Source: Actinomycetota bacterium (lineage in GTDB: Bacteria; Actinomycetota; Actinomycetes; Actinomycetales; Kineosporiaceae). Taken from it: a stretch of DNA of 55,068 nt. Numbering within the stretch: position 1 is the first letter of the stretch; the number at the start of each line of letters is the position of its first letter. The position numbers and the translations under genes are program-made. Location: the NCBI GenBank assembly GCA_030837345.1, contig JAUPKQ010000024.1:1-55068 (forward strand), read 5' to 3'. Below are positions 1-55,068 of this stretch, piece by piece. The notes beneath the pieces were generated by a model. The model was not told the DNA's origin. It made no database searches and saw nothing but the letters and a program-made list of their open reading frames with translations.

Positions 1-1441
1 AGGCGGCACGGACGGGATTGCGGACGGCGTTGCCCACCGCGAGCCGCACGGCCAGCCGCCGTGGGACCACCGCCGCGATCAGCCGCACGAGGGCGGGGAC
101 GAGGACCGGTCCGAGCATCAAGACGCCGAACAGGGCGGCGGCCCCGGCGAACAGGCCCAGAGGCAGGCCGACCGCCGTCTTCCCCGACCTGGCAGCGACG
201 ACGAGCAGAGCCGTCCCCACAACGAGCGTCACGGCCCCGGACCAGTACCGGACCGCCGAGGTGCGCCGGGCCGTCCGCGCGTCCGGCGGCCTCATCGCGG
301 CGAGGGGCGCGACACGCATCGCCCGCCGGGCCGGTAGCACGGCCGCCGCCATCGCGGCGACGACCCCGATCGCGAGGGGGACGGCGAGGGTCCACGGGGC
401 GATGCTGACGGTGACGCCCTCCATCGAGGGGAAACGCGAGCCCAGGACGGCCACTCCCCCGGCGGTGATCCCCGCTCCGAGGATGATCCCCGCGACGGAC
501 GCGACGGTGCCGACCGCGCCCGCCTCGACGAGCACCGAGCGAAACACCTGGCGCCGGGTCGCCCCGACGCACCGAAGGAGCGCGAGGGCTCGCACGCGTC
601 CGGCGAGCAGGGCGGAGAAGGTGTTGGCGATGACGATGATCGCGATGACCAGGGAGACCCCGGCGAAGGTCAGGAGACCGTAGCCAATGATGTCGACATC
701 TCCGGTCAGGCTCGCGGCCTGGGCCGTCGCCTGTTCGGGGCCGGTTCGGACGAACACCGTGTCCGGCAGCCGCTGCGCGATCGCGTCCCTCAGCGCTGTG
801 ACGTCGGTGCCCTCCGTGGCGAGGACGTGGATCTCGGCAGGTCCCCGGCCGGTCCAGGAGGCGACAGCGTCGGGACGGCCCAGGAGGGTCCGGAAGCCGG
901 AGATCGTCGGGTTGGCCCCCAGGTCGGCGACCCCGGTGAGCCGCAGGTGGCGGGGGTTGGCGTCCTCGCCGGGCTGGGTGCTGACCAGGGTGAGGACCGT
1001 GCCCGTCGTCACGCCGAGGTCGGCCGCGGTGCTCTTGTCGACGACGACCTCGTCGGCAGTCTGCGGGAAACGGCCGGCGACGATGGTCATCCACCGCAGC
1101 TCGGGTGCGTCGGGGATCGAGGCGACGGCCGTGTAGTCCTCGCCGTCCGACCAGTGGGCCTTGACGCCACCGGCGTAGAACGGCTCGACGTCACGGACCC
1201 CGGCGACCGCCTTCACGTCACCGGTCATCCCCGTGGAGAGCGACCCGTTCTCGTTCTTCGGGGTGACGACGACGTCCGACAGCGTCGCCCGGGACGCGAC
1301 GGCGGCGTGGAGGTAGGCCTTCACCGCCGACGAGGCGCCGAGCGTCAACGTGACGAACGCGACGGCGATCGCGACGGCGATGCCCGGCGCGACGAACCGA
1401 CGTTTGTTCCGGCGCAGCTCGGCCCGGGCGAGCGCGAGCAT
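1..1441 (-). CDS. FtsX/MacB-type ABC transporter permease (3' end outside window)
   Basis: Membrane permease of a MacB/LolCDE-like exporter, working with the ATPase encoded just upstream. Reading leftwards from 1441, 480 codons stay open to the window edge. The N-terminus has a short basic stretch and one membrane helix, followed by an extracytoplasmic domain of about 200 residues. Next comes a helix-rich FtsX domain with the typical ALLRCVGATRRQVF segment after the second helix. The start ATG overlaps the ATPase stop codon (TGATG, 1439-1443), so translation is coupled. The protein should continue into further helices beyond the edge; actinobacterial members often carry two FtsX domains, about 800 residues in all. 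Substrate cannot be told from sequence. The family call is firm. Confidence 0.93.
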   Translation of the reverse strand, partial: MLALARAELRRNKRRFVAPGIAVAIAVAFVTLTLGASSAVKAYLHAAVASRATLSDVVVTPKNENGSLSTGMTGDVKAVAGVRDVEPFYAGGVKAHWSDGEDYTAVASIPDAPELRWMTIVAGRFPQTADEVVVDKSTAADLGVTTGTVLTLVSTQPGEDANPRHLRLTGVADLGANPTISGFRTLLGRPDAVASWTGRGPAEIHVLATEGTDVTALRDAIAQRLPDTVFVRTGPEQATAQAASLTGDVDIIGYGLLTFAGVSLVIAIIVIANTFSALLAGRVRALALLRCVGATRRQVFRSVLVEAGAVGTVASVAGIILGAGITAGGVAVLGSRFPSMEGVTVSIAPWTLAVPLAIGVVAAMAAAVLPARRAMRVAPLAAMRPPDARTARRTSAVRYWSGAVTLVVGTALLVVAARSGKTAVGLPLGLFAGAAALFGVLMLGPVLVPALVRLIAAVVPRRLAVRLAVGNAVRNPVRAA

Positions 1442-2238
1442 CACGCCACCTCTGCCGGACGGCCGGAACGGCTGCCACGGCGCAGGTCGATACGGCCGAG
1501 CGAGGCGAGCACGCTCTCGGGGGTCGGGTCGACGATCTCGTCGGTGACCCTCCCGTCGGCCAGCAGGACGACGCGGTCGGCGTACGAGGCGGCCACCGGG
1601 TCGTGCGTGACCATCAGGACGCTCTGGCCGAGCTCCTGCACGCTGCTGCGCAGGAGGTCGAGGACCTCGGCGCCGCTGCGGGAGTCGAGGTTCCCCGTCG
1701 GCTCGTCGGCGACGACGACGTCCGGGGCCGGTAGGAGGGCCCGGGCGATCGCGACCCGCTGCTGCTGGCCGCCGGAGAGCTCGGACGGACGGTGACCGAG
1801 ACGGTCCGCGATCCCCAGACGGGTGGCGATCTCCTCCAGCTGGGCCCGGTCGACGCGCGTGGAGGCCAGTTCGAGCGGCAACGTGATGTTCTGTTCGGCG
1901 GTCAGGACGGGCAGCAGGTTGAACGACTGGAAGACGAACCCGATCCGCCGGCGCCGCAGCAGTGTCAGTTCGGTGTCGTCGAGTTCGGTGAGGTCGGTGC
2001 CGCCGAGGAACACCCGTCCCTCGGTCGCCGTGTCGAGACCGGCCAGGCAGTGCAGCAACGTCGACTTACCCGACCCCGACGGACCCATGATCGCGGTGAA
2101 CCGCCCCCGCTCGAAGGTGACGTACACGTCGTCCAGGGCCCGGACGGCGGTGTCACCGCTGCCGTAGACCTTGGTCAGCCCCTCGGCGGAGACGACGGAC
2201 CGGTACCGCGCCACGTCATCCGTGTTCTGTTGGCTCAT
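1441..2238 (-). CDS. ABC transporter ATP-binding protein, LolD/MacB type
   Basis: Cytoplasmic ATPase (265 aa) energising the FtsX permease that follows it. Walker A GPSGSGKST lies near residue 52, the Q-loop is in FVFQSFNLLP, the signature is LSGGQQQR, Walker B is VVVADEPT with the catalytic Glu, and the switch His is in MVTHDP. ADEPTGNLDS is typical of the MacB/LolD branch. The ATG at 2238 sits 7 nt after TAGCGT (2246-2251), so the message is probably leaderless. The kinase and response regulator genes lie directly upstream on the same strand, and a tandem repeat in the gap may be their operator. That makes a stress-responsive (for example antimicrobial peptide or envelope) exporter plausible, but this is inference. 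Confidence 0.95.
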   Translation of the reverse strand: MSQQNTDDVARYRSVVSAEGLTKVYGSGDTAVRALDDVYVTFERGRFTAIMGPSGSGKSTLLHCLAGLDTATEGRVFLGGTDLTELDDTELTLLRRRRIGFVFQSFNLLPVLTAEQNITLPLELASTRVDRAQLEEIATRLGIADRLGHRPSELSGGQQQRVAIARALLPAPDVVVADEPTGNLDSRSGAEVLDLLRSSVQELGQSVLMVTHDPVAASYADRVVLLADGRVTDEIVDPTPESVLASLGRIDLRRGSRSGRPAEVA

Positions 2239-2245
2239 GGATTCG

Positions 2246-2251
2246 ACGCTA
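2246..2251 (-). promoter_or_regulatory. -10 element of ABC operon (leaderless)
   Basis: TAGCGT on the minus strand ends 7 nt before the ATG at 2238, the spacing seen for leaderless actinobacterial transcripts. No clear -35 is visible. Confidence 0.6.
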
Positions 2252-2316
2252 GGGTCCGGCCCCTGTCCGCCGCGTCGGGCGGACGTCGGGTCCGGCGGCG
2301 ACCCGTCTACGCCCCC

Positions 2317-2389
2317 GGTCGCAGGCGCCCTATCCCCCTGGTCGCAGACGCGCTATCCCCGGATCGCAGGCGCCCATCGCCCGGTCGCA
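2317..2389 (-). repeat. Tandem 22-23 bp repeats upstream of ABC operon, candidate operator
   Basis: Three copies plus a partial fourth of a 21-bp unit (GGTCGCAGRCGCSCTATCCCC on the plus strand, degenerate in copy 3) start at 2317, 2340, 2362 and 2383. The 22-23 bp period is about two helical turns, so all copies face the same side of the DNA. They lie between the response regulator stop and the ABC operon promoter, which suggests an activator site for that regulator. This is inference from position and spacing. Confidence 0.5.
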
Positions 2390-2404
2390 ACGGTCCGGTC
2401 CGCC

Positions 2405-3115
2405 TCAGCGGTCACCGGGCCGCACCAGGCCGGCCTCATAGGCCGTCACGACCGCCTGGACACGGTCCCGGGCGTCCAGTTTCGCCAGGATGTGCCCGAC
2501 ATGGGTCTTGACCGTCCCCTCGGCGACCACCAGGCAACCGGCGATCTCCGCGTTGGAGGAACCATGCGCCATCGCGACGAGCACCTCACGCTCCCGGTCG
2601 GTGAGCGAGGCGACGGCCCGCTCCGCCGCGGGGTCGAAGGCCGGGGCGAGGTGGTCGAGGAGGCGGCGGGTCGTCGACGGCGCGATCACGGCGTCCCCGG
2701 CCTGAACGGTGCGCAGCGCGGACAGCAGTTCCTCGGGCTGCGCGTCCTTGAGCAGGAACGCGCTCGCCCCGGCGCGGATCGCGGCGAGCGCGTGCTCGTC
2801 GAGGTCGAACGTCGTCAGGACGACGACCTTCGGCGCCGTCTCGAGCGCCGCGATCCTCCGGGTGGCCTCGATCCCGTCGAGGACCGGCATGCGCACGTCC
2901 ATGACGACGACGTCCGGGGTCAGGCGGACGGCCTCACGGACGCCGGCGAGGCCGTCCGCGGCCTCACCGACCACGACGAGGTCCGGCTGACTGTCGATCA
3001 CCATGCGGAACCCGGCCCGGACGAGCGACTGGTCGTCGACGAGCAGCACCCGGATCGGCGACGGGGCCTCGCCGGTCACGGGAACGTCGCCGGTCACGGG
3101 AACACCGCCGGTCAC
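2405..3115 (-). CDS. NarL/LiaR-type response regulator
   Basis: Cytoplasmic DNA-binding regulator (236 aa) paired with the kinase upstream. The receiver has the acidic pair DD27-28, phospho-acceptor Asp73 in VVVMDVRMP and the conserved Lys in FLLKD. A C-terminal LuxR helix-turn-helix carries TDREREVLVAMAHGSSNAEIA. The GTG start at 3115 overlaps the kinase stop as GTGA. The N-terminus contains a small repeat (VTG-x-VPVTG) encoded by GTGACCGGC-like units that offer several alternative GTG starts. If a later GTG is used, the first dozen residues are not translated. It probably controls the ABC exporter downstream. Confidence 0.94.
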   Translation of the reverse strand: MTGGVPVTGDVPVTGEAPSPIRVLLVDDQSLVRAGFRMVIDSQPDLVVVGEAADGLAGVREAVRLTPDVVVMDVRMPVLDGIEATRRIAALETAPKVVVLTTFDLDEHALAAIRAGASAFLLKDAQPEELLSALRTVQAGDAVIAPSTTRRLLDHLAPAFDPAAERAVASLTDREREVLVAMAHGSSNAEIAGCLVVAEGTVKTHVGHILAKLDARDRVQAVVTAYEAGLVRPGDR

Positions 3116-4305
3116 GGCTGGGCCACCGGGATCGTCGCGCGGACGGCGAACCCGCCGCCGGGGCGCGGACCGGCGGAGAGGGTGCCACCGAACGTGGCGA
3201 CACGTTCCCGCATGCCCATCAGACCGTGCCCGGGACCGGCCGGGGCGGGCGGGACGGCGCCCGCCCCCCGGCCGTCGTCCAGCACCTCGACGGCGAGATC
3301 CGTCGCCGTCCGGCGGACACGCACGGTGGCGTGCGCCGCGGGACCGGCATGCTTGAGCACGTTGGTCAGCCCCTCCTGGACGATCCGGTACACCGCGAGT
3401 CCGAGCCCCGGTTCGAGTTCGCGGGTCTCGTCGTCGACGTCCGCCGTGACGTCGAGCCCTCCGGCCCGGACCCGCTCGACGAGCTCGCCGAGGTCCCCGG
3501 CTCCCGGTTGCGGCCCGAGCTGTGGCGAGAGTGCCGGGGCGGAACCGTCCGTCTCGCTGCCCTCCCGCAGGACGGCGAGCAGCCGGCGCATCTCCGCGAG
3601 CGCCCGGCGGCCGGTCTCACCGATCGTCTCCAACGTGTCCGCCGCGGTCTGCGGGGACCGCGCGGCGACGTACCTGCCGCCGTCCGCCTGGGCGATGATC
3701 ACAGCGAGGGAGTGGGCGACGACGTCGTGCATCTCGCGGGCGATCCGCGCCCGCTCGGCGGAAACGGCGAGACGGTCACGCTGGTCACGCTCGGTCTCCA
3801 GCAGGCGGGCGCGTTCGCTGAGCGCGAGGAGCTGCTCGTGGCGGGTTCCCCACAGGCGCCCGAGTGCCCACATCGCCACGACGGAGACAGCGAGGATGGA
3901 TCCCATGAGCAGGTGGTCCGTCACGTCGATGTTCGGCGCCTGGGGCCAGCGGACGGCGCCGAGCACCGATCCCAGCAGTCCCCCCGCGAGCGCGGCCCGG
4001 CCGACCCGCAGCGACCCGAATCTCGTCGCGGAGTAGACGGCGACGAGGACGGCGAGGTCTCCGATCAGCAGGTTCATCACGGGACCGGGGAAGAGCCACT
4101 GGACGAAGGCCGCGCCCTGGACCGCCGCGGCCGACGCCGCCGGGTGACGGCGCCGGGCCACCAGGGGAACGGTGAGCATCATGTGGAGGACCAGGTTCCT
4201 CCCCGAGTACGTCAGCAGGCCGACGAGGAGCAGAGTGAGGGCGATCAGCCAGTCGACGAACCCTTCGTGGCTCCGCAGCCAGGCGTCGATGCGCTCGTTC
4301 AGCAC
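3112..4305 (-). CDS. DesK/NarX-type sensor histidine kinase
   Basis: Membrane sensor kinase (397 aa). The N-terminal third holds four or five predicted helices with very short loops, so it probably senses within the membrane. A HisKA_3 box follows (AREMHDVVAHSL, phospho-His at about residue 193), then a HATPase domain with N box YRIVQEGLTNVLKHA and G box DDGRGAG, ending in GLMGMRERV. An open frame runs further upstream to 5022, but the GTG at 4305 is preferred because it lies 7 nt after a TACGCT -10 and because longer versions would overlap the divergent methyltransferase gene. It overlaps the regulator gene by 4 nt. Confidence 0.93.
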   Translation of the reverse strand: MLNERIDAWLRSHEGFVDWLIALTLLLVGLLTYSGRNLVLHMMLTVPLVARRRHPAASAAAVQGAAFVQWLFPGPVMNLLIGDLAVLVAVYSATRFGSLRVGRAALAGGLLGSVLGAVRWPQAPNIDVTDHLLMGSILAVSVVAMWALGRLWGTRHEQLLALSERARLLETERDQRDRLAVSAERARIAREMHDVVAHSLAVIIAQADGGRYVAARSPQTAADTLETIGETGRRALAEMRRLLAVLREGSETDGSAPALSPQLGPQPGAGDLGELVERVRAGGLDVTADVDDETRELEPGLGLAVYRIVQEGLTNVLKHAGPAAHATVRVRRTATDLAVEVLDDGRGAGAVPPAPAGPGHGLMGMRERVATFGGTLSAGPRPGGGFAVRATIPVAQP

Positions 4306-4312
4306 GCAGGCC

Positions 4313-4322
4313 AGCGTAGGGT
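4313..4322. promoter_or_regulatory. Overlapping divergent -10 elements, kinase (-) and methyltransferase (+)
   Basis: The minus-strand TACGCT (4313-4318) and plus-strand TAGGGT (4317-4322) share the two bases TA. Each lies 7 nt from a start codon (GTG 4305 on minus, ATG 4330 on plus). Both mRNAs would be leaderless and only one polymerase could occupy the site at a time. Confidence 0.65.
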
Positions 4323-4329
4323 CTGGCGG

Positions 4330-5385
4330 ATGGGTTCTCTCCACGCCGAGTGGTTGCCGCGGGACCAGGCCTTGCCCTGGGAAGAGGCCTGGCAGGCCGC
4401 CCTCTACGGCCCCGAGGGGTTCTTCACCGCCGGAGCGGGCCCCGCCGCGCACTTCCGCACCGCGGTCCACGCGGCTCCTGGACCGCTCGCCACGGCGGTG
4501 GCCCGGCTCGCCCGCCGGGAGGGCTGCACGGCGGTCCTGGACATCGGGGCGGGGCGGGGGGAGCTCCTGGTGGCCCTCACCACCTGCCCGGAGGCCGCCG
4601 GGCTGGGACTCCACGGCGTGGACGTCATCCCGCGTCCGCCGGAGCTGCCCGGTGCCGTCGGGTGGTCGACGTGCATCGAGGCGACACCGCCGGCGGCCTT
4701 CGCAGGGGCGCTCGTCGTCGCGTGGGAGCTGCTCGACGACGTCCCCTGCCCGGTTCTGGAAAGGGACGACGACGGCGTCTGGCGCAGGGTTCTCGTCCAT
4801 CCGGTCTCCGGGATCGAGGACCTCGGCGACCCGGCCGACGAGGCCGACCTCGACTGGTGCCGCCGATGGTGGCCGACGGACGCCGCCGAGGAGGGCGACC
4901 GGATCGAGATCGGGCGCCCCCGGGAGGATCTGTGGGGCGGTCTCGTGCTCCGGGCGGCGGCGAGCCGGCGATCCTCGGGGACGACGGGCAGCTCGGTCCT
5001 CCTGGCGGTGGACTACCGGCACGAACGGTCCGGACGTCCCCCGGCGGGGAGCCTGGCCGGTTACCGCTTAGGACGTCTCGTGCCGCCGGTCCCGGACGGG
5101 ACGACGAACATCACCGCGCATGTGGCGCTCGACGCCGTCGCCGAGGCCGGGGCGAGAGCGGGAGCGACGTCGACGCGGCTGACCGACCAGCGGACAGCGC
5201 TCACCGAACTCGGCCTGGGCTCCCCCGGCGGCATGGGCTCCCCCGGCGACGAACCGCCGTCCGGGGAACCCCACGAGTTCGGGGGCGAGGAGGCGCTGCG
5301 GCGGCTCGCCGGGCGCTCCGCCGTCGCCGAACTGCTCGACCCCGGCTCACTCGGGTCGTTCGGGTGGCTTCTGCAACGGGTCTGA
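4330..5385 (+). CDS. MidA/NDUFAF7-type SAM-dependent methyltransferase
   Basis: Predicted cytoplasmic methyltransferase (351 aa). The SAM-binding motif I is VLDIGAGRGELL near residue 70, and an acidic motif WELLDDVPCPV comes later. Its N-terminal pattern, with an early FFTAGAGPAAHFRTA segment, is that of the MidA family. Mitochondrial NDUFAF7 of this family dimethylates an arginine in the complex I subunit NDUFS2. A NuoD homologue lies 2 kb away here, so the same target is plausible. The ATG at 4330 is 7 nt after a TAGGGT -10; the open frame upstream overlaps the divergent kinase and is not used. The 3' end overlaps the convergent PH-domain gene by 39 nt. Confidence 0.82.
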   Translation: MGSLHAEWLPRDQALPWEEAWQAALYGPEGFFTAGAGPAAHFRTAVHAAPGPLATAVARLARREGCTAVLDIGAGRGELLVALTTCPEAAGLGLHGVDVIPRPPELPGAVGWSTCIEATPPAAFAGALVVAWELLDDVPCPVLERDDDGVWRRVLVHPVSGIEDLGDPADEADLDWCRRWWPTDAAEEGDRIEIGRPREDLWGGLVLRAAASRRSSGTTGSSVLLAVDYRHERSGRPPAGSLAGYRLGRLVPPVPDGTTNITAHVALDAVAEAGARAGATSTRLTDQRTALTELGLGSPGGMGSPGDEPPSGEPHEFGGEEALRRLAGRSAVAELLDPGSLGSFGWLLQRV

Positions 5386-6864
5386 CCGTTCCATCCAGCG
5401 CTCGGGACCGGCGACGGCGCGGGCCGAGCGCGCGCGGGCGACCTGGTCCATCAGCAGGCCGGCCGCGACGTCGGACGAGAGGTGGTCGACCTTCGGGGAG
5501 ACCGGTCCGGCGGTCGAGTGCAGGGCGAACGACGCGAGCCCCAGCTTGCGCTGGAGCGGGCCCTGCGTGACACCGCAGCTCTGGGTGCGGGCGTGCGGGA
5601 CGACGTCCAGCTCGCGGTGGAGGACGCCCCGGCGGACCAGCAGCGCGTTCGACGTCAGCCGGAACCCCTCCCGGCTCCAGCCGATCGGGTCGACCCACCG
5701 GGCGCGCCGGGGTGCCGAGACGAAACCGCCGTCCGTCCCCGAACCGGTGAGGCCCGCGTCCACGACGACGCCCGGCAGCTCCTTCTCGACACCGAGGTCG
5801 GGCAGGACGAACGACAGGACGGCGACGGCCTCGTCGCGGGTCCCCACCGGCAGCAACAGGTTGGACGGCGCGGCCCCCTCCTTGTCCCCTCCGTACCCGG
5901 CGACGTTGACCTCGACGACCCACCAGCTGCGAAGGCGCCAGAGCAGCGGCTGGTGGATCTTCACGGCCTGGACCCGGCCCGGAGGAACGGTCTGGGTGCG
6001 GTGTTCCAGCAGACCGTGCCGCAGCCGCAGACCGTCCGACGCCGTCGCGACGCGGAACCCGAAACCCGCCGCGAACCGCTGCCACAGCGCCCCTCCGCCC
6101 CCGAGGGCGACGGGCAGGGCTGCCGCGAGGATCCCCCCGGAGCCCGCGACGACGGCCGCCACCGCGAACCCGGCCGCGACGACGACGATCCACACCGTGA
6201 GGCCCGACAGCAGGATCGACCCGATCAGCCTCCCCACCGGGACGGTGACGTCGAAGTGCTCGGGCGCCTCGGGGGCTTCCTCCGTCTCGTAACGGACCCC
6301 GGCGGCCGCGGCCAGCAGGTGGTTACGCAGCTGGTGGGCCTCCGTCTCACTCAGGTAGGCGAGCTGGATCCGGGAGTCCGATCCCCCGGCGACCTCCAGC
6401 GTCAGCCGTGCGAGCCCCACGATGCGCGCGAGCACCGGCTGGGCGAGGTCGACGGCCTGCACACGGTCGAGCGGTGCCTGCCGGAACTTTCGGGACAATA
6501 CGCCCTGCTGGAGTTCGAGAGCCTCCGACGTCACCCGGTACCGGGTGAACCGCCAGGACAGATAGGCGAACAGACCGATCACGACCAGCAGGACGACGAG
6601 GACGAGCCCTCCCCCGGCGAGCATCCACCCACCGAGCCGGGGCAGGGACCGGCCACCCGGCACCTCCCCCTGGGTCAGGTTCTGCCCCAGCTCCTGGGCG
6701 ATGATCACCAGGAGGACGACGATCACCTGCCACGACTGGAGGACCGGAGTGAGGGGGTGGACGCGGCGCCACCGCACGGAGTCGCTGGGGACACCGCACG
6801 CCGGACCGCTCACGGCGCCGTTCACGGCGCCGATCACGGCACAGACTTCGCCAGGGACGTCCAC
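5347..6864 (-). CDS. Membrane protein with three bacterial PH (DUF304, YdbT-like) domains
   Basis: Integral membrane protein of 505 aa. The order is two N-terminal helices (residues about 45-110), PH domain 1 (RVTSEALELQQGVLSR), two helices, PH domain 2 (LRLRHGLLEHRTQTVPPGRVQAV), and PH domain 3 (LLVRRGVLHRELDVVPHARTQS). The architecture matches B. subtilis YdbT, whose partner YdbS is a small one-PH-domain protein; the preceding gene is exactly that. The GTG start lies 2 nt past the stop of the upstream gene. The YdbST pair has been linked to resistance to amyloliquecidin-type bacteriocins in Bacillus; the role here is unknown. The 39-nt tail overlap with the methyltransferase is convergent. 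Confidence 0.88.
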   Translation of the reverse strand: MDVPGEVCAVIGAVNGAVSGPACGVPSDSVRWRRVHPLTPVLQSWQVIVVLLVIIAQELGQNLTQGEVPGGRSLPRLGGWMLAGGGLVLVVLLVVIGLFAYLSWRFTRYRVTSEALELQQGVLSRKFRQAPLDRVQAVDLAQPVLARIVGLARLTLEVAGGSDSRIQLAYLSETEAHQLRNHLLAAAAGVRYETEEAPEAPEHFDVTVPVGRLIGSILLSGLTVWIVVVAAGFAVAAVVAGSGGILAAALPVALGGGGALWQRFAAGFGFRVATASDGLRLRHGLLEHRTQTVPPGRVQAVKIHQPLLWRLRSWWVVEVNVAGYGGDKEGAAPSNLLLPVGTRDEAVAVLSFVLPDLGVEKELPGVVVDAGLTGSGTDGGFVSAPRRARWVDPIGWSREGFRLTSNALLVRRGVLHRELDVVPHARTQSCGVTQGPLQRKLGLASFALHSTAGPVSPKVDHLSSDVAAGLLMDQVARARSARAVAGPERWMERSDPLQKPPERPE

Positions 6865-6866
6865 GT

Positions 6867-7379
6867 CTACAGCCCCATCAGGTGGGCCTCGCCGCGAGCG
6901 CTCAGACGGTCCCGCAGCCGGGCGGCCTCTGAGGGCGGGAGGCCCGGGATCGAGGCGTCGGTCGAGGCCGAGGCCGTGTGCAGCTGCACCTGGGCGATCC
7001 CGAAGGCCCGGTCGATCGGACCGGCCTTGACATCGACGTACTGGAGCCGGCCATAGGGGACGACGACGATCTCGCGGAACATGATCCCCCGATACACCAG
7101 CAGATCATCCTCACGCTCGGCGTATCCCAGGGCCGCGACCTGGCGGCCGATCAGCCACCAGCCCCAGACGGCGAGCACCACGAAGAGGACCGTCGCCGCC
7201 AGCCACCAGAGCGATCCCGTCAGGAAGGCCGCCACCGCGGCCGCACCTGCCATCGCCAGCTCGGCGATCGTGTTGACCAGGCGCCTGGCGGACGCGAGAC
7301 CAGGTGAAACCCGGGACCAAATGACCCCAAGGGGCTCGAATGGCTCCCCGGAGGCCGCTGAAATGCTCTGCGAGCTCAT
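6867..7379 (-). CDS. Single PH-domain membrane protein (YdbS-like)
   Basis: Small membrane protein (170 aa) with two adjacent helices (about residues 40-82) and one C-terminal bPH_2 domain containing [20 protein letters not shown] and the ending [16 protein letters not shown] typical of actinobacterial YdbS-like proteins. It forms an operon with the three-PH-domain protein downstream (2 nt gap), and the two probably assemble together. The ATG at 7379 is preceded at 7 nt by GATCCT, a plausible leaderless -10. The divergent nuoD start is 16 bp away, so the two promoters must overlap. Confidence 0.88.
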
Positions 7380-7394
7380 GGCGGTCAGGATCGC

Positions 7395-8588
7395 ATGTCG
7401 AAGGCGTGGCAGACTCCCCGTGTGGACTCCGCATCTTCAACGCTGGACGTCGGGATCGGGGCCGGGGGCCTGGCGACCGCCGACATGGTGCTCAACATCG
7501 GCCCCCAGCACCCTGCGACACACGGCGTACTCCGCCTACGCCTCGTCGTCGACGGCGAAAAGATCGTCTCGGCCGAGCCGGTGGTCGGCTACATGCACCG
7601 TGGTGCCGAGAAGCTCTTCGAGGTACGCGACTACCGGCAGATCATCGTTCTGGCGAACCGTCACGACTGGCTCTCCGCGTTCGCGAACGAACTCGGCGTC
7701 GTCCTCGCCACGGAGCAGTTGCTCGGAATGGAGGTCCCCGAGCGGGCCGTCTGGATCCGGACCCTGCTCGCCGAACTCAACCGGGTGCTCAGCCACCTGA
7801 TGTTCCTGGGGTCCTACCCCCTCGAACTGGGCGCCCTGACGCCGGTGTTCTACGCCTTCCGCGAGCGGGAGGAACTCCAGTCCGTGCTGGAGGAGCTCAG
7901 CGGCGGCAGGTTGCACTACATGTTCAACCGGGTCGGAGGTCTCAAACAGGACGTTCCGGCAGGCTGGACCCTCCGCACCCTCGACGCGATCAAGGCCGTG
8001 CGCCGCCGGATGCCCGATCTTGAGAACCTGCTGACGGACAACGAGATCGTCAAGGCCCGTACCGTCGACGTCGGGGTGCTCAGCCGTGACCTCGCCGCCG
8101 CCTACGGCGTCAGCGGCCCCATCGCCAGGGCGAGTGGCCTCGACGTCGACCTGCGCCGCGACGAGCCCTACCTCGCCTACGGGGAGCTGTTCGCCCCCGG
8201 CGGTCCGGGACGGGTCCCGGTCAGGAAGCACGGCGACTGCTACGACCGGCTCGTCGTGCTGATCGAGCAGGTGCGCGTCTCGCTCGACCTCGCCGAGGCC
8301 TGCGTCGAGAAACTGAGGTCACTCCCGGCCGGTCCGGTGAACGTCCGCCTCCCGAAGGTCCTGAAGGTCCCGGAGGGGCACGTCTACCGCTGGACCGAGA
8401 ACCCCCTCGGGCTCAACGGGTACTACCTCGTCTCCCGTGGCGACAAGGTGCCATGGCGCCTCAAGCTCCGCTCGGCGTCGTTCAACAACGTCCAGGTCCT
8501 CACCCGCATGCTGCCCGGGCAACTGATGTCCGACATGGTCTCGATCATGGGGTCGATGTTCTTCGTCGTCGGCGACGTCGACAAGTAA
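7395..8588 (+). CDS. nuoD: NADH-quinone oxidoreductase subunit D homologue (stand-alone)
   Basis: Homologue of the 49-kDa subunit of complex I, which helps form the quinone site with NuoB (397 aa). Diagnostic segments are [43 protein letters not shown] and the C-terminal [15 protein letters not shown]. The arginine of the HRG motif (Arg69) aligns with the NDUFS2 arginine that is methylated by NDUFAF7 in mitochondria. No other nuo gene is present in the window. A second, NADH-module-free nuo set exists in Streptomyces, so this could be a NuoD2-type subunit with partners elsewhere. The start is uncertain: ATG 7395 is used here; GTG 7422, 6 nt after CAGACT, would give a leaderless form 9 residues shorter. 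Confidence 0.93.
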
Positions 8589-8623
8589 CCGCCGCGAGCC
8601 GGACCTCCCTGTCGCCGGCCGCT

Positions 8624-9526
8624 CTAAGCGACGTGCTTGCCCCGCCGGACGACGTAGAGAGTCCGCGGGGTCGGCGGCGCCTCGTCGGCGAGCAGGAGGG
8701 TCCCGGACCGCGTGGCGCTCCCGGGGAGATGCGCCTCGCCCACGTACCCGGTGTGCGCATGGGTCAGATGCGCGGCGTCGGCCTCGGCCATCGCGGCGTA
8801 GACGAGGGCGTCGGCGAGTTCGGCCGTCAGGACCGGCAGAGGCTCGGTCTCGGCCTCCGTCGTCGGCGGGTGACCCGGCCGGGACCCCGTGATCGACCGT
8901 GGCTCGGCGGCCGATCGCACGGGCAGGCTCGGTCCCGGCGCCAGCAGCGGAATGCCCCCCGTCGCTATGGGCGAGCGGACCTGGCCGGGGAGGAACAAGC
9001 TCAACGGTGCCCGCGCCGCAGCGGGGACGACCGGCTCGACAGCGGCGACCGGCTCGACAGCGGCGACCGGCTCGACAGCAGGAACCCCGGTCGGCTCGGT
9101 GGCCGCGACCGGCTCGGACCCGAACCATGGTTCGGGAGCGGCGGGGCGCTGCGTCTGGGTGAGTTCGGCGCGGACGGCGTCACGTTCGACGCGGACGGCG
9201 TCCAGATCGCCGCGCAGAACGGTGAGGTCGCGTTGCATCTCGTGCAGCAGACGGGTCACCTCCCGCAGATCGGTCCGGTGCTCCGCCTTCGCGCGGCGCA
9301 GACGTACCCGGATCTGCCGGGACTGCAACCGCTCGACCGCGAGCCCGAACACGCCGACGATGGCTCCGCAGGCCGCGACGCCTTCCCGGCCTTCCAGGTA
9401 CCCGCCGCCGGCGAGACCGAGGGCCGCCACCATCGAGGCCGCGGGGGCGGAGGCGACGACCGCGTCGAAGGCGGTAGGCACCAGGCGGCGGCGCGTGGAG
9501 CTGGAATCATCATGACGACCTGGCAC
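8624..9526 (-). CDS. Coiled-coil membrane protein of unknown function
   Basis: A 300-aa protein I cannot assign to a named family. Residues about 15-70 form two hydrophobic segments (FDAVVASAPAASMVAALGLA and CGAIVGVFGLAV). They are followed by a charged, heptad-like stretch to about residue 120 (RLLHEMQRDLTVLRGDLDAV) that should form a coiled coil. A low-complexity Pro/Ala/Val section contains three EPVAAV-like units, encoded by near-identical 18-bp DNA repeats at about 9030-9085. The C-terminus has a conserved-looking LADALVYAAMAEADAAHL. The GTG start at 9526 lies 6 nt after TAGGTT (9533-9538), a leaderless arrangement. It sits at the end of the folate operon but has its own promoter. Confidence 0.75.
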   Translation of the reverse strand: MPGRHDDSSSTRRRLVPTAFDAVVASAPAASMVAALGLAGGGYLEGREGVAACGAIVGVFGLAVERLQSRQIRVRLRRAKAEHRTDLREVTRLLHEMQRDLTVLRGDLDAVRVERDAVRAELTQTQRPAAPEPWFGSEPVAATEPTGVPAVEPVAAVEPVAAVEPVVPAAARAPLSLFLPGQVRSPIATGGIPLLAPGPSLPVRSAAEPRSITGSRPGHPPTTEAETEPLPVLTAELADALVYAAMAEADAAHLTHAHTGYVGEAHLPGSATRSGTLLLADEAPPTPRTLYVVRRGKHVA

Positions 9527-9608
9527 AGGACAAACCTACGGGCACACCGCCGCGTGACCAGGGTTCCGCCACGCGAAACGACGGCGTGTCCTCGCCGTGA
9601 TCGAGAAC

Positions 9609-10088
9609 TCAGGTGGCGGTGGGGGTGCGCTCCCCCGGGGAGCCGTCCTCGTCGTCCGGTGGACGGCGGCACCAGCGCTGGGCGAGCAGCCCCGCCGCCG
9701 CCAGCCCGACCGAGGCGAGTACCGAGAGCAACACCAGGAGGAACCGCGTCCGCCGCGCCCCGACGAGATCCGGGAAGAGGACCGCCGCCTGCGCCAGATG
9801 CCACCCGGCGAGACCTCCGCCGGTGTAGGCCGCGGCCTTGGCGAGAACGGCGACCCGCGCGGCGGTGAGCGGGTCGAGCGGCCGCTCCCGGCGTCCGGCG
9901 ACCCACCGGCGCACGTCCAGCCCGGCGACGAGGACGACGACGGCCAGCAGGCCGACGGCGACGGCCGCCGTCCACGGTGCCCGGACGGACGCGGCTCCGG
10001 TCGCCTCCAGCACGTCGAGCACCGCCCACCCCGTGACGCCGACCACGACAGCGATCAGCAGGACGGTGCGGAGCCGAGCCGGGATCAC
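9609..10088 (-). CDS. DUF3180 membrane protein
   Basis: Small integral membrane protein (159 aa) with four predicted helices (VLLIAVVVGVTGWAVLDVL, AVAVGLLAVVVLVAGLDVRR, a third in AAAYTGGGLAGWHLAQAAVL, and FLLVLLSVLASVGLAAAGLL) and a short acidic tail. Matches the actinobacterial DUF3180 family, which is characteristically encoded directly after folK. The GTG at 10088 overlaps the folK stop as GTGA, so the longer open frame up to 10229 is not the gene. Function unknown; the fixed position suggests translational coupling rather than a role in folate synthesis. Confidence 0.85.
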   Translation of the reverse strand: MIPARLRTVLLIAVVVGVTGWAVLDVLEATGAASVRAPWTAAVAVGLLAVVVLVAGLDVRRWVAGRRERPLDPLTAARVAVLAKAAAYTGGGLAGWHLAQAAVLFPDLVGARRTRFLLVLLSVLASVGLAAAGLLAQRWCRRPPDDEDGSPGERTPTAT

Positions 10089-11041
10089 GCCGGGACCCGC
10101 AGCGGGGTGAGGGCCGGGAAGCGCAGGCCTGGGAGGTCCGGGGCGCAGGCGGCGAGGGTGCGGATGCCCACCGGGAGGGCCTCTGGCCCGGGACCCGGCA
10201 GGGTGGCGTCCGGGTCGACGGTCAGCCACGGCACGAGCACGAACGCCCGGGAGGCGGCGTGCGGATGCGGCAGGTGCAGATCGTCGTCGGAGCAGGTGAA
10301 GCCCTGGTGGTCGACGATGTCGACGTCGAGGGTGCGCGGCCCCCAGCGGACCGACCGTTCGCGCCCGTGCTCGCGTTCGATCCGCTGGCAGGTGTCCAGC
10401 AGCTCGTGCGAGGACAAGGTCGTGTCGACGAGGACGACGGCGTTGAGGTAGTCGGGCTGTTCCGGGCCCCCGACCGGGCTGGTCTCGACGAGGGCCGACA
10501 CGGCGACCACCCGGACCCCCGGAGCCGCCGCCAGGGCGTCGACGGCGGACTGGAGGATCTCGCGGCGGTCACCGAGGTTCGAACCGAGCGCCAGGACCGC
10601 GCGGGTCCCGGCGTCCTGACGCTCCCGGCGCACCGAGACCGTCACGTCGGAGAACGTCAGCGGGATCGGTGCCGACGGCTTGTGGACGGTGACGTCGACG
10701 GCGTCGACGCGCGGTCCGCCGGGGACCTTGGCCTCAAGGGCGACGGAGGCGAGGGCTCGGGCCGCGAGCCGCTCGGCGAGGGTCTCGATCAGGTCGACGG
10801 GCTCCCCCGCGACGATCCCGGCGAGGGCCTCGGCCAGGTCGGCGTAGTTGACGGTACGGGTCAGGTCGTCGGTCGCGGCGGCCGGACGGGTGTCGAGGTG
10901 CACCGTGACGTCGACGACGAAGTCCTGGCCGTCGCGGCGTTCCTGCTCGAAGACCCCGTGGTACCCACGGACGGTCAGACCGGTCAGGCGGATCTGGTCC
11001 ATCACCCGCCCGGCGCCGTCGACCACGGCGGGGAACGTCAC
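10085..11041 (-). CDS. folB/folK: Fused dihydroneopterin aldolase (FolB) and HPPK (FolK)
   Basis: Bifunctional folate enzyme, 318 aa. The N-terminal half (to about residue 145) is FolB: MDQIRLTGLTVRGYHGVFEQER with the family YHGVxxxER motif, then NYADLAEAL, and VHKPSAPIPLTFSDV. The C-terminal half is HPPK: LALGSNLGDRREIL, ETSPVGGPEQPDYLNAV, RWGPRTLDVDIV and the HPHAASRAFVLVPW segment. The two halves catalyse consecutive steps, from dihydroneopterin to the pyrophosphorylated hydroxymethylpterin used by FolP upstream. The GTG at 11041 is chosen because GGAGGAG lies 5 nt before it and it overlaps the folP stop as GTGA. ATG 11002 would also retain both domains. There is no stop codon between the halves. 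Confidence 0.93.
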   Translation of the reverse strand: MTFPAVVDGAGRVMDQIRLTGLTVRGYHGVFEQERRDGQDFVVDVTVHLDTRPAAATDDLTRTVNYADLAEALAGIVAGEPVDLIETLAERLAARALASVALEAKVPGGPRVDAVDVTVHKPSAPIPLTFSDVTVSVRRERQDAGTRAVLALGSNLGDRREILQSAVDALAAAPGVRVVAVSALVETSPVGGPEQPDYLNAVVLVDTTLSSHELLDTCQRIEREHGRERSVRWGPRTLDVDIVDHQGFTCSDDDLHLPHPHAASRAFVLVPWLTVDPDATLPGPGPEALPVGIRTLAACAPDLPGLRFPALTPLRVPA

Positions 11042-11913
11042 AGGCTCTCCTCCGGACGGCGTCGCGCCGCGACCGTCGCGGCCACGACGCGGACGGCGTC
11101 GGCCGAGGCCGCGACGGAGTGCACCCGCACCGCCCAGGCACCGGACGCCGCGGCGAGTGCTGTCGTCGCCGCGGTCGCGTCGTCCCGGCGGTGCGGGGGT
11201 ACGGGCACGCCGTCCGGTCCGGCGAGCAGGGAACCGAGGAACCGCTTGCGGGAGGCGCCGACGAGCAGGGGCCTCCCGAGATCGGCGAGGACGTCGAGCT
11301 CGGCGAGGAGACGCCAGTTGTGCTCCGGGGTCTTCGCGAAGCCGAGGCCGGGGTCGAGGATGATCTGCCGGGGGTCGATCCCCGCGTCGACGAGGACGTC
11401 GAGGCGCCCGAGCAGTTCCACCCGCACCTCGGCGACGACGTCCCGGTAGACGGCGCGGGAGTCCATCGCGTCGCTGTGCCCTCGCCAGTGCATCACCACG
11501 AAGGGAGAGCCGCGGCGGGCGACGAGCCCGGGCATCGCCGGATCGGCCAGCCCGCCGCTGACGTCGTTGACGACGGTCGCCCCGGCGTCCAGGGCGGCCT
11601 CGGCCACCTCGGCCCGCATGGTGTCCACGCTGATCACCGCGCCCTCCGCGGCGAGGGCCGTCACGACCGGGACGACGCGGCGGAGCTCCTCGGCGACGTC
11701 CACCCGGCCCGCACCGGGCCGGGTCGACTCCCCGCCGATGTCGAGCAGGTCCGCGCCGTCGGCCAGGAGGGCCTTCCCGTGAGCGACGGCGGCTTCCGGC
11801 CGGAGCCACCGCCCGCCGTCGCTGAACGAATCGGGCGTGACATTGACGACGCCGACGACGAGACACCGGCCGGGGTCACGCACGACAGCGGGGAGTCCGA
11901 GCACCTCCTGCAC
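11038..11913 (-). CDS. folP: Dihydropteroate synthase
   Basis: Condenses p-aminobenzoate with the hydroxymethyl-dihydropterin pyrophosphate made by FolK; target of sulfonamides. TIM-barrel protein of 291 aa with VGVVNVTPDSFSDGG, DIGGESTRPGA, VSVDTMRAEV-like ISVDTM, VNDVSGG, LDPGLGFAKTPEHN, GASRKRFLG and a final RVHSV. That last motif usually reads RVHDV, so Ser replaces Asp next to the phosphate-binding His. The GTG at 11913 lies 6 nt after TAGGCT (11920-11925), so the folP-folBK-DUF3180 message is probably leaderless and has its own promoter. In related genomes folP usually follows folE directly; here an esterase gene and a DnaA-box array lie between. Confidence 0.96.
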   Translation of the reverse strand: MQEVLGLPAVVRDPGRCLVVGVVNVTPDSFSDGGRWLRPEAAVAHGKALLADGADLLDIGGESTRPGAGRVDVAEELRRVVPVVTALAAEGAVISVDTMRAEVAEAALDAGATVVNDVSGGLADPAMPGLVARRGSPFVVMHWRGHSDAMDSRAVYRDVVAEVRVELLGRLDVLVDAGIDPRQIILDPGLGFAKTPEHNWRLLAELDVLADLGRPLLVGASRKRFLGSLLAGPDGVPVPPHRRDDATAATTALAAASGAWAVRVHSVAASADAVRVVAATVAARRRPEESL

Positions 11914-11969
11914 GACGCCAGCCTAACCGGGACCGCCCGTTCCTGACGCCGTGTGACCGCCCAGCCGAC

Positions 11970-12055
11970 TTATCCACAGCCCTGTGGATAGCCAGGGGGG
12001 ATGTCCACAGGTATTCCACGTACTTGTCCACAGGTTGGTCCACAGGTGGTGGATG
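11970..12055. other. DnaA-box cluster outside oriC
   Basis: Six 9-mers close to the DnaA box TTRTCCACA occur within 75 bp: TTATCCACA 11970, CTATCCACA inverted at 11983, ATGTCCACA 12001, TATTCCACG 12012, TTGTCCACA 12024 and TGGTCCACA 12036, with a weaker CATCCACCA inverted at 12047. The first two form an inverted pair separated by two bases. The last four share orientation and are spaced 11-12 bp, one helical turn. An AT-rich segment (12081-12110) follows. No dnaA or dnaN gene is nearby, so this is more likely a DnaA titration or reactivation site, or a DnaA-controlled promoter region, than oriC. Confidence 0.75.
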
Positions 12056-12081
12056 GTGTGAGCCAAGGGTGACCCTCCACT

Positions 12082-12105
12082 AATGATCTTTCAACTGTGA
12101 TCATT
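12082..12105. promoter_or_regulatory. Inverted repeat AATGATC-N10-GATCATT
   Basis: Perfect 7-bp arms separated by 10 nt in the AT-rich stretch between the DnaA-box cluster and the esterase promoter (TACGAT at 12135-12140). Could be an operator for the esterase or part of an unwinding region. Confidence 0.5.
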
Positions 12106-12164
12106 CAGTCATGGCCCGGGCACACCGCGCGGCGTACGATCACGACCGAACGCGGGAGGGCACG

Positions 12165-13034
12165 ATGACGAGCTCTTGGTTCCGTCGCCTGGGGGTCGCC
12201 CTGGCGGCCTTCGCCCTGGCACCAGCCCTCTCCGCGTGCGGTGCCGAGAAGGCGCTCCCCCTGGCGAACTCTCTCTCGGACCGGCCGGTCGTGCTGCCGT
12301 CGAGCGAGGTGAGAACCCTCGCCTCGTCGAGCACCGGGCGGTCCTACGACCTCTACATCAGTTACCCGGAGGGCTATCCGGGAACGGGTGCGTCGAAGTA
12401 CCCGGTGGTGTACCTGCTCGACGCCCAGTGGGATTTCAAGCTCCTCCAGGCGATCTACGAGGACCAGGAGTACGACAAGCGGATCCCTCCGCTCCTCATC
12501 GTGGGGATCACCCACGCGGGGACGGACCCGGACTACGGCGCGCTGCGGGCCCGTGACTACACACCGGTCCCCGCGGAGGGCGTCCCGGGCTCCGGCGACG
12601 GACCGGCCTTCCTCCGGTTCCTCCGCACCGAGCTGATCCCGTACGTCGAGTCGGGTTTCCGGGCCGATCCGGCGCGCCGCGTCATCATGGGCAGCTCGTA
12701 CGGAGGCCTGTTCGCGCTGTACTCGATGCTGACCGACCCAGGCCTCTTCTACGGGTACGTCGCCGCCAGCCCGGCCGTGATGTTCGGCAAGGCGGCCGTC
12801 GTCCGGCAGGCGGAGGCGTACGCCGCACGGCACGACGACCTTCCCGTCCGGCTGTGGATCGGCGTGGGCGGCACCGAACCCTTACGGCCCGCCGTCCGGT
12901 CCTTCTGGGAGTCGCTGACCGCCCGCCGGTACCCGGGGCTGGACCTCCGGACCCGGGAACTCGACGACGAGGGCCACAGCGGCAGCAAACCGGAGGCCTA
13001 CAGCCGCGGACTGCGGTTCGTGTTCTCCCCCTGA
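12165..13034 (+). CDS. Lipoprotein esterase, PF00756-type alpha/beta hydrolase
   Basis: Exported lipoprotein (289 aa). The signal peptide ends in the lipobox LSAC, giving a lipidated Cys near residue 24. The rest matches the putative esterase family (esterase D, IroE/Fes-like, mycolyltransferase-like fold): VVYLLDAQWDF, the nucleophile elbow GSSYGG (Ser178), SPAVMF and a late His (His271 in DEGHSG). It probably hydrolyses esters at the cell surface; the substrate is unknown. The ATG at 12165 has GGGAGGG 4 nt upstream and precedes the signal peptide; the upstream open frame to 12111 would spoil it. It is transcribed against its neighbours and splits the folate cluster. Confidence 0.85.
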   Translation: MTSSWFRRLGVALAAFALAPALSACGAEKALPLANSLSDRPVVLPSSEVRTLASSSTGRSYDLYISYPEGYPGTGASKYPVVYLLDAQWDFKLLQAIYEDQEYDKRIPPLLIVGITHAGTDPDYGALRARDYTPVPAEGVPGSGDGPAFLRFLRTELIPYVESGFRADPARRVIMGSSYGGLFALYSMLTDPGLFYGYVAASPAVMFGKAAVVRQAEAYAARHDDLPVRLWIGVGGTEPLRPAVRSFWESLTARRYPGLDLRTRELDDEGHSGSKPEAYSRGLRFVFSP

Positions 13035-13041
13035 CGAGGGG

Positions 13042-13658
13042 TCAGCCCCGGCCGGCGATGAGACTCATCGCCTCGGCCCGGGTCGCCGGGTTGCGGAGAG
13101 CGCCCCGGACGGCGGAGGTCATCGTCCGCGCCCCGGGTTTGCGGACACCGCGCATCGACATGCAGAGATGTTCGCACTCCATGACGACGATGACGCCCCG
13201 GGGGGACAACAGGTCGACGAGGGCGTCGGCGACCTGCGTCGTCAGGCGTTCTTGTACCTGGGGGCGCCGGGCGTAGACGTCGACGAGCCGGGCGAGCTTG
13301 CTCAGCCCGGTGATGCGACCGTTCCGGCTGGGGATGTACCCGACATGCGCCTGACCGTGGAAGGGGACGAGGTGGTGCTCGCAGCAGGAGAAGACCTCGA
13401 TGTCCTTGACGAGGACCATCTCGTCGTGGCCGAGGTCGAACGTCGTGGTCAGGACCTCCTCCGGGCGCTGCCACAACCCGGCGAACAGTTCGGCGTACGC
13501 ACGGGCGACCCGGGCCGGGGTCTCCCTGAGACCGTCGCGGTCCGGATCCTCCCCGATCCCGAGGAGAATCTCACGGACCGCTCGCTCGACACGGGCGGCG
13601 TCGTACGGACGGCGCCCGGCGTCTGTTGTGGCTTCGTCCGGCCGGGTGACGGGATCGG

Positions 13659-13662
<4 letters not shown>
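13042..13662 (-). CDS. folE: GTP cyclohydrolase I, apparent CTG start
   Basis: First enzyme of folate synthesis (GTP to dihydroneopterin triphosphate), 206 aa, homodecameric zinc enzyme. Motifs: [29 protein letters not shown] (zinc Cys and His), [29 protein letters not shown], and [17 protein letters not shown]. No ATG, GTG or TTG occurs in frame before 13476, where a TTG would delete the conserved GEDPDRDGL region. The CTG at 13662 overlaps the ftsH stop as CTGA, has GGGGG about 9 nt upstream and gives a length and N-terminus matching the mycobacterial enzyme. I therefore take CTG as the start. Coupled to ftsH; the 3' end is convergent with the esterase gene, 7 bp apart. Confidence 0.93.
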
Positions 13663-15638
<1,976 letters not shown>

Positions 15639-15645
15639 TCAGTGG

Positions 15646-15659
15646 GGGCTGCAGCCCCG
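15646..15659 (-). promoter_or_regulatory. Leader hairpin immediately 5' of ftsH
   Basis: Self-complementary GGGGCTGCAGCCCC lies 7 nt before the ftsH start codon, between a GGAGGGAC sequence and ATG. As RNA it forms a 5-bp GC stem with a TGCA loop. It could either shorten the distance between ribosome site and start or block initiation; a thermosensor-like role is speculative. Confidence 0.45.
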
Positions 15660-15771
15660 TCCCTCCTGCTCGCACTCACTGGAACGACGGTACACGTCGG
15701 CTCGCACCACCGGAGCATCGACAACGTGCTACCTCACCTGCTGCAACGGCCGGATCGGATGCGGTGTTCCG

Positions 15772-15794
15772 GCGCTCCGCTTCGAGCGGAACGC
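15772..15794 (-). terminator. Hairpin terminator after hpt
   Basis: GCGCTCCGCT-TCG-AGCGGAACGC, ten paired positions with one mismatch and a 3-nt loop, about 60 bp past the hpt stop on the minus strand. No T-run follows, as is common in high-GC actinomycetes. It would insulate ftsH from the tilS-hpt operon. Confidence 0.6.
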
Positions 15795-15852
15795 AGCGTA
15801 TCCGAAGATCACGAGGGGAGACCTGGTGTTTCGAGCAGGGGGTACGTCCGGG

Positions 15853-16407
15853 CTAGGAGGCATACACGTGTTCCGCCAGAGTGCCCACGACACGGAGGTT
15901 CCGGTATCGCTCCGCGTAGTCCAGCCCGTACCCGACGACGAACTCGTTGGGGATCTCGAAGCCCACGTACCGCAGGTCGACCTCGACCTTCGCAGCCTCG
16001 GGCTTGCGCAGCAGGGTGCAGACCTCGACGGAGGCCGGACCGCGCGAGGACAGGTTCGCCACCAGCCACGACAGGGTCAGACCCGAGTCGACGATGTCCT
16101 CGATGATCAGAACGTGACGGCCGGTGATGTCACGGTCCAGGTCCTTCAGGATCCGTACGACCCCGGAGGACTTCGTCCCCGAGCCGTAGGACGACACCGC
16201 CATCCAGTCGATCTCGACGGTCGCGCTCAGGTGGCGCGTCAGGTCGGCCATCACGATGACCGCGCCTTTCAGCACCCCGACGAACAGCGGGTCCAGACCC
16301 GCGTAGTCAGCCTCGATCCGTCCCGCGAGCTCGGCGAGCTTGGCCTGGATCTCCTCCTCGCCGAAAAGGACCTTCGACAGGTCGTCGCCCATGTCGCTCG
16401 CGTCCAC
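15853..16407 (-). CDS. hpt: Hypoxanthine phosphoribosyltransferase
   Basis: Purine salvage enzyme (184 aa) making IMP or GMP from hypoxanthine or guanine and PRPP. The PRPP motif is [14 protein letters not shown], the flexible loop [11 protein letters not shown], the N-terminal [14 protein letters not shown], and the purine-binding end [15 protein letters not shown]. The GTG at 16407 has GGGAG 4 nt upstream and lies 1 nt after the tilS stop, so it is preferred over ATG 16392 and over the longer frame reaching 16488. The tilS-hpt-ftsH order is widely conserved in bacteria. Confidence 0.95.
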
Positions 16408-16408
16408 G

Positions 16409-17440
16409 TCACTCCCGGTCAGGGTTGGTTCGTGCCACCGGCGGATCGGTGTCCGGATCACCGGCGAGGGTGAACACCAGCCTCCCACACGCCCGTTCCG
16501 CTCTCACGCCCCCGGGTAGGTCCGTCCCCCTCTGCCCCCTCCACCGCGTGATCAGGGCGTCTGTCGCGAGGACGTGCCGCCGTCCCAGCGCCCCCGCCGG
16601 AGACCCGGCCCTGCGGGCCGCGAGCAGCACCGTCCTCCGGCGGACGGCGTCGGACTCCGCCGCGAGCACCCCGGCGTCCAGGACGACCCTCCCGGTTCCG
16701 GGGACGCCGTCCACCGACGCCCGGGCGAAGAGCCCCTCCGCGAGGGCGTCGAGGGCGTCGGCGTCCTCGCGGGCGATCTCGGCGGTGCGGGCGAGCGCGG
16801 CGGTGAGCCCGGGTCCCAGGGCGCCGTCCAGCTCCGGCAGCAGGCGACGGACCCGGGTGCGCCGGAAGGCCGGGTCGGAGTTGGCCGGGTCGGTCCACAC
16901 CGGCAGGCCGAGGTCGGCGCAGACGGCGGCGGTCACGTCGCGCCCGAGGCCGAGCAGCGGGCGGCGGAGGATCCCCCGGGCCGGGGGCATACCGGCGAGG
17001 CTGCGGGTTCCCGAGCCCCGGGCGAGGCCGAGCAGCACGGTCTCGGCCTGGTCGTCCCGGGTGTGCCCGAGAAGGACGGCGGCGGCGCCGTGACGGTGGG
17101 CCGCGCCGTCCAGGGCCTCGTAGCGGGCGGTGCGGGCGGCGGCCTCGGGACCGCCGGGACCCTCGCAGCTGACCCGGACGACATCGACCGGTCCCAGTCC
17201 GAGCCCGGTGCAGGTTCGGCCCACCGCGGCGGCGACCTCGACGGACCCCGGGGACCATCCGTGGTCGACGACGACGGCGCCCGCCCCGAAGCCGGTCCGG
17301 GGGGCGACGAACGCGGTCGCCGCGGCGAGCGCCAGGGAATCCGCCCCTCCGCTGCACGCGACGAGAACGAGCGAACCGGGCGGCAGGCCAGCCAGCGCGG
17401 CGCGTACGGCGTTCCGGACGGCGGCGACCGCCGGGTTCAG
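16409..17440 (-). CDS. tilS: tRNA(Ile)-lysidine synthetase, apparent CTG start
   Basis: Converts the C34 of the CAU-anticodon tRNA-Ile to lysidine, needed to read AUA (343 aa). PP-loop motif SGGADS at about residue 30, [25 protein letters not shown], and [10 protein letters not shown] partly degenerate C-terminal domain follows. The CTG at 17440 overlaps the stop of the upstream metalloprotease gene as CTGA and gives the normal distance (about 29 residues) to the PP-loop. No ATG, GTG or TTG occurs in frame after it before the PP-loop. The only canonical upstream start is a GTG at 17515, lacking a ribosome site and overlapping the upstream gene by 79 nt. This is the second CTGA junction in the window. 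Confidence 0.92.
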
Positions 17441-18522
17441 CCGTGCACCCGGCGCACCCAGGCGATCGGATCGGCGATCTCGGCCGGCTCCGGGAGCGTG
17501 CTCGGCGACGTCCACACCGCATTGAACCCCTCGGTGCCGACCTCCCGCATCACCCCGCGAACGAAGCGGGCGCCGTCGGCGTACTGACGCATCTTCGCCT
17601 CAAGGCCGAGAAGGCGGCGGAGGATCTGGTCGACCGGGCCTCGCCCTGCCCGCCGCCGGTCGAAGCGCTCCCTGATAGTGGTGACCGTCGGGACGACCTG
17701 GGGCCCGACCTGGTCCATCACGACGTCGGCGTGCCCTTCGAGGAGGGACATCACGGCCGTGAGGCGGGCGAGGCCGGCCCGCTGATCCGGGGTCTGGACG
17801 GCGTCGAGCAGCGGGGAGGACGTCCCGCCGCGCAGCAGTTCCGGCACCGAGCGCAGGGCCTCGGCGAGACGGTCGGCCAGCTGGGACGGTTCGGCGAGGA
17901 GATCCCCGACCAGGGTGCGGATCTGGTCTCGGAGATGCCCGGCCAGCCAGGGGTTCGCCTCGAACTGCACCCGGTGGGTCTCTTCGTGGAGGCACACCCA
18001 CAGCCGGAAATCCGTCGCCGCGACGCCGAGTTCGGTCTCGACCTGGACGACGTTGGGCGCGACGAGCAGCAACCGGCCGGCCCCCCCGGACGACTCGGCG
18101 GAGAAGGGGTCGAACTGGCCGAGGACACGGGAGGACAGCAACCCGAGCAGGGACCCGACCTCGGCCCCCGTGACGCGGCTGCCCACGGCGGCGACGTTCG
18201 TGCCGGGCAACCTCCCCCGACGGTCGAAGATCTCCTGGACGACCGGGGAGAGGAGGGTCCGGAAGGCCGTGGTGTTGGCCCGGGCCCAGCCGGGCCGGTC
18301 CACGACGAGCACCTCGGACCCCGGCCGCGGTGTCATCCCGGTGACCTCGACGACATGGCCGGTGGCGCGCCGCGCGGCGTCCCGCAGTTCGGCGACCACG
18401 CCGGAAGCGGCCGCGATCTCCAGTTGGGGGCCCGGTCGCGCCACGACGGCGGCGGTCCTGGCCGCGAGCTCCCAGTCGACGAGGAGGTCGACGGCGGATG
18501 TCGGTGCAACGGTAGGGGTCAC
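17437..18522 (-). CDS. DUF2342 zinc-dependent metalloprotease
   Basis: Predicted zincin (361 aa) of the actinobacterial DUF2342 / coenzyme F420-biosynthesis-associated family, which commonly sits between dacB and tilS. The zinc motif is [17 protein letters not shown] near residue 183, with a downstream EGHADVVMD supplying a further ligand. [14 protein letters not shown] precedes it. No signal peptide is visible. The GTG at 18522 lies 6 nt after TACGGT (18529-18534), a leaderless promoter that would also serve tilS and hpt. Physiological substrate unknown; assignment to the family is firm. Confidence 0.9.
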
Positions 18523-18528
18523 CGAAAC

Positions 18529-18534
18529 ACCGTA
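18529..18534 (-). promoter_or_regulatory. -10 element of DUF2342-tilS-hpt operon
   Basis: TACGGT on the minus strand, 6 nt before the GTG at 18522; leaderless spacing. Confidence 0.55.
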
Positions 18535-18588
18535 CGTCGGACCACCGGCATCCGTCAGCGGTCGCTGTCCGTCAGCGGTCGCTGTCCG

Positions 18589-20046
18589 TCACCTACAGCC
18601 GCAGCGCGCGAGGGCGGCCCCGGCGGTGTCGAGGGCCGCCCGGCCGGGCAGCGTCGCCGGAACGGCGTCCGCGAGCACGGTGAAGGCGAGCAGGCGTCCG
18701 TCGGCGTCCACGACCGTCCCCGCCAGCGAGCTCACCCGGGTGAGGGTGCCGGTCTTGGCCCGCACCACGCCGACGCCCGCCGCCTGTGAGGTGCCGGCGA
18801 ACCGGCCGGCGAGGGTTCCGGAGGCGCCCGCGACCGGCAGACCGGTGAGGACCGGCCGCAGGCGGGGCTGGTCGGAGGATCCCGCGAACGAGAGGGTCCG
18901 GGCGATCATCGCGGCCGAGACCAGCGTGCCCCGGCCGAGACCGCTGCCGCCCGCCATCTGCGCGCCGGCGGTCGGCACCCCCAGCTCGGCGACCTTGTCG
19001 AGCACCGCGCGGCCCCCGTCCGCGAACGTCGCCTGCCGCCCCGACCCGATGGCGACCAGCCGGGCGAGGGCCTCGGCGACGGTGTTGTCGCTGTCGGCCA
19101 GGGCGAGCTCGACGACGTCCGCGACGCTCGCCGAGCGGACCTCCCCCAGCACCTCGGCCTGCTGCGGGGCCCGCGCCCGCGCGACCTGGCCCGACACCGC
19201 GATCCCGCGGGCCGTCAGCAGCGTGGCGAACCTCTTGGCCGCGGACATCGCGGGATCGGGGAGGCGGGGGGCCGGGAGCCCCGGGCGAGGCTGGGCGGTG
19301 GGCCGGGTGATCCCGACCATCACCTCAAGGGACATCACGGGGGCGACGAAGCCTCCCACGACGTCGCCCGGCGCCCAGAGCGGGTTCCTCGACGGGCCGG
19401 CGAAGAGGGTGTCGTCCAGCCGGACGGTCACGGTGGAGGTGCCTGTCCGGCGCAGGGAGGCCGCCGTCCGGTCGGCGAGGTCGGCGAGACCCGCGTGGCC
19501 GTAGGTGGAGTCCGGGTCGCCCTTGCCGGGGGCCAGCAGGACGTCGCCGCCGCCGACGAGGACGACCTCGCCCGCGCTGGTCCCGGCGACCGCCCTGGTG
19601 GGCAGCGTCGTGTCCGGTCCCAGGGAGGCCAGGGCCGCGGCGGCGGTGAGGATCTTCGCCGAGGACGCCGGGGCCGCGACGCGCGCGGCGTTCTTCGAGA
19701 AGATCGTCGTGCCGGTCGCCACGTCGATCACCTCGGCGCTCACCGATGTCCCCAGGGCGGGGCGGGCGAGCAGCGGGCCGATCACGGCGGTCAGCCCGGC
19801 CGTCGTCGGCGCGGCCGGGCCGGCCGAGACGGCGGGGAGCACAGCCACCGGTGAGGACGGCTCGACGGCACCGGGCAGGGGCAACCGGACCTTCGGCAGG
19901 GGACCGCCCGTCGTCCGCTCCGGCGGAGCGGGCTGCGACTCCGGCTGGGACTCCGGCGGTGGTTCCGACGGCGCGGGCGACGGCACCAGGACCGACCCCG
20001 CGAACAGGACGGCCGAGACGAACCGGGGCACGGTGTTCCGGAGCAC
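18589..20046 (-). CDS. dacB: D-alanyl-D-alanine carboxypeptidase/endopeptidase (PBP4 family)
   Basis: Low-molecular-weight class C penicillin-binding protein trimming or cleaving peptidoglycan cross-links outside the membrane (485 aa). N-terminal signal or anchor ([14 protein letters not shown]), then a Pro/Ser/Glu-rich spacer. The catalytic SxxK is SSAK (Ser128), the second motif is SDN in [11 protein letters not shown], and the third is KTG in [17 protein letters not shown] long insert between motifs 1 and 2 is typical of PBP4. The GTG at 20046 is preceded by GGGGGGAGC and begins the signal peptide; the longer frame to 20133 would run through the divergent ppa leader. It ends CGCR, with two late cysteines. 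Confidence 0.93.
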
Positions 20047-20070
20047 GCTCCCCCCTCGAAGAGGATCGGC

Positions 20071-20096
20071 GATGATGTCAGCGCTGATGATGTCAG
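20071..20096. promoter_or_regulatory. Direct repeats and palindrome between dacB and ppa
   Basis: GATGATGTCAG occurs at 20071-20081 and 20086-20096, spaced 15 bp, and the junction forms the perfect palindrome TCAGCGCTGA (20078-20087). It lies in the 70-bp gap between two divergent genes, so a shared regulator could bind. Function not known. Confidence 0.45.
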
Positions 20097-20116
20097 GCGA
20101 TAGGAGAACCATCACC

Positions 20117-20617
20117 GTGGAGTTCGACGTCACGATCGAGATCCCGAAGGGTCAGCGCAACAAGTACGAGGTCGACCACGCGACGGGAAGGATCCGTCTC
20201 GACCGGATGCTCTTCACGTCGACCCGGTACCCCCACGACTACGGCTTCATCGAGGAGACCCTCGGTGAGGACGGCGACCCGTTGGACGCGCTCGTCATCC
20301 TGGAGGAACCGACGTTCCCCGGATGCCTGATCCGGTGCCGGGCGATCGGGATGTTCCACATGCGCGACGAGGCCGGTGGCGACGACAAGGTGCTGTGCAT
20401 CCCCTCCCGTGATCCGCGGATGAGGCACATCCAGGACCTCGCCGACGTCTCCGACTTCGACCGCCTGGAGATCCAGCACTTCTTCGAGACCTACAAGGAC
20501 CTCGAACCCGGCAAGAGCGTCGAAGGCGCGCACTGGGCGGGTCGTGAGAAGGCGGAACACGAGATCGAGGCCTCCCGGCGACGCCTCGCCGGGTCCGGCG
20601 GTCAAGATGTGATCTAG
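20117..20617 (+). CDS. ppa: Inorganic pyrophosphatase, family I
   Basis: Soluble enzyme hydrolysing pyrophosphate released by biosynthesis (166 aa, hexameric in this family). Starts [20 protein letters not shown], then [23 protein letters not shown], whose acidic signature binds the metal ions, and [12 protein letters not shown]. The C-terminal helix ends in [16 protein letters not shown]. The GTG at 20117 is chosen because AGGAG lies 10 nt before it and because the family starts at this residue; ATG 20087 would add ten unconserved residues and cover the operator-like repeat. Followed by a GC hairpin at 20671-20690. Confidence 0.96.
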
Positions 20618-20670
20618 AAGTGACTGAACGTCACAGATATCAGCCCTTCCGTCAGATGCTGGGGAATCAG

Positions 20671-20690
20671 CGCCCCGCCAGCGGGGGGCG
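20671..20690 (+). terminator. GC-rich hairpin between ppa and deacetylase gene
   Basis: CGCCCCGC-CA-GCGGGGGGCG folds with a 2-nt bulge. It ends only 4 bp before a TAGCGT -10 (20694-20699) of the next gene, so it may terminate ppa or act at that promoter. Confidence 0.45.
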
Positions 20691-20728
20691 GCGTAGCGTC
20701 GGCCCCCTTCAGTGGGGAGACGAGAGCG

Positions 20729-21970
20729 ATGCTGATCACCAGCACACATCTGAAGCGCGTCGGCGTCGTGGTCGCGGCCGGCGCCCTGATCACCGGGACC
20801 ATCGCGGCCACGGCGTCAGCGGCCCCGGTCCGGACGGCGAAGAAGGTCACCACGCGCACCGCGACGGTCGACGACCGTGCCTCCGCCGGCACCAACCGGT
20901 TCTCCTACAGCGGTTTCTGGCGAACGTGCGCCCGGTGCGACAGATCGGCCCTCGGCCGGGGGTACCACTCCTCGGACCGGGTGGGCTCCGTGGCGGGCCT
21001 GACCTTCACCGGTAACCGCGCGACGATCTACGGCATCGCCCAGCGCACCGGCGGGGCGACCGCCGTCTACGTCGACGGCAGGTACACCGGTATCGCGCGG
21101 TTCGCGTCCAGGCGACGCGCCTATCGGGCCGTGTACACGACGCCGTGGATGCAGGCAGGGCGACACACCGTCACCCTGCGTGTCCTCGCCGGACGGAACC
21201 GGGTGGTCGCGGTCGACAAGGCCGTCGTCGTCTCGACGGTGGTGCCCGCGACACCGAGGCCCGCGCCGAGGCCTGTGCCCAAACCCGTGCCCAAACCGAC
21301 GACGCCCGCGCCGAGGACCACCGGGCCGACGTCCGGGTTCGCGAGCATCACGTTCGACGACGGCAAGACGAACCAGTTCGAGAACGCGCGTCCGGTCCTC
21401 CAGGCGGCCGGGGTCAAGGCGACCTTCTACATCATCTCTGACGCCCTCGGCTGGGGTGCGTCGAGCATGTCCGCGAGCCAGGTCCGTGAGCTGGCCGCCG
21501 ACGGCCACGAGATCGGCAACCACACGAAGTCGCACGCGAACCTGAAGAGCGCCTCGGGGACCCAGGCGGAGACCGAGCTCTCGGGGGCGCAGGAGGCGAT
21601 CCGGTCCGCGACCGGGATCACCCCCACGACGTGCGCCTATCCGTTCGGGCAGTCCAGTGAGGCCGCGAGGTCCGTCGCGGCGAGACAGCTGCGGGCCTGC
21701 CGGGGGACCGGCGGGGGCACCAACCCGACGTCCGGGTTCAGCCGCTACGACCTGAAGACCTTCTACGTGACGACGAGCACGTCGACCGCGGCGGTGCGTG
21801 ACGCGGCGGACAAGGCCAAGGCCTCGGGTTCCTGGGTCGTCTTCGTCTACCACGGCGTCGGCCAGGTCAGCTCGACGGACGACGTCACGACGCAGTCGTT
21901 CATCGACCAGGTCAACGCGATCCGGGGCACCGGCATCCCGATCCGGACCGTGGCCTCGGTCGTCTCCTGA
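20729..21970 (+). CDS. Secreted polysaccharide deacetylase (NodB-type)
   Basis: Exported carbohydrate esterase family 4 enzyme (413 aa), probably acting on peptidoglycan or another N-acetylated polymer. Signal peptide ends near ATASAAP. Residues about 45-165 form a beta-rich accessory domain with FSGFWRTCARCDRSALGRGY-like segments that resembles a ligand-binding jelly roll. A linker of PxP repeats (RPVPKPVPKP) precedes the NodB domain: ITFDDGKTN (catalytic Asp and metal Asp), HEIGNHTKSHANL (metal His residues), CAYPFGQ and the closing FVYHGVG. GGGGAG lies 9 nt before ATG 20729 and the -10 is TAGCGT at 20694. Confidence 0.9.
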   Translation: MLITSTHLKRVGVVVAAGALITGTIAATASAAPVRTAKKVTTRTATVDDRASAGTNRFSYSGFWRTCARCDRSALGRGYHSSDRVGSVAGLTFTGNRATIYGIAQRTGGATAVYVDGRYTGIARFASRRRAYRAVYTTPWMQAGRHTVTLRVLAGRNRVVAVDKAVVVSTVVPATPRPAPRPVPKPVPKPTTPAPRTTGPTSGFASITFDDGKTNQFENARPVLQAAGVKATFYIISDALGWGASSMSASQVRELAADGHEIGNHTKSHANLKSASGTQAETELSGAQEAIRSATGITPTTCAYPFGQSSEAARSVAARQLRACRGTGGGTNPTSGFSRYDLKTFYVTTSTSTAAVRDAADKAKASGSWVVFVYHGVGQVSSTDDVTTQSFIDQVNAIRGTGIPIRTVASVVS

Positions 21971-21981
21971 CCGTTCACGGG

Positions 21982-23238
21982 TCAGGGCACCGCGAGGTGG
22001 GCGCTGGGCCTGGGGTGCTCGAGGTCCGCCGCGACGACACCGACATAGGCGTTGACCAGGTCCGGGGTGACGCCGGGCGATCGCGGGCGGTCGCTGCCGG
22101 TCCGTGCGTCGAGAGCGACCGGCCCGTTCGTCGTCGAGCCGTAGGCGACGCCGTGCCAGACGGCGCCCACCTCCGGCGCGACCCGGCCCGCGGCGGCGTC
22201 GGGGAGCTCCCACAGGGACCGGCCGGTACTCGCGTCGAACCCCGTGGCCCAGGCGCTGCCTGCCGTCCCTGACGAGCAGACCGTCGTCTGGCGTCCGTCG
22301 AACCGGCAGGTCACCCCGCTGCCGACGGAACGCCGCCGGAGGACCCGCCCTCCGGCGGTCTCGACGAGGGACAGCGTCCGCTCACCGTTCCCGGCAGAGA
22401 CCGCGAGACCGGCCACGACGGCCGGGCCGGCGGGCCAGGCGGTGACGCTCCCCGTGGCGGTCCCGCTCACCCACGCCCTCCGGCCGTCCGCGAGGCGGAC
22501 GGCGCCGAGCTGCTGCCCGCCGGTGACCCGCTGCGCGCCGACGGCGAGACCTCCCGTCACGGCGGCGGCGGCGAACCCGTCGGCCTGCCAGCGCACACGC
22601 CCGGCGGAGAGGTCGACACCGTAGCTGACGGGTCGTCGTTCCGGCCCGGCCTCCGTCGTGACGACGAGGACGGGACGTGTCTGCGGGTCGCTCCCCGACC
22701 CGACGACCCAGGCGCTCCTCAGACGTCCCGCTTCGGAGAGCGACGGGGAGAGGTCGATCCTCGCCCCGGCCGCCCTGCCGTACCCCGCGGTGTCCACGGC
22801 GATGACCTCGACGGCGTCGTGGCCCATCGTCGTCCCGTGGCCGGGAACCTCGACGCGGAAGGCCCCGACGACCAGGGAACGGCCGTCCAGGCGGACGATC
22901 ACGGGGGCACGCGGAGGTGTGCTGGTCCCGGTCCGCTCCCCCGGGGCGACCCAGGCACGCACCGTCCCGGTGCGGGTGTCGAGGACCTGGAGACCCGAGG
23001 GGAGGGCCGCGACGAGGTCGAAACCGTTCAGCACGGCCGGGATCGGGGACCCGTCGAGTTCCCTGGGTAGAGGGACCCCGCTGCCCGTGGCGAAGGCCCC
23101 GGGAGGGTCGTAGGCGGGAGGAGGCGGGGCGGGACGGCCGTCGCCGTCACCGGCACGCCGGAGCAGCGCGAGCACCACCGTCGCCACCAGCAAGACGACG
23201 GCGCCCACCGCCACCGGAACGACCCATCGTGGACGCAC
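21982..23238 (-). CDS. Membrane-anchored PQQ-propeller-like protein
   Basis: Protein of 418 aa with one N-terminal helix (VVPVAVGAVVLLVATVVLALL) and a Pro-rich spacer. The extracytoplasmic part contains repeated blade-like motifs such as VLDTRTGTVRAW, VDLSAGRVRWQADG, VRLADGRRAWVSG, VETAGGRVLRRRS and FDASTGRSLWELPD. These resemble the (A)x(D)xxTGxxxW motif of PQQ/WD-like beta propellers, such as BamB, but no PQQ cofactor residues or catalytic sites can be named. Two cysteines in CRFDGRQTTVC may form a disulfide. The GTG at 23238 has GGGGAGG 4 nt upstream. Likely a scaffold or sensor at the cell surface; function unknown. Confidence 0.8.
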   Translation of the reverse strand: MRPRWVVPVAVGAVVLLVATVVLALLRRAGDGDGRPAPPPPAYDPPGAFATGSGVPLPRELDGSPIPAVLNGFDLVAALPSGLQVLDTRTGTVRAWVAPGERTGTSTPPRAPVIVRLDGRSLVVGAFRVEVPGHGTTMGHDAVEVIAVDTAGYGRAAGARIDLSPSLSEAGRLRSAWVVGSGSDPQTRPVLVVTTEAGPERRPVSYGVDLSAGRVRWQADGFAAAAVTGGLAVGAQRVTGGQQLGAVRLADGRRAWVSGTATGSVTAWPAGPAVVAGLAVSAGNGERTLSLVETAGGRVLRRRSVGSGVTCRFDGRQTTVCSSGTAGSAWATGFDASTGRSLWELPDAAAGRVAPEVGAVWHGVAYGSTTNGPVALDARTGSDRPRSPGVTPDLVNAYVGVVAADLEHPRPSAHLAVP

Positions 23239-23302
23239 GGCACCTCCCCGGAGAACCTCACCGCCCTCAGGGAGGCCGGTCCCCGGACGTCGTCCCTGGA
23301 GG

Positions 23303-24853
23303 CTATCCCCGGACGGCCACCGGCTGCTCGAAGGGGACGATCCCGAAATCGTCGACGTCGTCGTGCCGGGAAGGGACAGCGCGCTCCGTGGCCGCCGGGT
23401 CCGGAACCGCCGGGTCCGGAACCGCCGGGTTCAGGGCCCGGAGGAAGTCCGAGGCCCACCGGCCGACGTCGTGAAGGAAGACCCTGCGGCGCATCGACCG
23501 CATCCGCCGCGCCCGCTCGCGCGCGGGATCGGAGACCGCGCGGACGATGACGTCCTTGAGTCCCTCGATGTCGTGGGGGTTGACCAGGTAGGCGCTGCCG
23601 AGCTCGTTGGCAGCCCCGGTGAACTCGCTGAGGACCAGGGCCCCGCCCTCGTCGTGGCGGCTGGCGACGTACTCCTTCGCCACGAGGTTCATGCCGTCGC
23701 GCAGGGCGGTGACCAGCAGGACGTCCGCCGCGAGGTAGAGCGCCGTCAGCTCGGACCGGGGGAAGGACTGCATCAGGTAGTGCACGACCGGGTTGCCGAT
23801 GTGCCCGTGGACGCCGTTGATCCGGCCGACGATGACCTCGACCTCGTCCCGGAGCACCTGGTAGCTGCCGACCCGCTCCCGGCTCGGCGTCGCGACCTGG
23901 ACGAAGACGGTCTCCTTGGATCCCAGGCGGCCCTCGTCGTACAGCTCGGAGACGGCCTTCAGGCGGTGGAGGATGCCCTTCGTGTAGTCGAGGCGGTCGA
24001 CGCCGAGCAGGATGACCCCCGGGTCGCCGAGCTCGTGGCGGATCTGCTTCGCCCGCTCGAGGATCTCCGGGGTGCGGGCGGCGCGGTCGAGCTCCTCCGT
24101 GTCCACGGAGATGGGGAACGCCGCCGCGCGTACCGCGCGCGTACCGTTCCCGCCGGGTCCCGGGACGACGACGGCGCCCCGGCGGGTCGTCAGCCCGTTG
24201 CGTCGGCAGGCCCGCAGGAAGTTGTTGGCGTCGGCGGGACGCTGGAATCCGAGCAGGTCGGCACCGAGGAGGCCGTCGAGGATCTTCCGGCGCCACGGGA
24301 GCTGCGCGAAGATCTCGTAGGGCGGGAACGGGATGTGGTTGAAGAAACCGATCCGAAGATCCGGCCTGGTCTCCCGGAGCATCATCGGCACGAGCTGGAG
24401 CTGGTAGTCCTGCACCCAGACGGTCGCGCCGATCGCGGCCTGGGCCGCCGTCGCCGTCGCGAACCGCTGGTTGACGGCGACGTAGGACTCCCACCAGGGA
24501 CGGTGGAACTCGGGAGGGACGATGACGTCGTGGTAGAGGGGCCAGAGCGTCCCGTTGGACATCCCCTCGTAGTAGCCCTCGATCTCCTCGGCACTGATCG
24601 GGACCGGGACGAGGTCCATGTTCCCCGCCTCGAAGGGGGGCGGGGCGTCGCCCGGCGCACCCGTCCAGCCGACCCAGGCACCGTCGTGCTCGCGCATGAT
24701 GGGTTCGAGAGCCGTGACCAGTCCACCGGGACTGGTCTGCCAGCTCGTCGTCCCGTCCGGTTCGTCCTTGCGGTCCACCGGCAGCCGGTTCGCCACGACG
24801 ACGAGATCGTCAACCCCGTGAGGAGCCTCGCGGCTGCTTGTCGAAGCAACCAT
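23303..24853 (-). CDS. otsA: Trehalose-6-phosphate synthase
   Basis: Glycosyltransferase family 20 enzyme (516 aa) joining UDP- or GDP/ADP-glucose to glucose-6-phosphate; trehalose is an osmoprotectant and cell-envelope sugar in actinomycetes. Motifs: VVANRLPVD, the G-loop region [41 protein letters not shown], and [10 protein letters not shown]. The C-terminus has an imperfect [12 protein letters not shown] repeat. No otsB phosphatase is adjacent, so the second step is encoded elsewhere. A TAGAGT -10 at 24886-24891 gives a leader of about 25 nt. ATG 24853 is preceded by GGGGA at short spacing. Confidence 0.95.
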
Positions 24854-25078
24854 TCCCCGATCACCCCATTCGGTCGCTCAGGGTGACTCTACCCGCGAGC
24901 CTTCCAGGCAACCTCCGGAGGAGGGGCGCAGGGTGATCACGGTCCGCACACGGCGCCCGTAGCCGGCACCAGGCCACACACGTGCCGGTCCGGGCGTCGT
25001 CACCGGTTGGGAGGCCGCGGCCGGGCAGGCTGATACATCACGCCACAACGGCCGGAAGGAAGGGATGACGGCCGGAGC

Positions 25079-26299
25079 TCACGCCACCGCCCGGCTCTCC
25101 GACTCGACGGAGGACAGCTCGACCGTCGTGGGCTCCGGGCACGCGGCGAGGTCAGGGCCGGAGGCGGTGTCCTCGCCGGCGGTCGCCTGAACCTCGGCCT
25201 CGAGCTCGTGGGCGCTCATCGCCTGCATCGTCGTCCAGGCGATGCCGCAGAGCAGGAGGACGAGGAGCACTCCGACCGCGACGACGGAGGCGAAGCCCGG
25301 CAGGGCCGTCGCCTCGTAGACCACCCAGGACACCGCGGCGGTCGCCGGGATCGTCGCGACCCACGCCGTCACCATCTGGATGATCACGGCCCGGTTCGCC
25401 CCCTGGCCCGAGGCGGTTCCGGCGCCGATCACCGAGGACGCCGCGGCGTGCGTCGTCGAGATCGGGACCCCCAGCGCGGTCGCACCGAAGATCGCCGTCG
25501 TCGCTCCGATGTTGGCCGACACCCCGGTCCGGGCGCTGAGTTTGGTCAGCCGGTTACCCATCGTGTCGATGATCTTCCAGCCACCCCACGCCGTCCCGAC
25601 CGCGATCGCCGCGTAGGAGGCCAGGGCCGCCCACTCCGGCACCGGCAGGGAGGAGGACCCGGCCGTGACGTCGAGATACCCCGCGCCCGCCAGCAGAGCC
25701 GCGATCACACCCATCGTCTTCTGGGCGTCGTTCGCACCGTGCCCGAACGACACGGCCGCCGCCGACAGCAACTGGAGGTACTTGAACGGCTTGGCGTCGT
25801 CCGAGAGCCGCGTCACCCGCTGGATGCCCATGACCAGCCAGGTCGCGACGGCGGCGACCGTCAGGGCGACGGCGGGGGAGGCCACGATCGCGGCCACCGT
25901 CTTCCAGACGCTCCCCCAGCTGACCGCGGAGACTCCTCCCGCGGCCACACCGGCACCCACCAGGCCCCCGATGATCGCGTGTGACGACGAGGACGGCATC
26001 CCGAAATGCCACGTCAGAAAGTTCCAGGCGATCGCCGCGAACAACGCGGCGAAGACGACCGCGACGGTGACATGACCCGGTTTGACTGTTTTGGCGACAG
26101 TATTCGCAACGGCAGTTCCGACAAAGAAGTAGGCAGCGAAGTTGCAGGCCGCCGAGAACCAGACCGCCCATCGAGCGGGCATGGCACGGGTTGCCACCAC
26201 AGTGGCCACCGAGTTCGCCGCGTCATGGAAGCCGTTCGAGAAGTCGAACAGCAACGCCAGGGTCACGACGGAAATGACAATGAGCAGCAGAATGTCCAC
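25079..26299 (-). CDS. pit: Low-affinity inorganic phosphate transporter (PiT)
   Basis: Membrane phosphate:cation symporter (406 aa) with about ten helices and the duplicated PiT signatures: LFDFSNGFHDAANSVATVV near the N-terminus and SFGHGANDAQKTMGVIA in the second half. MPSSSSHAIIGG and PISTTHAAASSVIGAG are the paired helix-hairpin motifs. A polar tail with many Glu and Ser follows. The GTG at 26299 has GGGGAG 6 nt upstream and starts just before helix 1; the frame extending to 26404 adds an unlikely hydrophilic leader. Two PHO-box-like sequences lie upstream (26365-26383 and 26478-26495), suggesting PhoP control. No PhoU-like gene is adjacent. Confidence 0.95.
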   Translation of the reverse strand: MDILLLIVISVVTLALLFDFSNGFHDAANSVATVVATRAMPARWAVWFSAACNFAAYFFVGTAVANTVAKTVKPGHVTVAVVFAALFAAIAWNFLTWHFGMPSSSSHAIIGGLVGAGVAAGGVSAVSWGSVWKTVAAIVASPAVALTVAAVATWLVMGIQRVTRLSDDAKPFKYLQLLSAAAVSFGHGANDAQKTMGVIAALLAGAGYLDVTAGSSSLPVPEWAALASYAAIAVGTAWGGWKIIDTMGNRLTKLSARTGVSANIGATTAIFGATALGVPISTTHAAASSVIGAGTASGQGANRAVIIQMVTAWVATIPATAAVSWVVYEATALPGFASVVAVGVLLVLLLCGIAWTTMQAMSAHELEAEVQATAGEDTASGPDLAACPEPTTVELSSVESESRAVA

Positions 26300-26364
26300 T
26301 CGTATCTCCCCTAGGCGGGGGACTCGCTCGGCTCCCGCAGAATGCACGATACGGAGACGAGGAG

Positions 26365-26383
26365 GGTGTAAGCAAAGGTCAAC
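26365..26383 (-). promoter_or_regulatory. PHO-box-like pair close to pit
   Basis: On the minus strand GTTGACC (26377-26383) and TTACACC (26365-26371) resemble the PhoP unit GTTCACC and are spaced 12 bp, about 70 bp upstream of the pit start. Weaker than the distal copy. Confidence 0.35.
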
Positions 26384-26477
26384 TTGCTCTCGCGCGTACG
26401 TCATCGCAGGTAGTCACGCTGCGCTCATCTCCACGACACGGCCGTGTAGTGCGCCGCTAACGTCTGATACAAGGCTC

Positions 26478-26495
26478 GTTCACCTCTCGTTAACT
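26478..26495 (+). promoter_or_regulatory. PHO box upstream of pit
   Basis: GTTCACC-TCTC-GTTAACT: two direct repeats with exactly 11-bp period, the first identical to the actinobacterial PhoP consensus unit. About 180 bp upstream of the pit start, read on the opposite strand. Confidence 0.5.
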
Positions 26496-26881
26496 GCACG
26501 GTCGGCCAAAATTTCATCGCATTGAGGGGCCTCCGGGGCGAGGTCCTTTCATGGTTTACGCGCCACGCCCCCCGGTAATCTTTACATTTCAACACCGGAA
26601 GGATGTCGCGGCCCGGGGCGACCCCGGTCACGGAAGGCCGAACCTCGAAACTCTCCGCCCCACCGCCCTGACTCTCCGATGACTCCCCGAAGGCTCTCCT
26701 GAAGACTCCGCGGAACCCTCCCGCATCTCGTCCCACGACTCGCCTCTCTCCCTCGTCCCGCATCTCGCGGAGTGACGAGGCGCGCAGCAACCATCACCCA
26801 AAGTGAACATCACCTGTCAGAACGGTGATCTGTGCGCCCCTGATTAGTCCCCTCGGCGCCGGGGATGAGAAACTGCCGAGG

Positions 26882-27064
26882 GTGAGCCGTCCCTCTCGTA
26901 AGACGTTCCCCGTCACGGTCACCCGGATGCCGGTCGTGCGCTGCCAGATCTGTGGGCAGAACGTCACCAACCTGCGAGTTCCAGCAGCCGAGGCACTGAC
27001 CGAGCACTATCGCCGGGACCATCCGGAGCTGCTGGGCGACGACGGCTCCTACCACGACGAGTGA
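26882..27064 (+). CDS. Small CxxC/HxxxxH protein, possible zinc finger
   Basis: Short protein (60 aa from GTG 26882; 45 aa if ATG 27 nt-codons later at 26927 is used). The conserved-looking core is MPVVRCQICGQNV followed by EHYRRDHPE: Cys-x2-Cys and, about 17 residues on, His-x4-His, the ligand pattern of a C2H2 zinc finger. It ends with an acidic tail (GDDGSYHDE). I do not recognise the family with certainty; small proteins of this type are common in actinomycetes and may bind nucleic acid or protein. No good ribosome site precedes either start. Codon use fits the genome. Confidence 0.6.
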   Translation: MSRPSRKTFPVTVTRMPVVRCQICGQNVTNLRVPAAEALTEHYRRDHPELLGDDGSYHDE

Positions 27065-27174
27065 CACCCACCGTCACGGTCGCCGGTGGGTCCCCGTAGT
27101 CGTCCCTCCGGGCGGGTCCGGGGTGCCCGTCACCCCAAGGACCTTGGGAGTTCGGCCGGCCGGCTGAGTCCTCG

Positions 27175-27180
27175 TAGGGT
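27175..27180 (+). promoter_or_regulatory. -10 element of tRNA-like gene
   Basis: TAGGGT ends 8 nt before the 5' end of the tRNA-like sequence (27189), so transcription would begin at or next to its first base. A poor -35 (TTCGGC at 27151) is 18 bp upstream. Confidence 0.5.
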
Positions 27181-27188
27181 GAGCTCCT

Positions 27189-27293
27189 GGCCATAGAGGT
27201 CCTGAGGAGAAACGACTCCCGTCGAGGCGGGTGCCTCGAAGCTGCCCGGTGTCGACAGCCAGGCCCGCGGTTCGAGTCCGCGGATGGCCACCA
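27189..27293 (+). ncRNA. tRNA-like RNA gene with non-standard middle region
   Basis: 105-nt element. The 3' half is that of a tRNA: T-arm CCGCGG-TTCGAGT-CCGCGG (27265-27283) with a canonical 7-nt T-loop, then ATGGCC, A and encoded CCA (27291-27293). The 5' end GGCCAT (27189-27194) pairs perfectly with ATGGCC. The usual T8 is absent and the acceptor is 6 bp with a 6-bp T-stem, or 7/5 with an A-G mismatch. The D and anticodon arms cannot be drawn conventionally: a CTCGAAG loop (27235-27241, anticodon CGA, serine-like) is possible but 13 nt too far from the 5' end. A -10 element and a terminator hairpin flank it. Could be a divergent allo-tRNA, a tRNA mimic or a decayed gene. Confidence 0.55.
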
Positions 27294-27309
27294 GTGTCGG
27301 CGAGGTCCG

Positions 27310-27338
27310 CCCGTGAGGGGCTCCGGTCCTCCCACGGG
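27310..27338 (+). terminator. Hairpin after tRNA-like gene
   Basis: CCCGTGAGGGG-N7-CCTCCCACGGG, eleven positions with one mismatch and one G-T pair, 17 nt past the CCA end. No T-run. It also lies in the leader region of the next gene. Confidence 0.55.
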
Positions 27339-27381
27339 TCACCGGGTCCGTCACGGTGTCCGTCAGGCACAATCGCTGTCG

Positions 27382-28029
27382 ATGAGACCTCCGGCGCCGC
27401 GAACAGCACTCCTCGTCGGGCTCCTGCTTGCGCTCGGCGTCGCGGCGCTGACCGTCGACGTCCCGGACGTCGGCGTCGTCCGGGACCAGATCACGGCGGC
27501 GGGTCCGCTCGCCCCGATCCTCTTCGTGGCCGCCTACGCGGTGGTCGTGCCCGCGCCCTTCCCCAAGAGCGTCCTGAGCGCGGCGGCGGGGGTGGCGTTC
27601 GGCCTCCCGCTCGGGGCCGCGCTCGTCCTCGCGGGCGCGACGACCGGCGCAGCCCTCGCCTTCGGCCTCGCACGGGCCCTCGGCCGTGACGCCGTGAACC
27701 GGATGGCCGCCGGGCGCCTCGACCGGGTCGACGACGTGATCGAACGTCACGGAGTCCTCGCCGCCCTGGTGATCCGCTTCATCCCGGTGATGCCGTTCAC
27801 CGTTCTCAACTACGCCTGCGGGGTGACCGTCATGCGCCTGCGGCACTTCGTCGCCGGCACCCTCGTCGGCATCGCTCCGGGCACCACCGTCCACGTCGCC
27901 CTCGGCAGCATGGGGGCCCAGGTGTCGCTCTGGGTGCCGGTCGGCGTCTCCGTCGGGCTCGGACTGGTGTCCCTCCTGATCGGCCTGAACTGGGAACACT
28001 TGCCGTACACGAAGCGCCACTCTCAGTAG
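27382..28029 (+). CDS. TVP38/TMEM64 (DedA-like, SNARE-associated) membrane protein
   Basis: Integral membrane protein of 215 aa with five or six helices. The family hallmarks are the re-entrant region FPKSVLSAAAGVAFGLPLGAA, the GATTGAALAFGLARALGRDAV segment, and RFIPVMPFTVLNYACGVTVMR followed by GIAPGTTVHVALGS. DedA/TVP38 proteins are thought to move lipids such as polyprenyl phosphate or phosphatidylethanolamine across membranes. The ATG at 27382 follows CACAAT (27368-27373) at leaderless distance. The frame extending upstream to 27313 runs through the terminator hairpin of the tRNA-like gene and is not used. Confidence 0.85.
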   Translation: MRPPAPRTALLVGLLLALGVAALTVDVPDVGVVRDQITAAGPLAPILFVAAYAVVVPAPFPKSVLSAAAGVAFGLPLGAALVLAGATTGAALAFGLARALGRDAVNRMAAGRLDRVDDVIERHGVLAALVIRFIPVMPFTVLNYACGVTVMRLRHFVAGTLVGIAPGTTVHVALGSMGAQVSLWVPVGVSVGLGLVSLLIGLNWEHLPYTKRHSQ

Positions 28030-28116
28030 CGAATTGGTGGCTCCAGACATTCTGTGCGGCAAAGTTTGACGCACTCCATTGCACCGGCCGGGCTGGCAGG
28101 TCAGACTCGCTCACCG

Positions 28117-28131
28117 GGATCACACCCTGTG
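28117..28131 (+). promoter_or_regulatory. Conserved element GGATCACACCCTGTG upstream of conservon
   Basis: The same 15-mer with one change occurs at 33141-33155 and its core ATCACACCCTG in inverted form at 33167-33177. It ends about 53 bp before the start of the NIT sensor gene and just before TTTAAC, a possible -10. Candidate operator shared by the conservon and the PIG-L gene. Confidence 0.4.
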
Positions 28132-28184
28132 CACGGCCTTTAACCACTCCGGTGTCCGGCCCCCCGGAGGAAGGATGCGCGCCC

Positions 28185-29489
28185 ATGTCCGGCTCTGACC
28201 ATGCCCCGGTCGGCGTCCCCCACCCCGTAGGGCGAGGGACTCCGACGAGCCCCGGGACCACGGAAGAGGCGGACCGGTGGCGACCTCTGAACACCGCACG
28301 CGCCCTGGCCGTGCCGGTGCTCGTCGTCGCGGTCCTCGCTCCCTACGCCCTCGCGCTGTCGGGGCTCTGGACGAGCATCGGGGACGACCTCGACGCCACC
28401 CACCTCGAGCGGTCTGGCGTCGTGGCCTTCCGCCCGCTGATCCGGCTGATCGCCGCCACCGCCAACGCGCAGAGCACCGCCGTCGCGGGTGATCCCCTCG
28501 ACGTCACCGCGCTCCGGGCCGCGATGGCCGAGACGGACTCCGCCGACGCGAAGGTCGGTGGTGCCCTCGGGATGGACCGGCGGTGGACCGATGTCCGCTC
28601 CCGTCTGGAGCACCTGATCTCGTCCACCCCGACGAGCTCGGCGGCCTACACCTCGTTCAGCCAGGTGATCGACCTGGAGAACGCCCTGCTCGCCGCCGTC
28701 GTCGACTCGTCCCGGCTCCGCGTCGACCCCCAGCTCGACGTCCACTACCTCGTCGAGGCCGCCGGGACGCACGTGCCGGAGATCCTCCTGACGGCCGGAC
28801 GGATCAACGACCTGACGCTGCTCGTCGAACGCCGGCGTTCCGCGGCACGGGCCGACACGATCACTGTCGTCGTCGCCCAGTCCGAGATGCGCCAGGCCGC
28901 GGACCGCATGGACAACAGCCTGCGCAAGGGGTTCGACACCAGTTCGAGCCGGACCCTCGGCCCCGCCCTGCTGCGGGAACTCGACAAGTTACGGGACGCC
29001 ATCGCCGCCATGGCACCTCCGATGCAAGGCATCGGCTCGATGCCCGACGTACCGAGCGGCACCGTCACCAAGGTGGCGAGCCAGCAGCTCCGGGGCGCCG
29101 CGATCGAGACCGAGACGGCGGCCCTCGACCAGCTCGACGATCTGCTGCGCCTTCGGGCCGGCAGCCTGTCCGGCGAGCGGCGGACACAACTCACCATCAG
29201 CGTCACAGGCCTCGTCCTCGCCGTCGTGGCGTTGGTCCTCCTCGCCCCCGGACGTCGCCGGGCCACCCGCGTGGAGCGGATCCCGGTACCGATGGATCCG
29301 GCGTCCCCGCAGACCATCCCGCCGGACGGGCCCGCGCGGTCCTCCGGCGCACGGCACCGGGAACCGGGCGACCTGCTGGGAGCGCACGAACTGTTCGAAG
29401 GACAACAGATGATCAAGGTCGGCAGAACGATCACCTCGAGTACGTCGAGGCGGAAGGAGGCGGCGACCCCGTCCGAGGAGGACCGGTGA
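28185..29489 (+). CDS. NIT-type sensor protein without kinase domain
   Basis: Membrane receptor-like protein (434 aa). One helix (LAVPVLVVAVLAPYALALSG) near residue 40, about 280 mostly helical extracytoplasmic residues, a second helix ([19 protein letters not shown]) near residue 350, and a polar, Pro-rich cytoplasmic tail. The external region resembles nitrate/nitrite-sensing (NIT) four-helix domains and the sensory half of the kinase encoded next, but there is no HAMP or catalytic domain. Its stop overlaps the kinase start as GTGA, so the two are made together. I infer a co-receptor. GGAGGAAGG lies 11 nt before ATG 28185. Similarity to NIT is judged from layout, not an alignment. Confidence 0.75.
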   Translation: MSGSDHAPVGVPHPVGRGTPTSPGTTEEADRWRPLNTARALAVPVLVVAVLAPYALALSGLWTSIGDDLDATHLERSGVVAFRPLIRLIAATANAQSTAVAGDPLDVTALRAAMAETDSADAKVGGALGMDRRWTDVRSRLEHLISSTPTSSAAYTSFSQVIDLENALLAAVVDSSRLRVDPQLDVHYLVEAAGTHVPEILLTAGRINDLTLLVERRRSAARADTITVVVAQSEMRQAADRMDNSLRKGFDTSSSRTLGPALLRELDKLRDAIAAMAPPMQGIGSMPDVPSGTVTKVASQQLRGAAIETETAALDQLDDLLRLRAGSLSGERRTQLTISVTGLVLAVVALVLLAPGRRRATRVERIPVPMDPASPQTIPPDGPARSSGARHREPGDLLGAHELFEGQQMIKVGRTITSSTSRRKEAATPSEEDR

Positions 29490-32242
29490 TCCTTCGTCGT
29501 CGTCGCCCCGCCGTCCGGGAGCGCGTCAATCTCCTGGCTGTCATCCCCCTCCTGGTCGTCGTGCTCCTCGCCATCCCGCTGCTGAGCGCACGGCTCGACG
29601 AGGCCAGGGCCGCCGCCGCCGCGAACCGCTCGGCCGCCGCCGCGGGCCGGGTCAGCTCCCTGATCGAGATGATTCAGCGGACCAGGCTCCTCTCCGTCGC
29701 CTTCACGAGCACGTCCGAGGTCGCTCCCAACACCCTGACGGTCCAGCTCCAGGAGATCGAGCAGCGGCGGGCGGAACTCGTCGCCGACCCGGCGATCATC
29801 GAGCTGCCCAGCCTGCGCGACGCCCTCGACCGTCTCCAGCTCGACTACGTCGGCACGAGCGTCCTCACCGGCTGGGGTTCCGACCTCCAGGCCGTCGAGG
29901 ACTACGGCGCCATCGTCGAAGGGCTCGTCGACGCGCTCGCCCTCAACGGCAACACCCTTGTCGACAGGGAGGGCGCGGCCACCCTGGAAACCCTCGACAC
30001 CCTGCTGCGCTCCGACGAGGCCGCGAGCAAGCGGACCGCGATGCTCCTGCTGGCGTCGACCAACCCGACCAACCGCGAGCGCGCCCTGACGTCCGCCCGG
30101 GAGATGGGCATCCTCGCGAACGTCACGGCCGCCCAGTTCCGCCGGATCGCCCGGGCCTCGGACACGGCACTCTTCACCCTCGCCGACGGCGGTCCGACGG
30201 CGAAACGGCTCGTGGCGGCGGAGTCCGTCCTCACCGCGGCGGGCCCTCGCACCGAGACCTCCGACCGGCTGGCCGCCGAGGTCCTGGCGGCAGGGCAGGC
30301 CCAGACGGAGATCCGCCAGCTCGTCGAGAGCCGGATCGCCCGGGAGGCCGTGGAACGCGCCGAAAGCGACCTGAGCGGCGCCTGGTGGACGACGATGACG
30401 CTCAGCGGGCTGGGGCTCGCGTTCCTCGCGCTCGTCCTCGGCCTGTCCGTCATCGTGGGCCGCTCGGTCACCCGGCCGCTGCAGAGCCTGACCGTCGCCG
30501 CCGGCCGGGTCGCCGACCTCGCGCAGGCGGAGCTGCTCCACGTCGTGGACGAGGACGCCCAGGAGGCCCGGGCACCCCGGCTCGCCGCGATCGACGTCCG
30601 CAGCGAGGACGAGATCGGCGAGCTCGCCACCGCGTTCAACCGGGTGCAGGCCACCGCCGCACTGCTGCTGGAACGCCAGGTGACCAGCCGCCGCAACGTC
30701 GCCGCGATGTTCGCGAGCATGGGACGTCGCACGTCCAACCTCGTCGGCCGTCAGCTCGCCCTGATCGACAACCTGGAACGGGCCGAGGAGGACCCGGAGA
30801 CCCTCGCGACGCTCTACCGCCTCGACCACACCGCCACCCGGCTCCGGCGCAGCGCCAGCAGCCTCGTCATCCTGTCGGGCGGGACGGAGAGTCTCGGCGA
30901 GGGACAGCCGATGACGATCGGGGACGTCGTCCGCGCCGCTCTCGGGACGGTCGAGGGCTACCAGCGCGTCACCCTGCAGCAGGTGCCCATGCTGTGGGTG
31001 AGCCCCGGGACGGTGGGTGACCTCTCGCTGTTGCTCGCGGAACTGCTCGACAACGCGTTGTCGTTCTCCCCGCCCCGAACCAAGGTCGAGGTGGCGGGCG
31101 GCATGTCCGTCGGGGGCGGGTGCGTCATCTCGGTCACCGACCACGGGATGGGCATACCGGAGGCGCGGCTGGCCGAGGAGAACGGCCGTCTGCGACACCG
31201 GGAGCGGCTCGACCTCGCACCGACCGACCTCCTCGGGCTCTTCGTCGTCGGCCGGATCTCACGCCGTCACGGGATCGACGTCCACCTGACGACGACCCCC
31301 GGCTCCGGGCTCACAGCCGTCGTCACGCTGTCCGCCGCCCTCATGGTCGACGGCCCCGCCGCCATCCCCCCACGGGGTCCCGTACGGGCTCCCACCGCCG
31401 TCCCGGAGCAGCAGGCCCCGGACGGGCCGGTCCCCGCCGAGACCCCGGCCGGACGGACGCCGAACGGTCTCCCCCGTCGGGGGAAGGCGCCTGCCGGAGA
31501 GATACCCGTTCCAGCCTCGTCCCCGTCCGGCTCCGCCCAGGCCCCGGACGACGGGATCGCGAGCGATCGTCAGCTCGCCGCGCTCACGGGCTGGTCGGCG
31601 CCCCAGCCCCCGTCGCCGGCGGAACCGCCGGTCCCCGCGCAACCGCCGGTCCCCGCGCAACCGCCGGTCCCTGGTCAGCCGTCCGCGGGGCAACCCGGCG
31701 GCGGGCTCGTCCGGCGGGTGCGCGGCAGAAGCCTCGCAGGGCTCGGGCTGGGAGCGGACGCTCCGCCGAGCCCGTCGTCGGCGCCGCGGCCCATCGACGC
31801 GGACGCCCTCCGGAAGGAACTCATCGACGTCGAGGCGGCGGTCGACCGTGCCCGGCGTCCACCGGCCGGCGGGACAGACGCCCCTCCCGACGCGACGCCC
31901 ACGCCTCCCGAGGGGACGGACATGGCGAGGAGGGTCCCGGGCAGGGCGCTCCGCGACTTCGACCGGGTGTTCGTACCGTCCCGGGAGTACCGCGCCCGCT
32001 TGGACGACGGCGCTACTCCCGGCGGGTTGGTACGGCGGGTGCGAGGTGCGAGCCTCACCACCGACCCGGAGGGGCCGGGGATCCCGGCCGGAGGACCGAC
32101 GGACAAAGATGTCCCCACCGGATCCATTGCCCTCGTTCCGGAACGCCCCGAAGATGTGCTCGCCTGGACCAAAGGCCTGGAGGCGGCCATGGACAGGCTT
32201 GCCCCGGGTGACGAGCGGCAGAACGCAGAAGGAGATCGCTGA
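29486..32242 (+). CDS. cvnA: Conservon sensor kinase CvnA (NIT-HAMP-HATPase)
   Basis: Membrane kinase-like protein, 918 aa. Helix 1 (14-34), external NIT domain (about 40-295), helix 2 (304-325), HAMP (326-395), a helical region with RLDHTATRLRRSASSL (His448, the family counterpart of the phospho-acceptor), and a HATPase domain with ELLDNALSFSPP and DHGMGI (552-557). A Pro-rich tail of 300 residues follows, with PPVPAQ repeats and three copies of a basic motif: LVRRVRGRSL (about 742), MARRVPGRAL and LVRRVRGASL. Conservon kinases signal to CvnB, CvnC and the GTPase CvnD rather than to a response regulator. The GTG has GGAGGA 5 nt upstream. Confidence 0.9.
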   Translation: MILRRRRPAVRERVNLLAVIPLLVVVLLAIPLLSARLDEARAAAAANRSAAAAGRVSSLIEMIQRTRLLSVAFTSTSEVAPNTLTVQLQEIEQRRAELVADPAIIELPSLRDALDRLQLDYVGTSVLTGWGSDLQAVEDYGAIVEGLVDALALNGNTLVDREGAATLETLDTLLRSDEAASKRTAMLLLASTNPTNRERALTSAREMGILANVTAAQFRRIARASDTALFTLADGGPTAKRLVAAESVLTAAGPRTETSDRLAAEVLAAGQAQTEIRQLVESRIAREAVERAESDLSGAWWTTMTLSGLGLAFLALVLGLSVIVGRSVTRPLQSLTVAAGRVADLAQAELLHVVDEDAQEARAPRLAAIDVRSEDEIGELATAFNRVQATAALLLERQVTSRRNVAAMFASMGRRTSNLVGRQLALIDNLERAEEDPETLATLYRLDHTATRLRRSASSLVILSGGTESLGEGQPMTIGDVVRAALGTVEGYQRVTLQQVPMLWVSPGTVGDLSLLLAELLDNALSFSPPRTKVEVAGGMSVGGGCVISVTDHGMGIPEARLAEENGRLRHRERLDLAPTDLLGLFVVGRISRRHGIDVHLTTTPGSGLTAVVTLSAALMVDGPAAIPPRGPVRAPTAVPEQQAPDGPVPAETPAGRTPNGLPRRGKAPAGEIPVPASSPSGSAQAPDDGIASDRQLAALTGWSAPQPPSPAEPPVPAQPPVPAQPPVPGQPSAGQPGGGLVRRVRGRSLAGLGLGADAPPSPSSAPRPIDADALRKELIDVEAAVDRARRPPAGGTDAPPDATPTPPEGTDMARRVPGRALRDFDRVFVPSREYRARLDDGATPGGLVRRVRGASLTTDPEGPGIPAGGPTDKDVPTGSIALVPERPEDVLAWTKGLEAAMDRLAPGDERQNAEGDR

Positions 32243-32676
32243 TGACCGAGACCAGATTCGGGCTGAGCGAACAGGCCCAGGACTTCACCTGGCTGTTGGC
32301 CCGATTCGCGCAGGACACTGCGGGAGTGATCGATGTCATCGCCGTGTCGTCGGACGGCCTGTTAATGGCCTCGGCCGGGGACGCCGACCGTGCGAGCAGC
32401 GACCGGCTGTCGGCGATCGTCTCGGGGATCGTCAGCCTCGCCGGCGGCGCGGGGTCGAGCTACGGACTCGGCCCTCTGAACAAGGTGATCGTGGACGCCG
32501 AGGGTGGATTCCTCGTCGTGATGGCGATGGGCGCGGGGGCTCTGCTCGGCGTCGTCGCCGAGCGGAGCGCGTCGCTCAGCACGGTGGCGTACGAGGCCGC
32601 GTTGTTCATCAACCGCACCAACGGGATGCTCAACCCCCAGCTGATCAATGAGTTGAAGAACTCGGTTTCCGGATGA
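32242..32676 (+). CDS. cvnB: Roadblock/LC7 protein CvnB
   Basis: Cytoplasmic protein of 144 aa of the roadblock/LC7 fold, second component of conservons. Such proteins usually act as regulators of a small Ras-like GTPase. Recognisable are LSEQAQDFTWLLARFAQDT, VIDVIAVSSDGLLMA, and the central LSAIVSGIVSLAGGAG. ATG 32242 overlaps the kinase stop by one base (TGATG) with GGAGA upstream. Its usual partner GTPase CvnD is not encoded here. Confidence 0.93.
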   Translation: MTETRFGLSEQAQDFTWLLARFAQDTAGVIDVIAVSSDGLLMASAGDADRASSDRLSAIVSGIVSLAGGAGSSYGLGPLNKVIVDAEGGFLVVMAMGAGALLGVVAERSASLSTVAYEAALFINRTNGMLNPQLINELKNSVSG

Positions 32677-33035
32677 CAGGACGCTTCGACGAGAGGCCGG
32701 GGGGATCTCTGATCCGGCCGTTCCTGCTCACCGCGGGCCGCACGGCGGACGCCGGTGCCATCCCCATCGAGACCCAGGTGATCGCGACCTCCAAGGCGGG
32801 GACCGCGGTCGGCACCCTGGCCTTCGAGTACCACGACATCGTCACGCTGTGTGCCGAGCCGATGGCCGTGGCGGAGATCGCCGCGCGATTGCGGTTGCAC
32901 CTCGGTGTCACCCGCGTCCTCGTCACCGACCTTCAGCGACAGGGCATGGTGACGGCGTATCTCCCCCAGACCGATCCCCGCGATGACGTGGACATGATCG
33001 TCAGAGTGATCAACGGCCTGCGCCGGCAGATCTGA
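32673..33035 (+). CDS. cvnC: DUF742 protein CvnC
   Basis: Third conservon component (120 aa), a winged-helix-like DUF742 protein: SLIRPFLLTAGRT at the N-terminus, then LAFEYHDIVTLCAEPMAVAEIAARLRLHLGVTRVLVTDLQRQGMVT. These proteins are assumed to mediate contacts between CvnB and CvnD. ATG overlaps the cvnB stop as ATGA. The operon ends here; in standard conservons the GTPase gene cvnD would follow within a few bases, but the next 245 bp are non-coding and the next gene is a secreted deacetylase. Confidence 0.92.
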   Translation: MTGRFDERPGGSLIRPFLLTAGRTADAGAIPIETQVIATSKAGTAVGTLAFEYHDIVTLCAEPMAVAEIAARLRLHLGVTRVLVTDLQRQGMVTAYLPQTDPRDDVDMIVRVINGLRRQI

Positions 33036-33140
33036 AGCTGACAGGTCTGGGCGGGTATCCGCCTTTCCGCTGCCTTCGCCGAGATCACGGAATCCCTCCC
33101 GAAATGGGGACCTCCGGCCCGGACCTGGACTCGTCACGTC

Positions 33141-33177
33141 GGATCACGCCCTGTGAGCATCCTGGCCAGGGTGTGAT
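33141..33177. promoter_or_regulatory. Inverted ATCACRCCCTG elements upstream of PIG-L gene
   Basis: ATCACGCCCTG at 33143-33153 and its inverted match CAGGGTGTGAT at 33167-33177 form a dyad with 13-nt spacing. The same sequence precedes the conservon (28119-28129). Operator candidate; about 110 bp before the GTG at 33283. Confidence 0.45.
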
Positions 33178-33282
33178 TTCCACGGAACGGCACATGTTTG
33201 TCATCGGCAACCGTCAGCATGGTCGGCGGCGCGCCAAGACCAACTGCGCGTAACCAAGTGCCGACAAGCATGGGGGTTGTAG

Positions 33283-34428
33283 GTGCGCACGCACGGGTGG
33301 ACACCGACCCGCCGACACAGCGCCATCGTGGTGCTGGCGGCCGCGGCCCTCGCGGCCGGATTGGAGGGTGCGCCCGCCAGCACCGGAACCGGCACTCTCG
33401 CCTCGGCCCTCACCGCACCCACGAAACCGAGCAGGACCCAGTCTGCCCGCCCGAAGGTCGTCGGCGCCTCACCCACATCGCCCCCGTCTCCCTCCGCCGA
33501 ACGGCCGGACCCGCGCGAGACGAGCACCTCGCCGAGCCACCTCCTGGGCATCACCGCGGACCCCCACGAGTCCTCCGCCAAGAGCCACGTCCCGACCTCG
33601 GACGACGAGAAGCCGGACGACGGAACGGGAAGACCGGGGACGGAGAACGACGACCGGAGCGGGAACGAACCGGCCTGGGCCCCTCCGGCTCCCCTCCCGT
33701 CAGCCTCCGCCGACAGCCGTCGCGTCACCGTGGTGCTCACTCCCCATCCGGACGACGAGACCCTCAGCCTCGGGGCGTGGACGGCGAACGCGGTGGCTCA
33801 GGGACAACGGGTGATCATCGTTGCCGTCACCGACGGCCGCGGCACCGGGGCCATCAAGTCCCTGTCGACGAAACTCGGCCGAGGGGTGACCCGGAACGAG
33901 ATCGCGGACGCACGGATCCGCGAACTGATCTCGGCTTCCATCGCCCTCGGTATCGATCCCGGCGACATCTACCTCGCCCACTGCGACGCGGAGAGGTCGG
34001 CCGGCGGGGCCCGGATCACCCCGCCAGAGGCGACGGCCATTGTCGAGACCTTCGCGGAGCGCTTCCCGCTGGCGACGTTCGCGACGATGTCCTGGGTCGC
34101 CGAACGGCACACGGACCATCTCGTCGTGGGCCAGGCCCTGCGGGACGCGTCGGAGACCGGCGTCGTCAAGAAATCGGTGTTCGCGATCTCCCGCCTGTGG
34201 TGGAAGCTCCCCTCGCCGAAGCCGGTCACCGACGTCCGCGCCACCAGCGCCACCGCCCGCCGGCGGGTACTCGCCGCCGCCGCGAGCTACCAGGTGTGGA
34301 ACCCGGCCCGCAAGCGCTACTCCGTCGGGTGGCTGTCGGTACGCCACCAGTTCACGTCTCTGATCGCCGACCCCCGTAGCCGTGTCCACCAGGGCCCCAA
34401 ACCGACCCTGTCGGGTATGGAGCCCTGA
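33283..34428 (+). CDS. Secreted PIG-L (LmbE-type) deacetylase
   Basis: Exported protein of 381 aa. Signal peptide or anchor (AIVVLAAAALAAGLEGAPAS), then a 100-residue low-complexity Ser/Pro/Asp linker, then a PIG-L domain from about residue 145. The zinc motif is TPHPDDETLSLG, followed by RNEIADARIRELISASIALGI and the distal His in ERHTDHLVVGQAL. The family removes N-acetyl groups from GlcNAc-type sugars, as in MshB and Bca or in PIG-L. Its export argues for an extracellular glycan substrate rather than mycothiol. GTG 33283 has GGGGG 6-10 nt upstream. A divergent copy of the conservon operator lies in its promoter region. Confidence 0.88.
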   Translation: MRTHGWTPTRRHSAIVVLAAAALAAGLEGAPASTGTGTLASALTAPTKPSRTQSARPKVVGASPTSPPSPSAERPDPRETSTSPSHLLGITADPHESSAKSHVPTSDDEKPDDGTGRPGTENDDRSGNEPAWAPPAPLPSASADSRRVTVVLTPHPDDETLSLGAWTANAVAQGQRVIIVAVTDGRGTGAIKSLSTKLGRGVTRNEIADARIRELISASIALGIDPGDIYLAHCDAERSAGGARITPPEATAIVETFAERFPLATFATMSWVAERHTDHLVVGQALRDASETGVVKKSVFAISRLWWKLPSPKPVTDVRATSATARRRVLAAAASYQVWNPARKRYSVGWLSVRHQFTSLIADPRSRVHQGPKPTLSGMEP

Positions 34429-34467
34429 GAACGTCCGGCGGCCCCTCAGCTGCCCCTCGGCGGCCCC

Positions 34468-34839
34468 TCAGCGGCGCAGGTCGACCCCGGCCCGGCCACT
34501 CGGGTCCTGGGCGAGGAGCTCCTCACTGAGACGGCCGAGCCCGTGGCCGGTGGGGGTCCCGTCCGGCGCGGTGCGGACCAGGCGCCATCCGCCGTCGGAC
34601 GACGCCGCCGGGTCCCGGCCGTCGTCGTCGATGCGGCTGAGCGCGGTGAAGACGGCGTCGAGCGCCGCCGCCCGCATGGCGACGGACAGGTCGGCCGGAT
34701 CGGCGCCCGCGTCCAGCAACCGACGGGCGGCGGGCACGTTGCGGATCGCGTCGATGTCTCTCCAGACGTCGACGGCGTCCTGCCACAGAGGTCGAAGGAG
34801 CCGCGACCGCAGCTGCTCCGCGTCCAGGTCGAGGTACAT
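34468..34839 (-). CDS. Conserved-looking hypothetical protein
   Basis: Soluble acidic protein of 123 aa that I do not recognise. It begins MYLDLDAEQLRSRLLRPLW, is rich in Arg, Asp and Trp and contains LLDAGADPADLSVAMRAAAL. No membrane segment or catalytic motif is seen. ATG 34839 lies 6 nt after CATCAT (34846-34851), the same leaderless layout as the gene at 51994, so I prefer it to GTG 34872. It follows the DUF6270-like gene on the same strand at 84 bp and is convergent with the PIG-L gene. Confidence 0.65.
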   Translation of the reverse strand: MYLDLDAEQLRSRLLRPLWQDAVDVWRDIDAIRNVPAARRLLDAGADPADLSVAMRAAALDAVFTALSRIDDDGRDPAASSDGGWRLVRTAPDGTPTGHGLGRLSEELLAQDPSGRAGVDLRR

Positions 34840-34922
34840 CCAACGATGATGCGACAGGGGGCGCCACGGCACGCCCTCGCCACGCAGGGGTCCGGAGGAT
34901 CCCCGGCCACCCGGCCGCCGGA

Positions 34923-35780
34923 TCAGCGGCGCAGCAGGGACCGAAGGGACGGTCTGCGGACGTCGAAGGGCCGCAGGTCGATGATCCGGCGTCCGTTCCT
35001 CGCGGGCGCGGAGGTGGTGGGCTCGACGGTGAGCAACAGGTCGATCAACCAGTGGTAGTAGGCCTCGACGTAGTGGTAGCTCGTGATGCCCCACCGGTGG
35101 TTCGGATCCGCCTGGGCGACCTCAGCCGGAGGTGTGGCTCGCACGAGCCGCGGCCCGAACTCCGCGACGAGCACCTGCGTCATCGGCCTCTGGGCGGCTT
35201 CGAGGTCACGGGCCCACCCGGCCTGCGGCTCGGGCAGCTCGGTGCCGTCGGCGACCCTCGTCGTGTAGGGAGCCTCGTTGAGGACGAAGGTGGTGTCCGG
35301 GAGCTCCTTGACGAGCCGTTTGACGAGGTGTCGCGCGGAGGTGGCGAAGAGTTTCTGGCGGCGGGGCTGAGTCATCGAACTCACCTCGTCGGCCTCGGCC
35401 AGGGCCTTGGTCCACATCTCGGTGCGCTTGACGTAGTCGGAGCCGGTCACCCAGCTCCTGCCGAGACGCAACAGCTGGAGCCGTTCGTCGACGAGGTCGA
35501 GGACGAGCAGATCCGGTTGGTGCTCGACCAGCCGGTCGATGACGGTCCTGGCCAGGTCCTCCTCGACCATGCGCAGCCCGAAGCCGGTCAGGCCGTTCAT
35601 GTCCGCCCCGGTCACCGGCAGCGGCCGGGAGTCCTGGCTGATCCACGAGCTGCGCGCACCGTAGTAGAGAAGCGGCAGGCGCTCGGCGAGCTCCTCGGCC
35701 CTGCTCTCGACGGCGAAGGCATCCCTGGTGACGCAGCTGCCCCAGATCGCGACAGTCCTGCGTCCGTCCCCTGCACCCAT
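34923..35780 (-). CDS. DUF6270-like protein
   Basis: Cytoplasmic protein of 285 aa. The start TVAIWGSCVTRDAFAV and the later VLDLVDERLQLLRL and NHRWGITSYHYVEAYYHWL fit DUF6270 proteins, which have an SGNH-hydrolase-like layout: Ser in GSC and a C-terminal His. These often lie in capsule or exopolysaccharide clusters, where modification of polymers or glycolipids has been suggested, but no activity is established. No glycosyltransferase gene is adjacent here. ATG 35780 has GGGGGCG about 8 nt upstream. Confidence 0.7.
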   Translation of the reverse strand: MGAGDGRRTVAIWGSCVTRDAFAVESRAEELAERLPLLYYGARSSWISQDSRPLPVTGADMNGLTGFGLRMVEEDLARTVIDRLVEHQPDLLVLDLVDERLQLLRLGRSWVTGSDYVKRTEMWTKALAEADEVSSMTQPRRQKLFATSARHLVKRLVKELPDTTFVLNEAPYTTRVADGTELPEPQAGWARDLEAAQRPMTQVLVAEFGPRLVRATPPAEVAQADPNHRWGITSYHYVEAYYHWLIDLLLTVEPTTSAPARNGRRIIDLRPFDVRRPSLRSLLRR

Positions 35781-35905
35781 GCACGCGCCCCCACGCTGAA
35801 GTCGCTGTCGTCGCTCGGTCCGTGCCCATCATCGCGGTTGCGCGGTACTCCGCCGGTCGAACGAGGAGATTTCCGCCGTCCGGACCAGGACCACCACCCC
35901 GTTCG

Positions 35906-35953
35906 GCCGGAAGCCTCCGCCAGAGCCGGAAGCCTCCGTCAGGGCCGGAAGCC
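35906..35953. repeat. 19-bp tandem repeat spanning the gpsA stop codon
   Basis: GCCGGAAGCCTCCGYCAGR occurs at 35906-35924 and 35925-35943, with a 10-bp partial third copy to 35953. The right-most copy encodes the last residues and stop of gpsA; the others lie just downstream. Looks like a recent slippage duplication. Confidence 0.75.
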
Positions 35954-36988
35954 GACGTCGCCGTCCACCGTGCCGCCGCGGGAATACCCGCCGTTCTCGG
36001 GCTTGGGGGTCCGCATCATCAGCTCGGGGACGGCCTCGGCCGGCGAGTACCCCTCGTAGAGCACCCGGTAGACCGCCTCGCTGATCGGCATGTCGACGCC
36101 GTGCTTCAGCGCGAGCTCCCGGGTGCTGCGGGAGTTCAGGACCCCCTCGGCGACCTGTCCCAGGGCCGCCTTGATGTCGTCGAGGGACCGGCCCCTGCCC
36201 AGTTCGACCCCGACGGTGTGGTTACGGGACAGCGTCGACGAGCAGGTGAGCATGAGATCGCCCAGCCCGGACAGGCCGACGAGCGTCAGGGGGTCGGCCC
36301 CCCGGCACACCGCCAGCCTGCTGATCTCGGCGAGACCACGGGTGATCAGGGCCGCTCTGGCGTTGGCGCCCATCTCCAGGCCGTCGCTGATCCCCGCGGC
36401 GATCGCGACGACGTTCTTCACGCAGCCACCGATCTCGACACCGGTGACGTCCGTGCTGGTGTAGGGGCGGAAGAAGGTGGTGTGGAAGGCCTCCTGGACG
36501 CGCCGCGTCACGGTCTCGCAGGTCCCCGCGACGGTGACCGCCGTCGGCAGGCCTCGCGCGACCTCCGCGGCGAACGACGGGCCAGACAGGAACGTCAGGT
36601 TCTGGTGCATCCCCTCGGGCAGGACGTCGCGCAGCACCTCGCTCATGGTCATGAGGGTCTCGACCTCGATCCCCTTCGCCGCCGAGCAGAAGACGACCCG
36701 GTCGTTCAGCAGGGGACGGGCCTGTTCCACGACGGTGCGGACGACGTGGGACGGGACGACGATCACGACGAGTTCCGCGCCGTCCAGCGCCTCGGCGAGG
36801 TCGGGGGACGCGGTGAGGCTCGGTGGCAGGGCCACTCCGGGGAGGTACCGGGCGTTCTCGTGCCGGTCGGCGATCGCCGCCAGCACCTCCCGGTCGATGT
36901 CCCACACCCTGACCGGGAATCCCTTGGACGCCAGGGTCGCGCCCAGCGCGGTGCCCCACGATCCGGCGCCGAGGACGGCGACCCGCAT
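35939..36988 (-). CDS. gpsA: Glycerol-3-phosphate dehydrogenase [NAD(P)+]
   Basis: Cytoplasmic enzyme reducing dihydroxyacetone phosphate to sn-glycerol-3-phosphate for phospholipids (349 aa). Rossmann motif [33 protein letters not shown], the catalytic Lys in [16 protein letters not shown], and [14 protein letters not shown]. The C-terminus VDGDVGFRP is variable and encoded by the edge of a tandem repeat. ATG 36988 has GGGAGGAG 4 nt upstream; the open frame to 37135 is leader. A TATGGT -10 near 37081 would give a leader of about 90 nt. It does not sit with the ddl gene found next to it in many relatives. Confidence 0.95.
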
Positions 36989-37221
36989 TCGGCTCCTCCC
37001 TTCACACGACGGTGGTGACGAACCGCGGCACAGCCTCGGCGACGGTGGGGGTCCAACGCAAGCCGCGAAGGACCGAACCATAACAAAGCGATCACGGCCC
37101 CGGGTCAGGGAGCGCCGGTCGGCGCGAGATCTCACCGATTCGGACGGTGTTCGGGCCGTCGTCCGATGCCGACGAGGTACGGGCGGGCGAAGACCCGACG
37201 TCAGACGGACAAGGAGCCCCG

Positions 37222-38175
37222 ATGCCCGACCAGACCTATCGGCTGGTGACCCGGAGCGACTTCGACGGCCTCGTCTGCGCCGTGCTCCTGCGGTCCCTGG
37301 GAATGATCGACACCATTGACTTCGTCCATCCGAAGGACGTCCAGGACGGGCTCGTCGAGGTGACGGGCCGGGACATCCTCACGAACCTCCCCTACTCACC
37401 GAACGCCCATCTGGTCTTCGACCACCACCACAGCGAGACCCTCCGCACCCCCGCCGGGGCCGCCAACCACGTGATCGACGCCGCCGCGAAGTCCGCGGCG
37501 CGCGTCGTCTACGACTACTACGGCGGCGCGGGCCGGTTCCCGGGGATCTCCGACGAGCTGATGCGGGCCGTCGACCAGGCGGACTCCGCCGACTACGGCC
37601 TCGACGACATCGTCGACCCCAAGGACTGGACCCTGCTGAACTACCTGATGGACAGCCGCACCGGCCTCGGCCGGTTCCGTGACTTCCGGATCTCGAACTA
37701 CCAGCTGATGATGCAGCTGATCGACGACGTCCTCGCCCATGACGACGTCAAGGCGATCCTTCGCACCCCGGACGTCGCCGAGCGCGTCGCCCTCTACGCC
37801 ACGCAGGTCCCGCTGTTCGTCGAGCAGCTGCACCGCGTGTCCCACACCAGGGGCGATCTCGTGGTCGTCGACCTGCGGACCGAGGAAGTCATCCACGCCG
37901 GGAACCGCTTCATGATCTACGCGCTGTACCCCCAGTGCCGGGTCTCGGCGCACCTGATCTGGGGGAAGCAGCGGCAGAACACCGTGATCGCCTGCGGAAA
38001 GTCGATCATCGACCGGACCTCTCCCGCCGATCTGGGCGCCCTGATGCTCCGGTTCGGCGGCGGCGGCCACCTCAACGCCGGGACGTGCCAGGTCGAGCAC
38101 GACCGCGCCGACGACGTCCTCGGCCAGATCGCCGACGCCGTGAACGCCCACGCCCGCCCGGCCCCGACGGCCTGA
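37222..38175 (+). CDS. DHH-family phosphoesterase (exopolyphosphatase-like)
   Basis: Soluble 317-aa protein. N-terminal DHH domain: [17 protein letters not shown], the metal motif FDHHHSE, and DQADSADYG. The C-terminal DHHA1 domain ends with [14 protein letters not shown], which binds substrate phosphate. Related proteins are annotated as exopolyphosphatases or nano-RNase/pAp phosphatase-like enzymes, so the substrate may be polyphosphate, short oligonucleotides or cyclic dinucleotides. AAGGAG lies 6 nt before ATG 37222. Its TGA directly abuts the stop codon of the convergent PBP gene, forming TGATCA at 38173-38178 with no spacer. Confidence 0.85.
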
Positions 38176-40371
38176 TCAGGGGAGCGGCTCGGGGGGCAGC
38201 CCCTTCATCGCGACGGTCATCACGTCCTTCCAGAGGGGGGCGGCGAGGGTGGCGCCGTAGAGGGTGCCGTAGGAACGGCCCGCCACGGTGACGCCGGTCA
38301 GGCGCCTCCGGACGACGGCGCCGCCCTTCCCCCTCCGTCCCGGGTCCGCGACCCACACGGCGGTGCTGCGCTGGGCGGTGTAGCCGACGAACCACGAGTC
38401 GTAGGGGCCGTCGGTCGTGCCCGTCTTGCCGGCGGAGGGCCACCGGCGGAGCGGGCCGACCCCCGCGGCGGTCCCCTTCGTGAACACCTGGCGCAGGGCG
38501 TCGTTGACGCCTCCGGCGACATCCGGGTCGAGGGCCCGCGAGCAGGTCCGCCCCGGCACCGGCACCGGCACCCAGGTCCCGGGGGCCACGGCGGGAGCCC
38601 TGGGCAGCGCGCCCGCCCGGTAGACCGACGTGACGGAGAACGGCCGGCAGTACGTGCCGCCGGAGGCGAACCCCGCATAGGCGGCGGCCATCGTCAGGGG
38701 CGCGATCTCCTTGACGCCGAGGGTCAGGGAGGGCAGGCACGCGGGCAGTTCCGTGCTGCGGACGTCGGACGGGCCGCAGTCGGCGCCCGGCACCGCGAGG
38801 TGGACGCCGAGCCGGCCGGCGACATCGGTGATGTCGCAGAGGTCGAGCTGGGACTCCATGTCGACGAAGGCGACGTTGACCGAGTTGTACGTCGACTGGA
38901 GGACGCTCATCGTTCCGGTCTCACCCCCCTCGGCGTTGCCGGGCTCGTACGGCCTCGTCCCCCGCAGCCGTCTCCCGCACGACGTGAACGCCGAGTACGG
39001 GAAGGCGCGCTTGGTCGCGTCGACGGTGTCGCCGAGGGAGCGGCCTGACTCCAGCCAGGCGGCGACCGTGAACGGCTTGAACGACGACCCGGTCTGGAAC
39101 CCGCTGCCCCCGCCGACGACCTGGTCGGCGGAGTAGTTGACGGACGTCGCCCCCGGGGCGGTCGCGACGGCGTACCGGCTGTTCTGGGTCATCGCCAGCA
39201 CCCGCCCGGTGCCTGGCTCCACGGTGACGGCCGCGGCGCCGAGACCGTCGGAGTCTTGGGGCGGGACCGCCGTGTGGACGGCCTCCGTCGCCCGTTCCTG
39301 GAGACGCGCGTCGAGGGTCGTGCGGATGATGAGCCCGCCCCGGTTCACCGTCGTCATCCGCTGGGCCGCGGTCGTGCCGAGCGAGGCGTAGGCGGGATCG
39401 GTGAGGAGAGTGCGCAGGACGAAGTCGCAGAAGTACCCGTGGACGCCCGTGGCGGTACACCCGTGCCGTGGCTGCCGTCCGGGGGCGGAGACGGGGGCCG
39501 CGACCGCCGAGGCGTACTCGGCAGGGGTGATCATTTTTTGGTCGAGCATGCGCGCGAGGACGATGTCGCGCCGGTTGCGGGCGGCCTTCGGACGCCGTTG
39601 CGGGTCGTAGCTGCCGGGCTCGACGATCATTCCGGCGAGGAGTGCCGCCTGCGGCAGGGTCACCTGCGAGGCCCGGACGCCGAGGTAGCGCTGGGCCGCG
39701 GCCTCGACGCCATAGGTCGGCCCCCCGAAGTAGACGATGTTGAGGTATGCCTGGAGGATCTGCTCCTTGCTGAGGACGTCGTCGAGCGCGAGCGCGAGCC
39801 GCATTTCCTTGATCTTCCGTGTAGCGGTCTTCTCAACGGCCGCGCGGGCCCCCGTCCGGTCGCCGGCCATCAGCGCCTGCTCCAGCAGGACGTTCTTCAC
39901 GTACTGCTGGCTGAGGGTCGACGCCCCCTGGATCTGTCCACCGGTCCCGTCGACGACGGCGGCCCGGAGGATCCCGCGGACGTCGACCCCGCCGTGCTGG
40001 TAGAAGCGTGAGTCCTCGACGGCGACGACGGCCTGGCGCAGGACGGGCGCGATCGCTGTCAGCGGCACCTCGACCCGGTTCTCGTCGAAGAAGTAGGTGA
40101 CCGGAGCCCCGTTCGCGGCGAGGAGGACGGATCGCTGCGGGAGTGAGGAAGAGGCCAGTTCGGAGGGGAGGGAGTCGAAGTAGTCCGTCCCGGAGTTCAC
40201 GGCCCAGCCCGCCGAGGCGGCGAGCGGCAGCACGAACACCGACGCCAGCGGCCCCATCAGCGCGCTGACCAGGATCAGTTCGAACAGCAGGACCAGCGAG
40301 CGGCCCCGGGCCCGCCACCGGCGGCGCGCGGACCCTCCGGACCGAGTTCTGCGAGACCACATCGTCCCCAC
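38176..40371 (-). CDS. Class A penicillin-binding protein (glycosyltransferase/transpeptidase)
   Basis: Bifunctional peptidoglycan synthase (731 aa), type II membrane protein with one N-terminal helix (LVLLFELILVSALMGPLASVFVLPL). The GT51 domain has AVEDSRFYQHGGVD, GASTLSQQYVKN and LSKEQILQAYLN. The transpeptidase domain has SxxK in TGSSFKPF, SxN in STYNSVN and KTG in AGKTGTTDGPYDSWFVGY. No PASTA domain. GTG 40371 and ATG 40362 are both possible; GGTGGGG precedes the ATG, so the protein may start MWSRRTR. It has several Cys pairs in the transpeptidase domain (CGRR, CDIT, CGPS, CLP). Confidence 0.95.
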   Translation of the reverse strand: MGTMWSRRTRSGGSARRRWRARGRSLVLLFELILVSALMGPLASVFVLPLAASAGWAVNSGTDYFDSLPSELASSSLPQRSVLLAANGAPVTYFFDENRVEVPLTAIAPVLRQAVVAVEDSRFYQHGGVDVRGILRAAVVDGTGGQIQGASTLSQQYVKNVLLEQALMAGDRTGARAAVEKTATRKIKEMRLALALDDVLSKEQILQAYLNIVYFGGPTYGVEAAAQRYLGVRASQVTLPQAALLAGMIVEPGSYDPQRRPKAARNRRDIVLARMLDQKMITPAEYASAVAAPVSAPGRQPRHGCTATGVHGYFCDFVLRTLLTDPAYASLGTTAAQRMTTVNRGGLIIRTTLDARLQERATEAVHTAVPPQDSDGLGAAAVTVEPGTGRVLAMTQNSRYAVATAPGATSVNYSADQVVGGGSGFQTGSSFKPFTVAAWLESGRSLGDTVDATKRAFPYSAFTSCGRRLRGTRPYEPGNAEGGETGTMSVLQSTYNSVNVAFVDMESQLDLCDITDVAGRLGVHLAVPGADCGPSDVRSTELPACLPSLTLGVKEIAPLTMAAAYAGFASGGTYCRPFSVTSVYRAGALPRAPAVAPGTWVPVPVPGRTCSRALDPDVAGGVNDALRQVFTKGTAAGVGPLRRWPSAGKTGTTDGPYDSWFVGYTAQRSTAVWVADPGRRGKGGAVVRRRLTGVTVAGRSYGTLYGATLAAPLWKDVMTVAMKGLPPEPLP

Positions 40372-40598
40372 CCCCTACGGATGCTGCCGCGCGCCGGCCC
40401 GAACCCTTGACGAGCAATCACCCACAGTCACGGCACGTCATTATGTGTCAACCAATGTCTTGATCGCGGCTCCGCCTCACCGGATTCCCGGACCGGGTGA
40501 GGAGATCGACCCTGAACCACCTCGTCCGATAACCTCGGTCATAGTCCCTGTTACCGCGCATATCGGAACGTGCCTGTGGTCCCGGGAGAGGACGGACC

Positions 40599-41126
40599 AT
40601 GTCATCGGAGCCTCCGGTCTCCCCGGCTGTCGGCCTCAGCCTCGCCGACAAGATCGACCGGCTGTTCGCCACGATGCACCCGAAGGACCGGGGCGAGTTC
40701 ACCTATCGGGAGGTCGCCGACGGGATCAAGACCCTGCTGGCCGATCGCGGCGAACCCGACGGGTCGCTGTCCCCGTCGTACATCTGCCAGCTGCGCAAGG
40801 GCCGCCGCACCAACCCCACCCTCCGCCAGGTGGAGATGCTGGCGGCCTTCTTCAAGGTGCCCGTCACCTACTTCGCCGGATCCCCCAGCGAGGTGGAGGC
40901 GATCGACGCCCAGATGAGCCTGGTGCGGGCGCTCCGCGACCAGGACGTCCGGGACATCGCCCTCCGGGCGTCGGCGTTGACCCCCGCGGGACTCCGGGCG
41001 GTCGCGGACGTGATCGCGACGCTCGCCCGCGTGCCGGGGATGTCGCGCCGCCCGGCGGGGACACGGGGGGCCTCCGTCCCCCCGCCCCGCTCCGACGTCC
41101 CGCCCGACGGCGAGGAGCCGAGGTGA
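40599..41126 (+). CDS. XRE/EspR-like helix-turn-helix regulator
   Basis: DNA-binding protein of 175 aa. The N-terminal domain SLADKIDRLFATMHPKDRGEFTYREVA, then SPSYICQLRKGRRTNPTLRQVEMLAAFFKVPVTYF, is the layout of EspR-like and XRE regulators: the recognition helix is in SYICQLRKGRR. A C-terminal helical part and a disordered Pro-rich tail follow. It is the first gene of a three-gene operon with an ImmA/IrrE-like protein and a membrane oxygenase-like fusion. In other ImmA systems the metalloprotein cleaves the partner repressor, so proteolytic control of this regulator is a reasonable guess. GGGAGAGGA precedes ATG 40599; CATAGT (40539-40544) may be the -10. Confidence 0.88.
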   Translation: MSSEPPVSPAVGLSLADKIDRLFATMHPKDRGEFTYREVADGIKTLLADRGEPDGSLSPSYICQLRKGRRTNPTLRQVEMLAAFFKVPVTYFAGSPSEVEAIDAQMSLVRALRDQDVRDIALRASALTPAGLRAVADVIATLARVPGMSRRPAGTRGASVPPPRSDVPPDGEEPR

Positions 41127-41659
41127 CCTTCACCGACGACGCCGACCTCGAACGCCGGTGCCGGGCCGTCGTCCGGGAACTCGACCTGCGGGAGGTCACC
41201 ACGACGCAGGGTCTCGTCGCGACCGTCTCGGCCCATCTCGGCCTGTCGATCCGCCTGCAGTCCTTCACCCGGCGGACCTCTTCGGCCCTCTCCGGAGGCT
41301 GCCTCGTCCTGGAGCGCGAGGTCGTCATCAACCACCCCGCCCACGCGGACCGCTGGTACGAGGCGATGACGGTAGGACATGAGCTCGGCCACCTTCTGTG
41401 CGGACATCTGGGGACCGTCCGTTCCCTGAGCGGTCACGCGGTCGACGCCCTGCTCCCCGACCTCCAGGTCGCCCAGCAGGCGTGGCAGCTCTACCGGTGC
41501 ACGACGATGGGCCAGGTCCGCGAGCAGGAGGCGGAGCTGGTCGGCTCGCTGCTGGCGGCGCATCTCGAACAACCGTGGCGGGCACGGCGCACCCAGCAGT
41601 CCACCCGGCTGGCCGGTCTGCTCTGCAGCCATCGTCCCGGACCGGACGCGCGGGAGTGA
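41123..41659 (+). CDS. ImmA/IrrE-type HExxH protein
   Basis: Predicted cytoplasmic metallopeptidase of 178 aa. The zinc motif is TVGHELGHLLCGH (HExxH) at about residue 80, preceded by CLVLEREVVINHPAHADRWYEAMT, and a later EQEAELVGSLLAAHL supplies the third, acidic ligand. This is the pattern of ImmA/IrrE (COG2856) proteins. The GTG overlaps the stop of the regulator as GTGA with GAGGAG upstream, so the two proteins are made together. The likely job is to inactivate or process the XRE-type partner on a signal. Ends by overlapping the third gene, again as GTGA. Confidence 0.87.
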   Translation: MTFTDDADLERRCRAVVRELDLREVTTTQGLVATVSAHLGLSIRLQSFTRRTSSALSGGCLVLEREVVINHPAHADRWYEAMTVGHELGHLLCGHLGTVRSLSGHAVDALLPDLQVAQQAWQLYRCTTMGQVREQEAELVGSLLAAHLEQPWRARRTQQSTRLAGLLCSHRPGPDARE

Positions 41660-43788
41660 GAGGCATCTCGGTCGCCCACGCCGGGATCGGCGTCCTCCTG
41701 CTCGGCTGGATGGCCCGCGACCGGTGGATGCTGTCGCACGACCCGGCCGCCCGGTGGCTGTGGGCGACCCTGGCGTTCCTGGGGCTCGGCGAGATCGCCC
41801 ACGTTCCGGCGCTCTACTTCGCGGCGGAGAACCTGTTCGGGCCGGGATGGGGAATGGTGATCCGGCACCTGACCGGCGTCGGTGCCTCGGTGAGCGTGCT
41901 GCTGATGGCCGACCACACCTTCCCCTCCTCGGACCGTCTCCGCCTGCTGCACGGCACCGCCGGGCTCGCGTCCTTCGCCGGGTGCGTGCTGCCGTGGCTC
42001 GTCGATCCCCCGGCCACGGTCCCGGACGCCCTGCGGGACGAGCCGTTCTACTACGACCCCACCTGGCGATCCGGCGTCCACTGGGCGGCGTTCCTCGTCC
42101 TTCTCGGCTGGGCCCTGGCCCACAACGCGGTGCGCTGCCACCGGTCGGCCGGCGGGATCCCCGACCCCCGGGTGCGGACCGGGGTGCGCCTGGTGGGGCT
42201 CGGGGCGGCCTCGGGCCTCGCCTACGTCACCGCCCGAGGCGCCACGGTGGTCGCCTGGCTCTCCGGGAGGGGACCCGGCACGGTGCGGTACGAGAACAAC
42301 GTCGACGCCGTCACCCTGGGTCCCTGCCTCTTTGTGATCATTCTCGGACTCCTGTGGAACCGGCTCCTCGGCGCCCGTGACCTGGCCGTCGCGCGCCGCG
42401 ACGTCCGGGTCCTCAAGGGACACTGGCGAAGGCTCGTCGCCGTCCTGCCGGAGGTGTCGCCCTGGCCCGGGTCGACGGCGCGCGCGGCGGCCGACCCGGA
42501 CGAGGTCCACTGGCAGAGGGCCCGCCTGGTCGTGGAGATCTACGACGCCGTCCGGGCTCTGACCTCCCTCGTTCCCGAACCGCTCCAGGACGAGGTCGCG
42601 GCCCGGGTGGCCGCGTCCGGGCTGACCGGCCGGAACGCCGTCGCCGCCACCGAACACATCTGTCTCGAACTCGCGATCGCCGCCCACGCGGCCGGGGCGA
42701 CCGCCCCCCAGACCCACCGTGAGCCCCGTCTGCACGCCGAGGACTCCGCCGCCGCCGCCCGCACGGTCGCCCGCCGCCTGCGGGCCCTCGAACGGTCCCG
42801 GGTGCGGCGGGTCGTCCGCACGGTGCTGGCGGGGACGGCGGGACCGCACCTTGTCACGGCGCCGGACGGCGTCGCCACCCCCAGGAGGACACCGATGCCG
42901 ACCGGCACCCCGCACCCCGACGACGCCCCCCGCCCCGACGACGCACCGGACCCCGGCGACAGGACGCTGACCCAGTCCCTGCGGGAGGCGGAGCGGACGG
43001 TGCGCCGGCTGACGTTCACGGAGATGGACTTCGAGATCCGGGTCGGGCACCACCTCGGGTACCTGCGCACCCTCGCCTCACCGCGCATCACCGGGGTACT
43101 CACCCGCACCGGCCGCCTGGACGCGGACCCCCACCGGCGGGCGACCGACACCGCTTTGTTCGTCCGCGAGCTCCTCTTCCACGGGCTGGACTCCCCCCAG
43201 GGCCGGACGATCATCCAGCGGATCGACGGGATGCACCGTGCCTGGTCGATCGACGACGAGGACTACCGGTGGGTGCTGACCAACTTCGTCGTCCCGGGCC
43301 TGCACGTCGCGAAGACCCACGGGTGGCGGGCGTTCACCCCGGACGAGTGCCAGGCCCTCGTCGACTGGTGGGGTGAGGTGGGGCTCCGCCTGGGGGTCGG
43401 CGCGATGCCGCCCGACGCCGAGGGGTGGATCCGCCTGGCCGGGGAGTACGACCGCGAGAACATCGCTCCGTCGGACGACGGCCGGCGGATGCTCGTGGCG
43501 ACCACTGCGGTAGCCGTCGAGCCGCTCCCCCGGCTCCTGCGGCCGCTGGCGGTCCGCTGGGGGACGGTTCTGTTCGGCCCCCGGGTCCGTGACGCCCTCG
43601 GACTGCCCACCCCGGGCCGCCTCACCCGGGCCGCGGTACGGGCGGGCCTGCGTCTTCGCGCCCTCCGCCGCCGGAGGAAGGGCCCGTCACCGGCGTGGTT
43701 CGTTCCGGGGGGTTCCCACCGGGACTACCCCGACGGCTACACCCTGGACGACCTCGGCAGGGTCCCGCCAGCGCCTCCGGGGGCGTGA
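41656..43788 (+). CDS. Fusion of MAB_1171c-like seven-helix protein and MpaB/DUF2236 oxygenase-like domain
   Basis: Single open frame of 710 aa. Residues 1-240 contain seven membrane helices in the layout of MAB_1171c (putative transporter) proteins, followed by a cytoplasmic region to about 400 (LPEVSPWPGS, IYDAVRALTSLVPEP). A Pro/Asp-rich linker leads to an MpaB/rubber-oxygenase-like domain (about 440-650): MDFEIRVGHHLGYLRTL, RIDGMHRAWSIDDEDYRWVLTNF, HGWRAFTPDECQALVDWWGEVG, and YDRENI. The last features resemble haem-binding DUF2236 proteins. AGGAGG (42883-42888) stands 6 nt before an in-frame ATG (42895, codon 414), so the oxygenase part could also be made alone. Role unknown; XRE and ImmA genes are co-transcribed. 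Confidence 0.8.
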   Translation: MRGISVAHAGIGVLLLGWMARDRWMLSHDPAARWLWATLAFLGLGEIAHVPALYFAAENLFGPGWGMVIRHLTGVGASVSVLLMADHTFPSSDRLRLLHGTAGLASFAGCVLPWLVDPPATVPDALRDEPFYYDPTWRSGVHWAAFLVLLGWALAHNAVRCHRSAGGIPDPRVRTGVRLVGLGAASGLAYVTARGATVVAWLSGRGPGTVRYENNVDAVTLGPCLFVIILGLLWNRLLGARDLAVARRDVRVLKGHWRRLVAVLPEVSPWPGSTARAAADPDEVHWQRARLVVEIYDAVRALTSLVPEPLQDEVAARVAASGLTGRNAVAATEHICLELAIAAHAAGATAPQTHREPRLHAEDSAAAARTVARRLRALERSRVRRVVRTVLAGTAGPHLVTAPDGVATPRRTPMPTGTPHPDDAPRPDDAPDPGDRTLTQSLREAERTVRRLTFTEMDFEIRVGHHLGYLRTLASPRITGVLTRTGRLDADPHRRATDTALFVRELLFHGLDSPQGRTIIQRIDGMHRAWSIDDEDYRWVLTNFVVPGLHVAKTHGWRAFTPDECQALVDWWGEVGLRLGVGAMPPDAEGWIRLAGEYDRENIAPSDDGRRMLVATTAVAVEPLPRLLRPLAVRWGTVLFGPRVRDALGLPTPGRLTRAAVRAGLRLRALRRRRKGPSPAWFVPGGSHRDYPDGYTLDDLGRVPPAPPGA
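42883..42897 (+). promoter_or_regulatory. Internal ribosome binding site and in-frame ATG
   Basis: AGGAGG, 6-nt spacer ACACCG, then ATG in frame at codon 414 of the fusion gene, exactly at the start of the Pro/Asp-rich linker before the oxygenase-like domain. Optimal Shine-Dalgarno geometry inside a reading frame. Confidence 0.65.
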
Positions 43789-43808
43789 GGAGCGGCCGGT
43801 TCCGTGGC

Positions 43809-43834
43809 GACGGTGGAGAGAAACTGTCACCGTC
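43809..43834 (+). terminator. Hairpin after fusion gene
   Basis: GACGGTG-N12-CACCGTC, perfect 7-bp arms, 20 bp past the stop codon at 43788. Likely terminator of the three-gene operon. Confidence 0.55.
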
Positions 43835-43866
43835 CTGCGACGGAAGGAGACCTCCCCCGAGTGACC

Positions 43867-43915
43867 TTGTTCGCTAGTATGCACACTGTCACCAAGTGTT
43901 CTTTCCAGCGAACAA
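43867..43915. repeat. Nested symmetric dyad of 49 bp
   Basis: TTGTTCGCT, 7 nt, ACACT, 7 nt, AGTGT, 7 nt, AGCGAACAA: two perfect inverted pairs (9-bp outer, 5-bp inner) with all three spacers exactly 7 nt, centred on 43891. TAGTAT (43875-43880) inside it looks like a -10. It lies between the 3' ends of two convergent genes, so it is not an obvious operator for either. Could be a multi-dimer protein site, a structured RNA or a recombination site. Confidence 0.6.
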
Positions 43916-44051
43916 TCCCGGTGGGTGGGAACGTCGCGGCGTCCGGTCGGTCTGCCGGGCACGACGAGTTCGAGCATGGCCCGCCCGATCTCGTCGTACC
44001 GCTGCGCTCCCACCGGCCGCCGCGCGTGCCCTCGATCAGGGAAGGACGGCC

Positions 44052-44070
44052 GTCAGGCCCCCGGCCTGAC
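44052..44070 (-). terminator. Hairpin overlapping the GH16 stop codon
   Basis: GTCAGGCC-CCC-GGCCTGAC, perfect 8-bp stem with 3-nt loop, containing the stop codon of the hydrolase gene. Confidence 0.5.
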
Positions 44071-45318
44071 CGTCGACGAATCGATCGCGGCGGTCAGGGG
44101 CGCCGTCGGCTTCGACTGGGCCGTCATCCCGTCCGGGCTCCAGTTGTCGGTGTGCCACAGGTTGACCATGTAGGCCGACGTCCCCTGCGGGATCCGGTCA
44201 GACGGACCGTGGTAGTCCCACAGCGTGATGTCCTTCCCGTCCACGGTCATCGTGAACACGACCCGGTCGGCTGACCAGTCGATCCGGTAGTCGTGGTACT
44301 TCTTCGAGGAGTCGAACCCCGGGACGGCAGGCACCGCCGACGGGGACCGTTCCTCCGTACCCACCGCCTGGCAGGCGCCGAAGGCCGTGGCGTAGCACGT
44401 CGAGAGGATCTTCCCTGTCCGCAGGTTGACGACGCGGGTGACGCGTCGCTGGGCCTCGTCCGAGTCGCGGTAGTCCGTCCAGATACTCAGGTGCACCTCG
44501 TCGGGACGGGCGCACAGCACCTCGAAGTCCAGCTCGTTGTTGTCGGTGATCCCGTCGCCGTCGTTGTCCTTGCCGTCGTTGCCGTAGGTGAAGATCCCGG
44601 TGACGGCACCGGTCTTCGGCTGGGAGGCGCAGTCGGCGGTACGCACCCGGCTGCTGAAGCTGCCGTACCGGACCTGCTGCTTCGTCTCGACCTCGGCCGC
44701 GTTCGCGGGGGTCGCCCCCGCCCCTGCCGGGATGGTCAGCTCGGCGACCCGGCCGTCCGACGCCTGGGAGTCGGCGAGACCGGACTTCACCGTGCTCCCG
44801 CCGCGCGGGACGAGGACGTAGTCCGCGGGGGAGGAACCCGCCCAGTTCTCCGTCGTCCCGCCGAGTGGCGGAAGGCTGCTCGTCGCCGGGGGGCTGCTCG
44901 TCGCCGTGGTGGTGCCGGTAGTGGTCCCCGTCGCCGAGGTGGCCGACGTCGCTGAGGTGGCCGACGTCGCCCTGGTGGGCCAGGTCGCGGTAGCCCTGGT
45001 GGGCGTGACCCTCGTGGTGCCGGTCCTGGTGACCGTGGGGGCGGATGTCCACCGTCCGCGCGGCGCCGGACGCCGGTGCGACAGGCGACCCGTGTCCGGG
45101 ACCCGGTTTCTCGTGGTCCGGCTGACCGGTGTCCGGGAACCCACGCGCTCCGCGGCGACCTTCTCGGAGGCGGTCGAGCGGCCGACGGCTCCGGCCACGG
45201 GGATCCCGATCGCCGTCCCGCTGGCCACCAGGGCGAACAAGGAGGTCCCGAGGACCAGGCGACGCCGGCCTCGACGAAAGCGCCCGGGAACCTCCGGTGC
45301 GTCTGCTGGGTGTTTCAT
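44053..45318 (-). CDS. Secreted glycoside hydrolase family 16 protein
   Basis: Exported beta-glucanase-like protein (421 aa). Signal peptide or anchor (RRLVLGTSLFALVASGTAIGIPVAGAVG), a Thr/Ser/Ala linker with an ATSATSATS run encoded by 18-bp repeats near 44936-44990, then the catalytic jelly roll. The active site reads NNELDFEVL, the GH16 ExDxE motif. It is directly preceded by DNDGDGITDNNE, an EF-hand-like calcium loop whose last Glu is the predicted nucleophile. VTGIFTYGNDG and FDSSKKYHDYRIDWSADRVVFTMTVDGK follow the family pattern. Substrate (beta-1,3 or beta-1,3-1,4 glucan, or other) is not predictable. ATG 45318; four 11-bp repeats lie 26 bp upstream. Confidence 0.88.
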   Translation of the reverse strand: MKHPADAPEVPGRFRRGRRRLVLGTSLFALVASGTAIGIPVAGAVGRSTASEKVAAERVGSRTPVSRTTRNRVPDTGRLSHRRPAPRGRWTSAPTVTRTGTTRVTPTRATATWPTRATSATSATSATSATGTTTGTTTATSSPPATSSLPPLGGTTENWAGSSPADYVLVPRGGSTVKSGLADSQASDGRVAELTIPAGAGATPANAAEVETKQQVRYGSFSSRVRTADCASQPKTGAVTGIFTYGNDGKDNDGDGITDNNELDFEVLCARPDEVHLSIWTDYRDSDEAQRRVTRVVNLRTGKILSTCYATAFGACQAVGTEERSPSAVPAVPGFDSSKKYHDYRIDWSADRVVFTMTVDGKDITLWDYHGPSDRIPQGTSAYMVNLWHTDNWSPDGMTAQSKPTAPLTAAIDSSTVRPGA

Positions 45319-45343
45319 GACCCGCAAGGGTGGTGCACGAGGT

Positions 45344-45383
45344 GTCAACCTCCGGTCAACCGATCGTCAATCGACGATCAAAC
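45344..45383 (-). promoter_or_regulatory. Four 11-bp direct repeats upstream of GH16 gene (PHO-box-like)
   Basis: On the plus strand GTCAACC (45344), GTCAACC (45355), GTCAATC (45366) and ATCAAAC (45377), each exactly 11 bp apart. Read toward the gene they are GTTTGAT, GATTGAC, GGTTGAC, GGTTGAC. The repeat nearest the gene contains TTGACA, a -35 hexamer. The period and GGTTNACC shape fit OmpR/PhoP-type tandem binding; the central C of the PHO unit is G here. Confidence 0.65.
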
Positions 45384-45468
45384 GGTGGGACGTACCCAGG
45401 GACGCACGCCCGTCCAGGATCGCGCCCCGGCGACGGGCCCGTCGATCGGCCATCGGGGGGCTTCCCCC

Positions 45469-46122
45469 TCAACGTCCCGAGATCAGCCCGTCCTCGACGG
45501 CCCTGCGCCTCAGGTCGATCTTGCTGCGCGCCTCTCGCCCGCACTCGGCGTACTTCTCCCGGACCCGCCCCAGGTACGACTTGGCGGTCTCGTAGCCGAC
45601 GTCGAGCCGCCGGGCGACGCTCTTCATCGGAAGCCCGCTGGCGTAGAGCACCAGCACCCGCCGCTCCTGGTCGCTGAGCTTCGGCACGGCGGCGTCGGGG
45701 GCGTCGTCCGCGAGAAGGGCCGCGGCGACGGCCGCGCTGAGGTAGGTGTCGCCCCGGGCGGCGGTCCGGACGGCGTCGAGGATCACCGAGGCGTCCTCGC
45801 TCTTCGGGACGAACCCGAGCGCTCCGGCGCTGATGCACTCGCGGACCATCGCCGGCTCCGCGAACGTGCTGAGGACCACGGTGGCGACACCGGTCATCCG
45901 CAAGGTGGCGATCTTGACGGCGGCGGGGAGCCCGTCCCCGAGTTCGAGGTCGAGCAGGACGACGTCGACGGGGAAAGCGTCGGACGTCAGCAGCTGCGGC
46001 CACCGGGTGCAGGTCACGGCCACCCTGACATCGGCCGCCCGCCCTCCGATCCACGCGCTGAGTCCGTCGAGCAACACTTGATGATTATCAATGATGCCCA
46101 ATGTGATACTTGCGCCACCCAT
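45469..46122 (-). CDS. NarL-type response regulator with altered acidic pocket
   Basis: Regulator of 217 aa. Receiver: ITLGIIDNHQVLLDGL, phospho-acceptor Asp58 in VVLLDLELGDG, Thr/Ser in VVLSTF and Lys in FVPKSED. The usual acidic pair before the His is Asp12-Asn13, one acid short, which may change metal binding or phosphorylation. A LuxR-type domain follows (LSDQERRVLVLYASGLPMKSVARRLDVGYETAKSYLGRVREKYAECGR), longer at its end than usual. No kinase gene is adjacent. ATG 46122 lies 6 nt after CATGAT (46129-46134), so the message is probably leaderless. It is followed 150 bp later by the GH16 gene. Confidence 0.88.
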   Translation of the reverse strand: MGGASITLGIIDNHQVLLDGLSAWIGGRAADVRVAVTCTRWPQLLTSDAFPVDVVLLDLELGDGLPAAVKIATLRMTGVATVVLSTFAEPAMVRECISAGALGFVPKSEDASVILDAVRTAARGDTYLSAAVAAALLADDAPDAAVPKLSDQERRVLVLYASGLPMKSVARRLDVGYETAKSYLGRVREKYAECGREARSKIDLRRRAVEDGLISGR

Positions 46123-46647
46123 AGTCACATCATGCCCCGATCGTCTGCCGAAGATCCGCATCCACGGCCGGGAATCCGCCGCCGATCCCACGCGTCCATC
46201 ACTCGCCCCTCACCCCACGCCGACAGCCCCCACCCCAGGGGGACCCCAACCCCCGCCGTGGCTGGCCGCAACATTCACCAGGACGGTTGTCAACCATGAA
46301 TAGACTACCCAAAAGAATCACTCTGACACTCTGCGTATGCAAGGAAACCCTTCCGCACGCATGAGGACCGACAGACGGACACACCTTGCGCAAGCCGGAT
46401 ATGGGACCTCCCTCCTGAATACCACCCTCCCGGTCAACAACGTGTGCTATACGACAAGTCATCGAGGAGGCGATAGTTTCCGGAAACTCATGCCGTTTCA
46501 CGTCGTTTCACAGGGACGAACTCTTGCCGAAATCGCGAAAAACGGAGCATGCTGGCCTCACCGGGGGCCAAGCGACAGCTGAGAAGCACTCATGCCACAG
46601 ACGACCCCCCGGTAGTTATCGCAACATCTCGGAAGTGGGGAGGTAGC
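46123..46647. other. Intergenic region between divergent regulators
   Basis: No convincing gene. It carries the leaderless promoter of the NarL-type gene at its left, TTGACA on the minus strand near 46290, the palindrome at 46475-46488, a 10-bp direct repeat CGTTTCAC (46494 and 46504) and, at its right, the GGGGAGG ribosome site of the LacI gene. The segment 46300-46560 is clearly less GC-rich than the flanks. Short frames at 46199-46501 and 46337-46582 lack ribosome sites and codon bias. Confidence 0.5.
46475..46488. promoter_or_regulatory. Palindrome AGTTTCCGGAAACT, candidate LacI-family operator
   Basis: Perfect 14-bp palindrome with a central CG, the usual centre of LacI-family operators, 160 bp upstream of the LacI-type gene. 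Probably autoregulatory control of the polyol operon. Confidence 0.5.
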
Positions 46648-47730
46648 GTGGGAGCCACGGCGAGTCGCGCTAAGCGCACCACGTTGGCCATGGTCTCCGC
46701 GGAGGCGGGCGTCTCGATGGCGACCGTCTCGAAGGTGCTCAACGGACGTTCCGACGTATCTCCCACGACGAGAGCGCGTGTCGAGCAGCTCCTGCGGGAG
46801 CACCGGTACGTCCCGCCCTCCGGGCGGCGCTTCTCACCGCACGCCCGCTCGATCGCCCTCGTCTTCGACGACATCCTCAGCCCGTACGGCTGCGAGCTGC
46901 TGGGCGGCGTCGTCACCGCGGCCCGCGACGTCGACCTCGACGTCGTCGTCACCCGCACCCCCCAGCACGGTGAACACGGCGGGTCCGACCTCGACAGCGC
47001 GTGGGGACGGCGTCTCGGCGGGTCCGGCAGGATCGGCGCGATCGTCGCGGGCGCTCAGCTGACCGAGGCCCAGATCGACGGGTTCACCCTCGCCCAGCTC
47101 CCGCTCGTCATCGTCGACCCGCTCACCCGGCCCTCCGCCGACGTCCCGAGCGTCGGGTCGACCAACTGGGCGGGCGGAGTCACCGCCGGCGAGCACCTCG
47201 TCGGGCTCGGGCACCGCCGGATCGCCTACGTGGGCGGCCCGACGTCGTCCACGGTCGACCAGGCCCGCCTGCACGGGTATCTCTCCGCGCTGTCGACGGC
47301 CGGGCTGCCCACCGACCGGGCCCTGATCACCCACGGAACGTTCGAGAACCGGGCGGGGTACGCGGCGGCGAACCGTCTCTTCCAGCTCCCCGACCCGCCG
47401 ACCGCCATCTTCGCGGCCTCCGACCAGATCGCGTTCGGCGTCCTGACCGCCGCTCGCGAGCGCGGCCTGGACATCCCGCGGGATCTGTCGATCGTCGGCT
47501 TCGACGACACCTTCGTCGCGGAGTGGTCGTCACCGCGCCTCACCGCGGTCCGCCAGCCCCTCCAGGAGATGGGCAGGGTCGCCGTCCGGACGATCCTGCG
47601 CCTCGCGGACGGCGAGGCCCTCGACGCCCTGCACGTCGAGCTCGCGACCGCCCTCGTCGTGAGGGAGTCGACGGCTCCGCCGGCGGGGGGCGCCCGCGGA
47701 ATCGTCCGCACCGTGCGCGATGCTGGGTGA
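46648..47730 (+). CDS. LacI-family transcriptional repressor
   Basis: Sugar-responsive repressor, 360 aa. The helix-turn-helix with hinge reads TLAMVSAEAGVSMATVSKVL and NGRSDVSPTTRARVEQLL; the usual hinge residues follow in HRYVPP. The periplasmic-binding-like core has RSIALVFDDILSPYGCELL, GHRRIAYVGGP, AIFAASDQIAFGVL and GFDDTFVAEWSSPRLTAV. The ligand is probably a sugar alcohol or pentose acted on by the two downstream enzymes. GTG 46648 has GGGGAGG 4 nt upstream; the frame to 46549 is leader. The next gene starts at the base after its stop codon. Confidence 0.93.
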   Translation: MGATASRAKRTTLAMVSAEAGVSMATVSKVLNGRSDVSPTTRARVEQLLREHRYVPPSGRRFSPHARSIALVFDDILSPYGCELLGGVVTAARDVDLDVVVTRTPQHGEHGGSDLDSAWGRRLGGSGRIGAIVAGAQLTEAQIDGFTLAQLPLVIVDPLTRPSADVPSVGSTNWAGGVTAGEHLVGLGHRRIAYVGGPTSSTVDQARLHGYLSALSTAGLPTDRALITHGTFENRAGYAAANRLFQLPDPPTAIFAASDQIAFGVLTAARERGLDIPRDLSIVGFDDTFVAEWSSPRLTAVRQPLQEMGRVAVRTILRLADGEALDALHVELATALVVRESTAPPAGGARGIVRTVRDAG

Positions 47731-48771
47731 GTGGCAGCCGAGAACATGCTCGTGGCGCGGCTTCACGCCGCCGGTGACATCCGCACGACGACCGAGCCCG
47801 TCCCGTCTCCCGCCGAGGGCGAGCAGCTCGTCCGGGTGACGGCCGTCGGCATCTGCGGGTCGGACCTCCACTGGTACGCCGAGGCGGGGATCGGTGACGC
47901 CCGGCTCGGTGAGCCTCTCGTCGTCGGTCACGAAGCCGCCGGGGTGATCGTGGGCGGCGCGGCCGACGGCCGGCGCGTCGCGATCGATCCGGCGGTCCCC
48001 TGCGGCGCCTGCGAGTTCTGCCTCGCCGGGCACCGGAACCTCTGCCCCGGCGTCGGTTTCCTCGGACACGGCGGTACCGACGGCGCGATGCGCCAGTACC
48101 TCACCTGGCCCGGCCACCTGCTGCACCCGCTGCCGGACTCCCTGGGCGACGCCGGCGGCGCGATGCTCGAACCGCTCGGGGTCGCCGTCCACGCCCATGA
48201 CCTCGGTCATCAGCGCCTCGCCTCGACGGTCGCCGTGATCGGGTGCGGCCCGATCGGGCTCCTTCTCGTCCAGCTCGCGCGGGCGGCCGGGGCGACCCTC
48301 GTCGTCGCCGCCGATCCTCTCCCGCACCGGGCGGAGGCCGCCCGGCGGTACGGCGCGGACGCCGTCCTGCCCACCGGGCCCGGTGCCTTCGCCGCCGCGC
48401 TCGCCGACCTGACCTCCGGGCGCGGGGCCGACGTCGTCCACGAGGCCGCCGGAACCGGACCCGCCGTCGCGCTGGCGTTCGGCGCCGCGCGGCCCGGCGG
48501 CCGTGTCGTGCTCACCGGCATCCCGGACGACGACCGGACGGCGTTCGGCGCGGCGACCGCCCGGCGCAAGGGGCTGACCATCGCCGTCGTCCGGCGGATG
48601 AAGGAGGTCTACCCCCGCGCGATCGCCCTGGTGGAACGCGGGCTCGTCGACGTCGAGACGCTCGTGACGCACACGTTCGGCCTGGAGGACACGGGCCGCG
48701 CCTTCTCCACCGCCCACGCCCGCGAGGGTCTCAAGGTCGTCGTCGAACCCCAGCGGGGACCGGCGTCGTGA
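47731..48771 (+). CDS. Zinc-dependent medium-chain dehydrogenase (polyol type)
   Basis: NAD(P)-dependent alcohol dehydrogenase of 346 aa resembling sorbitol/xylitol dehydrogenases. The catalytic zinc ligands are in VGICGSDLHW and VGHEAAGV, the structural zinc cysteines in CGACEFCLAGHRNLC, and the NAD motif is VIGCGPIGLLLVQLA. It should oxidise a polyol to the ketose phosphorylated by the next enzyme. It directly follows lacI (stop then GTG, no gap); ATG 47746 is a possible later start. The substrate is not decidable from sequence: xylitol, arabitol, sorbitol and others remain open. Confidence 0.92.
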   Translation: MAAENMLVARLHAAGDIRTTTEPVPSPAEGEQLVRVTAVGICGSDLHWYAEAGIGDARLGEPLVVGHEAAGVIVGGAADGRRVAIDPAVPCGACEFCLAGHRNLCPGVGFLGHGGTDGAMRQYLTWPGHLLHPLPDSLGDAGGAMLEPLGVAVHAHDLGHQRLASTVAVIGCGPIGLLLVQLARAAGATLVVAADPLPHRAEAARRYGADAVLPTGPGAFAAALADLTSGRGADVVHEAAGTGPAVALAFGAARPGGRVVLTGIPDDDRTAFGAATARRKGLTIAVVRRMKEVYPRAIALVERGLVDVETLVTHTFGLEDTGRAFSTAHAREGLKVVVEPQRGPAS

Positions 48772-50297
48772 GCGACCCGCGCGTTCCCGGCGCGGTGAGC
48801 GACCGGCTCGTGCTCGCCGTCGACTGCTCGACGACCGCGGCGAAGGTGGTCGCCTCGGACGGCGAGGGCCGCGTCGTGTCCTCGGGCTCTCGTCCCCTGG
48901 ACCTCTCCCGGCCGGGGGCCGGCCTCCACGAGCAGGACGCGGACCAGTGGTGGACCGCGACCGTCGGCGCCCTCGCCGAGACGGTCTCAGGGCTCGGCCC
49001 GGACGCGCGGGCGGTGGCGGCGGTCGCCGTCACCCATCAGAGGGAGTCCTTCGTCCTGCTGGACGGCGCCGGCCGGCCTCTGCGCCCGGCGATCTGCTGG
49101 CTGGACAGCCGGGCGGGCGAGGAGATCGCCGAGCTGGGGACCGACCGGGTCCGTGACCTCTCCGGCAAGCCGCCCGACGTCACGCCCGCCCTGTACAAAC
49201 TCGCCTGGCTCGCCCGGCACGAGCCCGGCGTCCTGCGGGGCGCGGAGACGGTCCAGGAGGTCCACGGGTTTCTCGCCGGGCGGTTGACCGGGCACCGGAC
49301 CACCAGCACGGGCTCCGCCGACTCGCTCGGGCTGCTCGACCTCCGCCGGGGAACCTGGTCCCCGGAGCTGACGGCGCTCGCCGGGCTGCGGGCCGACCAG
49401 CTGCCCGGCCTCGCGCCGCCGGGGCGGGTGCTCGCGCCCCTGACACCCGAGGTGGCCGCCCGCCTGGGGCTTTCCGGCCCGGTACCGCTGGTGTCCGGCA
49501 TCGGCGACGGCCAGGCCGCCGGGCTCGGGGCGAACGCCCTCGACGACGACGACGCCTACGTCAACCTCGGCACGTCCCTGGTGATGGGCGTCGTGTCCCA
49601 CGAGTACCTCACCGGCCCCGCCTTCCGCACGCTCGCGGGGGCCGAGCCGGGCACCTTCGTGCTCGAGACCGTCCTGAACGCGGCCGCGTACCTCGCCGAC
49701 TGGTTCCGCCGCGAGTTCGGCGACCCCGGCGCGGGAGGTGCCGTCGACCCTGCTCTCGACGAGGCGGCGGCGGCCCTGCCCGAGGGCTCGGACGGCCTCC
49801 TGACGGTGCCGTACTGGAACTGCGCGCAGACCCCGTACTGGGATCCCCACGCCCGTGGGATCACCGTCGGCTGGCACGGCGGCCACACCCGCGCCCACCT
49901 GTACCGGTCGCTGCTCGAAGGGGTCGCGTTCGAGCTGCGCCTGCACCTCGACGGGCTGGAGGCCCGGACGGGACGACGGATCCGGGTCCTTCGGACGACA
50001 GGCGGCGGCAGTCGCAGCGCGCTGTGGACGCGGATCGTCGCGGACGTGACGGGCCGTGAGGTGCAACGCTGCGCGGGCGGGGAGATCAGTGCCCGGGGAG
50101 CCGCCGTCCTCGCCTGGACGGGCGCGATCGGAGGCACGGTGGCGGAGGCGTCGGCGGCGATGGCGGCCTTCGATGACACGGTTTCGCCCCGGCCGGACGC
50201 GACGGCCCGGTACGAGGAGTTCTCCGCCGTCCAGCGGCGCGTCTACCCCCGCCTCCGGGAGGTGCTCACCGACCTGGCGGGCGTGGTCGTTCACTGA
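48768..50297 (+). CDS. FGGY-family carbohydrate kinase (xylulokinase-like)
   Basis: Sugar kinase of 509 aa: LVLAVDCSTTAAKVV (phosphate 1 loop), GLHEQDADQWW, VTHQRESFVLLD, AICWLDSRAGEE, GDGQAAGLGANAL, NLGTSLVMG and the adenosine loop RTTGGGSRSALW. These match FGGY kinases of the xylulose/ribulose group. It probably phosphorylates the ketose produced by the dehydrogenase. The GTG overlaps the previous stop as GTGA. No transporter for the substrate is encoded in the operon, which ends at a strong hairpin (50304-50329). Confidence 0.92.
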   Translation: MSDPRVPGAVSDRLVLAVDCSTTAAKVVASDGEGRVVSSGSRPLDLSRPGAGLHEQDADQWWTATVGALAETVSGLGPDARAVAAVAVTHQRESFVLLDGAGRPLRPAICWLDSRAGEEIAELGTDRVRDLSGKPPDVTPALYKLAWLARHEPGVLRGAETVQEVHGFLAGRLTGHRTTSTGSADSLGLLDLRRGTWSPELTALAGLRADQLPGLAPPGRVLAPLTPEVAARLGLSGPVPLVSGIGDGQAAGLGANALDDDDAYVNLGTSLVMGVVSHEYLTGPAFRTLAGAEPGTFVLETVLNAAAYLADWFRREFGDPGAGGAVDPALDEAAAALPEGSDGLLTVPYWNCAQTPYWDPHARGITVGWHGGHTRAHLYRSLLEGVAFELRLHLDGLEARTGRRIRVLRTTGGGSRSALWTRIVADVTGREVQRCAGGEISARGAAVLAWTGAIGGTVAEASAAMAAFDDTVSPRPDATARYEEFSAVQRRVYPRLREVLTDLAGVVVH

Positions 50298-50303
50298 ACC
50301 CGG

Positions 50304-50329
50304 CACCGGGCGGACGGGGACGCCCGGTG
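50304..50329 (+). terminator. Terminator hairpin after polyol operon
   Basis: CACCGGGCG, 8-nt loop, CGCCCGGTG: perfect 9-bp stem starting 7 bp after the kinase stop codon. Confidence 0.7.
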
Positions 50330-50380
50330 ACGGGAGAGTGGACGCTGGGCCGCGCGCCCGGCCCAGCGAGTCTCACGAGG

Positions 50381-50749
50381 TCAGGCCGCTGTCACCCGGT
50401 CCCGGACCACGGGGTAGAGACCGGTGAGGCGGGCCTGCCGCACCCCGGCGAGGAGCGGCCGGGACGATGCGGTGAGCGCCAGCCTCGCACCCCGTCTCGC
50501 CGCGTAACGGCGGATGAGGGCCAGCACCACCAGACACAGATCACCGCGGCCCGTACCCCGGACATCGAGGACGACGACCTCCGGTCCCCCGCTGAGCAGG
50601 TCATCCAGCACCTTCCGGCAGGTGGTGAGGTCGACGGAACCGAGCCGCCCTTCGACGACGAGAACAGGAACACCCGAGGCCAGCCGGGTCGGCACGACGA
50701 GCGACTCGGCAGCGGCCCGCCGGCCGCAGGACCGCTGTCCCGTTCGCAT
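50381..50749 (-). CDS. STAS-domain protein (anti-sigma factor antagonist-like)
   Basis: Soluble 122-aa protein with a STAS fold: VPVLVVEGRLGSVDLTTCRKVLDDLL, then PEVVVLDVRGTGRGDLCLVVLALIRRYAARRGARLAL and GLYPVVRDRV. In anti-sigma antagonists the segment after VVLDV carries a phosphorylatable Ser in a D-S-S/T-G motif; here it reads DVRGTGRGDL, so the phospho-Ser is not obvious and Thr is the candidate. No anti-sigma factor kinase is adjacent. ATG 50749 has GGAGG 4 nt upstream; a longer frame to 50794 is less likely. Divergent from the DevR-like regulator. Confidence 0.82.
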   Translation of the reverse strand: MRTGQRSCGRRAAAESLVVPTRLASGVPVLVVEGRLGSVDLTTCRKVLDDLLSGGPEVVVLDVRGTGRGDLCLVVLALIRRYAARRGARLALTASSRPLLAGVRQARLTGLYPVVRDRVTAA

Positions 50750-50827
50750 CGCCGCCTCCCCGACCAGCCGGATGGCGCACCTTGATGCGCTCAATCACTG
50801 TCCTTGGCCCCCTCGGCAAGGGAACAC

Positions 50828-50839
50828 TGACCATGGTCA
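50828..50839. promoter_or_regulatory. Palindrome TGACCATGGTCA between STAS and regulator genes
   Basis: Perfect 12-bp palindrome in the 156-bp divergent gap, 67 bp before the regulator start. Possible operator; the binding protein is unknown. Confidence 0.4.
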
Positions 50840-50905
50840 TGCGAACTCATCGAACGAATTCACGCACTGCGAAGACATTCGGCAAATGACAAAGATGGTG
50901 ACGAC

Positions 50906-51568
50906 GTGAACGACAACGAACGGTTGCAGGTGTTCATCCTTGACGACCACGAGATGCTCCGGCGAGGGCTGCGGACCATGCTGGAGGAAGCGGGAGGCAT
51001 GAACGTCGTCGGGGAGGCGGGCACCGCGCAGGAGGCCCTGCGGCAGATACCCGCGCTCCGCCCTCAGGTGGCGCTTCTCGACGTCCAGCTCCCCGACGGA
51101 TCCGGCATCGAGGTGTGCCGGCAGGTACGCACCCTCGACCCCGGGATCAAGACCATGATGGTCACGACCTTCGACGACGACGAGGCACGTCTCGCCGCCG
51201 CGCTCGCCGGGGCCGCCGGTTTCGTGTCCAAGCAGATCCGCGGGCAGGCCCTCGTCACCGCCGTCCGGCGCGTGGCGGCCGGGGAGGTGTTCCTCGACCC
51301 GACGGCCGCCGCCGAGGCCGTGCGGAAGGCCCGCGGAAGCCGGACCGACCCCCGGCTCGCGTCGCTCACCGGACAGGAGCGCCGGGTTCTCGACCTCGTC
51401 ACCGAGGGGCTGACGAACCGCGAGATCGGGCACCGGCTCGGAATCGGCGAGAAGACCGTCAAGAATTACGTCACGGCGGTCCTGCTCAAACTCGGCGTCA
51501 CCAGCCGGACCCAGGCCGCCGTCCTCGGCAGCCGCATCGTCGACCGCGACGAACCCCACCGACGATAG
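50906..51568 (+). CDS. DevR/DosR-type response regulator
   Basis: NarL-family regulator of 220 aa close to mycobacterial DevR (DosR). Receiver with DD13-14, Asp59 in VALLDVQLPDGSGIEVCR, the Thr in VTTF and Lys109 in FVSKQIRG. The C-terminal DNA-binding domain LTGQERRVLDLVTEGLTNREIG and IGEKTVKNYVTAVLLKLGV matches DevR nearly residue for residue at the recognition helix (KTVKNYV). The PAS-GAF kinase at 52222 is the likely partner. GTG 50906 lacks a strong ribosome site. In mycobacteria this system answers hypoxia, NO and CO; the same regulon has not been shown here. Confidence 0.92.
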   Translation: MNDNERLQVFILDDHEMLRRGLRTMLEEAGGMNVVGEAGTAQEALRQIPALRPQVALLDVQLPDGSGIEVCRQVRTLDPGIKTMMVTTFDDDEARLAAALAGAAGFVSKQIRGQALVTAVRRVAAGEVFLDPTAAAEAVRKARGSRTDPRLASLTGQERRVLDLVTEGLTNREIGHRLGIGEKTVKNYVTAVLLKLGVTSRTQAAVLGSRIVDRDEPHRR

Positions 51569-51586
51569 GTGCCCCGGACGGACGCC

Positions 51587-51994
51587 CTACCGCGGACCGA
51601 GGCAGGCGACGACGGCGTCGACCAGGGAAGCACTCCGGATGGTCTTGGGAACCACCGCGGCCACCCCCGCCTCCTTGGCCTCCATCTCCTCCAACCGCGT
51701 CAGCACGGCGATGTGCAGCAGGACGACGAGCCGCGGCGCCACCTGGACGACCGCCCGGCACAGGTCGACACCCCGGCCGTCCGGCAGCCCGTTACCGATC
51801 ACGGCGACGTCCGGGCGGTGGAAGAGGACGGCGTCCAGGCCCGAGTCGAGGGTGCCGACCGCGGCGACGACGCGGGCGCCCGCCTCCGCCAGCTGACCGG
51901 CGAAACTCCTCAGCAGAACCGGATGTTCCTCGACCAGGACGACGGTGACGCCGTCACACGAAGGCCCGGTCCAGGTATCGAGCCTCGTTCTCAT
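51587..51994 (-). CDS. Degenerate stand-alone receiver-domain protein
   Basis: 135-aa protein with the receiver fold but without an output domain. The acidic pair is Glu22-Glu23 (VVLVEEHPVLL), the Lys is kept (VVPKTIRS), but the phospho-acceptor is replaced by Gly67 in VAVIGNGLPDGRGVDLCR, where DevR has LLDVQLPDGSG. The similarity to the neighbouring DevR-like receiver suggests it arose by duplication and lost phosphorylation. It could titrate the kinase or the regulator. ATG 51994 lies 6 nt after CATCAT (52001-52006), a leaderless start. Convergent with the regulator gene, 18 bp apart. Confidence 0.8.
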   Translation of the reverse strand: MRTRLDTWTGPSCDGVTVVLVEEHPVLLRSFAGQLAEAGARVVAAVGTLDSGLDAVLFHRPDVAVIGNGLPDGRGVDLCRAVVQVAPRLVVLLHIAVLTRLEEMEAKEAGVAAVVPKTIRSASLVDAVVACLGPR

Positions 51995-52144
51995 GGCGTC
52001 ATGATGCTCCGGGAGCCTTCACGGTGACATGACCTTGGGCATGCGTTCGCGGCCTGGTACCTCTGCCGGAGGCCTCTGATCACGGAGAATGCTTGATCGC
52101 ACCCTTCCCGCACTCTCATGTCATCGCATAGCGTAGATAACGTC

Positions 52145-52158
52145 TCACCGATCGGTGA
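52145..52158. promoter_or_regulatory. Palindrome TCACCGATCGGTGA at kinase promoter
   Basis: Perfect 14-bp palindrome starting 10 bp after TAGCGT (52129-52134) and so overlapping the expected transcription start of the PAS-GAF kinase gene. Position suits a repressor site. Confidence 0.5.
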
Positions 52159-52179
52159 ACACGACGACAAGGGCGGCGG

Positions 52180-52239
52180 TCATGATGGGGAACGGCAAAT
52201 CATGATGAGGAACCGCGAATCATGATGTGGAACCGCGAA
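52180..52239 (+). repeat. Three tandem 20-bp repeats carrying start codons
   Basis: TCATGATGNGGAACSGCRAA is present at 52180, 52200 and 52220 without spacers. Each unit contains ATGATG. In units 1 and 2 the frame closes after seven codons at a TGA overlapping the next ATG (peptides MMGNGKS and MMRNRES). In unit 3 the frame continues as the kinase gene (MMWNRED). The GGGGAAC or GAGGAAC of each unit lies about 12 nt before the next start. Confidence 0.8.
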
Positions 52240-53844
52240 GACTCGACGGCGGACCGAGGAACACCGACCCTCGCGTTCCCGACGGACGACACACCGGGAA
52301 CGGCCACCACGCAGGACGCTCCGTTCATCCCCGCGACCGCCGCCGAGTCGTTCCGGGTGGCGTTCCAGCACGCCACCGTCGGAACCGCCATTTTCGAACT
52401 CGGCCCGGGCGGGGAACGCTGGTTCCTCGTGGCCAACCAGGCCGCCGCGGAGATTTTCGGGACGACGCAGCACGACCTGGTCGGGCGGAACCTCGCGGAC
52501 TTCTGCGACTCGGACGACCACGAGGACCGGCAGCAGGCGACCGAGGTCGTCCTCGGCCTGAAGAAGACCTACGTGCGCCGGCGCCGGTACCGGCGCGTCT
52601 GCGGCGGGACGGTCTTGGTCGAGCTCCGCGCCCACCGCATCGAGCTGTTCACCCTGCCCCGGACCACCGTGCTCGCGCACTTCCTCGACATCACCGCCCG
52701 CCGCGAGGCCGAGGAGCACCGCGCCCTGATGGCGGCGACGAAGGCCGCCGTCGCCAGGCTGACCACCAAGGTCCTCTCGGGGGCGTCCCTGCCGGAGCTC
52801 TACCAGCTCATCGCCGACAAGGTCGCCCGCATCTTCGGCGCCGAGAACGTGTTCCTCGGCGTCGTCGACCCCCTGACCGGGCACTTCGAGACCAGGGCAG
52901 CCGTCGGCGAGGCCGCCGAACGCATGCTGAGCGGAGAGGTCGAACCGAGTGAGGAGTTCTGCCGCCGCATGCTCCGCCTCGGCTCCCTCGCGATCGCCGA
53001 ACCGGAACCGCACGTCCTCGAAGGGCTGGCGCCGACGCCCGGGCCCGGCGCGGCCGCCCGCTTCGGTCCCGAGGCCGGCGGCGGGCTGATCATGATCTCC
53101 CGGCCCACCGGGGCGGAGCCCTTCACAGAGATGGACGTCGAACTGCTCGGTGCCCTGGCCCAGCAGGTCGCGCTCGCGGTCGAACTCGCCCAGGCCCGTG
53201 CCGACCAGGAGCGGCTCTCCCTGCTGGAGGTGCGTGAGCACATCGCCCGGGACCTGCACGACACGGTGATCCAGGACCTGATCGCCATCGGGATGCAGCT
53301 CGACGCCGGTCTGGCTGGCGAGACCGACCCGGCCCGCCGCACCCGGCACGGCATGCTCGTCGACCAGTTGGAGGAGGCGATCCGGCGCCTGCGGGGATCG
53401 GTCTTCGACCTGCACGAGGTCCCCACCGGGCGCAGCTTCGACGAGACGGTGCGGGTGATCGCCGCCGAGGCCTCCCGGGTCCTCGGCCACCTGCCGAACG
53501 TGAAGATCGAGGGCTACCTCGACACCGTCCCGGCGTCCGTCAGCTTCTCGGCCCTGGCCGTCCTGCGCGAGGCCCTGTCGAACGTCGCGCGGCACGCCCG
53601 CGCGTCGGCGACCGGCATCCGCCTCAGCGTCGGTGAGGACCGGGTCCGGCTCGTCGTGGACGACGACGGGCGGGGTCTGCCGGAGCGGCCGGCCCCCGGC
53701 GACGGGCTCGGCAACATCCAGGAGCGGGCCGTGGCGCTCGGAGGATCGGCGACGGTCGGGAACCGCCCCGGCGGCGGGACCAGGCTGACGTGGTCCTGTC
53801 CGCTGACCGGTCAGGTCACCCCCGGCCGACCCGCCTTCCAGTGA
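52222..53844 (+). CDS. PAS-GAF sensor histidine kinase (DevS/DosS-like)
   Basis: Soluble kinase of 540 aa with no membrane segment. PAS domain (about 45-165: FRVAFQHATVGTAIFELG, ITARREAEEHRALM), GAF domain (about 185-335), HisKA_3 dimerisation box REHIARDLHDTVIQDLIAIG with phospho-His346, and HATPase with VLREALSNVARHARA and DDDGRGLPE, ending in GLGNIQERA. DevS has two GAF domains, the first haem-binding; here PAS replaces one and I cannot identify a haem ligand. The likely partner is the DevR-like regulator 650 bp upstream. Its leader holds a palindrome and the triple repeat; ATG 52222 or 52225 may be used. The 3' end overlaps the convergent PNPOx gene by 29 nt. Confidence 0.9.
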   Translation: MMWNREDSTADRGTPTLAFPTDDTPGTATTQDAPFIPATAAESFRVAFQHATVGTAIFELGPGGERWFLVANQAAAEIFGTTQHDLVGRNLADFCDSDDHEDRQQATEVVLGLKKTYVRRRRYRRVCGGTVLVELRAHRIELFTLPRTTVLAHFLDITARREAEEHRALMAATKAAVARLTTKVLSGASLPELYQLIADKVARIFGAENVFLGVVDPLTGHFETRAAVGEAAERMLSGEVEPSEEFCRRMLRLGSLAIAEPEPHVLEGLAPTPGPGAAARFGPEAGGGLIMISRPTGAEPFTEMDVELLGALAQQVALAVELAQARADQERLSLLEVREHIARDLHDTVIQDLIAIGMQLDAGLAGETDPARRTRHGMLVDQLEEAIRRLRGSVFDLHEVPTGRSFDETVRVIAAEASRVLGHLPNVKIEGYLDTVPASVSFSALAVLREALSNVARHARASATGIRLSVGEDRVRLVVDDDGRGLPERPAPGDGLGNIQERAVALGGSATVGNRPGGGTRLTWSCPLTGQVTPGRPAFQ

Positions 53845-54265
53845 TCTCCTGGACGTCCAGGCGCAGCACGAGATCACGGTGTCCCTCGGCCCACGTCGCC
53901 AGCCGCTCGCGGGCGGAGACGATCCGCGCGGGGTCCGTCTCGCGGACGAGCGATCCCGCCACGATGACGGACCAGCCGGTGCGGCCCACCGGGAAAGCGC
54001 CGTCCACCTCGTAGACGACGTCGATCGCCCCCGCGCCGATCAGGCGGGCGAGGAACACGTCGTCCCTGGTGCGGAACAGCACGTAGCCGTCCTCGGCGAA
54101 ATGGTTGAGCACGACGATGCGCGGGCGGCCGTCCTCGACGACGGCCAGCCTCCCGAACTCGGTCGCGGCGAGCAGACGGGCGCAGGCGGCGGGATCGAGC
54201 GCCTCCATCAGGTCGCGCCCGTCGTCGTCCGGAGCGATCGTCGCCTCGGTCGGGTCATCGGTCAT
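53816..54265 (-). CDS. Pyridoxamine 5'-phosphate oxidase-fold flavin-binding protein
   Basis: Small split-barrel protein (149 aa): CARLLAATEFGRLAVVEDGRPRIVVLNHF, then VLFRTRDDVFLARLIGAGAIDVVYEVDG and GWSVIVAGSLVRETDPA. These are the features of the PNPOx-like family binding FMN, F420 or haem rather than true pyridoxamine oxidases. Such genes often belong to DevR/DosR regulons, which fits the neighbouring kinase and regulator. ATG 54265 has GGAGG 7 nt upstream; the open frame to 54367 is leader. No DevR-type box was recognised in its promoter. Confidence 0.87.
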   Translation of the reverse strand: MTDDPTEATIAPDDDGRDLMEALDPAACARLLAATEFGRLAVVEDGRPRIVVLNHFAEDGYVLFRTRDDVFLARLIGAGAIDVVYEVDGAFPVGRTGWSVIVAGSLVRETDPARIVSARERLATWAEGHRDLVLRLDVQEITGRRVGRG

Positions 54266-54402
54266 CACATGTCCTCCCGCTCCCGGTCGCGGACGCGCCG
54301 GGGATCGACGGCGCGGCGGTACCTTCACCGATTCACCACCGATTGAACACCACGTCACGGTCCGCACGACCCGGCCCGTACGCTGAACACCCCGAGGTTG
54401 GA

Positions 54403-55065
54403 GTGCCGTGGCCGTCGAGCTGGAGTGTTGAGGCTGTGGGCGTGATCCGTCCCGGCGGTTCCGCGGCCGGGGAACAGGTCGTGCTCTGCCGGGACGACGG
54501 AACCTTCGCCGGCACCGCGTCCAAGGCCGTGGTCCACCACGACGACACCCCGTTGCACCTGGCCTTCTCGTGCTACGTGTTCGCCCCGGACGGCGCGCTC
54601 CTCGTCACGCGGCGCGCGAGGGACAAGGCGACCTTCCCGGGCCTGCGCACCAACAGCTGTTGCGGCCACCCCAGTCCCAGGGAGTCGATGTCCACCGCCG
54701 TCCGCCGCCGGCTCGGGCAGGAGCTCGGCGTCGTGGTGCCCGGGGTGTCGCTCGTCCTGCCGCGTTTCCGGTACCGGGCGACGGCGACCGACGGCACGGT
54801 CGAACACGAGCTGTGCCCGGTGTACCGGGCCGTCGTGACGGACCTCGACGTCCTGATCGACACGGCGGAGGTCGACGAGGCATGGTGGATGCCCTGGAAG
54901 GAGGTCGTCGACGGCGTCCTCGTCCCCGAATCCCCCGGCCGGCCGGCCGACCCCTGGTCGCCCTGGGCCGCGGACCAGATCGCCCAGCTCGCCAGGCTCG
55001 GCCCCGACCCTCTCGCCTGGGGAACCGCCGACGAGACCCTCCTCCCGGCTGCGGCCCTGCCCTGA
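54403..55065 (+). CDS. idi: Isopentenyl-diphosphate delta-isomerase type 1
   Basis: Nudix-fold enzyme interconverting IPP and DMAPP for isoprenoid and quinone side-chain synthesis (220 aa from GTG 54403). Features: EQVVLCRDDGTFAGTASKAVVHHDDTP-type start, LHLAFSCYVFAPDGALLVTRRA, the catalytic Cys in TNSCCGHP, REL-type Nudix helix AVRRRLGQELGV, and EHELCPVYRA with the catalytic Glu. TACGCT (54379-54384) should start the message near 54391, with GAGG 5 nt before GTG 54403. GTG 54436 is an alternative giving a more typical N-terminus. The coding region ends 3 bp before the window edge. Confidence 0.95.
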   Translation: MPWPSSWSVEAVGVIRPGGSAAGEQVVLCRDDGTFAGTASKAVVHHDDTPLHLAFSCYVFAPDGALLVTRRARDKATFPGLRTNSCCGHPSPRESMSTAVRRRLGQELGVVVPGVSLVLPRFRYRATATDGTVEHELCPVYRAVVTDLDVLIDTAEVDEAWWMPWKEVVDGVLVPESPGRPADPWSPWAADQIAQLARLGPDPLAWGTADETLLPAAALP

Positions 55066-55068
55066 CCG

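Follow-up and report, generated by a model that had tools for sequence, protein, structure and literature searches.

A putative non-decoding tRNA-like RNA conserved across genera of the Kineosporiaceae

A 55,068-nt stretch of DNA from a member of the Kineosporiaceae (the window) carries a tRNA-like RNA gene at nt 27189–27293 (+), in which a 6-bp acceptor stem is stacked on a 6-bp T-arm. We regard it as probable that the gene yields an independently transcribed, lineage-specific small RNA that does not decode and whose shape copies the upper part of a type-II tRNA. Comparison of the homologues shows a 12-bp stack, a T-loop, a variable arm, a single-stranded AGAGGTCC, and dispensable hairpins in the places of the D- and anticodon arms. 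A sequence-only reading of this DNA had described an expressed-looking tRNA-like gene with an odd cloverleaf. That description stands, but it had missed the long variable arm at nt 27244–27264.

All parts of the RNA lie on the (+) strand, and single bases are given below by their tRNA-style positions in this RNA. The 5′ strand of the acceptor, GGCCAT (nt 27189–27194), pairs with ATGGCC (nt 27284–27289), which is followed by the discriminator A (nt 27290) and CCA (nt 27291–27293); the stem and the A are conserved. The T-arm, CCGCGG-TTCGAGT-CCGCGG (nt 27265–27283), has 6 bp and is invariant in all five homologues. Acceptor and T-arm form one 12-bp stack with the canonical T-loop TTCGAGT, that is, the 12-bp branch (6+6 bp) and TTCRANY loop of a tRNA. 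The long variable arm, directly 5′ of the T-arm, has an invariant outer GCC/GGC and a changing inner helix. The linker AGAGGTCC (nt 27195–27202), identical in five of five homologues, occupies the place where a tRNA has U8-A9 and its D-stem begins. Hairpin 1, GGAG-AAACGA-CTCC (nt 27206–27219), is in the D-arm position, and hairpin 2, CGAGGC-GGGT-GCCTCG (nt 27223–27238), in the anticodon-arm position. Four homologues keep hairpin 1; one, the shorter RNA of genome G001, lacks both. The acceptor, T-arm, discriminator and CCA, together with the -10 TAGGGT and the hairpin that follows the gene, are all where the sequence-only reading had placed them, and the 6+6 split, the missing U8 and the two hairpins that it pointed out are real, the hairpins being conserved in four homologues.

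A motif scan for the T-arm, a 6-bp acceptor and CC found one site in the window, the tRNA-like RNA, and none in 60 Markov-shuffled windows. Folding energy taken by itself is weak evidence: z was -2.1 for the exact RNA and -1.0 when the ends were set slightly differently. Given the homologues, the tRNA-like fold at nt 27189–27293 is not due to chance.

The genome carrying the window is 4.35 Mb, and the family set comprised 13 genomes of the Kineosporiaceae. A DNA search of this set found homologues with 77–78% identity in Kineosporia sp. A_224 (G010), Kineosporia sp. R_H_3 (G011) and an actinobacterial MAG (G012), and the limits of the similarity were the limits of the tRNA-like fold. The shorter homologue was found in G001. 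Strain A_224 is assigned to the Kineosporiaceae (PMC5552984). The five homologues are thus the window RNA and these four, and three of the five sequences are close to one another. A covariance model made from four of the five scored all five RNAs at 54–130 bits, with the next best near 30 bits. The model matches in other genomes, at about 26–32 bits, were ordinary tRNAs, or were not tRNA-like and were judged to be chance. Searches of about 395 genomes each of the order, class and phylum, under stricter filters, gave no further member, and those of plasmids, phages and viral contigs gave nothing relevant to the RNA. One pattern match in an "Acidobacteria" MAG (L045) lies inside a PHP-domain-like reading frame and was set aside as chance. 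Since the RNA is found in at least three genera and no member was seen among the genomes of the order, class and phylum, it is a lineage-specific element of one family. Flanks of 700 nt on either side show no comparable similarity between genera except in the promoter region, whereas the RNA aligns. This conservation of the RNA and its promoter between diverged flanks indicates that the RNA is under selection.

The compensatory changes that the sequence-only reading proposed to look for in relatives were found in the acceptor, hairpin 2 and the variable arm. The acceptor common to all five RNAs is GGCC[A/G]T...A[C/T]GGCC, with 6 bp, and its fifth pair is A-U or G-C among the homologues. The fifth pair of hairpin 2 is G-C in the window RNA and A-U in Kineosporia. 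The inner helix of the variable arm is GGT/GCC in the window RNA, TCCC/GGGA in Kineosporia and TCC/GGA in G001. For some relatives the minimum-energy fold of the whole molecule is an alternative one, and the variable arm appears in the centroid fold or on folding its segment by itself. In the proposed structure 107 of 107 countable cells are standard pairs, against 34–48% when the pairing partners are shifted by 1–3 columns. The shuffle control of the covariation tool was not strongly exceeded, with five sequences of which three are close. Only a few independent changes are available, and the support that covariation lends to these three helices is therefore good but not overwhelming. A7 and G66 are unpaired in five of five RNAs, and the 12-bp branch is therefore split 6/6 in all of them. 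The segment GCTGCC is likewise invariant throughout.

The RNA is very unlikely to decode, judging from these alignments. ARAGORN and Rfam each identified no tRNA or tmRNA in the window, and a search of the whole genome with RF00005 returned 39 other tRNA genes and missed the tRNA-like RNA. The canonical marks of a tRNA, U8, a D-loop GG and a 7-nt anticodon loop with U33, are missing. The bases after the acceptor are A-G where a tRNA has U8, and the loop of hairpin 1, AAACGA or AAAGAA, has no GG. The loop of hairpin 2 has 4–6 nt in the window RNA and 7, 7 and 8 nt in the three Kineosporia-group copies, differs in sequence between lineages and has U33 in none of them. In G001 the whole RNA is 68 nt, and hairpins 1 and 2 are cleanly absent. 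Decoding is very unlikely because the hairpin-2 loop varies in length and sequence without U33 and the arm is absent in G001. A CTCGAAG anticodon loop, as formerly suggested, is made up of the 3′ strand of hairpin 2 and a conserved AAG linker. The serine CGA anticodon that it was to carry has to be given up as well, with a varying loop, an arm missing from G001, an A73 where tRNA-Ser has G73, and an ordinary tRNA-Ser(CGA) already among the 39 tRNA genes.

The discriminator is A in the tRNA-like RNA, G73 in all four tRNA-Ser genes of the genome and A73 in tRNA-Leu. With A73 and the long variable arm the RNA is nearer to tRNA-Leu than to tRNA-Ser. CCA is encoded in the window copy only, and the relatives have CTG or CCC. 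The RNAs of the relatives may nevertheless have a CCA end, since only 11 of the 39 tRNAs here encode CCA.

A -10 element, TAGGGT (nt 27175–27180, +), precedes the gene; TAGGGT or TAGCGT stands 6–8 nt before G1 in five of five homologues. Transcription is predicted to start on the first base of the RNA or no more than about 2 nt from it. What suggests that the RNA is expressed is the conservation of this promoter. A further box, AAGGACCTTGG (nt 27137–27147, +; GGGACCTTCG in the relatives), is present in all five homologues and is a possible activator site. This GGACCTT box lies about 35–38 nt upstream of the -10, at a similar distance in all five. Its likeness to one half of a DosR/OsdR-type site is a lead only, as is a further copy in G011 in front of a gene for a NarL-type response regulator. 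GGGACCTTCGNCC is modestly enriched in the five genomes (25 sites versus 8 for the reversed control), and some of the sites are part of an element before rplJ, so that an assignment as a DosR-type box was not adopted. This element, a conserved leader of rplJ (ribosomal protein L10), was noted to contain GGGACCTTCGNCC at L122, L123, L135, L139 and L143. A terminator-like hairpin without a T run is predicted at nt 27309–27339 (+). Against shuffles the 3′ hairpin is not better in the window (z -0.5), reaches z -5.8 after the Kineosporia copy and is unconvincing in G001; a terminator is not clear in every copy of the locus.

The divergent neighbour of the RNA encodes a Pit inorganic phosphate transporter (nt 25079–26299, -; Pfam PHO4, 2e-77), with a start at nt 26299 suggested by VDILLL. 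The Pit genes beside the RNA in G001, G010 and G011 are 62–65% identical to that of the window. In three genera the Pit gene is divergent from the RNA and about 0.8–1.3 kb away; the contig of G012 does not extend far enough to include it. The genes between Pit and the RNA, and those downstream of the RNA, differ between genera. With the same Pit neighbour in three genera, the RNA locus is orthologous. The Pit gene also adjoins trehalose genes, otsA in the window (Pit and otsA within nt 23303–26299) and otsB in G001 (within L040 10854–14748), a further sign of orthology. No RNA copy was found within the 1.5 kb examined around the closest Pit genes of G002 (65–66% identical). Antisense pairing of the RNA with the Pit leader is not special at the window locus (rank 30 of 44). 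The sequence GTTCACCTCTCGTTAACT upstream of Pit (nt 26474–26503) has the look of a direct repeat bound by PhoP (PHO-box), which makes regulation of Pit by phosphate probable; repeats of this kind also stand before further Pit genes in the family (L082). The interval from Pit to the RNA holds a small, zinc-finger-like reading frame, CQICGQ...H...H (nt 26882–27064), with no Pfam match and not common to the loci of the relatives. Farther along, nt 28583–33035 hold a NIT/HAMP histidine kinase, a roadblock protein and a DUF742 protein in a row, the typical actinobacterial "conservon" layout.

Several known systems share features with this RNA. The tmRNA (SsrA) also has a tRNA upper half with the lower half replaced. 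It has a tag reading frame, however, whereas the RNAs here are 68–105 nt with no conserved frame by eye and no ARAGORN or Rfam match, and are not tmRNA. The bacterial Y RNA YrlA, a non-coding RNA, contains a tRNA-like module; here the ends of the RNA itself form the acceptor, and Rfam gave no match. The mascRNA/menRNA are also small tRNA-like RNAs without a decoding anticodon and align weakly at the T-arm, but the score of 13.9 bits (E 4.4), where the gathering score is 42.5, excludes membership. Selenocysteine tRNA, with its 8/5 or related branch, long variable arm and UCA anticodon, was likewise rejected: the branch is 6/6, no loop has UCA and Rfam gave no match. Nearest in shape are the irregular allo-tRNA-like RNAs (Mukai et al. 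2017, reviewed in PMC7609411), which likewise have a 12-bp acceptor/T branch and a long variable arm. Some of them have an extra loop between the acceptor and the D-stem. They are unusable in E. coli translation, and the allo-tRNA hosts named in the review are Clostridia, Proteobacteria and Acidobacteria (PMC7609411). Allo-tRNAs are split 8/4 or 9/3; here the split is 6/6, the lower half is variable or missing, and no transposon link was seen. For seryl or alanyl identity, G73 with a long variable arm or G3-U70 is expected; the variable arm is present, but with A73 and C3-G70. Membership fails because of the 6/6 geometry and the discriminator. The sequence-only reading had already held that the layout is neither 8/4 nor 9/3, and the homologues, all 6/6, and their compensatory changes strengthen this. 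Nearest in likely role is the Bacillus cereus pseudo-tRNA tRNA-Other, judged inactive in translation, with its own regulation and found in one bacterial group (PMC3399842). Both are tRNA-like and restricted to one bacterial group, and the fold here is conserved in five homologues, as fits a pseudo-tRNA of that type. tRNA-Other has a Trp anticodon and lies within a much longer transcript, whereas here there is no usable anticodon and a predicted promoter stands at the first base. For all the likeness, the RNA is a member neither of the allo-tRNA-like RNAs nor of tRNA-Other.

The RNA might instead be a donor of amino acids outside the ribosome, charged by a synthetase that ignores the anticodon, LeuRS fitting best. 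Bacterial LeuRS is independent of the anticodon, and the acceptor/T/variable-arm domain is complete, with the A73 of the genome's tRNA-Leu and not the G73 of its tRNA-Ser. SerRS also ignores the anticodon (PMC7609411). Relatives have no encoded CCA, although the CCA enzyme could add it, as it would for the tRNAs of this genome beyond the 11 of 39. We hold the donor role to be doubtful, and regulation or a decoy function is preferred, since the scan of neighbouring genes turned up no tRNA-dependent transferase. An extension of this idea, somewhat more speculative still, is a new family of leaderless tRNAs that are regulated, do not decode and have acceptor, T- and variable arms only, charged by an anticodon-blind synthetase for a non-ribosomal reaction while the anticodon domain is being lost.

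A decayed tRNA gene, or what is left of an element integrated at one, could account for a 3′ end that resembles that of a tRNA, and such fragments exist in the family. L067 (G010:C144:7240-7321) shows a 3′ terminus like that of tRNA-Phe but is not called as a full tRNA; it is probably an integration or decay remnant and serves as a contrast case. Conservation and compensatory changes over three genera make this reading improbable here. The homology to a normal tRNA named earlier as a sign against the gene was not seen either: no close source was found among the 39 tRNA genes (best 25/34 nt at the 3′ end, CCA-less tRNAs being compared roughly), nor an integrase among the scanned neighbours. That the RNA serves in translation as an irregular tRNA similar to the allo-tRNAs, its anticodon arm being hairpin 2, is in our judgement very improbable. 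Two Kineosporia-group copies do have a 5-bp hairpin 2 with a 7-nt loop, and hairpin 1 resembles a D-stem of 4 bp, but U33, U8 and the GG are all lacking, G001 has no arm, the loop varies in length and sequence even among close species, and the ordinary tRNA-Ser(CGA) is present. It is hardly credible that the RNA is a cis-acting leader or attenuator of the VTT-domain protein gene (nt 27382–28029, +), which in the window begins 89 nt downstream on the same strand; the downstream gene is different in each genus and on the opposite strand in Kineosporia.

Under the favoured reading, that of a non-decoding mimic, transcription would begin at or beside the first base, and the tRNA-like top would be bound by a protein that reads tRNA, such as the CCA-adding enzyme, RNase P, EF-Tu or a synthetase. 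The RNA would be stable and serve in regulation or as a decoy, the exposed linker and the hairpins forming a variable effector part. Non-decoding tRNA mimics are known from few bacterial examples, and the probable one described here is conserved in three genera. The anticodon domain drifts visibly and has gone from one lineage, and the promoter suggests regulation. The RNA offers a natural way of finding out which tRNA-binding proteins can act when only the upper half of a tRNA is present.
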